Assembly (NCBI GenBank): GCA_029210745.1
Contig: JARGFI010000025.1
Coordinates: 1-40,322 of the forward strand
DNA length: 40,322 bases
Direction of reading: 5' to 3'
Source of the DNA: Desulfuromonadales bacterium
GTDB taxonomy: Bacteria; Desulfobacterota; Desulfuromonadia; Desulfuromonadales; JAHYIW01
Shown here: positions 1 through 40,322 of the stretch, piece by piece
Numbering within the stretch: position 1 is the first letter of the stretch
Layout: the number at the start of each line of letters is the position of its first letter
Notes under the pieces: model-generated
Database searches by the model: none
What the model was told of the DNA's origin: nothing
What the model saw: only the letters and a program-made list of their open reading frames with translations
Translations under genes and position numbers: made by a program

Positions 1-160
1 CCTTTCCAGCACTGGATTTTTTGGTCGAAACCCATACTGCCCGATTTGAGGACGGGATGCTCTTATTTTTTCACTAATCGGGTAGCTGCTCAGGCCTCTA
101 TGTCCTGAAATCTACCCACAGATTCTGCGGAAGAACCAGATTTTGACCGACAGATCATCT

Positions 161-1006
161 TCAATCGGTCGTTGCTGCCTTGATCTGTCCGACAATGTGT
201 CCCGGAATCACCAGGCCCAACTGAATCAGATAGCGGGTGCCGAGATCGACGGGAAAGGCATTCGCCAACGTTCCGCCGAGGTACGTCCCGTAAGCGGGAT
301 AAAGCGTGCGGTAGGCGGACTTTTCGTCAGCCAGTTGTTCCTTGTCGCGCAGGTAGCCGACAGCGTCGCCGGTGGCCTGCGCTTCATGCCAGAGGGCGAC
401 ACCGGGGAGGGCGTAGATCGCTGAATAAAGCCCCTTGCGCGCCCGATTGAAAAGATCCTTGGCGTGCCCTCCTTCGTGGATGGCAATGACCGGGAGATCG
501 GAATAGATGCTGATGGTGTTGGTATAGGGGTTATAGCTGTCCCCGCCGAAAACCCGCCCAGGGAAGATCGTGTACATCGATGTCGTCAGTACCCCGAGGG
601 TGGCGCGCCAGAAGATATGCATCGAACGGTTTTTAAACAGCCGTCGCCATTCCGCGCCAGGGGCGTATTGATTGATGCGTACCTTGACGTTTTGTAAATC
701 ATTCTCCTGTAGATACGTTTCCAGTGCAGCTGCGGTTTCGGGCGCAATGTTGTGGTTGCCGACCCGCCAGTTGAAGAGAATCAACTTCGATGGCAATGAA
801 TAAATATTGCCGAGAACATCGAGCACAATATTTGGCCGACCGGTTTCAATCTGTGGTGTGTCGCGCCAGACCGGCAGGTTGCGTTCGGTCTGAAGCCCCC
901 CGTACTGGTAGGGAACCTTGGCACAGCCGCCGAACAGCAGGGCGATGGTTGCCAGGAGGAACAGCGTAGAGCGCAGCCGGTTCGCGATGGGGGTGAAATG
1001 AATCAT
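161..1006 (-). CDS. Putative HExxH zinc-peptidase-like lipoprotein
   Basis: 281 aa. The N-terminus has a hydrophobic segment (about residues 13-27) ending in a lipobox-like LFGGC with Cys28, so the protein is probably a lipoprotein facing the periplasm. Residues 177-181 read HEGGH, a HExxH zinc-binding/catalytic motif, and a second His-Glu pair (H207-E208, in WHEAQATGDA) follows about 26 residues later, a plausible place for the third ligand. Hydrophobic stretches near residues 136-148 and 245-270 may pack around the site. The start ATG has an AGGAG box just upstream (reverse complement of 1007-1016). I do not recognise a named family; metallopeptidase is inferred from the motif spacing only. 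It is divergent from the gene at 1192. Confidence 0.72.
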   Translation of the reverse strand: MIHFTPIANRLRSTLFLLATIALLFGGCAKVPYQYGGLQTERNLPVWRDTPQIETGRPNIVLDVLGNIYSLPSKLILFNWRVGNHNIAPETAAALETYLQENDLQNVKVRINQYAPGAEWRRLFKNRSMHIFWRATLGVLTTSMYTIFPGRVFGGDSYNPYTNTISIYSDLPVIAIHEGGHAKDLFNRARKGLYSAIYALPGVALWHEAQATGDAVGYLRDKEQLADEKSAYRTLYPAYGTYLGGTLANAFPVDLGTRYLIQLGLVIPGHIVGQIKAATTD

Positions 1007-1108
1007 GGTGATCTCCTGTAACCGTTTGGCGTAATCGCAGTCACTATATCAGGGGGGGCACTGCGTCGGCAATAAATTTGCCAACATAAATTTGGGATCA
1101 GGTGTGAC

Positions 1109-1136
1109 TTGAAATTCTGATCGCACGGGCTACATT
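1109..1136 (+). promoter_or_regulatory. Candidate sigma-70 promoter for the 1192 gene
   Basis: TTGAAA at 1109-1114, a 16-nt spacer, then TACATT at 1131-1136. Transcription would begin near 1143, downstream of the alternative ATG at 1138, which supports ATG 1192 as the translation start. Confidence 0.4.
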
Positions 1137-1191
1137 TATGCAGGGAGCGATACAGACATTAATTGGATACACAAAAACGGGGAGTGTGGTG

Positions 1192-1761
1192 ATGAAAAAA
1201 AATATCTGTCGATTTATCCTCTTTGGTCTCGTCATGCTGGTGGCCGTTCCGGTCGTTGCGGGTGAGATTGTCTACAATAAGTACAACCTGCACGTTTACG
1301 AGCATACTGATCGTAACGGCACTGTTTACAAGGCGAACTACAGCGGCTTTGTCGATCCTCCGGCGGCGGCGAATCATTTTATCGTTCCCCCCGGCACCGC
1401 CATGACAGTTGGTAAGTGGCGCCAGGGGTTCACCTTGACCCGAAAAAAAGACGGAATGTTGATTTACTATGAATTCAACTCGCGCAATATGAAGATACCG
1501 CTTGATGAATATATTTCGCTGGTGACTTCAGCAAAGCCCGAAACGCTCAAGGGATTGAACAAGACCGATCAGAAGGGGATCAAATCCGGCAAGGCGTTGC
1601 CTGGAATGACTCGCAACGGCGTGCTGACCGCCCTTGGTTATCCGGCAAAACACAAAACACCGTCACTTGATGAGAAAAAATGGACCTACTGGCAGGATCG
1701 CTGGCGAAAGCTGGTGGTTGAGTTCGGTGGTGACGGCAAGGTTGCAAGGGTGATTGAATAG
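1192..1761 (+). CDS. Small secreted protein with SmpA/BamE-like C-terminus
   Basis: 189 aa from ATG 1192, which follows GGGGAG at good spacing; an in-frame ATG at 1138 lies before the predicted transcription start and would put 18 odd residues ahead of the signal peptide. MKKNICRF plus a hydrophobic run to about residue 23 (VVAGE) is a signal peptide. The first half could be a small beta domain. The last 55 residues (KALPGMTRNGVLTALGYP, then a WTYWQ segment and a closing VEFGGDGKVARV) resemble the SmpA/BamE fold, in which a 'G-M-x-x-x-V' helix is followed by strands. Function is unknown; periplasmic or outer-membrane location is inferred. It lies about 50 nt before fabG in the same direction and may share its transcript. 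Confidence 0.7.
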   Translation: MKKNICRFILFGLVMLVAVPVVAGEIVYNKYNLHVYEHTDRNGTVYKANYSGFVDPPAAANHFIVPPGTAMTVGKWRQGFTLTRKKDGMLIYYEFNSRNMKIPLDEYISLVTSAKPETLKGLNKTDQKGIKSGKALPGMTRNGVLTALGYPAKHKTPSLDEKKWTYWQDRWRKLVVEFGGDGKVARVIE

Positions 1762-1811
1762 TATTATGATCCTTCCGGCTCACACTATTTGCAACGGGAG
1801 GACATGATCCG

Positions 1812-2543
1812 ATGGACGAAAACAAGATCGCTCTGGTGACCGGTGCCAGCAAAGGGATCGGCGCAGCGATAGCGATAGAACTGGCGAGTGAGGGGTACGA
1901 TATCTGGCTTAATTATCGCAGTGACCATGGCGGAGCGGAACAGGTGGCTGACGAGATTGAAGCGCTGGGGTGCCAGTGTACGCTGGTGCCGTTCGATGTC
2001 GCTGACGGCAAGGCGGCGAAGACCGCGCTCGAACCGCTTCTGGACGAAGCGACACCGTTCGCTTTGATCAATAATGCTGGGTTCAACCAGGACATGCTGA
2101 TGGTATGGATGGGGAACGCCGAATGGAACGGGGTCCTCGATGTCCATCTCGGCGGGTTTTTTAATGTGACCAAGCCGGTTTTAACGGAAATGCTCAAGAA
2201 AAAACGTGGCCGGATTATCAATATCGTCTCGACGTCGGGACAGACCGGCATGGCCGGGCAGGTCAATTATTCTGCGGCCAAGGCCGGGCTGATCGGTGCG
2301 ACCCGTTCTTTGGCCGCCGAGGTTGCCAAACGCAAGGTGCTTGTCAATGCGGTGTCGCCCGGTTTTATAGAAACCGAGATGATCGCCAACCTGCCGAAAG
2401 ACCAGATTATCCGCCATATTCCGCTCGGGCGCGTCGGCACTGCCGCCGAGGTCTCCGGAATGGTCGCCTTTCTCTGCTCTGATAAAGCCACCTACATTAC
2501 CGGTCAGGTGATCTCGATTAATGGCGGAAGTTTTATGGGCTGA
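1812..2543 (+). CDS. fabG: 3-oxoacyl-ACP reductase (FabG family SDR)
   Basis: 243 aa, a typical length for FabG. It reduces 3-ketoacyl-ACP with NADPH in fatty-acid elongation. Visible motifs: TGASKGIG at 10-17 (cofactor loop), NNAG at 87-90, the catalytic set S140, Y153 and K157 (YSAAK), VSPGFIETEM around 181-190, and the closing ITGQVISINGGSFMG typical of FabG. The start ATG follows GGGAGGACATG; the ATG at 1804 is in another frame. No fab or acp genes are adjacent, so this may be a second FabG-type reductase (for example for polyketide, PHA or other acyl chains) rather than the housekeeping copy. Confidence 0.85.
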   Translation: MDENKIALVTGASKGIGAAIAIELASEGYDIWLNYRSDHGGAEQVADEIEALGCQCTLVPFDVADGKAAKTALEPLLDEATPFALINNAGFNQDMLMVWMGNAEWNGVLDVHLGGFFNVTKPVLTEMLKKKRGRIINIVSTSGQTGMAGQVNYSAAKAGLIGATRSLAAEVAKRKVLVNAVSPGFIETEMIANLPKDQIIRHIPLGRVGTAAEVSGMVAFLCSDKATYITGQVISINGGSFMG

Positions 2544-2692
2544 AGATCTTTTTGAGTGACGGGCTCTTTGTTGATCGCGCTTTTTCCTGCTGGTGGTATG
2601 CTGGTAGCAACCACCGTTTTCGACGCGCGCGAGTGGGGGCTGATTACTTCTGGCCAGGGATGGTTGACGCGTGAATTGAAAGGTTTCCAGCG

Positions 2693-2983
2693 ATGGCATC
2701 AGTGAAGCGGTTCCTCATCTTTGCAGCTTTTGTCGGGTCGATCTGGTTTGTGCATTCAATCAACCCGACCTTCGACGATCATATGGACAGAATTCAACCG
2801 GAGGGCATGACTCAGCAGATAAATTGGGATGATTTGATCTACACAGATCTGTATTTTTTGTCGTTCACCAAGAGCTATCAGAAACAATCAATGGTGAGTT
2901 TTGGCTTATGCCGCTATGTGAACGTGGTGGATGATGAGTGGGCGCAGAGGAATGTATTGCCGGAAGAGGACCCATTTCGGTAA
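2693..2983 (+). CDS. Small membrane-anchored hypothetical protein
   Basis: 96 aa. One N-terminal hydrophobic segment (about residues 6-23, RFLIFAAFVGSIWFVHSI) followed by NPTFDDHMDRI and a polar C-terminal half. A short protein of the form 'TM-NP-x-x-x-D/H' resembles DUF4359-type proteins, but this is a weak impression. A GAAAGG box lies about 9 nt before the ATG. It converges on the cyclase gene, with stops about 50 nt apart. No function can be given. Confidence 0.5.
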   Translation: MASVKRFLIFAAFVGSIWFVHSINPTFDDHMDRIQPEGMTQQINWDDLIYTDLYFLSFTKSYQKQSMVSFGLCRYVNVVDDEWAQRNVLPEEDPFR

Positions 2984-3034
2984 GCATAAAAGCTGCCATT
3001 TTTCTGGTCAGGATCTTTGTCTCTTCGCCGGTAG

Positions 3035-5116
3035 TTATTTTGATTTCAGGGTATAAACCCCGTCCCAATCCCCATCCGGGGGGCGGGAGATAAACGCCTC
3101 ACAACGTAATTTGAAGATTTCGGCAGGACGGTCACCGTCGCTTGCGAGGCGGGTAAAGGATGCTCCGGCAGCGTTGAAGTCGCGAGCAAAGTAACGGTCG
3201 AGGGCCTGGTTGAAGTGGTCGGCGATCATCCGGTTTTCCACACAATCGGCCATCACCTCATAAATCTCCACCGGGATATTCTTCCCTTTGACCCGTACCC
3301 GATCAAGCATTCGCAGCACAAAATCCCCGGTCAGTTGTTCTTTGGTCGCTGCGCTGATCACCACGCGCGAGTGGTAGGTTTTGCATAATCCCTCCAGCCG
3401 TGATGCGAGGTTGACCGCGTCACCGATAGCGGTGTATTCAAATCGTGCTTTTGATCCCATATTGCCGACAATACATCTGCCGGTGTTGACTCCGACCCCG
3501 ACATCAACCGGGGGGAAGCCCTGTTCCCTGAATCCGCGATTGATATCGGTCAGCGCGGCGACCAGTTCCAGTGCCGAGCGCACGGCCCGGTCAGCATGAT
3601 CAGGAACATCCAGAGGGGCATTGAAAAGCGCCATCATCGCATCACCGATATATTTGTCGAGCAACCCCTTGTTCTGCATGATCACCTGTGTCATCGGATC
3701 GTGAATCTGGGTCAGCATCTTGACCAGTTCCGTCGGGGTGACCTGCTCCGACAAGGAGGTGAAGCCGCGAATATCGGAGAAAAGGATGGAAATTTCCCGT
3801 TCCTCACCGCCGAGTTCCAGCTTGTCCGGATGGTTGATGATTTCGCCGACGACCTCAGGGGAAACATACGAAGTGAACGCGCGTTTCAGTTCTCCGGCGC
3901 GCACTTCGGTGCGCACAAAGGCGCTGATTTCGAGGACGACAATCAGCAGCAGGGCGGGGAAAAGAGCGTAAAATTCGCGCTGCCACAGATTGCCGATCAA
4001 CAGTGACAGGTTGGAGATGATCAGCACGGTGCCAAGGAGAGTCGTGTAGAGCGCCAGTCGCATGGCGAGGGAGCGGTGCAGACTAACAGCGAGGGAGAGC
4101 AACAGGGCGACAGCAATCAGTGCCGCGTCGAGTAGCGGCGAGTTATGCAGCATTTCGTTGAGCATCAGGTTTGACAGCGCCACATAGTGCAGCCAGACTC
4201 CCGGGGTCACCGGATCGACCGGGGTCGGGCGCATGTCGAAGACACCAATTTCAGTGACCCCGACCAGCACGATCTTGTTACGGAAGAACTCCGGTTTGAC
4301 CGTACCGTTGTACACCTCCAGCGCCGGGATAAAAACACTCTGGTCAGGTCGGTAATAGTTGAGACGGAAATAGTTGTCGCGTTGCAAGGTGATATCACCG
4401 AGGCCGAACTCGGCGACGCCGTGTCGATCGAGCACAATGCGTGCGGCCTGATTGTGTTTAAAACGCAACAACTGCACTGCCAGAGGCGGGAAAACATATC
4501 CCTCGTGAATAAAAGCGAGGGGGTAGCGCCGGTAGAGTCCGTCCGGGTCCGGTTCGCTGTTGAAGTAGGCGGCGGTCAGAAAGGCATCGGAAATAACCGG
4601 AATGTTGATTTCTGCGTAGGGAAAATCCTTGATGCCGATGATGCTGTCATGTACTTCCGGTTCGAGGTAGGCGTAATCCTGTAGAATATCGAGATCCGCC
4701 GCGTCGGTTTGTTTGCTGGCTTCGTTGCGAAAGAAGAAACCACCGACGATATTTTCGTTCCCGGCAATCTTTTCCGCGAGATACCCGTCGTGCGCTGCGT
4801 CGGTTGGTTCGGAGAAGACGATATCGAGTCCGACCAGATCAGCTTCTTGCAGCCTGGCGAGCAGATCACCGATCACGCGCCGATCCCAGGGCCAACGACC
4901 GAGCTGGTTGACGCTGCGTTCATCGACGGTGACGATGACGATATCTTTGCTCCCCTCCGGTTCCTGCCCGATCATTCCCCGGACACCGAACTTGAGGTCT
5001 TCAAACTGGAGCGCGAATTTGTTGACACCGTCAAAATCGACAGTATAGAGCAGAAACGCCAGCAGGGCGACCACGACCAGACCCAGAACACGATAGTGGA
5101 AAAAGATGGTACGCAT
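3035..5116 (-). CDS. CHASE2-domain adenylate/guanylate cyclase
   Basis: 693 aa. One TM (about 9-25), an extracytoplasmic CHASE2 sensor (about 30-320, including VTVDERSVNQLGRWPWDR and the GLDIVFSEP segment), three closely spaced TMs (about 327-400), then a class III nucleotide cyclase domain (about 440-610). Catalytic features are intact: FSDIRGFTS at 446-454 with metal Asp448, GDAMMALFNAP with the second metal Asp492, and IGDAVNLASRLE at 564-575. A C-terminal TPR-like tail follows. CHASE2 cyclases make cAMP (sometimes cGMP) in response to an extracellular cue; the cue is unknown. A GGGAGG box lies before the ATG. Single gene, divergent from the transpeptidase at 5300. Confidence 0.9.
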   Translation of the reverse strand: MRTIFFHYRVLGLVVVALLAFLLYTVDFDGVNKFALQFEDLKFGVRGMIGQEPEGSKDIVIVTVDERSVNQLGRWPWDRRVIGDLLARLQEADLVGLDIVFSEPTDAAHDGYLAEKIAGNENIVGGFFFRNEASKQTDAADLDILQDYAYLEPEVHDSIIGIKDFPYAEINIPVISDAFLTAAYFNSEPDPDGLYRRYPLAFIHEGYVFPPLAVQLLRFKHNQAARIVLDRHGVAEFGLGDITLQRDNYFRLNYYRPDQSVFIPALEVYNGTVKPEFFRNKIVLVGVTEIGVFDMRPTPVDPVTPGVWLHYVALSNLMLNEMLHNSPLLDAALIAVALLLSLAVSLHRSLAMRLALYTTLLGTVLIISNLSLLIGNLWQREFYALFPALLLIVVLEISAFVRTEVRAGELKRAFTSYVSPEVVGEIINHPDKLELGGEEREISILFSDIRGFTSLSEQVTPTELVKMLTQIHDPMTQVIMQNKGLLDKYIGDAMMALFNAPLDVPDHADRAVRSALELVAALTDINRGFREQGFPPVDVGVGVNTGRCIVGNMGSKARFEYTAIGDAVNLASRLEGLCKTYHSRVVISAATKEQLTGDFVLRMLDRVRVKGKNIPVEIYEVMADCVENRMIADHFNQALDRYFARDFNAAGASFTRLASDGDRPAEIFKLRCEAFISRPPDGDWDGVYTLKSK

Positions 5117-5299
5117 GACGCCTCCCGGACAGAACCCGATTTAAGGGATCAATCTTACCTGATCGATAACCGGTCGCCAAGGAAATCCTTTTCAAGTCGG
5201 AAGAAGGTGGGTAGAATAGCCCCGGCTACGCGTTGTCGATGGCAGATATTGCCTGTGATCTTGTAAGCTGTCATTCTTTTTGACCATGAAAAGAGGCCT

Positions 5300-5986
5300 G
5301 TGACTTTAGCAATGAAATACAATCTTTTCGATCTGGGGGCGGGGCTGCTGGTTGGGCTGTTGTTGCTGCTGGTTCTGAAAGGGGCATTTGAATTGCCGCC
5401 GCCCGAGCCGACGGGGCCACCGGCGCCGCCGCTGAGTGACGAACCGACTGCGGAACCGATTGCGGAACCGACTGCAGAGCCGGGACGTGTGCTCCCCCCC
5501 CCTGAAAAACCCTCGCCACTCATCAAAAACGCCCGGTTGCTGATCCGCAAGAAGGAGCGTCGTCTCGACCTCTTCGCCGGAGACGATTTGGTTAAAAGTT
5601 GTGCCATTGGCCTGGGGTTTGAGCCGACTGGCGATAAAAAGGAGCGCGGCGACGGTCGCACTCCGGAAGGGGTGTTTTACGTCTTCACGAAAAATCCCCA
5701 AAGTTCCTACTACCTGTCCCTGGGGATCAGTTATCCCGGCGGTGAAGATGCCGGGCGCGGGTTGGTGGCCGGTTTGATCGATTTCGATGAGTACGATGCC
5801 ATTATCAAGGCGCAGCACGAACGCCGTCCACCACCGATGAACACCAGACTTGGCGGGGAGATCTATATCCACGGGCACGGCAGTGGCAGCGACTGGACGC
5901 TCGGTTGTATCGCCCTCAACGATGACGATGTGCGGGAGCTTTTCGAAAAAGTTCCGCTCGGCGCGGAAGTGGTGATCGAACCTTAA
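5300..5986 (+). CDS. Small membrane-anchored L,D-transpeptidase (YkuD)
   Basis: 228 aa from GTG 5300, or 224 aa from ATG 5312; AGAGG at about 5291 suits the GTG better. An N-terminal TM (about 11-29) is followed by a Pro/Glu/Thr-rich linker (about 32-72) containing three EPTAEP/EPIAEP repeats. The YkuD domain spans about 78-227, with HGHGSGSDWTLGC at 191-203: the conserved His and nucleophile Cys203. The family forms 3-3 peptidoglycan cross-links or attaches proteins to the wall; the linker probably lets the catalytic domain reach the sacculus. It is convergent with the SDR gene, with about 30 nt between stops. Confidence 0.85.
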   Translation: MTLAMKYNLFDLGAGLLVGLLLLLVLKGAFELPPPEPTGPPAPPLSDEPTAEPIAEPTAEPGRVLPPPEKPSPLIKNARLLIRKKERRLDLFAGDDLVKSCAIGLGFEPTGDKKERGDGRTPEGVFYVFTKNPQSSYYLSLGISYPGGEDAGRGLVAGLIDFDEYDAIIKAQHERRPPPMNTRLGGEIYIHGHGSGSDWTLGCIALNDDDVRELFEKVPLGAEVVIEP

Positions 5987-6017
5987 TTCTGCCCGGCTCA
6001 CCAGATGATTCGTCCGG

Positions 6018-6863
6018 TCACAGTGAAATTCCTGGCGCTCCTTCCAGAAACAAGTCAGGCAACAGCGGTTTTTCGGGATTGACCGCATAGCGCGCGAAAT
6101 CAGTTGCCCCCTCCTCACGCAGAACCTCTTCATCGATAAAGAAATTGCCGCTGCACTTCAAGCCGGGGCGAGTCAGAATTGCCTGCGCCGCATCGGCAAC
6201 GATTTCCGGAGTGCGACAGTTTTCCTTCTTGACCAGGTCACCGAGCATGGCCAGGGCCGCAGTTGCGATGACTGTGCGTGGCCACAACGCGTTGACGGCA
6301 ATTCCGGATGGGCGAAATTCTTCGGCCATACCGAGGACACACATGCTCATGCCGTACTTGCTCATGGTGTAGGCACAGTGGTTTTGAAACCAGTGTGCCT
6401 CCATATTCAAGGGGGGCGACAGATTGAGGATGTGGGGATTGCGCCCGTGGCGCAAATGCGGCAGGCAGGCGCGGCTGCAAGCGAAGGTGCCGCGTACATT
6501 GACGTTGAACATCAGGTCAAATTTTTTCATCGCGGTTGCCGGTGTCGGGGTCAGGCTGATGGCACTGGCGTTATTGATCAGGATGTCGATTCCGCCGAAA
6601 TGACGCACTGCCGCCGCTACTGCCGCTTCAATCCGGTCTTCATCACGAATATCCAGGGCCAACGGCAGGGCCTTTCCACCCAACGCTTCGATTTCCGCGG
6701 CTACACTGTGGATGTTTCCCGGCAACTGCGGGTTGTCATCAATCGATTTGGCGGCAACCACAATGCACGCTTTTTCCCGCGCCGCGCGCAGCGCGATAGC
6801 CCGCCCGATGCCGCGTGATGCGCCGGTAATAAAAAGGACTTTATCCTGCAGCGATTCAGCCAT
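6018..6863 (-). CDS. SDR oxidoreductase, HSDL2-like
   Basis: 281 aa. NAD(P)-binding TGASRGIG at 13-20, the NNAS variant of NNAG at 97-100, and the catalytic set S149, Y165 and K169 (YTMSK). The stretch DILNLSPP-like region, 'MEAHWFQNHCAYTMSKYGM' and a WPRTVIATAA segment are characteristic of hydroxysteroid-dehydrogenase-like protein 2 (HSDL2) type SDRs. The C-terminus (GNFFIDEEVLREEG) matches the same group but lacks the SCP2 domain of eukaryotic HSDL2. The substrate is unknown; lipid or short-chain acyl metabolism is plausible. No operon partners. Confidence 0.8.
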   Translation of the reverse strand: MAESLQDKVLFITGASRGIGRAIALRAAREKACIVVAAKSIDDNPQLPGNIHSVAAEIEALGGKALPLALDIRDEDRIEAAVAAAVRHFGGIDILINNASAISLTPTPATAMKKFDLMFNVNVRGTFACSRACLPHLRHGRNPHILNLSPPLNMEAHWFQNHCAYTMSKYGMSMCVLGMAEEFRPSGIAVNALWPRTVIATAALAMLGDLVKKENCRTPEIVADAAQAILTRPGLKCSGNFFIDEEVLREEGATDFARYAVNPEKPLLPDLFLEGAPGISL

Positions 6864-6951
6864 AGCAAGTCTCCCTCGGTTGATGTTTTTTCGAGTATAA
6901 CAGAATGGCGCAAGGTTTCGGCTTCGTTTGTGATTCGCTGGTTTTTTTAGG

Positions 6952-6997
6952 GACCATGTTCATATTGTCAATGCAGTCAACATGGTCAATAAAGTCC
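6952..6997. repeat. 9-bp-periodic GTCAAT repeat, left flank
   Basis: Four consecutive 9-nt units begin at 6958, 6967, 6976 and 6985: GTTCATATT, GTCAATGCA, GTCAACATG, GTCAATAAA, then GTCC. A perfect 9-bp inverted repeat overlaps it: GACCATGTT (6952-6960) and AACATGGTC (6979-6987). A matching array lies on the other side of the four-helix gene at 7806-7847. Confidence 0.7.
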
Positions 6998-7014
6998 CCA
7001 GACTCTTCGTTGTT

Positions 7015-7767
7015 CTATATCGCCTTCGTTCCCTTGCAGTCAGGGAAGGCGGAGCAGCCCCAGAAATCGCCTTTTGCCGACTTACGCTGTCGCATGGGCT
7101 TGCCGCACTGCGGGCACTTTGGTGATGGCCCGTTTTTTTGGTTTTCGCGCGCCGCTATGCGCTTGGTCATCAGCCGCTCGCTGAACCCGCCGGTTTCTTC
7201 AAAAGTTTTGCCTTGTGCTCCGATCTGACTCTTGAGCATGTTCAGTGCCCGTCCGATGATGATGAGCATGGCGTTGGCTACCACCACCGCGTCGTCGACA
7301 TCGAGCCAGCGGGCGTATTTCCGGCGTTGTTCCAGAGCGTGCCGGGCCGATTCGTGGACCATGTTATCCTTGAAGGGCGCGTTATCGAGAGAGATGGCAT
7401 TGATGGCTCTGGCCTCAGGATCATGAACCGACCACGGGAGCTGCCCGCGGTCGAGGATGAATATCTCGTAGTCGCCGCGCAACTCACTGAGACTCGCCCG
7501 GGCAACGTCGGTGAGCTTCATCTCGGTGTCCTTCGAGGTCGAGGAGCGTTCCGAACCTTCGATGATATTTTGTCGACCACTGCGCGCGGCCTGAGTCATC
7601 TGGTCGTACTGCCGCCCCCTGGGATCGTAGAACCTGGTGCCCGCCTTGCGGTAGTCGAAGGTCAGAAAACGGCGGCAGAAGCGCAGTGTGTCGAGCTGCA
7701 CGATCGTCGCCAGCGTGAAGGTGTGCAGCCGACGGAATCCTCCGTGTTTGTCAAACAGTTCAGGCAT
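7015..7767 (-). CDS. Four-helix-bundle suffix-domain protein with zinc ribbon
   Basis: 250 aa. Residues about 12-180 are mostly helical and resemble the four-helix-bundle family known from 23S rRNA intervening sequences and from Avd accessory proteins of diversity-generating retroelements (QAARSGRQNIIEGSE at 59-73 and the ASLSELRGDYEIFI helix are typical). The C-terminus has C218, C221, C238 and C244 (CPQCGKPM, then GDFWGCSAFPDC), a topoisomerase-type C4 zinc ribbon that binds single-stranded nucleic acid in its relatives. An AAGGAG box precedes the ATG. It stands alone with no reverse transcriptase or rRNA nearby, and is bracketed by GTCAAT repeat arrays, suggesting a mobile or repeat-associated cassette. 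Molecular role unknown. Confidence 0.8.
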   Translation of the reverse strand: MPELFDKHGGFRRLHTFTLATIVQLDTLRFCRRFLTFDYRKAGTRFYDPRGRQYDQMTQAARSGRQNIIEGSERSSTSKDTEMKLTDVARASLSELRGDYEIFILDRGQLPWSVHDPEARAINAISLDNAPFKDNMVHESARHALEQRRKYARWLDVDDAVVVANAMLIIIGRALNMLKSQIGAQGKTFEETGGFSERLMTKRIAARENQKNGPSPKCPQCGKPMRQRKSAKGDFWGCSAFPDCKGTKAI

Positions 7768-7805
7768 GCCGTGCTCCTTGTGTTGGGGACCGCATAGACC
7801 TCACT

Positions 7806-7847
7806 GACACCATTGTCAATCCGGTCATTCGAGTCAATAAAATATCC
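7806..7847. repeat. 9-bp-periodic GTCAAT repeat, right flank
   Basis: Units GACACCATT, GTCAATCCG, GTCATTCGA and GTCAATAAA start at 7806, 7815, 7824 and 7833, then ATATCC. This has the same period, motif and final AATAAA unit as the left-flank array, in the same orientation, so the gene between sits within divergent direct repeats. Confidence 0.7.
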
Positions 7848-8183
7848 TTCCCTCTCTCATCTCACAGCCCTCAAGACTGGTCAGTATAAAACGCTTATTT
7901 TCGGCCCAGTGCTGTATAAGACGCCGAAACAGATTTGACCGTGCCAAAACGCAAAACGCCGCACCGACTGTTTTCAACAGTGGCTGCGGCGTCGTCAAAT
8001 TATCCTCCGATCATCAATCGGATCACATCCCCCCCCCTGTGCAGAATTTAATGGAGTTTAATCTACCGCGTCTGTTCATTCAAGCTGAAACCGCTCTGGC
8101 GACTGAATAATTGTTCGGGGGGGGTGTTTTTGTGACGAATTGAAAATCGCTCATAGCTGGAAAACAGCAGGAACTACAAGGAT
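7848..8183. other. Gene-free accessory stretch
   Basis: No convincing coding sequence. It holds a loose direct repeat (CAGTATAAAACGC near 7881 and CTGTATAAGACGCC near 7912) and a strong hairpin at 7956-7992. It ends in a G-run (about 8109-8116) before the REP-like region. No promoter or RNA family recognised. Confidence 0.4.
7956..7992 (-). terminator. Strong hairpin, possible minus-strand terminator
   Basis: ACGCCGCA (7956-7963) pairs with TGCGGCGT (7985-7992), and inside it ACTGTT (7967-7972) pairs with AACAGT (7976-7981) around a 3-nt loop. Read on the minus strand it is followed by TTTTGCGTTTTGG, a terminator-like tail. No minus-strand gene lies immediately to its right, so it may instead be a leftover of the accessory region or the end of an unseen transcript. 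Confidence 0.4.
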
Positions 8184-8222
8184 ATGGAAATGGGGTCTTT
8201 GTTTAATCAAAAGTTGGGTCTA

Positions 8223-8301
8223 ATTCCCCGCAGCTTGCTGCGCGAGTTAGCAAAGGTTGTAGGCTGTTGCTACCCCGTAGCTTGCTGCGGGGTAGTTCAT
8301 T
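8223..8301. repeat. Pair of REP-like palindromes
   Basis: Two related units in the same orientation: CCCCGCAGCTTGCTGCG at 8226-8242 (right arm degenerate) and TACCCCGTAGC-TT-GCTGCGGGGTA at 8271-8294, followed by GTTCATT. The second forms an 11-bp stem with one wobble. This looks like the REP elements mobilised by RAYT/TnpA-REP (Y1) transposases in many bacteria; no transposase is in the window. The second copy ends exactly where the FadL homology begins. Confidence 0.6.
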
Positions 8302-8899
8302 ATGAGCTCTCTGGGGACGCGAAATTTGAAATCCAAAATCCTGCTTACCTTGCGGGACTTGGCCTGTTGAGCGCCGCGCAGGGAACCTTCGTCAACCAGG
8401 GGGGCTCCGGCAAGATTACGCTTCCCGCCAGCGCCGAACTCAGTGTCTATCAGCCGTTTAACGACCAATGGTCAGTCATGGCTAACGTGATGTGGACCGA
8501 GTGGAGCTGCTTCGATCAACTCAAGATGGAATTTGATGGCACTCTTGCCACCCGGCCCAGTGTCACCGAAGAAGACTGGGGAGATAACTGGCGTTATGCT
8601 ATCGGCACAGTTTTTACGCCAAATGATTCCTGGGCTTTTTGAGCCGGTCTGGCTTATGACGAAACACCGATTCCCGATAATCGGCGGACGCCGCGCATCC
8701 CCGGTTCGAACCGGACCTGGGTTGCGTTCGGTAGTGGCTATAAAACGGGGAACTGGAGCTTTGACGCCGCCTATGCACCCCTCTTTGTCGACGATGCCCC
8801 GATTGAGCTGGTCGATGGCGGGACCGGTCGTGGAACCTGAACGGCGATTTTGATAATGTGGTTGACATCCTCAGCATTGAGGCAAGCCTGAAGTTTTGA
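8295..8899 (+). pseudogene. Remnant of FadL/OmpP1-type outer-membrane transporter
   Basis: Conceptual translation gives the C-terminal part of a FadL-family barrel: PASAELSVYQPFNDQWSV, then TEWSCFDQLKMEF, DNWRYAIGT, then after a stop AGLAYDETPIPDNRRTPRIP, a FVDDAP segment, and finally GDFDNVVDILSIEASLKF ending in Phe as barrel proteins do. Three lesions are visible: the N-terminal two-thirds is missing, a TGA at 8640-8642 interrupts the frame (a single C to T change from CGA would explain it), and a frameshift near 8835-8842 separates the last 20 residues. The lost 5' end coincides with a REP-like palindrome. FadL proteins import long-chain fatty acids or hydrophobic compounds; this copy cannot. 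Confidence 0.82.
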
Positions 8900-8924
8900 C
8901 AAAATATGACTACCAGATTTTTCT

Positions 8925-8956
8925 GCCCCCGACGGTTTCTGTCGGGGGCTTTTTTT
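8925..8956 (+). terminator. Rho-independent terminator after fadL remnant
   Basis: GCCCCCGAC (8925-8933) and GTCGGGGGC (8941-8949) form a perfect 9-bp GC stem with a 7-nt loop, followed by seven T. It probably served the intact transporter gene and still insulates the next gene. Confidence 0.85.
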
Positions 8957-9007
8957 CTTGGTGGGTGAGGTGGGGTGTGGTAAGAATCCGGTCGGAAAGG
9001 GATACCC

Positions 9008-9979
9008 ATGGCTGATCATCAACCAACCATCGAACGGATTACCCTGCCGACCCCCTATCTGGTTGGCCCGGTGCATGTTTATCTCATCCGCAGCAAAGAG
9101 TTTGAAATCCTGATCGATACCGGGCCACCGACCGATGCAGCGTGGACTGCGCTGCACACGGCGATTGATCCCTCTCGACTCGACGCGTTGCTGCTGACTC
9201 ACTGCCATCCCGATCATTATGGTCTGGCGGCGCGACTGGCGAATGACTACGCTATCCCGGTTTATTTGTCGCGTCGTGACGCTGCGTTTTTCGGTCGCGA
9301 AAATGAATATCTTGACGGCATGCTGGCGCAGGCGGCATTGTTGGGCGTGCCGTCTGACGAACAGGGGCGGGTACGCGATGCCCTCGGTTCGGCGCGGCGG
9401 GGTATCGCACCGCCGCTGAATTTTTGTTTCCTTGAAGAGGCGGGGGATGAGCTGGGGCGTTACGGGATCAGCGCGTTGCACTGCCCCGGACACTCGCAGG
9501 GGGATCATGTCTTTCTGGTCGGCAATCAGGCGATTGACGGGGACGTGCTGATAGCGGGTGCCTTGCCGGTGCCGCTGCTGGACGTACGGGCAGAGGATTT
9601 TGGCCGCCGTTTTGAAAATTACCCGGCCTGGTGCAAAGCCCTCGCGCGGCTCGGTCAACTTGGCGAGGTTACCTTACTTCCGGCACACGGCGACGCAATC
9701 AGTGCGATCGCTGCTGAAATCGGTGTCCTGGTAACCCGGTTGCTTGATCGTGCTGCAAGTCTGGCGCCGATGTTGAAAGGGCAAGATGATCTCTATGCAC
9801 TCGGCTGTGCCTTGTATGCTCAGCGTTTTGAGCAGCCTTTTATGCAGTACCTGAAACTTTCTGAACTGGTTTTTATGCGTGATCTGCTGATCGCTCCAAC
9901 GTTGTTGCTGGACGCGCTCGATTCTGCCCGACTTGCGAGCCCTTTTCGTCAGCGCTTTGTCTCTTTGCCGCAGTTATGA
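9008..9979 (+). CDS. MBL-fold metallo-hydrolase
   Basis: 323 aa. Metallo-beta-lactamase-fold zinc hydrolase. Metal ligands: HCHPDH at 65-70 (H65, H67, D69, H70), H162 in PGHSQGDH, D179 in GDVLIAG, and H227 in LLPAHGD. A C-terminal helical region (about 240-323) of the LACTB2/hydroxyacylglutathione-hydrolase-like type follows. Substrate not determinable: thioester and RNA hydrolysis both occur in this group. The start ATG follows GGAAAGGG. Monocistronic, between the fadL terminator and the ferritin-like gene. Confidence 0.85.
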   Translation: MADHQPTIERITLPTPYLVGPVHVYLIRSKEFEILIDTGPPTDAAWTALHTAIDPSRLDALLLTHCHPDHYGLAARLANDYAIPVYLSRRDAAFFGRENEYLDGMLAQAALLGVPSDEQGRVRDALGSARRGIAPPLNFCFLEEAGDELGRYGISALHCPGHSQGDHVFLVGNQAIDGDVLIAGALPVPLLDVRAEDFGRRFENYPAWCKALARLGQLGEVTLLPAHGDAISAIAAEIGVLVTRLLDRAASLAPMLKGQDDLYALGCALYAQRFEQPFMQYLKLSELVFMRDLLIAPTLLLDALDSARLASPFRQRFVSLPQL

Positions 9980-10084
9980 CAGAGGACATTGAACTTTTTA
10001 TGATGGTGTCAAAAAGAGGGTTTTTTCGAGTGTTAAAATATGTTACTGTCGCGCCATTAAATTATTTTCAAGGGAGAGCTTGAA

Positions 10085-10546
10085 ATGACAAACATTGACT
10101 TGCAAGAGGCGATCAAAACGGCGATGCAGACCGAGAAAGACGCCATGGATTATTATCGACTCGCCGCCGAAAAGATGGCTGACGAGCGTTGCAGCAAAAC
10201 ATTCAAAAGTCTGGCCAGGGATGAAGCGCAACATGCGCGGTCTTTCTTCAACGTCTACTCCGGGGGAGATATCCCTTCTTTTGATGATTTTATTAACGGA
10301 CCGGTGAATGAAGACTCCAGCTGGTTCAATGTATTGCGGCAGACCATGCTGGGTGATTTTGACGAGCGCAAAGCGCTGGAACTGGCTATTGAGCAGGAAG
10401 AGGCGCTGGAAAAAGAATTGCGTGCGATGGCGGAAAAGATCGATAACCCGATCATCAAGGAAGTTTATCGCGCCAACGCGCATTCGACCCATCATCATAT
10501 GTTGGATATTGAAGAAGATTACAAGGATTTGTTCGGTATGTCCTGA
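10085..10546 (+). CDS. Ferritin-like (rubrerythrin-type) di-iron protein
   Basis: 153 aa four-helix-bundle protein. Helix 1 carries E17 in MQTEKDAMDYY and helix 2 carries DEAQHA (E47, H50), the ExxH pair; the second half supplies matching acidic residues (ELAIEQEEALEKEL) and a HHHMLDIEEDY segment. It lacks the CxxC rubredoxin domain of full rubrerythrin, so it is a rubrerythrin-like ferritin-family protein, probably for peroxide or iron handling under anaerobic conditions. An AGGGAG box precedes the ATG. Confidence 0.85.
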   Translation: MTNIDLQEAIKTAMQTEKDAMDYYRLAAEKMADERCSKTFKSLARDEAQHARSFFNVYSGGDIPSFDDFINGPVNEDSSWFNVLRQTMLGDFDERKALELAIEQEEALEKELRAMAEKIDNPIIKEVYRANAHSTHHHMLDIEEDYKDLFGMS

Positions 10547-10574
10547 TAGCCCTTTTGCCGTACGCCATAAAAAA

Positions 10575-10605
10575 ACGTCGCTGACAGTCTCAGCGGCGTT
10601 TTTTT
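10575..10605 (+). terminator. Terminator between convergent genes
   Basis: ACGTCGCTGA (10575-10584) pairs with TCAGCGGCGT (10590-10599) with one wobble and a 5-nt loop, followed by six T. Six A precede it, so it can act in both directions between the ferritin-like gene and ybaK. Confidence 0.85.
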
Positions 10606-10623
10606 ATCCTCAAATGGAGAAAA

Positions 10624-11109
10624 TCAGGAGATGGCGACAGAAATCAACTCCGGTTGCAACAGCTCGCACAGGGTGCGGGGATCGATTTCAATCAGCAAAC
10701 CGCGTTTGCCGCCGTTGATGTAAATGCGATCCAGCTCAAGGATTGTTTTTTCCAGATAGACCGGCATATTTTTGCGGGTGGCAAAGGGGGAGGTGCCGCC
10801 GACCTGGTACCCGGAGTGGCGATCAGCGGTTTTCGGGTCGCACGGGCGGATCGATTTGACGCCGATCAAACGCGCCAACTCCTTGGTTGAAACCTCGCAA
10901 TCACCGTGCATCAGGACAATCAGCGGTTGCCGGGCGTCATCTTCCATAATTAATGTTTTGATCACGTTGTGTTCAGCCACGCCGAGTTCCCGTGCCGAGA
11001 CCGCGGTTCCGCCTTTTGCTTCGTAGCTGTAGGGGCGCGGAATAAAGTTGACCCGCTGTTGGCGCAGCAGGCGGAGCGCAGGAGTCGACGGGATTTTATC
11101 CTTGGCCAT
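10624..11109 (-). CDS. ybaK: Cys-tRNA(Pro)/Cys-tRNA(Cys) deacylase YbaK
   Basis: 161 aa from ATG 11109 (MAKDK), preceded by AAAAGG; a GTG at 11145 in the same frame would overlap the rhomboid gene by 13 nt and adds residues not typical of the family. YbaK/EbsC hydrolyses Cys mischarged on tRNA-Pro. Conserved features: YSYEAKGGTAVSA-like N-terminal loop, K51 in NVIKTL (the key Lys), the STKELARLIG helix and the signature GYQVGGTSPF at 100-109. It lies 23 nt after the upstream rhomboid gene and is probably cotranscribed with it. Confidence 0.9.
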   Translation of the reverse strand: MAKDKIPSTPALRLLRQQRVNFIPRPYSYEAKGGTAVSARELGVAEHNVIKTLIMEDDARQPLIVLMHGDCEVSTKELARLIGVKSIRPCDPKTADRHSGYQVGGTSPFATRKNMPVYLEKTILELDRIYINGGKRGLLIEIDPRTLCELLQPELISVAIS

Positions 11110-11132
11110 TGGCTGAACCTTTTCGGTAGAGG

Positions 11133-11909
11133 TTATCGGATCCACGTGAAAACGAGTAATGCCAGACTGATGACAATGATCAATGTTGCAATGGTGGCGA
11201 GAACCAGAAAGAACGGAGCATATTTACGTCGAGCATGATAACCGAGCGGGATCAGCGCACCGAAGCCGACTCCGACCAGGGCTCCACCGGCATGCCCGGC
11301 GTTGTCGGCGCCGACCACAAAGCCGAAAACAAAAGCGATAGCGGCCCATTTGAGCATCATGTCGCGGAGGGGATAACCACTTGGCCCGCTGCGATGATAC
11401 CAGATTGCGGCACAGGCGATCAGTCCGAACAATGCCGCCGAGGCGCCGACCACCGGGACCTGTGGATGCCATAAAAAATCGGCGGCGGTTCCGCCGCAAG
11501 CAGCAAGCAGGTAGAGGACCAGATAGCGTGGCGGTCCGAGGTCGGCTTCGAGCAGTGGCCCGATCTGACGCAGCACCAGCATATTGAAGGCAAGGTGAAT
11601 AATCCCGCCATGCGTGAATGCATAGGTAATGCAGCGCCACCACTCCTGCGCATTGATGACCAGCGGCCAATATTGCGCGCCACTGTGAAGCAGCAAATAG
11701 GGGTCGGGACTGAGGATGGGCGAGAACCCTTGCCCGGCAAGCACCCCCTGCAAGACCATTGCGGTGAAAAACAGCAGATTTAAAACCAGCAGGCTGTTGG
11801 TGACCAGCGGCGGATCTTCGGGGCGCAACGGCGCACCATGGAGCAGGCTGTCGCGCATTCGTTCGAAATTAAATACAGAACGACGGCGACGATTGAAGGT
11901 AAAGGGCAT
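11133..11909 (-). CDS. Rhomboid family intramembrane serine protease
   Basis: 258 aa with about six TM segments after a basic N-terminal tail (NRRRR). Rhomboid features: WWRCITYAFTHGGIIHLAFNM (about 90-110; H105 and N109 of the HxxxN motif), the catalytic GASAALFG with S157, and H206 in GHAGGALVG. Rhomboids cleave TM segments of membrane substrates. The residue after the catalytic Ser is Ala rather than the usual Gly of GxSG, a mild departure. The SD region is weak (AAGGAAA about 13 nt from the ATG). It is the first gene of a two-gene unit with ybaK. Confidence 0.87.
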   Translation of the reverse strand: MPFTFNRRRRSVFNFERMRDSLLHGAPLRPEDPPLVTNSLLVLNLLFFTAMVLQGVLAGQGFSPILSPDPYLLLHSGAQYWPLVINAQEWWRCITYAFTHGGIIHLAFNMLVLRQIGPLLEADLGPPRYLVLYLLAACGGTAADFLWHPQVPVVGASAALFGLIACAAIWYHRSGPSGYPLRDMMLKWAAIAFVFGFVVGADNAGHAGGALVGVGFGALIPLGYHARRKYAPFFLVLATIATLIIVISLALLVFTWIR

Positions 11910-12263
11910 CAGGGCAGGTTTCCTTGATTAGAAAAGCAGTGCGGTGGGTTCGATTTCGACCAATTATTGCGCAAATTGCTCAATTCAGCAAGCATGACGT
12001 AAAAATTGCGGCATAATGGCTGATAGAACCAAAAAGAAGGTTAGGTTTTAAGCCTTACCATCAGATTAAATCAGATTGAATCCGCGGCAAAAAAAAAGAT
12101 TTTCGGGCTTTGTTTAGCCGCTGATGAAAGTCCGATAACATCTGTTGTGGCTACTCAAAACTTGAAGTTTTTCTGAAGATTGGGCAAACTTGGTGCACTC
12201 GCAGTATTCTTTGCGTGTGCCCGGTAATTAAACTTTCCCGCGACGAGAAATGAGCTATCAGTG
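11910..12263. promoter_or_regulatory. Long divergent intergenic region
   Basis: 354 bp between divergent rhomboid and PsiE-type genes, AT-richer than its surroundings. It contains tandem near-repeats ATCAGATTAA/ATCAGATTGA (about 12060-12080), an A9 tract near 12089-12098 next to a GGCT-TTGTTT-AGCC hairpin (about 12109-12122), and a hairpin GCACTCGCA (12195-12203) with TGCGTGTGC (12212-12220). No ORF. It probably holds both promoters and perhaps a regulatory leader of the PsiE gene; no riboswitch family recognised. Confidence 0.4.
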
Positions 12264-12719
12264 ATGAATTTGTTAAATGAACAGCCGGTCAGACGTCTTA
12301 TCTTTGGTACCCGTGGTTATCACTGGTTTGAAAGGGTGGTTATCGCCGTATTAACCGTGCTGGTTTCGGTTTCGGTCGTACTGACTCTGGCCCAGTCCGC
12401 TGTGGCGCTCTATCAGGTGGTCGTGTCGGACACGCACATGATCGATCATGACGCGTTCATTACAGTCTTCGGAACGTTTATGACCGTGCTGATTGCGCTG
12501 GAATTCAACCACACCGTACTCCCTGATATTACGTCGAAAGCACCGCTGGTCAAGGTTCGAGCAGTGTTGCTGGTTGCTTTGCTGGCGTTGGCGAGAAAGG
12601 TTGTTCTGGTCGATTTCAAGCAGGTTCCATACACTTCGATGATTGGGCTGGCCGTGCTGATTATCGCTGTCGGCGTGGCGTATTGGGCGTTGCAGCCCGA
12701 AGACCGGAACAAGGATTAG
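12264..12719 (+). CDS. PsiE-like (phosphate-starvation-inducible) membrane protein
   Basis: 151 aa from ATG 12264 (a GTG sits directly before it at 12261). Four TM segments at about 22-45, 65-83, 100-118 and 123-142. The first part (GYHWFERVVIAVLTVLVSV), the central FGTFMTVLIALEFNHTV and the ALARKVVLVDFKQ loop match the PsiE/DUF1622-like phosphate-starvation-inducible E family. Function of the family is poorly known. The stop is 56 nt before the L,D-transpeptidase start, so cotranscription is likely. Confidence 0.8.
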   Translation: MNLLNEQPVRRLIFGTRGYHWFERVVIAVLTVLVSVSVVLTLAQSAVALYQVVVSDTHMIDHDAFITVFGTFMTVLIALEFNHTVLPDITSKAPLVKVRAVLLVALLALARKVVLVDFKQVPYTSMIGLAVLIIAVGVAYWALQPEDRNKD

Positions 12720-12775
12720 CTGAACGCGGCCAGTGTGTTCGTCGGCCATGGCAGTATCTGCGGGGAATGTTCTGC

Positions 12776-14470
12776 ATGCGGTTTGTGCTGTTAGCGATAA
12801 TCTGGATTACCGGTTTGTTGAATGCGATACCTTGCGGAGCAGCCCCACAGCATATTTCTTCGCCAGCGGATCAGATTGCTGTTGAGTTGCGTGCGTTGGT
12901 CGAGGAGCAATTATCGGGGCAGAAGCTGGTACTGAATCGACAACTGTTGCTTGACGATACCACGCTGCCTCAATTTTACTCCGGGTTTAACTATCAACCC
13001 GCCTGGATCGCGACCGACGGCCTCAATGTTTCAGGCCGCCTGCTCCTTGATACCATTCGAGATGCCGAGCTTGAGGGCCTGTGTCCCGAAGAGTATCGCC
13101 TCGCAACCCTTGAACTGCTGGTCCGTTTTGAGCATGATTTGCGGCGTGGTGGCGTTGCGACCGATCCACATTTTCTGGCCAGTCTCGATATTTTGTTGAC
13201 TGACGCGTTTTTGTCTTTTGTCGGTGACCTGGTCGAGGGGCGGGTCAATCCTGCCGATGTCTATCCTGACTGGGATGTTCCACAACAAAAAGCGGACACT
13301 GCGTGGCTGCTTGCGCAAATGATTTCCGCCGAACGGGCCGCACAGGTTTTGCGACAGTTGATCCCGGCATCTGTAGACTATCGCGGTTTACGGCGTTATT
13401 TGCGCTATTATCGGGAATTATCCGTGCGTGGCGATTGGCCACAGATTGAGGAGGGGCCACTCCTTAAACCGGGGGAGAGTGACCGGCGTGTGCCGAAACT
13501 GCGTGCGCGTCTTCTGTTCAGCGGTGATCTGGAATTTGACAATACCCGCCCCGATGAATATTACGATGACGCGACCGTTGCTGCCCTGAAAAAATTTCAA
13601 CGCCGTCACGGTCTCTTCCCGGATGGGGTGCTGGGCGACCAAACGCGAAAAGAACTGAACGTTCCACTCCGCCGAAGAATCGATCAATTGATGCTCAATA
13701 TGGAACGCTGGCGGTGGCTGGCGCGGGATCTTGGCGAACGCTATCTGTTGGTCAATATTGCTGATTTCAGTTTGAGTGTGATTGATGGCGGAGAGTATGT
13801 CATGTCGATGCCGGTGGTTGTGGGGACGGCTTATCGTCGGACTCCGGTCTTTTCTGCCAAACTGAAATATGTTGTTCTGAACCCCTACTGGTATGTGCCG
13901 GAAACGATTTTTCGCGAAGATAAACTGCCGTTACTACGTGTCGATCATGACTATTTAGTGCAGCATGATTACGATCTGGTCGAATGGCAGGGGGGGCGGA
14001 TCGTGAAGATAGATGCCGAGCAGATCGATTGGCGCGACGTCGATCCTGAACAGTTCAAGGGGATTTTACGTAAACGACCGGGTGAGGGGAATCCACTCGG
14101 AAAAATCAAGTTTCTTTTTCCGAATCCGTACGATATCTATTTGCATGATACGTCACAAAAGTATCTCTTTCGGAAGCAGACCCGCCTGTTCAGCTCCGGC
14201 TGTATTCGTATTGAACGACCCCTTGATCTGGCGCAATATCTGTTGCAGCGCGAAGGGTGGAGCCGTGAGCGGCTCCTGATGATTTTGACGCAACCGGAGG
14301 AATATCAAATCAAACTCACATCTAGCTGGCCGGTCCATCTGGTTTATCAGACCGCCTGGGTCGACAAAGCCGGTTTGGTACATTTCCGTCCCGATGTCTA
14401 CTGGCAGGATTGGGACCTGGAGCGGGCGCTGCAAAAACGCCGCGCAAAGGCGGTCAGAACAGATCCTTGA
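12776..14470 (+). CDS. L,D-transpeptidase, LdtD/YcbB type
   Basis: 564 aa from ATG 12776, with GGGGA 9 nt upstream; longer in-frame starts would precede the signal peptide (residues 1-22, ending CGAA). Order: an all-helical scaffold domain (about 35-225), a peptidoglycan-binding domain (about 235-297, with LKKFQRRHGLFPDGVLG) and a YkuD catalytic domain (about 322-490). Conserved H457 is in YLHDT and the nucleophile C476 in SSGCIRIE. The domain order and length match LdtD/YcbB, which forms 3-3 cross-links between meso-DAP residues in the periplasm and can bypass PBPs under stress. It overlaps the convergent TraB gene by 17 nt at the 3' ends. Confidence 0.9.
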   Translation: MRFVLLAIIWITGLLNAIPCGAAPQHISSPADQIAVELRALVEEQLSGQKLVLNRQLLLDDTTLPQFYSGFNYQPAWIATDGLNVSGRLLLDTIRDAELEGLCPEEYRLATLELLVRFEHDLRRGGVATDPHFLASLDILLTDAFLSFVGDLVEGRVNPADVYPDWDVPQQKADTAWLLAQMISAERAAQVLRQLIPASVDYRGLRRYLRYYRELSVRGDWPQIEEGPLLKPGESDRRVPKLRARLLFSGDLEFDNTRPDEYYDDATVAALKKFQRRHGLFPDGVLGDQTRKELNVPLRRRIDQLMLNMERWRWLARDLGERYLLVNIADFSLSVIDGGEYVMSMPVVVGTAYRRTPVFSAKLKYVVLNPYWYVPETIFREDKLPLLRVDHDYLVQHDYDLVEWQGGRIVKIDAEQIDWRDVDPEQFKGILRKRPGEGNPLGKIKFLFPNPYDIYLHDTSQKYLFRKQTRLFSSGCIRIERPLDLAQYLLQREGWSRERLLMILTQPEEYQIKLTSSWPVHLVYQTAWVDKAGLVHFRPDVYWQDWDLERALQKRRAKAVRTDP

Positions 14471-15644
14471 TCCAGCCGAAGGCAACAAAGGTGCCGATTG
14501 CCGAACCGAAAGAGGAAAAGAGAAAGACCAGCAGGACCCGCGTTGTGCGGTTGGTCCACCAGCCGCTCAATTTGACGATGTCCTCACTGACTTTTTCCAG
14601 ATCACGCACTTTTGGTGCGGCAAAAAACGCCTGCGCCAGACCGGCTACCATGCCGGCGCCAATGGTCGGGTTGAGAGACGTTATCGGCGCAGCGATGAAG
14701 GCGGTGATAACCGTGAGCGGGTGCCCCATTGCCAGCAGGGCCCCCCCGGCCGAAAGCAGACCATTGGCCAGGATCCAGGCAAGTGCGGCATCGGCAAAGC
14801 GTTCTCGATCACCGAGAAAAAAACCACTGATAAAAAGCATGATGACGATTGCCGGAATCAGCCATGGGATTACTTTTGAAATAGCTGGCTTAGGCGGAAT
14901 GACGGAGATCTCCGCCACTGTTGCTGCAGACGTTCCCTGGCGCAGATGGTGTTCGGTGCCGGGGAGGTGTGCGGCCCCGAGGACGGCGACAACCTTGTTT
15001 CCCGGCGCGGCGAGAATATGATGGGCCATGTAGTAGTCACGCTCATCCACCAGGATCGTCTTGACTGACGGCAGCACATCGCCCATTTCTTCGAGGAGGG
15101 CCGAAAGGGTGTCTGTTTCGCGCAGACGGGCGAGTTCCTCTTCATTTATGTCCTGTTTTTCAAAGAGACTGGCAAACAGGGTCGAAAGAAGTTGCATCTT
15201 CTTCCAGAGGCCGGTGTTGCGCCAGGAACGAAGCAGCGTGGTGCGCAGATCTCGATCGACAAGACACACGCCAAGACCATGCTCTTCAGCGGTTTCTGTT
15301 GCTGCTGCCAGTTCTGCCCCCGGTTTGACGCCGGTCTGTAGTCCCATGCGGCGCTGGAACGATGTCAGGGCGAGGTTTGCAAGCAGAAAAGGTGCCTGCT
15401 TTTTGCGAATGACTTGAAAGAGATTCAGTGATTCCCAGCGCTGCGGATTCTTCAGCGACTGATAGCGTTGCTCATCGAGCTCAACACAGACCGTGTCCGG
15501 TTGTTCAGCGGTGATCACTTCGCGTACTGTGTCGACCGAAGCCTGGGAAATATGCGCGGTTCCGATCAGGATGATTTCACGACCGTCAAGCAGCAGGCGG
15601 CGAATGTTGGATGGGGGAGGGGCTGTCGTTGAGATCGAGTCCAT
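14454..15644 (-). CDS. TraB/GumN-family membrane protein
   Basis: 396 aa. The N-terminal TraB domain (about 15-245) shows GTAHIS at 28-33, VCVELDEQRY at about 53-62, a VDRD segment, LVDERDYYMA and GAAHLPG; the GxxH and E motifs relate it to the TIKI/GumN/PrgY putative metalloprotease-like superfamily. Three or four C-terminal TM segments (about 265-395) anchor it. TraB/PrgY of Enterococcus shuts down pheromone production; the role in other bacteria is unknown. The start is about 55 nt downstream of the terminator of the minus-strand ncRNA, and has weak SD (GGATATGG). Confidence 0.85.
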   Translation of the reverse strand: MDSISTTAPPPSNIRRLLLDGREIILIGTAHISQASVDTVREVITAEQPDTVCVELDEQRYQSLKNPQRWESLNLFQVIRKKQAPFLLANLALTSFQRRMGLQTGVKPGAELAAATETAEEHGLGVCLVDRDLRTTLLRSWRNTGLWKKMQLLSTLFASLFEKQDINEEELARLRETDTLSALLEEMGDVLPSVKTILVDERDYYMAHHILAAPGNKVVAVLGAAHLPGTEHHLRQGTSAATVAEISVIPPKPAISKVIPWLIPAIVIMLFISGFFLGDRERFADAALAWILANGLLSAGGALLAMGHPLTVITAFIAAPITSLNPTIGAGMVAGLAQAFFAAPKVRDLEKVSEDIVKLSGWWTNRTTRVLLVFLFSSFGSAIGTFVAFGWIKDLF

Positions 15645-15696
15645 AATAAACCATATCCGCTATTTGTGATTGGCCCGGTTTCTGCGTGCCGGTGTT

Positions 15697-15727
15697 TTCA
15701 AAAGAAAAGCGTCGCGACGCGACGCTT
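15697..15727 (-). terminator. Minus-strand terminator of the 6S-like RNA
   Basis: AAGCGTCGC (minus strand 15727-15719) pairs perfectly with GCGACGCTT (15715-15707) with a 3-nt loop, then TTCTTTTGAAAAC. The orientation of the T-rich tail gives the minus strand. Confidence 0.75.
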
Positions 15728-15869
15728 GATTACTGAGGAGCTCTCCACACCTGTCGTGGACTGTTGGGTCTCACAGCGACTATCCCAACAAGGTGGCCCG
15801 GCTTGTTGATGCATCAGGCGTCCCGCTCCGCGGCGGGCTTGCACACAGCACCTCTGAAGCCGTTCCGAA
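15700..15869 (-). ncRNA. ssrS: Structured ncRNA, probable 6S RNA
   Basis: About 170 nt on the minus strand with its own promoter and intrinsic terminator, no plausible ORF, and rich pairing. The 5' segment CAGAGGTGCT pairs with AGCTCCTCAG near the 3' end (two mismatches) to form a long closing stem. Inside are CCCGC/GCGGG (around 15825-15840), a nested arm CCACCT/AGGTGTGG with TGTTGGG/CCCAACA, and a TGATGCATCA palindrome. A closing stem, an open middle and an upper arm, at this size, is the layout of 6S RNA, which sequesters sigma-70 polymerase; the 5' end reading CAGAGGTGCTGTGTGCAAG is reminiscent of the enterobacterial one. No SRP GGAAGCAG loop, tmRNA tag or RNase P core is seen. Family assignment is inference; existence of an RNA gene is better supported. 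Confidence 0.55.
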
Positions 15870-15875
15870 ACGAAA

Positions 15876-15904
15876 ATTATACCGCGTGGACATTGGAGTC
15901 TCAC
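15876..15904 (-). promoter_or_regulatory. Promoter of the 6S-like RNA
   Basis: On the minus strand, GTGAGA (15904-15899), a 17-nt spacer and a perfect TATAAT (15881-15876). Start expected near 15869. Confidence 0.65.
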
Positions 15905-15986
15905 GTGCAGGGCAGAGAGCCGATATATGTGCCCAGTATATGGAAAAACAATGTGTCTGGCAAGGGGAAATGCCACATTAAAAGCA

Positions 15987-16016
15987 TTGACAGCTAACTG
16001 TCCAGCGTATTTAAAT
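15987..16016 (+). promoter_or_regulatory. Candidate promoter of the GGDEF-EAL gene
   Basis: Perfect -35 TTGACA at 15987-15992, an 18-nt spacer and TTAAAT at 16011-16016 (TTTAAA at 17 nt is the alternative). Leader of about 60 nt to the ATG at 16083. Confidence 0.5.
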
Positions 16017-16082
16017 AATCGTTTGTATTAAATCTCTGCGCACCTTGCAATATAAGCATCGAATATTTTTATGGAGTTAATT

Positions 16083-18443
16083 ATGCCGCAGTCCACAAGC
16101 TGGATCGGAACAATTCTTGAGAATTTGGGCCTGCTTCAGAATTATGCCACAGGTCCAAAATTCACTGAACGACAAGGTCGTGTGTTGCTGGTTTCGCGCA
16201 TGCGCTGGTTGCTGCTGCTGATGACCGGTTCTTACTGCGTGGTTGCTGCGGGTTGTTATCTGTTCAGCAGTTATGGATTCTTCCTTGACACATCTCAGCT
16301 GGTTATTCTCCTTGTCGCCGTTGCCGCGGTAATTTTATACAATCTGATTTACCAGTTCGGCTACGATAAGATCGTGCATCTGCCCTGTATCGATCCCCTG
16401 CAGATCGTTCTGGATCTCCTTTTTACAACCATTTTGATTCATTACAGTGGTGGGTCTGCAAGTTGGTTTTGGCCAGTCTATCTGGTGGTCACGATTGAAT
16501 CGGCGGTGGTCATCGAAAAACGCTCCGGTGTCTGGATTCTCGGGGCAGTTGGTGGTGCCATGTATGGGGCATTGTTGTTCGGGGAGGCGAGTGGCCTGCT
16601 GCGCAACCTGTCGATGCCGTTTGTTGATGCTACCCTGTACACCGATCATCTCTATCTGTTGCTGAAATGGTTTTGGGTCAGTCTGCTCAATGCTGCGGTG
16701 TCGATCGTAGCGGCGTTTCTCATGTCGATTATCCGTGAGGAAAATGCTGCCGCGATTCTCAACGAGAAACGACTTTTCGACTTCCTCGATCGGGCCAGTG
16801 ATCTGATTTTTCACTTTTCACCCGAAGGTAAGGTGCTGTATGCCAATCGTGCCTGGAGAAAAGTGCTTGGATTCGAGGAGGAGATCTGCGACATCAATCT
16901 GCTTGACATCGTACATGATGATTCACGGGACAAGTGTTTGCTCCATGTCCGCAAGGCTGTTGAGGGGGACTCGTTAAATACACTGGAGGGACGTTTTGTG
17001 GCCAGAGACGGGCGTTTAATCGATGTGGAAGGCAACCTGACCCGTAGTGTTCATAATCATGAGACGTCACTGTGGAGTGTTTGTCGTGATATTACTTCGC
17101 GCAAGTTTGCAGAACAACGCCTTTTTCATATCGCTCATCACGATGCCTTGACAGGGCTGCCGAATCGTCTTTACTTTCTTGACCAGTTGCGACAGGCGCG
17201 TCTGGTTGCAAAACGCTTCAGTCACCAGATTGTCATTCTGTTTCTCGATCTTGATCGATTCAAGATTATCAATGACACCCTGGGTCATGGTGTCGGTGAC
17301 CAGTTGCTTCAGGAGGTCGCTGCCAGGATCACGGCATCGGTGCGTGAGATCGATACGGTTGCGCGCCTCGGTGGTGATGAGTTTACCGTGATGTTAACCA
17401 ACATTAAAGATGACGGTGATATTGAAAAGGTTGCGCGAAAGATTCTCCAGGCGGTAGGTAAGTCGGTGGTGATCGAGGGGAATGAACTTTTTATCACCAC
17501 CAGTATCGGGGCCAGTGTCTATCCGCGAGATGGCGATGATCCAGCGACATTGGTCAAACATGCGGACATTGCGATGTATCAGGCCAAGCAGGACGGGCGG
17601 AACAATTGGGTCTATTTTGATCCGTCGATGAATCTTGATTCTGATCGGCGCCTGTCGTTGGAAACCGGAATGCGCAAGGCCCTTGAGCGTGATGAGTTTG
17701 AGCTCCACTATCAACCCACGGTTCATGCGGTGAGCGGAAAAATCACTGCCATAGAGGCGTTGGTGCGCTGGAACCATCCGTCGCTGGGGTTCCTTTATCC
17801 GCGTGAATTTATTGCCCTGGCGGAGGAAACCGGCCTGATTTTGCAAATTGGAGAATGGGTATTGCGGCGTGCCTGTGCACAGAATCGGGAGTGGCAGAAC
17901 AAGGGGATTGCACCGGTGCGGATGGCGGTCAACTTGTCCGGGCATCAATTGCAACAGACGGATATCGTGGCGCGAGTGAAAAAAATTCTCGCCGAGACCG
18001 AACTTGATCCTGAATATCTTGAACTGGAAGTGACCGAGACGGTCATTATGCAAAATCCCGATTTTACGGTCAAGGTCCTGGGGCAGTTGAGCGATCTCGG
18101 TATCCATCTGGCGATCGACGATTTTGGGACAGGGTATTCATCGCTGGCTCATCTCAAGCGTTTCCAGGTAAATACGCTAAAAATGGACAAATCGTTTGTG
18201 CGCGATCTGGAAATCAATTCGACCGATGCCGCGATCGCCACGGCAATCATTTCGATGGGGGCAAGCCTCAATCTTCAGATCACTGCCGAAGGGGTTGAAA
18301 CGGAGGGGCAGCTCTCGTTTCTCAAGGAACAGATGTGCGATGAAATTCAAGGATTCCTTTTCAGCGAAGCACTTTCGGCCAGTAGTGTTGAAAAGGTGTT
18401 GCGAGTCGGCAGGTTGGACACAAAACGTATCGTTGGTGATTAA
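16083..18443 (+). CDS. Membrane PAS-GGDEF-EAL c-di-GMP enzyme
   Basis: 786 aa from ATG 16083, which has GGAG 6 nt upstream; the ATG at 16071 overlaps that SD. N-terminal part has about six TM segments (about 35-220) without a known sensor signature. A PAS domain follows (about 232-350, FDFLDRASDLIFHFSPEGKV). GGDEF domain: GGDEF near 430 with an upstream RxxD inhibitory site (REID) five residues before. EAL domain (about 540-770): EALVRW near 557, the NLSGHQLQ segment, TETVIM, IDDFGTGYSSL, KMDKSFVRD and AEGVETEGQL, all key metal- and substrate-binding residues present. Both synthesis and hydrolysis of c-di-GMP are chemically possible. Its 3' end faces the GAF-GGDEF gene. Confidence 0.92.
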   Translation: MPQSTSWIGTILENLGLLQNYATGPKFTERQGRVLLVSRMRWLLLLMTGSYCVVAAGCYLFSSYGFFLDTSQLVILLVAVAAVILYNLIYQFGYDKIVHLPCIDPLQIVLDLLFTTILIHYSGGSASWFWPVYLVVTIESAVVIEKRSGVWILGAVGGAMYGALLFGEASGLLRNLSMPFVDATLYTDHLYLLLKWFWVSLLNAAVSIVAAFLMSIIREENAAAILNEKRLFDFLDRASDLIFHFSPEGKVLYANRAWRKVLGFEEEICDINLLDIVHDDSRDKCLLHVRKAVEGDSLNTLEGRFVARDGRLIDVEGNLTRSVHNHETSLWSVCRDITSRKFAEQRLFHIAHHDALTGLPNRLYFLDQLRQARLVAKRFSHQIVILFLDLDRFKIINDTLGHGVGDQLLQEVAARITASVREIDTVARLGGDEFTVMLTNIKDDGDIEKVARKILQAVGKSVVIEGNELFITTSIGASVYPRDGDDPATLVKHADIAMYQAKQDGRNNWVYFDPSMNLDSDRRLSLETGMRKALERDEFELHYQPTVHAVSGKITAIEALVRWNHPSLGFLYPREFIALAEETGLILQIGEWVLRRACAQNREWQNKGIAPVRMAVNLSGHQLQQTDIVARVKKILAETELDPEYLELEVTETVIMQNPDFTVKVLGQLSDLGIHLAIDDFGTGYSSLAHLKRFQVNTLKMDKSFVRDLEINSTDAAIATAIISMGASLNLQITAEGVETEGQLSFLKEQMCDEIQGFLFSEALSASSVEKVLRVGRLDTKRIVGD

Positions 18444-18505
18444 ACATGCCGGGCCGGGTGATGACTTTATCAAGAGACCGTCGCCGTGGTGGGCTCAGCC
18501 GCGCT

Positions 18506-19582
18506 TTATCGCGGTGTGCCGAGAATTCCTCCCTGGAGCATCTTGACATTGTTGCGACCGGCGGCCTTGACTTCGTACATCAGTGAATCAGCCAGTTTAA
18601 TCATTTCTTCGGTACTGCTGACGTCGTCGGGAAATGCCGCAACACCAAAGCTCCCGGTCATCGTGAGCACGGTGTCGTTGACAAGAAACTCGAAATTGCG
18701 CAGTTTTTCACACAGTTTGGTGGCGACAATAAATGCATCGTGTTTACTGGTCGACGGCAGAACGACGATAAATTCGTCGCCGCCGTAGCGAATGGGGTGA
18801 TCGGACAAGCGCAAGTTGTCTTTTAACAGCTGACCAATTTCGCTCAGCATGCGACTGCCGACCAGATGGCCGTAAGTGTCATTGACATTCTTGAAGTGGT
18901 CAAGATCGAAAAAGATCAGGGAGAGCTCGCCGCCGTAGCGTTCAGAGCGTTCAATTTCGTACTTAAGGATCCGATGCAGCTGGCGCGCGTTGAACAGTCC
19001 GGTCAGCTCGTCGGTGATCACCAGCTCGTTTATCTTTTCAAACAGGCGGGCGTTTTCGATAGCGATGGCGACGTAGTCGGCCACGGTGGTAATGATATTC
19101 AGATCGTTGTCGGAAAATCCCTCCTTATCAAGGGTGTTGATCATTTCGATGACCCCAAAAATTTGGTCGTGACTTTTAATCGGGACACAGATTATCGACG
19201 TGGTCCGGTGCTTGAAATCGCGGTCAATGCGTTCGCAAAAACGGGGTTCCTGAGCGACATCACTGATCAGCAACGGTTCGCCGTGTGCCACCACCCAGCC
19301 CGCGATCCCCTCTCCTTTCGACAGTCGTTCTCCCGGCGGGGGGGGCGTGCCCGGGCTGACCGCAATTTTAAAGATCAGATCGTCACTTCCCGCTTCCCTT
19401 AATAGCAGTGACCAGGTATCCGCTTTAAGCAGTTTTCCGGCCTCATTCAAAACGGTATTGAGGATTTCTTCCAGATCGAGCGATGAAGCCAGCGCCTTGC
19501 CGATATCAACCAGCAATCCCAATTCTTCATTGCGCCGACTGAGGGTTGAAACCAGACTGTTTTCGTCCGCTGTTTGTGTCAA
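18506..19582 (-). CDS. GAF-domain diguanylate cyclase
   Basis: 358 aa from TTG 19582, which has GGAG 8 nt upstream; the longest frame starts at TTG 19636 with no SD. A GAF domain spans about 25-180 (LVDIGKALASSLDLEEILN, then GIAGWVVAHGEPLLISDV), then a GGDEF domain (about 190-350) with ELTGLFNARQ, FFDLDHFKNVND and GGDEF at 267-271 preceded at five residues by the RxxD product-inhibition site (RLSD). A soluble cytoplasmic synthase of c-di-GMP responding to a small-molecule or redox signal through GAF. Stops about 60 nt from the converging GGDEF-EAL gene. The start is uncertain. Confidence 0.88.
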   Translation of the reverse strand: MTQTADENSLVSTLSRRNEELGLLVDIGKALASSLDLEEILNTVLNEAGKLLKADTWSLLLREAGSDDLIFKIAVSPGTPPPPGERLSKGEGIAGWVVAHGEPLLISDVAQEPRFCERIDRDFKHRTTSIICVPIKSHDQIFGVIEMINTLDKEGFSDNDLNIITTVADYVAIAIENARLFEKINELVITDELTGLFNARQLHRILKYEIERSERYGGELSLIFFDLDHFKNVNDTYGHLVGSRMLSEIGQLLKDNLRLSDHPIRYGGDEFIVVLPSTSKHDAFIVATKLCEKLRNFEFLVNDTVLTMTGSFGVAAFPDDVSSTEEMIKLADSLMYEVKAAGRNNVKMLQGGILGTPR

Positions 19583-19681
19583 GGCGAGTGCTCCGGTCTG
19601 CCGTGTGAGGAGAAGATGCTTGCCTCTTAAGGGCAATCATAGCGATAATAGCAATGCAAGTAAGTCTGAATTGGAGGTAGT

Positions 19682-20470
19682 ATGGCAAAAATATGGTTGT
19701 CTGTAAATCCCCTGACGCGCTTTTCCAACGGTTTTTTTGCACCTTTTCGCGCCGGGAAGTTCCTCATCAGTCGCCCACGGCTCTATCCTTACATCATTAT
19801 CCCGCTGATTATTAATGTCCTGGTGTTTTCGCTGACGGTTTATCTGGGCTTTAATTTTTTCAATGATACGGTCGTCGAGCTGATTCCGCGTGGAGATGCC
19901 TGGTACTGGGCAGCCCTCTCGTATTTTCTCTGGACGTGTGCGGTGCTGCTGACGGCGGTGCTGGTTTTCTTTTTGTTTAGCATCGTTGGCAATCTGATCG
20001 CCGCTCCTTTCAATGATATTCTTTCTGAAAAAACCGAAGCAGTGTTACGCGGCACAGGGTCTGATGATCCCTGGTCGTGGCGGGGGTTTGTTCATGACGT
20101 GCGCCGGACAGTCGGTGATGAGCTGAAAAAATTGGGTATTTTTATTGCGGCAATGGGGGTGATCCTGTTGCTCAACCTGATCCCGCTTGCCGGTTCTGTG
20201 CTCTATGCTGTCTTGTCGCTGTTGTTGACACTTTTTTTTCTGGCGCTCGAATACACCGGGTTTGTCTTCAGTCGCAAGCGGCTGGGCTTTGCGGTGCAAC
20301 GTCAGTATCTATTATCACGCAAGGCCTTGATGGGAGGTTTCTCTGTCGGCGTACTGGTGTTACTGACTATCCCGCTCCTGCAATTCTTTTGTATCCCGGT
20401 TGCGGTGGTCGCTGCGACCCGACTCTATTGCGCCGAAGATCCGGAGATAACCGCGGGAGACGTTTTATGA
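19682..20470 (+). CDS. EI24/CysZ-family membrane protein
   Basis: 262 aa. GGAGGTAGT precedes the ATG. After a PFRAGKFLISRPRLYPYIIIP entry region there are TM segments at about 38-60, 82-108, 150-200 (two) and 220-245, with the FSIVGNLIAAPFNDILSEK motif (about 100-120) characteristic of EI24/CysZ proteins. CysZ imports sulfate in Enterobacteria; members elsewhere have no proven substrate. Its TGA overlaps the ATG of the next gene (ATGA), so the two are translationally coupled. Confidence 0.85.
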   Translation: MAKIWLSVNPLTRFSNGFFAPFRAGKFLISRPRLYPYIIIPLIINVLVFSLTVYLGFNFFNDTVVELIPRGDAWYWAALSYFLWTCAVLLTAVLVFFLFSIVGNLIAAPFNDILSEKTEAVLRGTGSDDPWSWRGFVHDVRRTVGDELKKLGIFIAAMGVILLLNLIPLAGSVLYAVLSLLLTLFFLALEYTGFVFSRKRLGFAVQRQYLLSRKALMGGFSVGVLVLLTIPLLQFFCIPVAVVAATRLYCAEDPEITAGDVL

Positions 20471-21681
20471 TGTTGATTCTGGTCCGCGGCCTGTGCCTTT
20501 TTTGTCTTCTGGCTGGTCTTCCGCTGGCGGGGATGGCGGTTGTGAAACACCCCGATGCTCCGGGGTTATTCCGGCTTGAAACCGCCGTCCGGGAACAGCC
20601 ACAAAATATCGAACTACGCGAACAGTTGCGCGAAACGTTGCTTGTTGCGGGGACCGAACGGCTTAAGGAGCGAGATTATCGAGGAGCGCTGGCTCTTTTT
20701 GATAAAGGCACAGAGCTGGCGCCGGAGGATAGTCGTTTCTACCTCTACCGGGGCGTTTCCTGGTATCACCTTGGCCATCATGATAATGCGGAAGATGCGC
20801 TGAAGACGGCTCGAAGGTTGGGGGACAATTCTGTCCTGTCGCTGATCGTGCTCGGGGAGGTTTATTATGCCACGGGGCGACTTTATGAGGCACAACAGAT
20901 TATGACCGAAGCTGTTGAGCAGAACCCCGCGGAGAACAATGCTCGGAAGTTGCTGGCTAAAGTGCAGCGCGACATCGATGCCGAGCAAAAAATGACGACC
21001 GATTACGGCGCACATTTTCTGATTACCTATGATGACGGAGTCCATGGAGTCGTTGGTGACAAGGTCCTTGACGTTCTGGAAGGGGCGTACGACACGCTTG
21101 GCTACGTGTTTGACTTTTACCCGGAAACGTCGGTAAACGTGTTGCTTTACAAGCGGCTGGATTTCTTTGATCTGACCGGTTCGCCGGATTGGTCAGGCGG
21201 CCTTTATGACGGGAAAATCCGTGTTCCGGTTGGCGGCGTTGACCAGATGACGCCGAAGATGCAGGGGGTGCTCTATCATGAATATTGTCATGTCGTGATC
21301 CGCTATCTGACTCGGGGGCGTTGTCCGACATGGCTGAACGAAGGGTTGGCTGTATGGGCGGAACGGCAGCGCTATAAACAGCCGTTGAGCACTTTGCAAA
21401 AGGCGGTTGAGAACGGAACGCTGTTGTCGTTTGAACAGTTGGAAAAACCTTTTACCACTTTACCAGAGGGGCAGATCCTGCTGGCTTACGAACAGAGTGG
21501 GTCGCTTGTCGATTTTTTATTGCGGCGGTTTGAGTGGTTTGAAATGCAGCGCTTGCTGAAAAAGGTGGGGGGCGGTGTCGATGGAGTGGCTGCGGTTACC
21601 GCCGTTTATGAGAAGTACGGACTCGACTTCGATACGTTGCTGCGTGAATGGCGGGCCGAGCTTGTGGCAGGGATTTTTTGA
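20467..21681 (+). CDS. TPR protein with gluzincin (peptidase MA-like) domain
   Basis: 404 aa from ATG 20467, overlapping the preceding stop by 4 nt. A signal peptide (about 1-24) precedes TPR repeats (about 40-165; KERDYRGALALFDKGTELAP and YYATGRLYEAQQIM). The C-terminal domain (about 175-404) contains HEYCH at 271-275 and WLNEGLAVWAE with E292, the HExxH plus NExxA pattern of gluzincin metallopeptidases (peptidase MA-like family). A periplasmic zinc peptidase is inferred; the TPRs may present a protein partner. Coupled to the EI24 gene. Confidence 0.83.
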   Translation: MMLILVRGLCLFCLLAGLPLAGMAVVKHPDAPGLFRLETAVREQPQNIELREQLRETLLVAGTERLKERDYRGALALFDKGTELAPEDSRFYLYRGVSWYHLGHHDNAEDALKTARRLGDNSVLSLIVLGEVYYATGRLYEAQQIMTEAVEQNPAENNARKLLAKVQRDIDAEQKMTTDYGAHFLITYDDGVHGVVGDKVLDVLEGAYDTLGYVFDFYPETSVNVLLYKRLDFFDLTGSPDWSGGLYDGKIRVPVGGVDQMTPKMQGVLYHEYCHVVIRYLTRGRCPTWLNEGLAVWAERQRYKQPLSTLQKAVENGTLLSFEQLEKPFTTLPEGQILLAYEQSGSLVDFLLRRFEWFEMQRLLKKVGGGVDGVAAVTAVYEKYGLDFDTLLREWRAELVAGIF

Positions 21682-21740
21682 CGGTTTACAGGCCATGGCC
21701 GAGGTTGTTTTTTTGTGGCGGATGGCGCGTTTAAAAAAAC

Positions 21741-21769
21741 TTGTTTTTCACTATTTTTCATGGTATTTA
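21741..21769 (+). promoter_or_regulatory. Candidate promoter of tRNA-Pro/Arg
   Basis: TTGTTT at 21741-21746, a 17-nt spacer, TATTTA at 21764-21769; predicted start about 25 nt before tRNA-Pro. Confidence 0.4.
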
Positions 21770-21800
21770 TTGCGACCCAAACTCAGGATGGAGATACAAT

Positions 21801-21877
21801 CGGGGAGTAGCGCAGCCTGGTAGCGCACCTGCCTTGGGAGCAGGGGGTCGCAGGTTCAAATCCTGTCTCCCCGACCA
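21801..21877 (+). tRNA. tRNA-Pro (TGG)
   Basis: 77 nt with the CCA encoded. Acceptor CGGGGAG/CTCCCCG, anticodon loop CTTGGGA reading TGG, T-loop GGTTCAAATCC. Only 3 nt separate it from tRNA-Arg. Confidence 0.96.
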
Positions 21878-21880
21878 TAC

Positions 21881-21957
21881 GCGCCAGTAGCTCAGCTGGA
21901 TAGAGCAACGGCCTTCTAAGCCGTGGGCCGAGGGTTCAAGTCCTTCCTGGCGCGCCA
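21881..21957 (+). tRNA. tRNA-Arg (TCT)
   Basis: 77 nt, CCA encoded. Acceptor GCGCCAG/CTGGCGC; anticodon loop CTTCTAA gives TCT. A hairpin without a strong T run (CACC, TTTCA, TGAAA, GGTG at about 21962-21983) follows. Confidence 0.96.
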
Positions 21958-22002
21958 TTTTCACCTGTTTCAGTATGAAAGGTGCCGGGTGCGGTTTTAC
22001 CG

Positions 22003-22031
22003 TTGACAATGTGGTGCCCTTTGGTTAGTAT
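22003..22031 (+). promoter_or_regulatory. Strong promoter of tRNA-His
   Basis: TTGACA at 22003-22008, a 17-nt spacer and TAGTAT at 22026-22031. Start would fall about 10 nt before the tRNA. Confidence 0.7.
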
Positions 22032-22048
22032 CCTGACTTCAATTTTGC

Positions 22049-22125
22049 GGTGAGTGTAGCTCAGTTGGCAGAGCCCCGGATTGTGGTTCCGGTTGTCGTG
22101 GGTTCGAGCCCCATCACTCACCCCA
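22049..22125 (+). tRNA. tRNA-His (GTG)
   Basis: Acceptor GTGAGTG (22050-22056) pairs with CACTCAC (22115-22121), with the extra G-1 at 22049 opposite C73 as expected for tRNA-His. Anticodon loop TTGTGGT gives GTG; CCA encoded. Confidence 0.95.
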
Positions 22126-22138
22126 ATTGATTCTTCTG

Positions 22139-22210
22139 GCCCGTCTTTCCCCGAGCGATTGTAGCGGCAATGCCGTGGATAAGTCGAAGGAAAGTCGGGC
22201 TTTGTTGTTT
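22139..22210 (+). terminator. Terminator after tRNA-His
   Basis: GCCCGTCTTTCC (22139-22150) pairs with GGAAAGTCGGGC (22189-22200), one mismatch, enclosing a smaller GGCA/TGCC hairpin, followed by TTTGTTGTTT. Confidence 0.6.
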
Positions 22211-22234
22211 ATTGAATTTTTGGCGTGATAAAAT
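22205..22234 (+). promoter_or_regulatory. Candidate promoter of tRNA-Leu and tig
   Basis: TTGTTT at 22205-22210, an 18-nt spacer, TAAAAT at 22229-22234. It lies directly after the terminator of tRNA-His, so tRNA-Leu and probably the tig operon start here. Confidence 0.4.
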
Positions 22235-22252
22235 TTTACCGGTGTGTCTAAT

Positions 22253-22335
22253 GCGAGAGTGGCGGAATTGGCAGACGCACTGGATTTAGGATCCAGCGGG
22301 TAACCGTGGGGGTTCGAGTCCCCCCTCTCGCACCA
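22253..22335 (+). tRNA. tRNA-Leu (TAG)
   Basis: 83 nt class II tRNA with long variable arm. Acceptor GCGAGAG/CTCTCGC; anticodon loop TTTAGGA gives TAG; CCA encoded. It ends 87 nt before tig, so the tRNA may be processed from the tig transcript. Confidence 0.95.
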
Positions 22336-22422
22336 GCAAAATATTCCCGCGACCCCGGTGGCCGCGGTCTTTCATTTTGGGACGAACGCAGGATAATTGA
22401 AGAGAAAAGAGGTCATGCAACA

Positions 22423-23745
22423 ATGAATGTTACGATTGAAGATATCAGCAGTGTCAAAAAGAAGTTGTCTTTTGAGGTGCCCACTGAGCAGGTTGATGCC
22501 GCAATTGAAAAAGCGTATCAGAAAATTGCCAAAAAAGCCAAAGTGAAAGGGTTTCGACCAGGGAAGGTGCCGCGCCGTGTGCTGGAAAATAACTATGCGG
22601 CGCAGGCTCAGTCGGATGCTTTTCAACAGTTGATAAATGAGTCTTATCCCCAGGCATTGGTTGACAAAGCGGTCTTTGCGGTGTCCGATCCGCAGATTAC
22701 CGAAAGTTCAACAGTTGCGTCGGGCCAGGCGTTTACCTACGTTGCCGAGGTCGAGATCAAACCGGAAGTTGAAGCCAGGGACTATGTCGGCTTTGAGCTG
22801 GAAAAGGAAGTTTACGTTGGTGATGACCAGGCGGTTGACTCGCGTCTGGAGGAAATGCTCGAATCACGTGCAACGATGGAGCCAACAACCCGGAAGAAAG
22901 CACGCCAGGGTGATTTTGTGGTCATTGATTTCGCCGGGTCGATCGATGGTGCCCCTTTCGCTGGTGGCTCGGCAACCGGTCACCAGCTGGAACTTGGTTC
23001 GAATATCTTCATTCCCGGTTTTGAAGAGCAGATTGAGGGCATGAAGCGTGATGAAGAGCGTAATGTTGAGGTGACTTTTCCGGAAGAATACGGAAATAAA
23101 GAGCTGGCGGGTAAAGCTGCGATCTTTAAAGTGACTATGCAGGAGATTAATGAAAAGGTCGTGCCGAAACTTGACGATAAGTTTGCTCAAGGTTTCGGCA
23201 TGGAGACGGTTGAAGCATTGCGGCAGCAGTTGACACAAATCTACTCAGCGCAAGAAGTTGATCGGATTAACAGTGAATTACGCGAGAGAATGATGGCGAA
23301 GCTGGTCGAGCGGAACAATATCGAAGTTCCTGCCGCGATGGTCGACTCGCAGCTGGACTACATGCTTGACAACACCCGCAATCGTATGAAACAGCAGGGC
23401 ATGTCTCTGGAAATGCTTGGCATGAGCGACGCGTCGTTCCGCCAGATGTATCGTGACGCAGCAGTCAAGCAGGTGCAGGGCAGTTTGCTGTTGGAGGCCG
23501 TTGTTCGTCAGGAAAAAATCGAGGTCGTTGATGGCGATTTTGATGAAAAACTGGCAAAAGTCGCTGAAATGGCCGGTGCGCCGCTTGATGTGGTTAAAAA
23601 GCACTACGCAAGCGCCGAGGCGCGTCGTGGCCTGAGTGCGCAGATCGCTGAAGAAAAAGCCATTGAGCTGATTCTGGAAAAGGCGCACATCAAGGAAGTA
23701 ACGAAGGACGAATTGGCCGCCAAGCAGGATGCCATTAAGGAGTAA
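22423..23745 (+). CDS. tig: Trigger factor (ribosome-bound chaperone)
   Basis: 440 aa from ATG 22423 ([15 protein letters not shown]); AGAGG lies 10 nt upstream, and upstream in-frame codons run into tRNA-Leu. The ribosome-binding N domain contains the signature GFRPGKVPR (residues about 43-51, near-canonical). The FKBP-type PPIase domain (about 150-245, [17 protein letters not shown] and [12 protein letters not shown]) and the helical C domain follow. It holds nascent chains at the ribosome exit and isomerises prolines. First gene of tig-clpP-clpX-lon, a proteostasis operon. Confidence 0.97.
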
Positions 23746-23749
23746 CACC

Positions 23750-24352
23750 ATGCACCTGATCCCGATGGTTGTGGAGCAAACTGGCCGGGGCGAGCGGTCG
23801 TACGATATTTATTCGCGCCTGCTGAAAGACCGGATTGTTTTCTTAGGTGGCGCAATCGACGATTCCCTCTCCAATTTGATCATTGCCCAATTGCTCTTTC
23901 TTGAGTCAGAAGATACGGACAAGGATATTCACCTCTACATTAATTCCCCCGGAGGGATCGTTACTTCCGGGATGGCCATCTACGATACTATGCAGTATCT
24001 GCGGACGCCGGTATCGACGATCTGTGTCGGACAAGCGGCAAGCATGGGGGCGGTTCTGCTTGCCGCCGGAGCGGTCGGGAAACGTTTTGCCCTGCCGCAC
24101 GCCCGGATCATGATCCACCAGCCGCTCGGCGGGTTTCAGGGGCAGGCGACGGATATCAGTATTCATGCTCAGGAAATATTACGGATGCGTGAAACGCTCA
24201 ATGGCGTCCTCGCCGATCACACCGGGCAGCCGATCGAAAAAATTTCCGCTGACACGGAACGCGATTTTTTCATGAGTAGTGCCGCGGCAAGAGATTATGG
24301 TATCATTGACCAGATCGTTGCCAACAAAACATCTGCGAAAAAACAGGAGTAG
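23750..24352 (+). CDS. clpP: ATP-dependent Clp protease proteolytic subunit
   Basis: 200 aa from ATG 23750 (AAGGAG 7 nt upstream, 4 nt after the tig stop). Catalytic triad S98 (GQAASMGA), H123 (MIHQP) and D172 (ERDFFMS) all present. It assembles into the double-heptamer barrel fed by ClpX, encoded next. Confidence 0.97.
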
Positions 24353-24358
24353 AGTCGC

Positions 24359-25606
24359 GTGAGTCGTGATGAAAGTCGTTCGGATCAATTAACGTGTTCT
24401 TTTTGCGGGAAATCGCAGGAAGATGTCAAAAAACTGATAGCGGGACCTTCGGTCTATATCTGCGACGAGTGTATTGATCTGTGCAAAGATATTATCGCCG
24501 AGGAAAGCAAGCTCGACGAAAGTGCCACCGAAAAAGAGTCCCTGCCGAAACCTGTGGAAATCAGGGAGACGCTTGATGAGTATGTGATCGGACAGGACTG
24601 GGCGAAAAAGGTTCTTTCCGTTGCGGTTTATAATCATTATAAACGCATCAATTACTCTGCGAAAAGTGGTGACGTTGAAATTCAGAAGAGTAATATTCTG
24701 CTCCTCGGTCCGACCGGCAGCGGCAAAACATTGTTGGCGCAAACTTTGGCAAAAGTCCTTGATGTTCCGTTCGCAATTGCTGACGCGACCAATCTGACTG
24801 AAGCCGGGTATGTCGGGGAAGACGTTGAAAATATCATTCTCAATCTGCTTCAGGCCGCTGACTATGATCTGGAGCGGGCGCAACGCGGCATTATTTATAT
24901 CGATGAGGTCGATAAGATTGCGCGCAAGACCGACTCGCCGTCGATCACCCGTGATGTATCTGGAGAAGGTGTTCAGCAGGCATTATTGAAGATTATTGAG
25001 GGCACGACCGCCAGCGTTCCGCCGAAAGGAGGGCGCAAGCATCCGCAACAGGAGTTTCTTAAAGTCGATACCACCAATATCCTCTTTATCTGCGGCGGCG
25101 CTTTCTCCGGCCTGGAGACGGTCATCTCGCAACGGACCGGCAACAAGAGTATGGGCTTCGGTGCCGAGGTCAAGTTGAGCGGTGATCGTCCGATTGGCGA
25201 TGTTCTCAAGGAACTTGAACCCGCCGATCTTCTCAAGTATGGATTGATTCCGGAATTTATTGGCCGTCTGCCGGTGGTGGCGACCCTTGGTGAACTTGAC
25301 GAAGAGTCTCTGATCGAAATTCTCAAAGAGCCGAAAAACGCTCTCGTCAAGCAATATCAACGCCTGTTTGAATTGGAAAAAGTGACTCTGAAATTCACTG
25401 ACAGTGCTTTGGTCGCGGTTGCCAGGGAAGCTCTCAAGCGCAAAACCGGCGCGCGTGGTCTGCGTTCGATTCTGGAGAACGCCATGCTTGATATCATGTA
25501 CGAAATCCCTTCTCAGGATCGAGTCAAGGAGGTCGTGATCAACGAGGAAGTGATCTTGCGTAAAGCTCGTCCGATCATCGTTCACGACTGCGCCGAATCA
25601 GCCTGA
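24359..25606 (+). CDS. clpX: ClpX, unfoldase of ClpXP
   Basis: 415 aa from GTG 24359, with GGAG 9 nt upstream and only 6 nt after clpP. N-terminal C4 zinc domain (CSFCGK, then CDECIDLC), AAA+ core with Walker A GPTGSGKT (about residues 118-125), Walker [11 protein letters not shown], and the [18 protein letters not shown]-terminal helix. It unfolds tagged substrates and threads them into ClpP. Confidence 0.97.
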
Positions 25607-25655
25607 TCCTGCGAAGCGGCGCACGCGCTCCGTTTCTCTGTAAGGAGTACACCGT

Positions 25656-28055
25656 ATGACCTCCACATCGCTGTCTGAAACAGGGAGTTATCCGCTCCTT
25701 CCCCTGCGTGATATTGTCATTTTCCCCTACATGATTACTCCGCTTTTCGTCGGTCGACCACGTTCTGTTGCGGCCCTTGAAGTGGCAATGGAAAACGACA
25801 AACTGATTTTTCTGGCCACGCAGAAGGATCCGAAAATAGATGATCCGGTGGCGGATGATATCTATCCGGTGGGGGCCATCGGGCAGATTGTCCAGTTGTT
25901 AAAACTCCCTGATGGCACTGTCAAGGTCCTGGTCGAGGGGCAAAAACGGGGACGGATTACGGCGTTTGACGAGAGTGATGAAATTGTTCGTGTCACGGCT
26001 GAGTTGCACGCAGAAGTTGATGAAGATACCTCCGAATCTGAAGCACTCAAGCGGAGCGTTCTGGATGCTTTCGAACTTTATATTAATTTGAGTAAAAAAG
26101 CCCCGCCGGAAATCCTTGCATCGGTCAACGGGATTGATGAGCCGGGGCGTTTGGCTGATTCGGTTGCCGCCCACCTGAATATTCGTATCGCCGATAAACA
26201 AGAGCTGCTGGAGACGTTTGACGCGCACCACCGCCTGGAGGCTTTGCTGGCCGTGATGGAGCGTGAGATTGAGATCCTGCAGATTGAGAAGAAAATTCGC
26301 GGACGCGTTAAAAGTCAGATGGAGCGCAGTCAAAAAGAATATTACCTGAATGAACAGATGCGGGCTATCCAGAAGGAACTGGGCGAAAAGGATGAGTTCA
26401 AGCAGGAGCTGCGCGAATTTGAAGAAAAGATTGAAAAGAAACGGATGTCGAAGGAGGCGACCGAAAAGGCGCAGAGCGAACTCCGTAAACTGAAAATGAT
26501 GTCGCCGATGTCTGCCGAGGCGACGGTGGTACGCAACTATATCGATTGGCTGGTCGCCCTGCCGTGGAAGAAGGGGAGCAAGGACCGGCACGATATCGAG
26601 ATCGCGGAGCAGATTCTCGAAGCGGACCACTATGGTCTCGAAAAAGTTAAAGAACGCATTGTCGAGTATCTTGCGGTTCAGTCTCTGGTCGGCAAGATCA
26701 AGGGCCCGATTCTCTGTCTGGTGGGCCCTCCGGGGGTGGGTAAAACCTCGTTAGGGCGCTCTATCGCCAGTGCCATGACCCGCAAATTTGTTCGCATGTC
26801 TCTTGGTGGCGTTCGGGATGAAGCGGAGATTCGCGGTCATCGACGGACCTATATCGGCGCGATGCCCGGCAAGATTATGCAAGGGTTGCGTAAGGTCGGC
26901 GTAAAAAATCCGGTTTTTCTCCTCGATGAGATCGACAAAATGAGTACCGATTTTCGCGGTGACCCGTCGTCAGCGTTATTGGAAGTTCTCGATCCGGAGC
27001 AAAACCATGCTTTCGGCGATCACTTTCTGGATGTTGATTACGACCTGTCGAGCGTTATGTTCGTGGCCACCGCTAACTCGCTTCACGGGATCCCCGCGCC
27101 GTTACGTGATCGTATGGAGATTATTCATATCGAGGGGTACACCGAAGAGGAAAAACTGCACATTGCACGGCGCTATCTGATCGCCAAGCAGCTGGAGGTC
27201 CATGGCCTGTCACCTGACCAGGCGAGCTTTACTGACGGGGCACTCTACGAAATTATCCGTTACTATACCCGCGAAGCCGGTGTGCGCAATCTGGAGCGCG
27301 CACTTGCCACAGTCTGTCGCAAGTGCGCACGTGAAGTCGTGCGGCGAGCGAGTAAAGATCAAAATTTCACTGTCGGGACGCGTCAGGTTGCGAAGTATCT
27401 GGGGGTAAGGCGCTACTCTTATGGGGTCGCCGAAGAAGAAGAACGGGTCGGGATTGCCACCGGGCTGGCCTGGACAGAAGTGGGCGGCGATGTTCTGTTG
27501 ATTGAAACAGCAGTCTTGTCGGGGCAGGGAAAATTGACCGTCACCGGGAAACTGGGGGAAATCATGCGTGAATCCGCTCAGGCGGCGATGAGTTATGTGC
27601 GTTCCCGTTGGCGTGAACTGTCGCTGGAGCAGGACTTTTACCAGAAAATCGATCTCCATATTCATGTGCCCGATGGCGCGACGCCAAAAGATGGACCATC
27701 TGCCGGGATTACAATGGCGACAGCTTTGACTTCGGCACTGATTGGACAAACAGTCGATCGCGAGCTGGCGATGACGGGCGAAATCACTTTGCGTGGTCGG
27801 GTCATGGCGATCGGCGGTTTAAAGGAAAAATTACTGGCGGCAAAACGCGCCGGGATGAAGCGCGTACTGATTCCAGAGGATAACAAGAAAAATTTGCTCG
27901 ATGTTCCCGCGTCGATTCGTAATGCGCTGGAAATAATTCCTGTCGCCCACATGGACGAAGTGCTGGTGTACGCTTTTGGCGTTGCCGCGATTTCCGGCGG
28001 GGAAAATATTGAGCGCAAGGTCGTGGGGGCAGCGGCGACACAAATGCGTCATTAA
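25656..28055 (+). CDS. lon: Lon protease
   Basis: 799 aa, usual length for bacterial Lon A. An N-terminal LON substrate-binding domain ([15 protein letters not shown] onward), a coiled region (about 205-270), AAA+ with Walker A GPPGVGKT at 357-364, and the protease domain with the Ser-Lys dyad S682 (PKDGPSAG) and K725 (GGLKEK). TAAGGAG lies before the ATG. It degrades misfolded and regulatory proteins. Last gene of the tig-clpP-clpX-lon run; no obvious terminator before the HU promoter. Confidence 0.97.
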
Positions 28056-28078
28056 GCCGCTTTTGTGTAAATATTTTC

Positions 28079-28107
28079 TTGCACTCGGATAGGGGTTCTG
28101 CTATATC
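28079..28107 (+). promoter_or_regulatory. Promoter of the HU gene
   Basis: TTGCAC at 28079-28084, a 17-nt spacer, TATATC at 28102-28107. About 45 nt of leader precedes the HU GTG. Confidence 0.5.
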
Positions 28108-28159
28108 TAACCTCGCTTCGAAACAGTCAGTTACTCTTATTTATGCACGGAGGTATGTT

Positions 28160-28432
28160 GTGACCAAGGCAGATATGATCAATGCAATGGCTGAAAAAAC
28201 AGGTTTGACCAAGGCTGAAGCTGAGAAGTCGTTAAAGGCTTTTACTGACGTTGTGAGTGAAGCGTTGAAAGCTGGCGACAAGGTTTCTTTGGTTGGTTTC
28301 GGTACGTTCAGTGTCGGTGCACGTGCTGCACGGACTGGGCAGAATCCCCAGACCGGTGAAAAAATCAACATCCCGGCAGCCAAGTCGCCAAAATTCAAAG
28401 CGGGCAAAGCACTCAAGGACGCAGTAAACTAA
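28160..28432 (+). CDS. hup: DNA-binding protein HU
   Basis: 90 aa from GTG 28160, which has GGAGG 6 nt upstream; the ATG at 28079 lies inside the promoter. A full HU: the N-terminal helices (MTKADMINAMAEKTGLTKAE), VGFGTFSVGARAARTGQNPQT with the DNA-inserting Pro in the NPQTGE arm, and the KFKAGKALKDAVN C-terminus. It bends and compacts DNA. It follows lon as in many bacteria, but with its own promoter and terminator. Confidence 0.96.
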   Translation: MTKADMINAMAEKTGLTKAEAEKSLKAFTDVVSEALKAGDKVSLVGFGTFSVGARAARTGQNPQTGEKINIPAAKSPKFKAGKALKDAVN

Positions 28433-28461
28433 ATCCTTGCTTTCCGCAGGTTAAGAACGGT

Positions 28462-28520
28462 AACAGGAAACAGAAGCTGCAGTGCTTCGTCTTGAGGTAG
28501 CAGCTGGTTTCCTGTTTTCG
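28462..28520 (+). terminator. Terminator of the HU gene
   Basis: AACAGGAAAC (28462-28471) pairs perfectly with GTTTCCTGTT (28507-28516), with an inner AGCTGC/GCAGCT pairing; it is followed by a short T-rich tail. Confidence 0.65.
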
Positions 28521-28528
28521 TGTTTTGC

Positions 28529-28605
28529 GGGGCTGTAGTAGAGTCGGTTACAACGCCGGCCTGTCACGCCGGAGGTCGCGGGTTCAAGTCCCGTCAGCCC
28601 CGCCA
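28529..28605 (+). tRNA. tRNA-Asp (GTC), copy 1
   Basis: 77 nt, CCA encoded. Acceptor GGGGCTG/CAGCCCC; anticodon loop CTGTCAC gives GTC. D-stem GTAG/CAAC has an A12-A23 mismatch. Confidence 0.95.
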
Positions 28606-28614
28606 TTACTTTTA

Positions 28615-28690
28615 GGGCGAATAGCTCAGCTGGGAGAGCATCGGCCTTACAAGCCGAGGGTCACAGGTTCGAGCCCTGTTTCGCCCACCA
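28615..28690 (+). tRNA. tRNA-Val (TAC)
   Basis: 76 nt, CCA encoded. Acceptor GGGCGAA/TTCGCCC; anticodon loop CTTACAA gives TAC. Confidence 0.96.
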
Positions 28691-28727
28691 TTTAAAATCG
28701 CAGTGATGCCTTATCTTCACTCCGTCT

Positions 28728-28804
28728 GGGGCTGTAGTAGAGTCGGTTACAACGCCGGCCTGTCACGCCGGAGGTCGCGGGTTCGAGTCCCGTCAGCCCC
28801 GCCA
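28728..28804 (+). tRNA. tRNA-Asp (GTC), copy 2
   Basis: 77 nt, identical to copy 1 except TTCGAGT in place of TTCAAGT in the T-loop. CCA encoded; same D-stem mismatch. Confidence 0.95.
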
Positions 28805-28817
28805 TTCAACTTTAAAA

Positions 28818-28846
28818 GGGCGGCTCGAACGAGCCGCCCTTTTTTT
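28818..28846 (+). terminator. Terminator of the second tRNA cluster
   Basis: GGGCGGCTC (28818-28826) and GAGCCGCCC (28831-28839) form a perfect stem with a GAAC loop, then seven T. Confidence 0.9.
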
Positions 28847-28902
28847 ATATGTCGCCTGCAAATTTTTGGATGGCAAACTTTACGTCTCACCAGGAGAAAC
28901 GG

Positions 28903-29865
28903 ATGAAACTCATTCACGTTATTGTTGCATCGATTGTTTTCGCGTTTTTTACCTTTCCTGCTCTTGTTTGTGCCGCGCCATCTGCCGGGGTTGTTGCAAA
29001 AGTAGGTGGAATTCCGGTGACAATGTACGAATTGGACAGAGCGGTCCAGAAGATTGTTCCACTGCGCAGTTCGTTTCACTCTGGAATCTCTGCGGATAAA
29101 GTGAAAAAAATTCGCCAGGAAGCCCTTGATGACCTGATTGAGCGTGCTTATAAAGTTCGTGCTGCTCTGGATCTTGAGGTTTCGGTTGAAAATGAAGCTG
29201 TTCAGTCAAAAATGGCCGCTTTGCGCAATAAATTTTCTTCTGAAAAAGAATTTTCCACCGCCTTTGGTGAAGAAAAACCGGGGGGGTACAGGGCTTCTCT
29301 CTATCGACAGTTGCTGGCTGAAAAAGCAGAAAAAATCAATGTCGACGACAAAATAGAAATTGATGAGAGCGCCATTCGTAATGCCTATGAGAGTCGGAAG
29401 CATGCTTTTTTTCGCCCTCAGCAATTTCGCGCCAGTCATATTCTGATCAAAATTGATCCTGCTTCTAACAAGGAGGAGCGGGCTGCATTGCGGACCAGAG
29501 CCGAAGAGTTGCTGGCGCGTGCCAGGCAGGGGGAGGATTTTTATAATCTTGCCTATTACAATTCCGATGATCGCTCAAAGATGGTCGGCGGCGACATTGG
29601 TCTGTTCCACGAAGGTCAGACTGTTCAAGTTTTTGAAGATGCGGCCAAAAAACTCAAGGTCGGTGAAATTTCTGACATCGTTGAATCCCTTTACGGCTAT
29701 CATATTATTAAATTGACAGAAAAGAACCCGCCTCGCCAGTTGGAATATGACGAAGTTAAAACCAGCATCATGATGCAAATGAAAAAAAAGCTTCGCGATC
29801 AACTTTATGCTGAGTGGATGAACTCTTTGAAGAAAAAATACACCGCCGAAGTTTTTCTTAAGTGA
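28903..29865 (+). CDS. Periplasmic parvulin-type peptidyl-prolyl isomerase
   Basis: 320 aa from ATG 28903 (CAGGAG 6 nt upstream; an in-frame ATG at 28849 is in the preceding terminator). Signal peptide 1-24 (LVCAAP). A SurA-type N-terminal helical region (about 28-150; VAKVGGIPVTMYELDRAVQK, with LDDLIERAYKVRAALD), then one parvulin domain (about 173-275; RASHILIKI, FYNLAYYNSDD and the GGDIGLFHEGQ turn), then a C-terminal helix. PrsA/SurA relatives fold exported proteins. It is first in a run of NHL protein and two multihaem cytochromes, all apparently one operon, so those are the likely clients. Confidence 0.9.
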   Translation: MKLIHVIVASIVFAFFTFPALVCAAPSAGVVAKVGGIPVTMYELDRAVQKIVPLRSSFHSGISADKVKKIRQEALDDLIERAYKVRAALDLEVSVENEAVQSKMAALRNKFSSEKEFSTAFGEEKPGGYRASLYRQLLAEKAEKINVDDKIEIDESAIRNAYESRKHAFFRPQQFRASHILIKIDPASNKEERAALRTRAEELLARARQGEDFYNLAYYNSDDRSKMVGGDIGLFHEGQTVQVFEDAAKKLKVGEISDIVESLYGYHIIKLTEKNPPRQLEYDEVKTSIMMQMKKKLRDQLYAEWMNSLKKKYTAEVFLK

Positions 29866-29876
29866 CCTGCGCATAA

Positions 29877-30926
29877 ATGCACCGTTTGTTTTTAGCCATA
29901 TCAGCGACGGCACTGCTTCTTTTGTCGTCTTCTTGTGTTCTTCGCTCGGAACAGCCGGTTCGTTGGCGTGATGATTCTCCTGAACTGGTCTGGCCCGTCC
30001 CCCCCGCGCAACCGCGCATTAAATACCTGCGTTCATTGCACGGGTCGGTCGATTTCTCGGTTGAAAATGTTGGAATCACGTTTTTTCGCTGGTTAAGCGG
30101 GGAAAAAGACAAGAATTTCACACTTTCCGTGCCGTTCGGTGTGGCGGCCGACGGTGATGGAAGGGTTTGGGTCACCGACCCCCCGCAGCGAACTATTTTT
30201 TGTTTTGATTTGCGTCGCCAAAAAGTTTCTATCATAAAAGCCTTGTCCGGACGCTATCTGATGTCTCCGACCGGAATCAGCTACGATCCGGTTAAAGATA
30301 TCTTGTCTGTCGCGGATTCTGCTCTGGATACCGTCTTTGTTTTTACCCCTGACGGCACACTCCTTGGCGAACGCGTTCCGCAAGGCGGTTACGGGCGACC
30401 GGGGGGGGTGGCGTTCGATGCAGATTCAAACCTTTATGTCGCCGATGTTACGCGCCATCAGGTGGTTAAATTCGCTGCTGATGGCAACTTTCTCGGGGTT
30501 ATCAAGGGGCAGACGGCCCCTGAGTATGACTTCAATACTCCCGTCCACTTAGCAGTTGATACAGAGCAACAACTCTATGTTACAGATTCGATGAACTTTC
30601 GGGTTGAAAAGTTTGATGAAGTCGGCAAGTCTTTAAGTGTATTCGGAAAAATCGGTGATGTGCCGGGCAGCTTTGCGCGACCTCGCGGAGTTGCGATCGA
30701 TAGTGAACGGCATCTCTATATCGCCGATGCGCTGCTGGATAATGTGCAGATCTTCAATCAGGAAGGGCAATTGTTGCTTGCGTTCGGTAAAACAGGCACC
30801 GAACGAGGCGAATTTTCGCTCCCCGCCGGACTTTTTATTGATCGACATAACCGGCTTTACGTTGTTGACAGTTACAATCGGCGCATACAGATTTTTACCT
30901 ACCTAACGGACAAGGCAGCTCCATGA
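29877..30926 (+). CDS. NHL-repeat beta-propeller lipoprotein
   Basis: 349 aa. N-terminal signal ending in SSSC (Cys20), probably a lipoprotein. Residues about 80-345 carry five or six NHL/SMP-type blades, each with a 'G-x-A-x-D/N-x-x-x-x-L/V-Y-V-x-D' core (for example VAFDADSNLYVADVTRHQVV, then VAIDSERHLYIADALLDNVQ, then LFIDRHNRLYVVDSYNRRIQ). Propellers of this kind serve as protein-binding platforms. The position between the parvulin and the cytochromes suggests an assembly factor or scaffold for them. The ATG lacks a strong SD, 11 nt after the parvulin stop, so it may be coupled. Confidence 0.87.
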   Translation: MHRLFLAISATALLLLSSSCVLRSEQPVRWRDDSPELVWPVPPAQPRIKYLRSLHGSVDFSVENVGITFFRWLSGEKDKNFTLSVPFGVAADGDGRVWVTDPPQRTIFCFDLRRQKVSIIKALSGRYLMSPTGISYDPVKDILSVADSALDTVFVFTPDGTLLGERVPQGGYGRPGGVAFDADSNLYVADVTRHQVVKFAADGNFLGVIKGQTAPEYDFNTPVHLAVDTEQQLYVTDSMNFRVEKFDEVGKSLSVFGKIGDVPGSFARPRGVAIDSERHLYIADALLDNVQIFNQEGQLLLAFGKTGTERGEFSLPAGLFIDRHNRLYVVDSYNRRIQIFTYLTDKAAP

Positions 30927-31041
30927 AGTGGCGCATTTTTTGCAAATAGAGTTTTCTGCATTTAATGTCGGTCTTAGTTTGTGGTGTGTTTTCCGGAAAG
31001 TTGCAGACAGCGTTATTCTTATTTATCAGGATCAGCCTACA

Positions 31042-31851
31042 GTGATTATTCGCTTTTTTATTCTACTTTTGTTTTGCGGGTTTTTTTCTGCTGCGGCATT
31101 TGCAGCTTCTGATCCCCTCTATCTGGGGGAAAATGATGGGGTGAACCCCAACCCGCACAACCTGTCAAATATGAGTCAAGCTGCGATTAAAGCAGCCGAC
31201 ACCGGTGATCCCAACGAAACACGCATCTGTGTGTTCTGCCATACCCCGCACGGCGCGACGCCAGACACACCGTTATGGGGGCGTCTCGATCCGCTCTTGA
31301 TGGGGTCTTTCCCCGTCTATAACTCCGCATCAACGATTCAGATTCGCGATACTCCCGCGACCAGGGCCCTGGCCGATTATGATAATGGCGGCGAATACCC
31401 CAACGGTGCGAGCAAGCTGTGTCTGTCGTGTCACGACGGTGCCACTGCCATCGGTACCATGGCGAACGATGTGGTTATCGCCATGGCCTTGAATAGCGAC
31501 TATATTACAGATGCACAAATGATTTTTGATGACGTTTCTTTAGGGGATACGCATCCGATCTCGTTTGTCTACAATTCGTCGGTGGTTACGGCGCTGGGGG
31601 CAGGATATAATTCCATTTCCCCTTATCTTGACGGTCGGCAGCGCATGCAGTGCACCACCTGCCACGATCCGCACTTCAATTCAGATCTCGCTGACGGGGC
31701 CCGCCGGGCACCCTACGGTGCCGGTGGCACATACGATTTGCCCTTCTGGCGCGGGGCGGGGACGAATGAAGCGACGGAATACGACGCGATTTGTCAAGCG
31801 TGTCACACCGCGACTCCCGGAACGACTCCTGGTGATCCACATGCGATATAA
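31042..31851 (+). CDS. Tetrahaem c-type cytochrome, OmcE-like
   Basis: 269 aa from GTG 31042; AGGA lies about 11 nt upstream, and translation from there gives an ideal signal peptide (IIRFFILLLFCGFFSAAAFA). Four CxxCH haem sites: 63-67, 127-131, 204-208 and 251-255. Five extra histidines (39, 70, 171, 210, 267) would allow bis-His ligation of all four haems. The pattern CVFCHTPHG...PLWGR, then SKLCLSCHDGATAIG, then DTHPISF, then QCTTCHDPH resembles the tetrahaem OmcE-type cytochromes that polymerise into extracellular filaments in Geobacter. That assignment is recollection plus motif spacing, not an alignment. It overlaps the next cytochrome by 11 nt. Confidence 0.85.
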   Translation: MIIRFFILLLFCGFFSAAAFAASDPLYLGENDGVNPNPHNLSNMSQAAIKAADTGDPNETRICVFCHTPHGATPDTPLWGRLDPLLMGSFPVYNSASTIQIRDTPATRALADYDNGGEYPNGASKLCLSCHDGATAIGTMANDVVIAMALNSDYITDAQMIFDDVSLGDTHPISFVYNSSVVTALGAGYNSISPYLDGRQRMQCTTCHDPHFNSDLADGARRAPYGAGGTYDLPFWRGAGTNEATEYDAICQACHTATPGTTPGDPHAI

Positions 31852-32962
31852 TTCAGCGATAGAAATAAAATTTTTTCTTGCATTTCTTTCGGCGGTGCTT
31901 GTCCTTGTTTTGGCAGGTTCTGTTGATGTTTTTGCTGGGCAAAGCAAGCTGCAAGGGGTTCATGGAGATCGCTCCCTGATGTCGAAATCGTGTCGCGCCT
32001 GTCACCGGGGCATGACCATGGTTATCAGCGGGGAGGAAGGGGTTTGTCTCGATTGTCACGGTACTGCCGAGCGACGCGACATCATGGTCAAGCGCGGTTA
32101 TCTGAAACAGCGCGCGGTTGGTTATCTTGCTGATATTGATGCCGAGGTGCGTAAACCCTATGCTCATCCGGTTCGGTTGGTGCGTGGTGCTCACCGCAGC
32201 AACGAACTTCTCCCCGAGGAAGAAGTCAACGCCCCCCGCCACGCGGAATGTGTCGATTGTCACGAATCACATTCGACTGATGTTGAAACGCCGTTCGGCG
32301 GGATCAAAGGGAAACGCGTTGGCAATCTGGTGTCACAAATTGAGCAGGAATTTGAGTTGTGTTACCTGTGTCATTCGTTCAGTGCGAATCTGCCCGCTTT
32401 TTCAACCGATAAGCATAATGAATTCAAAATGACGAACCCCTCCTTTCATCCGGTCGAGGGGGAAGGGAAGCGCGAATTCGTTGTCAGTCTTCTGCAACCT
32501 TACGCTGCGCGGAAGAACAAACCGGCTGATATTTCAACGATCAGTTGTTCCGACTGCCACGGCAGCGATGCGCCTGACGCTCCCGGCGGACCGCACGGTT
32601 CAATTTACCGTGGTTTGCTGAAACGGAACTACGAGACAGAAGATGGTTACCCGGAAAGCGCCTTTGCTTATGCCCTGTGTTACACCTGTCACGATCGCGG
32701 CAGTATCTTGTCCAATGAAAGTTTTTCTTTGCATCAACAGCACATTCAGGGGTTCAGTCCGGATCAACCCGGCACCAGCTGTTATACCTGTCATGATGCC
32801 CATGGCAGTACGATGAATCCTTACCTGTTGACTTTTAATCAAGCGGTGGTTGAACCGACCAAAGAAGGCAAGCTGGAATACAAAGCCGAAGGCGTTGCCG
32901 CCTTTCATGGCAGTTGCACCCTGGTCTGTCATGGTGTCGAACATAATCCAAAAACATACTGA
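31841..32962 (+). CDS. Octahaem c-type cytochrome (seven CxxCH, one CxxxCH)
   Basis: 373 aa from ATG 31841, inside the end of the preceding gene (11-nt overlap; GGTGAT upstream). Signal peptide about 1-32 (VDVFAGQ). Haem sites CxxCH at 51, 69, 137, 174, 236, 280 and 314, plus CTLVCH at 359-364, an unusual four-residue spacing. Many further His (109, 118, 134, 144, 192, 203 and others) permit bis-His ligation. The paired 'C-x-x-C-H ... C-x-x-C-H' layout matches the doubled-CXXCH cytochrome family. A periplasmic or outer-surface electron carrier partnering the tetrahaem protein is inferred. Confidence 0.86.
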   Translation: MRYNSAIEIKFFLAFLSAVLVLVLAGSVDVFAGQSKLQGVHGDRSLMSKSCRACHRGMTMVISGEEGVCLDCHGTAERRDIMVKRGYLKQRAVGYLADIDAEVRKPYAHPVRLVRGAHRSNELLPEEEVNAPRHAECVDCHESHSTDVETPFGGIKGKRVGNLVSQIEQEFELCYLCHSFSANLPAFSTDKHNEFKMTNPSFHPVEGEGKREFVVSLLQPYAARKNKPADISTISCSDCHGSDAPDAPGGPHGSIYRGLLKRNYETEDGYPESAFAYALCYTCHDRGSILSNESFSLHQQHIQGFSPDQPGTSCYTCHDAHGSTMNPYLLTFNQAVVEPTKEGKLEYKAEGVAAFHGSCTLVCHGVEHNPKTY

Positions 32963-32985
32963 ATTTATTCATTCTTGTGTCTGCA

Positions 32986-33014
32986 AGGGTCGACGTTTTG
33001 CGTCGGCCCTTTTT
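32986..33014 (+). terminator. Terminator after the cytochrome genes
   Basis: AGGGTCGACG (32986-32995) pairs with CGTCGGCCCT (33001-33010), one wobble and a 5-nt loop, followed by TTTT. It separates the cytochrome unit from the secretion genes, although read-through is possible. Confidence 0.7.
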
Positions 33015-33053
33015 AATTTAAATATGTTTTTCTCCATGCTACTATGCGCAATT

Positions 33054-34256
33054 ATGCCAAGCTTTCGTTGTAAAATTGGAACTGCTGACGGACGGGTGGT
33101 CGAAAAAGATTTCAATGCCGCCGACCGCGAGATATTGCGTGAAAGCCTCGAAGAACAGGGGTTCTTTGTTTTCCGGATCAGCAACCGGTCACTGAATTTA
33201 TTTTCACACGGATCACACGTCAGGGTGAGCGGACGACGCCTGTTGACGCTCAATCAGGAACTGATTGCCCTGTTGCGTTCCGGATTGCCGATTCTTCAGG
33301 CACTCGACACGTTGATTGAGCGCATGGAGGCGGGGGCGCTGCTTGAGGCCCTTCAGGATATTCGCGAAAGCATCAAGGGCGGAGCGTCCTTGTCAGAAGC
33401 TTTCGAAAAATATCCGCACATATTTTCCAACCTTTATATTGCCGCATTGCGGGCAGGAGAACGCACCGGCGATTTGCCGGTCATGCTGAAGCGCCACATC
33501 GAGTATCAGAAACGTGTCGAATCGCTCAAGGCCAAGGTGCGTAAAGAGAGTTTTTATCCGCTGTTGTTGATGGGGGCGGTTTGTGGCGTGGTCCTGTTCC
33601 TGATGCTTTACGTGATTCCGACCTTTTCACGGGTGTTCGCTGACGCCAACATGGAACTGCCGTTTTTGACGCGGGTGTTGATCACGGTGGCGCATGGTTT
33701 GGCTGGCAGCGTGATCTTCTGGCTGCCACTGCTACTTGCCGCGATCTGGGGTGGACGAATTTACTTCCGCAGCGTTAACGGCATGTTGCTGCGTGACAAA
33801 ATAAAACTCAAATTGTTCTTTTTTGGTAAATTGTTCGCTGATTATGCGCTTTCCAATTTTTGTCGAACACTGGAAACGACATTGGCCAGCGGTGTTCCGC
33901 TTGTGCAGTCGATGCAGATGTCACGCGGCGCGTTGAATAACCGGATCCTCGAAGAAAAACTGAAGGCGGCGACCCGCCAGGTTGAGGAAGGCGGCGAGTT
34001 TTCCGTTGCGCTGGAACGGACCGGATTTGTTCCGTTGATTGCGCTACGCATGCTGGCGGTCGGTGAAGCCGGTGGTTCACTGGAGTTGATGCTGAGCGAA
34101 GTGGCCGATTATTATGAAGCGGAAGTCGAACAACGCCTCGATCGGCTGACAACGTTGATTGAACCGATCTTGATGTTGACGATGGGGGTGGTGGTGGGAG
34201 GAATTATTGTTGCCATGTATATTCCGATCTTCCAGCTTGCCGGAACCGCCGGATGA
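33054..34256 (+). CDS. Type II secretion / type IV pilus inner-membrane F protein
   Basis: 400 aa from ATG 33054 (MPSFRCKIGTADGRVVEKD, the usual N-terminal beta segment of GspF/PilC); upstream in-frame ATGs at 33024 and 33036 have no better SD, and the frame farther up overlaps the octahaem gene. Two T2SF domains (about 65-190 and 270-395) flank the TMs: around 165-190 (LLLMGAVCGVVLFLMLYVIPTF), around 215-235 and around 370-395. It is the platform protein that couples the E ATPase to pseudopilus assembly. First gene of the secretion operon. Confidence 0.9.
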   Translation: MPSFRCKIGTADGRVVEKDFNAADREILRESLEEQGFFVFRISNRSLNLFSHGSHVRVSGRRLLTLNQELIALLRSGLPILQALDTLIERMEAGALLEALQDIRESIKGGASLSEAFEKYPHIFSNLYIAALRAGERTGDLPVMLKRHIEYQKRVESLKAKVRKESFYPLLLMGAVCGVVLFLMLYVIPTFSRVFADANMELPFLTRVLITVAHGLAGSVIFWLPLLLAAIWGGRIYFRSVNGMLLRDKIKLKLFFFGKLFADYALSNFCRTLETTLASGVPLVQSMQMSRGALNNRILEEKLKAATRQVEEGGEFSVALERTGFVPLIALRMLAVGEAGGSLELMLSEVADYYEAEVEQRLDRLTTLIEPILMLTMGVVVGGIIVAMYIPIFQLAGTAG

Positions 34257-34272
34257 TGAGTGAGGTAAGCAG

Positions 34273-35988
34273 GTGAGTTTTGAACGAAAAAAATTAGGAG
34301 AAATCCTCGTTGAGATGGGGACGTTGACGCCCTCCGAGGTTGATCTCCTGCTGGCCAAGAAAAAGATTTCCGGAACTAATTTCGGTCAAACCGGTGTCCT
34401 GGAAGGGCTGTTCAGCGATGAAACCCTGGCGCAGGCCATCGCCAGCCAATATGGGCTGGAATATATTGATCTGGAGTTTTTTTTGCCGGAGTCCGAACTC
34501 CTCGAATCGTTGCCCTCCGGAGCGCCACTACGATTCGGTTTCATGCCGATTGAACGCACCGATAAGGGGTTGGTCGTTGCTGTTGCAAATCCGACTGACG
34601 TTGAAAATCTCGACGATCTTGAACTCCTGTTGGGGGAGCCACTTATTCTCAAGGTCGGTTCCGCCAGCCGGATTCATCAGCTCCTTGAAAAGGGCGATAC
34701 CTCCAATCGTGTGCTGCAGGAAGTTTCGGAAGATTTCAAACTGCAACTGGTCAAGGAAAGTGACAAGGGGGATGAAGTCCTTTCTCTGGAAAAACTCGCT
34801 GATGACGCCAGTCCGATAATTCGCCTGATCGATTCGACCCTTTACGATGCACTGAAAAAGCGCGTCAGTGATATTCATATCGAATCGACGCCGCAAGGCG
34901 TGGTGATCAAATACCGGATCGACGGGGTGCTCTATCGGGCGACCGAGACTCTCGACAGCCGCTTTCAGGGGCCGATTATTTCGCGGATCAAGGTGATGAG
35001 TGAACTTGACATCTCTGAGCGACGGATCCCCCAGGACGGGCGTTTCAAGGTTCGTCTGGGGAGTAAATCGATCGATTTCCGGGTGTCGATCATGCCCAGT
35101 GTTTTTGGTGAAGACGCCGTTATCCGGATCCTCGATAAAGAATCGATTGCCTCCGACCTGAAAGGGTTGACGCTGGAAGTGCTCGGATTTCCGGAGCGTG
35201 AACTGAAGCGTTTCCGCCGGCTGATCCGTGAGCCTTACGGCATGATTCTGGTCACCGGTCCGACGGGGAGCGGTAAAACCACCAGTCTCTATGCTGCGCT
35301 CAGTGAAATCAAGAGTGATCAGGAAAAGATTATCACCATTGAGGATCCGGTCGAATATCAGGTTGCCGGGGTGGTACAGATTCCGGTTAATGAAAAGAAA
35401 GGGTTGACCTTCGCGCGTGGCTTGCGTTCTATCTTGCGGCATGATCCGGACAAGATCATGGTCGGCGAGATCCGTGATCCGGAAACGGCACAAATTGCGG
35501 TCCAGTCAGCCTTGACAGGTCACCTGGTTTTTACTACGGTCCATGCGAACAATGTTTTTGATGTGCTGGGACGTTTCATGCATATGGGGATTGACCCGTA
35601 TAATTTTGTCTCCTGTCTCAATTGTGTCATCGCGCAGCGGCTGGTACGCAAGTTGTGTCCCCACTGTCGAAAGCGGGTTGAGTATTCGCGTGAGCGCCTC
35701 GAAGAATCAGGTCTCGATTACACAACCTTTCGCGATCTGCCTCTCTATGAGGGGGAGGGGTGCAAGGACTGTAATGGAACCGGGTACCGGGGGCGCAGTG
35801 CGATTGTGGAACTGCTGGTGCTCGATGATCATTTGCGCGAGCTGATCATGACCCGCGAGCCGGTGGCGCGATTAAAACAGGTGGCGCGTGAATCAGGGGT
35901 CGTCTTCCTGCGCGATTCGGCGGTAGAAAAGCTGGTGGCCGGGATAACGTCGTTGCCGGAGATCGATCGGGTGACTTTTGTCGAGTAG
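34273..35988 (+). CDS. GspE/PilB-type secretion ATPase
   Basis: 571 aa from GTG 34273. An N1E/MshEN domain (about 1-150), then the hexameric ATPase: RVSDIHIES (Asp box region near 197-205), Walker A GPTGSGKT at 329-336, TTIEDPVEY-type Asp box region, HDPDKIMVGEIRD Walker B, and the C-terminal C4 zinc finger with CPHC (about 462-465) and CKDC (about 498-501). It powers pseudopilus extension. 16 nt after the F gene. Confidence 0.93.
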   Translation: MSFERKKLGEILVEMGTLTPSEVDLLLAKKKISGTNFGQTGVLEGLFSDETLAQAIASQYGLEYIDLEFFLPESELLESLPSGAPLRFGFMPIERTDKGLVVAVANPTDVENLDDLELLLGEPLILKVGSASRIHQLLEKGDTSNRVLQEVSEDFKLQLVKESDKGDEVLSLEKLADDASPIIRLIDSTLYDALKKRVSDIHIESTPQGVVIKYRIDGVLYRATETLDSRFQGPIISRIKVMSELDISERRIPQDGRFKVRLGSKSIDFRVSIMPSVFGEDAVIRILDKESIASDLKGLTLEVLGFPERELKRFRRLIREPYGMILVTGPTGSGKTTSLYAALSEIKSDQEKIITIEDPVEYQVAGVVQIPVNEKKGLTFARGLRSILRHDPDKIMVGEIRDPETAQIAVQSALTGHLVFTTVHANNVFDVLGRFMHMGIDPYNFVSCLNCVIAQRLVRKLCPHCRKRVEYSRERLEESGLDYTTFRDLPLYEGEGCKDCNGTGYRGRSAIVELLVLDDHLRELIMTREPVARLKQVARESGVVFLRDSAVEKLVAGITSLPEIDRVTFVE

Positions 35989-35992
35989 GAAT

Positions 35993-36910
35993 ATGTTACG
36001 AAGAACTTATCTGGGGCTGGATGTGACTGGTTATGAGTTGCGTGCCGTCTCCTTGCGTCGTGCCGGCAAAAGTGTGGCACTGAGCGGCGGAAAATTTTTG
36101 TCATTGGCGCCGGGACGTTTGACAGTTTCTCCCCATAAACTCAACATTATTAATCGCTCCGGTCTGGTCAGTGATCTGCGGGATCTTTTTGATGGGTTGG
36201 CGGGAGGGGAGGAGCGGGTTGCGCTGTCCTTGCCGGATCTCGCCGGACGGCTGCTGTTGACCGAGATTGAAGCTGAATTTAAAAGTCATGCTGAAGGGCG
36301 GGAAATTCTGCGTTGGCAGATGAAAAAAAAACTGCCTGCGGAACTCGGCGAGTTGCAACTCGATTTTCAGACGTTGCGCAAAGAGGAAAGTGGTCGGTCC
36401 CGCGTTCTGGTCGGGCTGTTAAGCAAGGCGTTGGTCGAGCAATATGAGGAGGTGCTGGAGGATGCCGGTTTGCAGCCGGTACAGATTGAACTGCACGCCC
36501 TGGCGCTCTTTAACTATTATGTCCAGCGACGCTTTGACCTGGGGGAAGATTTTATTTTTATCGGGGTCGAAAATGACAATCTGATCATCAGTTACTTTCA
36601 GGAAAAGTGTCTGACCTTTTGCCGCGTCAAGTATCTGGCTGCACACCCCGATCGGGTATTTCAGGAAGTGAATCGCTCGATCGTTGGTTTGCGGGAGCAA
36701 TTTCACACCTTGCGGCGGGCAACGGTTTTTGCCCACATTGAGCCGGTGGACGTTGATGATTATATCACCGGATTACAAGCGGTTTTTGAGCGTGATATCG
36801 TCCTCCTTGACCCCAGAATTGATCGCCTGGCGAATTTTGCAAGCAGTTTCGATAAAGACGACGCGTTGCGTTTGACGGCAGCTATCGGCGCGGCTGAAAG
36901 ATTATTATAA
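35993..36910 (+). CDS. pilM: PilM-like cytoplasmic ring protein
   Basis: 305 aa from ATG 35993. A YLGLDVTGYELRAVSLRRAGKS start with actin-fold (FtsA/PilM-like) topology; DLAGRLLLTEIEAEF and the LPAELGELQLDFQ region are typical of PilM/GspL cytoplasmic domains. It recruits PilN to the inner membrane. The start codon directly follows the pulE-type stop (4 nt), with AGGA at short spacing; an in-frame TTG 35978 is unlikely. The gene order M-N-O-P follows. Confidence 0.82.
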   Translation: MLRRTYLGLDVTGYELRAVSLRRAGKSVALSGGKFLSLAPGRLTVSPHKLNIINRSGLVSDLRDLFDGLAGGEERVALSLPDLAGRLLLTEIEAEFKSHAEGREILRWQMKKKLPAELGELQLDFQTLRKEESGRSRVLVGLLSKALVEQYEEVLEDAGLQPVQIELHALALFNYYVQRRFDLGEDFIFIGVENDNLIISYFQEKCLTFCRVKYLAAHPDRVFQEVNRSIVGLREQFHTLRRATVFAHIEPVDVDDYITGLQAVFERDIVLLDPRIDRLANFASSFDKDDALRLTAAIGAAERLL

Positions 36911-36913
36911 ACA

Positions 36914-37480
36914 ATGAAGCTTGCTATTAATCTGGCCACTAAATCTTACCCGAACCGGCGTGCACTGACTGCCGGGGGGACGCTGTTGCTGGTTCTTCTG
37001 GGGGTTTTTCTGGTCAACAACCTGATCGGGCTGGCGGCCGAAAATAATCGCACCAGGCAACTGGTTGAGCGTTTTTCTGCGTTGGAAGAATCGCCGGGGC
37101 AGACAGTGGCACAGGCCCCGGTCGTGCCGCAGGTCAGCTATTCGGCAGAGGCACTTGAGCAGCAACGGCAGCGGATCATTGTGGCGAATCGTTTGCTGGA
37201 GGAAGATGCCTTTCGATGGACGGCCCTGCTTGACCGGTTGGAAGCGATTCTGCCTGAAGGAGTCAGCCTCAGTTCGATGGCACCGCACTTAAAGGACGGG
37301 GTTATCAACATCAGTGGTGAGTCGCGGGATGTCCCGACCCTTCAGCTTCTCCTCGACCGTTTACTTGGCAGTGAATTCTTCTTTGATGTGCGTTTGGCGA
37401 GTCAGTCACGGGTTAAAAGTCAAAGTGAAGCGACGCAAGTCCAGTTTAATCTCAGTCTGATCTGGAAAGAAATTTTATGA
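36914..37480 (+). CDS. pilN: PilN-like inner-membrane protein
   Basis: 188 aa with the diagnostic MKLAINLATKSYPNRR N-terminus ('NLA-x-x-x-Y/P-x-R'), a single TM (about 23-42), a coiled region and a ferredoxin-like periplasmic domain (about 110-185; LLEEDAFRWTALLDRLEAILP). It binds PilM through its N-terminus and PilO through the periplasm. Its TGA overlaps the PilO ATG by 4 nt. Confidence 0.85.
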   Translation: MKLAINLATKSYPNRRALTAGGTLLLVLLGVFLVNNLIGLAAENNRTRQLVERFSALEESPGQTVAQAPVVPQVSYSAEALEQQRQRIIVANRLLEEDAFRWTALLDRLEAILPEGVSLSSMAPHLKDGVINISGESRDVPTLQLLLDRLLGSEFFFDVRLASQSRVKSQSEATQVQFNLSLIWKEIL

Positions 37481-38040
37481 TCGTGGCGGCGAGTTTTCAG
37501 TTGCTGTGGCGCACCCAGAAACCGCTGATAATAATGCTGTTGATCGCGGCACCATTGTTGGTCGGCATCCTCGGCTATCGTCATCTGGTAGCGATCCCCC
37601 GCCTGGCAACGCTCGAAAAAAACTATTTACAACGCCAGGCGCAAGTCCGTCTGGAACAGGCCGGGCGGGCCAGAAATCAGGGGCCGGCTGCCGAGTTTCA
37701 ACGCAACCTGGAGGATTTCCGTCTCTTTGATGAAAAGCTTCCCCAAGAGCATGAATTTTCTGAATTGATCGGTGAACTGGACACCCTTGCCGCCGCGACT
37801 GGACTTAACCTTGCCTCGATCAACTATCAGACAGAAATTATCGAGGAAAGCGGGATTCTTGCCTATTCGCTGCAATTTTCATTGCAAGGTTCTTATGCCC
37901 AGGTGAAGCGTTTTCTGCATTCACTTGAAATGTCGCGACGCTTGATAACCATCGACAGCCTGGGCTTGAGTGGCGGTGCTGACGGTGACGGTGCTTTGCG
38001 CTTGAAGGTAACCACCTACTTCAAGGCGGAGGAATCATGA
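37477..38040 (+). CDS. pilO: PilO-like inner-membrane protein
   Basis: 187 aa. Single TM (about 16-35), a coiled coil (about 42-85), and a C-terminal ferredoxin-like PilO domain (about 92-185: LIGELDTLAAATGLNLASINYQ, then GSYAQVKRFLHSLEMSRR). It heterodimerises with PilN. Overlaps both neighbours by 4 nt (ATGA). Confidence 0.87.
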   Translation: MIVAASFQLLWRTQKPLIIMLLIAAPLLVGILGYRHLVAIPRLATLEKNYLQRQAQVRLEQAGRARNQGPAAEFQRNLEDFRLFDEKLPQEHEFSELIGELDTLAAATGLNLASINYQTEIIEESGILAYSLQFSLQGSYAQVKRFLHSLEMSRRLITIDSLGLSGGADGDGALRLKVTTYFKAEES

Positions 38041-38867
38041 CCCGTTCCCAGCGCCTGATGGTTATTGCCGTCATTATTTTTATACTGTCACTGGTGTATG
38101 CCTGGCTGGAGACCCCACGTCTTGAAAAAGCACCACCGGTGCTTGAAAAGAAAGTCGTCCGTGCTGAAAATAAATCGTCAGCAGAGGTCGCGCGTCTCTA
38201 CGCAGGACGCCTGCGGGTCGATCTGTTGACGCATAAAACGGGCAAATATTCCGGAATCAAACGCGATCTTTTCACCGGCAAGGTTGCTGCCAGTGCTCCG
38301 CCACCCCCCCCGCCCCCTGAGCCGGAAGTTGTCGCCACGCCCGCACCTGAACCGGTGGCCGATGAAGTATCCGCCGCGCCGGTGGCCGAGGTGGTGCGAA
38401 CACAGTTGGCACAATTTACCTTTCTCGGTTATCTTAAAAAAAAGTTTCAGCAATCGGTATTTTTGACCGCCGCCGGAGAAATTTTTATTGTCAAACAGGG
38501 GGATCGATTCGGTGATCAGTCACGCTTTGAAGTGCAGACCATCACTGTCGACAAAATGATAATTTCGGACCACGTCAGCGGGAGTTTTGTCAGTGTTTCG
38601 TTGGTTGAACAAGCGCCGCTGGTGCCGGATGAGATGCCTTCCGCAACGGCACCGCCGGGAGCATCAAGGTATCACCCCGCCGCTGTTTCGCCGCCAGTTT
38701 CGCAACCTGCCGTGGTGCCGTACCCGCATCCGACCGTGATTGAGCCAGCGCCGGACAGTGCGTCCCCGGTCGATGCGGAAGAGGTGCCGGTCGACTCAGA
38801 GGTTCCGGCGCATACCGACGTGCCGCCCATGTTGATCAACTTTCCCAAAGGGATTTCGCATGACTAA
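38037..38867 (+). CDS. PilP/GspC-like connector with Pro-rich arms
   Basis: 276 aa. N-terminal TM (about 7-24), a GIKRDLFTG segment (73-81, reminiscent of the 'RDPF' motif in PilP and GspC), a proline run (about 88-107), a beta-rich HR/PilP domain (about 122-192; FTFLGYLKKKFQQSVFLTAAGE, KQGDRFGDQ) and a Pro/Ala/Asp-rich C-terminal tail (about 193-276). It is not a lipoprotein (no lipobox), in contrast to typical PilP. It probably links PilN/O to the secretin. The long C-terminal tail is unusual. The secretin ATG lies inside its final codons (8-nt overlap). Confidence 0.8.
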   Translation: MTRSQRLMVIAVIIFILSLVYAWLETPRLEKAPPVLEKKVVRAENKSSAEVARLYAGRLRVDLLTHKTGKYSGIKRDLFTGKVAASAPPPPPPPEPEVVATPAPEPVADEVSAAPVAEVVRTQLAQFTFLGYLKKKFQQSVFLTAAGEIFIVKQGDRFGDQSRFEVQTITVDKMIISDHVSGSFVSVSLVEQAPLVPDEMPSATAPPGASRYHPAAVSPPVSQPAVVPYPHPTVIEPAPDSASPVDAEEVPVDSEVPAHTDVPPMLINFPKGISHD

Positions 38868-40322
38868 CAGGACATTTACCTGGCTTCTTATTGTGCTGAT
38901 TTTGTCGATGACAACCGGCTGTGCCGGGAAACGTGCCTTCAGTCGCGGTGAAGATGCATTGCTGCAACACGACTACGCCGCTGCCGTCAATGAATTCACT
39001 ACCGCTGTTGAAGAAGATCCGGGCAAGCATGAATATCGTATCTCCCTGCTTACCGCCCGTGCCGAGGCGGCGCAACACCACCTGAAGCAGGCGCGGGGCT
39101 TGACCGACGAAGAAAAATATGCCGAAGCTGCAGGCGAGCTGGAACGGGCGATAAGCTATGACCCCGGACTTGATGTCGCTGTTTATGAACTGAACAAGAT
39201 TCGCAAGCGGCTGGAGATGAAAAACCGCCTGGATGAGGCGCGGGCTTTTTATCGAGAGCGGCGTTTGCCGCAGGCGCAACGGGTCATCGACGAGATCCTC
39301 AGAGTCAACCCTGATCAGGCTGACGCGCTGGCCCTGAACGACCAGATCCGCAGCGAGGGGCGTACGTTGATCGACGGGGTCGAGCTGGAGGTTGCTTCCG
39401 ATGAACCGATCACGCTCAAATTCAAGGATGCCGACCTGAAGGATGTATTCAATATTCTGTCGCAATTGTCGGGGATCAACTTTATTTTTGACGGCGAGAT
39501 CCGTTCAGAAAAAATCTCCATTCTGCTTGAAAACGGCACCTTCGGCCAGGCGCTGGAACTGCTGCTGAACATGAACAAACTCGACAAGAAAATTCTCAAT
39601 TCAAAATCGATCATTATCTACCCGCTCTCCAAAGAAAAAGCCAAGCAATATGAAGATCAGGTGATCCAGACCTTCTATCTGTCGAACATCGACGCCAAAA
39701 AAGCGGTCAACCTGCTGCGGACGATGCTCCAATTGCGTAAAGTTTATGTGCATGAAGAACTCAACGCACTGGTCATACGCGATACTCCGGAAGTGATCAA
39801 ACTGGCCAAACAATTACTGGAGGCGGCGGATCGCCAGGATGCCGAAGTCATATTTGATCTGGAGCTGGTCGAAATCAGTCATGGGGACGGGTTGCAAATC
39901 GGTCCGAAGCTGCAAGGAGGCTACCAACTTCAGGCCGGGATTAAAGCCCCGCCTCTGAGTACAACGATACCTGAGTCAGGTGCTGCCGTCACGACCAGCG
40001 AGATTGTCCCCGTTGTGCTGGAATCGCTGCGTGATTTAAGAGGGATCGATTTTCTTTACGGCCTGCCCAGTGCGTCGTTTGACTTGGCGAAAACCAAAAC
40101 TGACAGCGAAATCCTCGCCAATCCCCAAATCCGGGTCAGAAATAAGGAAAAGGCGAAGGTTCACGTCGGTACGCGTGAACCGGTGATCACCGTCACGACC
40201 TCCGGGGATAACGTTACAGAAAATATTCAGTATGTCGATGTCGGGGTCAAGCTGGATGTTGAACCGACCGTGCAGCTTGACAATACCGTCATTACCAAGA
40301 TAACCCTTGAAGTGAGTAGTGT
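38860..40322 (+). CDS. TPR-secretin lipoprotein (GspD/PilQ family), partial
   Basis: At least 487 codons; runs off the window, 3' end missing. ATG 38860 overlaps the PilP-like gene. Signal and lipobox TTGC with Cys21. TPR-like repeats (about 27-150; ALLQHDYAAAVNEFTTAVEE, then ARAFYRERRLPQAQRVIDEIL), then a secretin-TonB N0 domain (about 185-240; ITLKFKDADLKDVFNILSQL), an N1 domain (about 265-325; VIQTFYLSNIDAKKAVNLLR) and the beginning of the secretin pore domain (about 327 on; AEVIFDLELVEISHG). It makes the outer-membrane channel. TPR fusion to a secretin is seen in delta-proteobacterial secretion operons. Confidence 0.9.
   Translation, partial: MTNRTFTWLLIVLILSMTTGCAGKRAFSRGEDALLQHDYAAAVNEFTTAVEEDPGKHEYRISLLTARAEAAQHHLKQARGLTDEEKYAEAAGELERAISYDPGLDVAVYELNKIRKRLEMKNRLDEARAFYRERRLPQAQRVIDEILRVNPDQADALALNDQIRSEGRTLIDGVELEVASDEPITLKFKDADLKDVFNILSQLSGINFIFDGEIRSEKISILLENGTFGQALELLLNMNKLDKKILNSKSIIIYPLSKEKAKQYEDQVIQTFYLSNIDAKKAVNLLRTMLQLRKVYVHEELNALVIRDTPEVIKLAKQLLEAADRQDAEVIFDLELVEISHGDGLQIGPKLQGGYQLQAGIKAPPLSTTIPESGAAVTTSEIVPVVLESLRDLRGIDFLYGLPSASFDLAKTKTDSEILANPQIRVRNKEKAKVHVGTREPVITVTTSGDNVTENIQYVDVGVKLDVEPTVQLDNTVITKITLEVSS

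Follow-up and report, generated by a model that had tools for sequence, protein, structure and literature searches.

A conserved PPI-NHL-TET-OCT cassette beside a Pul/Oxp type II secretion operon: a candidate two-piece 12-haem cytochrome

Gene content of the locus

The window, which is the whole of contig JARGFI010000025.1 (40,322 nt), contains a four-gene cassette (28903-32962) for a parvulin (PPI), an NHL lipoprotein, a 4-haem cytochrome (TET) and an 8-haem cytochrome (OCT), all on the + strand. A terminator-like hairpin follows and then, from 33054 on the same strand, secretion genes in the order F-E-PilM-N-O-P-secretin. The features are:

28728-28804, + strand: tRNA-Asp, closing a group of three tRNA genes (28529-28804) 5' of the cassette
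28814-28843, + strand: terminator-like hairpin ahead of the cassette (13-pair stem, T tail)
28903-29865, + strand: PPI, PrsA/SurA-like parvulin with a Sec-type signal; AGGAGA precedes its ATG
29877-30926, + strand: NHL beta-propeller lipoprotein (NHL 4.4e-26, N-terminus LLLLSSSC)
31042-31851, + strand: TET, secreted OmcE-superfamily cytochrome with four haems (ORF from 30928, likely start 31042)
31841-32962, + strand: OCT, secreted 8-haem cytochrome (seven CxxCH and one CxxxCH)
32985-33011, + strand: long terminator-like hairpin in the OCT/F interval (12-pair stem, T tail)
33054-34256, + strand: F, GspF/PilC inner-membrane protein (T2SSF E=1.4e-58)
34273-35988, + strand: E, GspE/PilB ATPase with MshEN domain
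35978-36910, + strand: PilM-like protein, scoring under curated cut-offs
36914-37480, + strand: PilN-like protein
37477-38040, + strand: PilO/GspM-like protein
38037-38867, + strand: PilP/GspC-like protein, without NCBIfam match and assigned by position
38860-40322, + strand: D, TPR-containing secretin lipoprotein, incomplete at the contig end

The parvulin matches Rotamase_3 (E=4e-28) and SurA_N_3 (1e-12). A preliminary description of this DNA had claimed the same gene set and order in a single direction, with short gaps or overlaps; the genes, their order and the shared strand are confirmed. The single terminator that it placed between cassette and secretion genes corresponds to the T-tailed hairpin at 32985-33011; the 19 terminator-like sites of the region are no excess over shuffled sequence (17.6 +/- 3.1). 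Its complete secretion operon does not hold for the window, which ends at 40322 with 487 codons of a truncated secretin and shows no pseudopilin.

The tetrahaem and octahaem proteins

The TET ORF opens at GTG 30928 and stops at 31851. The true start is later than 30928, because the stretch matching the 5' end of the ORF in the nearest relative (G001, L063) carries a stop at codon 11. The signal peptide starts at GTG 31042, and the 3' end overlaps OCT by 11 bp. Counted from codon 30928, TET has exactly four CxxCH motifs and five further histidines in its mature part (77, 108, 209, 249 and 305). These counts agree with the preliminary description, but only four of its five spare histidines are invariant: the eight haem ligands are kept in 52/52 sequences, and residue 305 is a histidine in 31/52.

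OCT carries seven CxxCH motifs plus one CxxxCH, and no close solved relative of it was found. An automatic alignment had proposed His41 of OCT as a ligand of the split form only, which was dropped since the linker of fused homologues has a histidine in 28/28 cases on direct inspection. Mean column identity is 33% in TET versus 61% in OCT, TET being the fast-evolving partner. Single-chain AlphaFold models from seven-sequence alignments gave pLDDT values of 30.2 for TET and 32.9 for OCT and are unusable.

By its sequence, TET is a true member of the OmcE superfamily. Its profile matches OmcE (PDB 7TFS, E=4.2e-32) and 9YUQ (3.3e-22), with the four CxxCH motifs and the four distal histidines all aligned. 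The likeness extends to the neighbourhood, as an NHL gene lies within 1.5 kb of 34 of the 35 free 4-haem genes examined. Haem 2 of OmcE receives a histidine from the neighbouring subunit (PMC12203936). The OmcE chain (232 aa, matched to 230) ends two residues past its last CxxCH, whereas TET of the window continues for 14 residues beyond haem 4. The same genome encodes a much better OmcE homologue on contig C76, which scores 1.4e-47 to 9YUQ and 3e-37 to OmcE, compared with 6.1e-5 and 4.7e-14 for TET. No secretion-operon genes were found near this homologue on its contig of only 10.6 kb. TET is probably not an OmcE orthologue.

Fused 12-haem homologues

In 28 homologues of 546-642 aa, a TET-like and an OCT-like domain are joined in one chain that carries 12 haem motifs, or 11 in the case of L164. 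Each of the eight TET ligands is a histidine in 28/28 of these proteins, and most OCT ligands are likewise kept. An NHL gene overlaps the fused ORF or ends within 22 bp of it in 23/28 loci; in the window, NHL is also the next gene upstream of TET, 115 bp ahead of its likely start. Such natural fusions point to a 1:1 partnership of TET and OCT rather than to TET acting alone.

Trees place the split TET and the fused TET domains on one side (support 99/93 with 117 rows and 98/92 with 50 rows), and OmcE and 9YUQ on the other. On this sequence comparison, the sister group of TET is the N-terminal domain of the fused 12-haem proteins. The OmcE-like character claimed for TET thus stands as far as the superfamily and the four distal histidines are concerned, but its grouping with the filament chains does not: the AU test rejects a clade that unites TET with the two solved chains (p=0.0005), though not one of split TET and OmcE alone (p=0.17). 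The TET subfamily is set apart from OmcE-type filament proteins as a sister group with an octahaem partner, either fused or paired.

The fused loci have a haem-free, barrel-sized protein (620-800 aa) nearby in 26/28 cases and a 5-haem gene upstream in 22/28. Outer-membrane barrels often end in an aromatic residue, as do 14 of the 19 barrel-sized proteins listed; four of them were scanned and gave no Pfam family match. In this the fused loci resemble porin-cytochrome conduits of the OmcB and Ext types (PMC12133095). The window differs, since no porin-like gene was found within its cassette, a 5-haem gene is likewise absent from it, and the 12-haem protein is in two pieces. A free OmcE-type gene belongs to the operon of the fused gene in 14/28 loci, three of them cut by the locus edge. 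The fused gene adjoins the type II secretion system (T2SS) in only 1/28 (G071, L101), where it lies 103 bp before it.

The neighbouring secretion operon

Genes for F, E, PilM-, PilN-, PilO- and PilP-like proteins and secretin lie together in one operon, as in Pul/Oxp systems. In relatives, F-E-M-N-O-P-D is followed by two pseudopilin genes and then by FtsE-FtsX, which identifies the operon as a Pul/Oxp type II system. The first pseudopilin is present in 41/41 relatives whose available sequence spans the whole operon; the window ends before this point, and its pseudopilins would lie beyond the contig end. Both the gene order and the adjoining cell-division genes agree with the Pul/Oxp T2SS as described in PMC3543383. 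The Pul system of Geobacter sulfurreducens is known from the same source to secrete OmpB, so the neighbouring T2SS is not a dedicated exporter of the cassette. In Geobacter, a regulator binds the promoter region of pulF itself (PMC10599522).

The cassette is apparently also present in G. sulfurreducens around GSU1783-GSU1787, with the locus numbers taken from papers. There, PulE is GSU1783 (PMC8557921), and two c-type cytochromes carry the numbers GSU1785 and GSU1787 (PMC7962754, PMC10063792). Evidence on expression of the cassette is thin: GSU1785 is lowered in an ihfB-2 mutant (PMC7962754), and a figure of cytochromes down-regulated by a plasmid names GSU1787 (PMC10063792).

Conservation of the arrangement

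The start of F lies no more than 1.5 kb from OCT at 30/33 assessable loci in the order, at 20/20 loci in further families of the class (20 of the 33 class loci found were counted) and at the single locus from outside the class (1/1). The gene order, which had been supposed to be conserved in Desulfuromonadales, is thus kept there and beyond. Retention in 50/53 assessable relatives from order and class rules out chance, and the arrangement is old. The three exceptions belong to family f7, two genomes of which have the T2SS PilM gene at 36 and 41 kb downstream of OCT. Inheritance alone accounts for part of the synteny, since LON also keeps its upstream place in 27/27 loci of the order. Of the class loci, only 10/19 have LON upstream at a distance of up to about 6.5 kb from OCT.

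All 36 split-OCT genomes, out of 98, have a T2SS, and split OCT occurs in 0/32 genomes without one (Fisher 1.2e-8, ignoring relatedness). Conversely, 23/66 T2SS-bearing genomes of the order have neither split nor fused TET-OCT, so the T2SS must have other cargo. Twenty T2SS loci of the order are cassette-less, and 14 of them were counted (those with 5 kb or more ahead of F, or reaching HU), the other six having too little sequence on that side. At 0/14 was any match to PPI, NHL, TET or OCT found, and this joint absence bears out the proposal that the four genes form one unit. In the nine of these loci with LON-HU upstream, the gap from HU to F is 0.4-0.8 kb, compared with 4.6 kb in the window. 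The cassette does not always include PPI, since none was found at five loci from a single family of the order or at 9/20 class loci.

Possible function of the cassette

Our preferred reading, to which we give about even chances, is that the cassette makes a two-piece 12-haem cytochrome and that the Pul/Oxp T2SS most likely exports this cytochrome or its TET part. TET (four haems) and OCT (eight haems) would associate 1:1, as the fused homologues do covalently, and the parvulin and the NHL lipoprotein may serve as dedicated folding and docking factors. The neighbouring T2SS would then bring the finished cytochrome, or just its TET part, to the surface of the cell. There it may relay electrons between the outer membrane on one side and, on the other, external acceptors or an OmcE-type filament whose gene lies elsewhere. 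This reading builds on direct observations, namely gene content, ligand sets, TET-OCT fusions, absence of the genes as a unit, the place of TET in the tree and class-wide adjacency to the T2SS. Counted against it are the T2SS without TET-OCT, the OmpB cargo, the intervening terminator, the pulF regulator, the f7 loci, the rarity of T2SS adjacency among fused genes, the PPI absences, the LON synteny, the surviving clade of TET with OmcE and the unusable structure models.

A parallel exists in the osc (OmcS-companion) cluster of Shen et al. 2025, of which OscH is reportedly a prolyl isomerase and OscD propeller-like. By this comparison, the window likewise encodes a PPIase and a beta-propeller with a multihaem cytochrome. 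In the osc cluster, factors for folding (OscH), secretion (OscE/F/G) and morphology (OscD) are encoded with OmcS-type cytochromes (PMC13194489). The two are likened by description and differ in that the osc cluster has OmcS-type cytochromes and OscE/F/G, whereas a T2SS lies next door here.

That TET and OCT are instead a periplasmic or outer-membrane cytochrome pair, with an inherited T2SS neighbourhood and a T2SS that serves other cargo such as OmpB, is somewhat unlikely. The functionally unrelated LON is equally conserved upstream within the order, the T2SS survives where the cassette is absent, two f7 genomes hold PilM far from OCT, and a terminator separates the units, with pulF having its own regulated promoter region in Geobacter (PMC10599522). 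Against inheritance alone, other families of the class keep F near OCT throughout while LON is upstream in about half, the split form is missing from every genome without T2SS, and even the fused form adjoins the T2SS in G071. TET as an OmcE-like nanowire subunit that the adjacent secretin exports, with OCT as its base or cap, is an unlikely alternative in spite of several agreements. These comprise the matches to OmcE and 9YUQ with aligned motifs and distal histidines, the invariant ligand set, the fast evolution of TET that fits a surface polymer, the clade with OmcE alone, and the same four distal histidine positions as in OmcE with its inter-subunit ligand on haem 2 (PMC12203936). The closest tree relatives of TET are nevertheless domains fused to OCT, the clade with both filament chains is rejected, and a much better OmcE homologue is encoded on C76.

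A further and quite unlikely reading makes TET-OCT, in its split as in its fused form, the base by which an OmcE-type filament is attached to the cell. The OmcE-like part of this 12-haem unit would mimic one filament subunit, so that the filament could dock end to end; in split lineages, the T2SS would place TET-OCT at the surface and a remote gene of the C76 type would supply the filament. Such a base would explain why fused genes often lie in operons that also hold a probable porin, two NHL genes and a free gene of the OmcE type.

Implications

In the parts of the literature that were accessible, nothing was found that treats the cassette together with the T2SS; Mehta 2006, Wang 2022 (OmcE), Baquero 2023 and Shen 2025 may do so. 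The export, anchoring and joining to conduits of cytochrome wires and surface cytochromes are described as unresolved (PMC12307469). A conserved two-cytochrome cassette with candidate assembly factors beside a T2SS would make T2SS export of a multihaem cytochrome testable in a model organism, and its split and fused forms offer a natural test of cytochrome partnership.

Gene order and conservation of the locus

The window spans the entire contig C36, part of a draft genome of 2.72 Mb, and ends inside a type II secretion system (T2SS) operon of the Pul/Oxp type, which is preceded by a four-gene cassette.

Features of the cassette and the T2SS operon
Upstream of the first hairpin: lon, then an HU-like gene, then three tRNA genes
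28814-28843: terminator-like hairpin, after the tRNA genes and before PPI
28903-29865: PPI, parvulin
29877-30926: NHL, propeller lipoprotein
31042-31851 (likely): TET, 4-haem cytochrome
31841-32962: OCT, 8-haem cytochrome
32985-33011: second hairpin, between OCT and F
33054 to contig end: F-E-M-N-O-P-D (M, PilM; D, secretin)

The curated PilB and GspE models score about equally on E, as do the PilQ and GspD models on D, all of them below their cut-offs. This fits the T2SS of Geobacter that the title of a 2006 paper by Mehta calls "atypical".

The search for OCT covered 98 order genomes and a class set of 200 that includes them; most of the genomes are drafts. Neighborhoods of up to 18 kb were collected for all 35 other order genomes with the split form, in which TET and OCT are separate genes, and for 20 of the 33 split-form genomes that other families of the class contributed. 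The start of F lies within 1.5 kb of OCT in 30 of the 33 order loci (out of 35) that are assessable, having 900 bp or more of sequence past OCT, and in 20/20 class loci; one locus outside the class (L174) reads NHL-TET-OCT-4haem-F-E-M-N. The gene order, which the preliminary description suggested may be conserved in Desulfuromonadales, is kept in most of the order loci and beyond the order. Where at least 9 kb follow OCT, F-E-M-N-O-D is complete and ordered in 22/24 order and 19/19 class loci. The three loci without a nearby F (L086, L087, L094) all belong to family f7; in L086 and L094 (genomes G062 and G048) the T2SS PilM gene follows OCT on the same strand only after 36 and 41 kb, as though DNA had been inserted. 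Downstream of the operon, relatives carry two pseudopilins, FtsE, and FtsX. This agrees with the Pul system of Geobacteraceae, which is described as having cell-division genes nearby and the pseudopilins PulG, OxpG, and TklG, and as being needed for OmpB secretion (PMC3543383).

Synteny within the order is weakly informative, because all 27 order loci that extend far enough upstream also have lon there. Among the class loci, F is near OCT in 20/20, while lon was found upstream in only 10/19. With T2SS called by a PilM match at 1e-25 or better (by F-E in G017 and G046), 66 of the 98 order genomes harbor the system, and all 36 with a split OCT are among them (Fisher p=1.2e-8). Neither this test nor the counts given here allow for relatedness among the genomes.

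Neither the split form nor the fused form, a single TET-OCT protein, occurs in 23 of these 66 genomes. T2SS loci were taken from 20 of them, six of which are too short upstream of F to be assessed. None of the 14 informative loci gave a match to PPI, NHL, TET, or OCT (E up to 1e-5); nine show lon-HU, with 0.4-0.8 kb from HU to F versus 4.6 kb in the window. Families f2, f5, f7, and f12 include genomes without the cassette as well as genomes with it, which suggests that it was lost repeatedly as a unit. The earlier proposal of a four-gene unit holds in this joint absence but is loosened by PPI, the least constant member, which was not found upstream in five loci from family f14 and went undetected in 9/20 class loci.

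Some class loci contain additional genes. In all five gaps examined (L118, L119, L122, L123, L130), NHL is preceded by a gene of glycosyltransferase family 2, with Pfam E values from 1e-34 to 5e-31; OmcE is described as heavily glycosylated (PMC9473688). A further 4-haem gene of ~140 aa stands between OCT and F in four of six class-locus gaps examined. This cytochrome (~140-157 aa in L118, L119, L123, L135, and L174), absent from the window, is perhaps of the GSU1785 type.

Relation of TET to filament cytochromes

The four CxxCH motifs of TET and His 77, 108, 209, and 249 are invariant in 52/52 sequences; these are four of the five spare histidines counted initially, and the fifth, His305, varies. 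Against solved structures, the TET family profile finds the filament chains OmcE (4.2e-32) and 9YUQ (3.3e-22), the next match being at 0.009, and all eight ligands align with both. TET is a true member of the OmcE superfamily, yet the genome encodes a closer homologue on contig C76 (9YUQ 1.4e-47, OmcE 3e-37, versus 6.1e-5 and 4.7e-14 for TET itself) and a second OmcE-like gene on contig C55. Judged from these comparisons, TET is unlikely to be this organism's OmcE.

The C76 locus (L108, 4491-10310, minus strand) carries the closest OmcE-type gene found in the genome (7116-7742). It also encodes an NHL lipoprotein, an 8-haem protein, and a protein of 759 aa that matched no Pfam family, and is the likelier filament locus of the genome. 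On C55 (L107, 3-10820, minus strand), an ORF that runs to the contig end encodes 3606 aa or more and contains 63 haem motifs; next to it are the OmcE-like 4-haem gene and an NHL protein of 956 aa. OmcE-like genes recur next to NHL proteins of ~950-1050 aa in the order.

A 117-domain tree places split and fused TET on one side (support 99/93), together with the TET of L174 and the very long-branched free gene of L169, and the solved filament chains group with free 4-haem genes. In a 50-row set, the split-plus-fused clade has support 98/92; grouping split TET with both solved chains is rejected (p=0.0005), and grouping it with OmcE alone is not (p=0.17).

OCT and the fused 12-haem proteins

OCT combines eight haem motifs with 11 further histidines, three more than eight haems need, all invariant in 52/52 sequences; its mean column identity is 61% (26 sequences). 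A close solved relative was not found (best E=4e-4).

At 28 loci, TET and OCT domains are joined in one protein, which has 12 haem motifs except at one locus, where it has 11. Only one of these genes (L101) directly precedes a T2SS. Upstream lie a haem-free protein of 620-800 aa (26/28), a 5-haem gene (22/28), and, further away, an OmcE-type gene (14/28, three loci being cut by the locus edge). The usual order is [OmcE-type 4-haem]-NHL-5-haem-~670-aa protein-NHL-12-haem; filament-type and conduit-type genes thus stand together in L157, L160, L102, and similar loci, recurrently in the phylum. Four ~670-aa proteins (L160, L101, L100, L157) matched no Pfam family. The C-terminal residue is F, W, or Y in 14 of the 19 listed, as often in outer-membrane barrels; these proteins are probable porins.

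Proposed role and export

NHL and the parvulin may act in folding or docking, which would fit the roles of this type reported for osc proteins (PMC13194489). NHL adjoins the cytochrome in both the split and the fused form. That TET and OCT occur fused elsewhere speaks for a 1:1 complex of the two proteins in the window.

In Shewanella, surface multihaem cytochromes are exported by a T2SS. For Geobacter, an electron-transfer regulator is described as binding the pulF promoter region (PMC10599522), and reported anode transcripts of PulE (GSU1783, log2 9.70) and PilB (9.91) are about equally abundant (PMC8557921). These data support a model in which the neighboring T2SS would carry TET and OCT.
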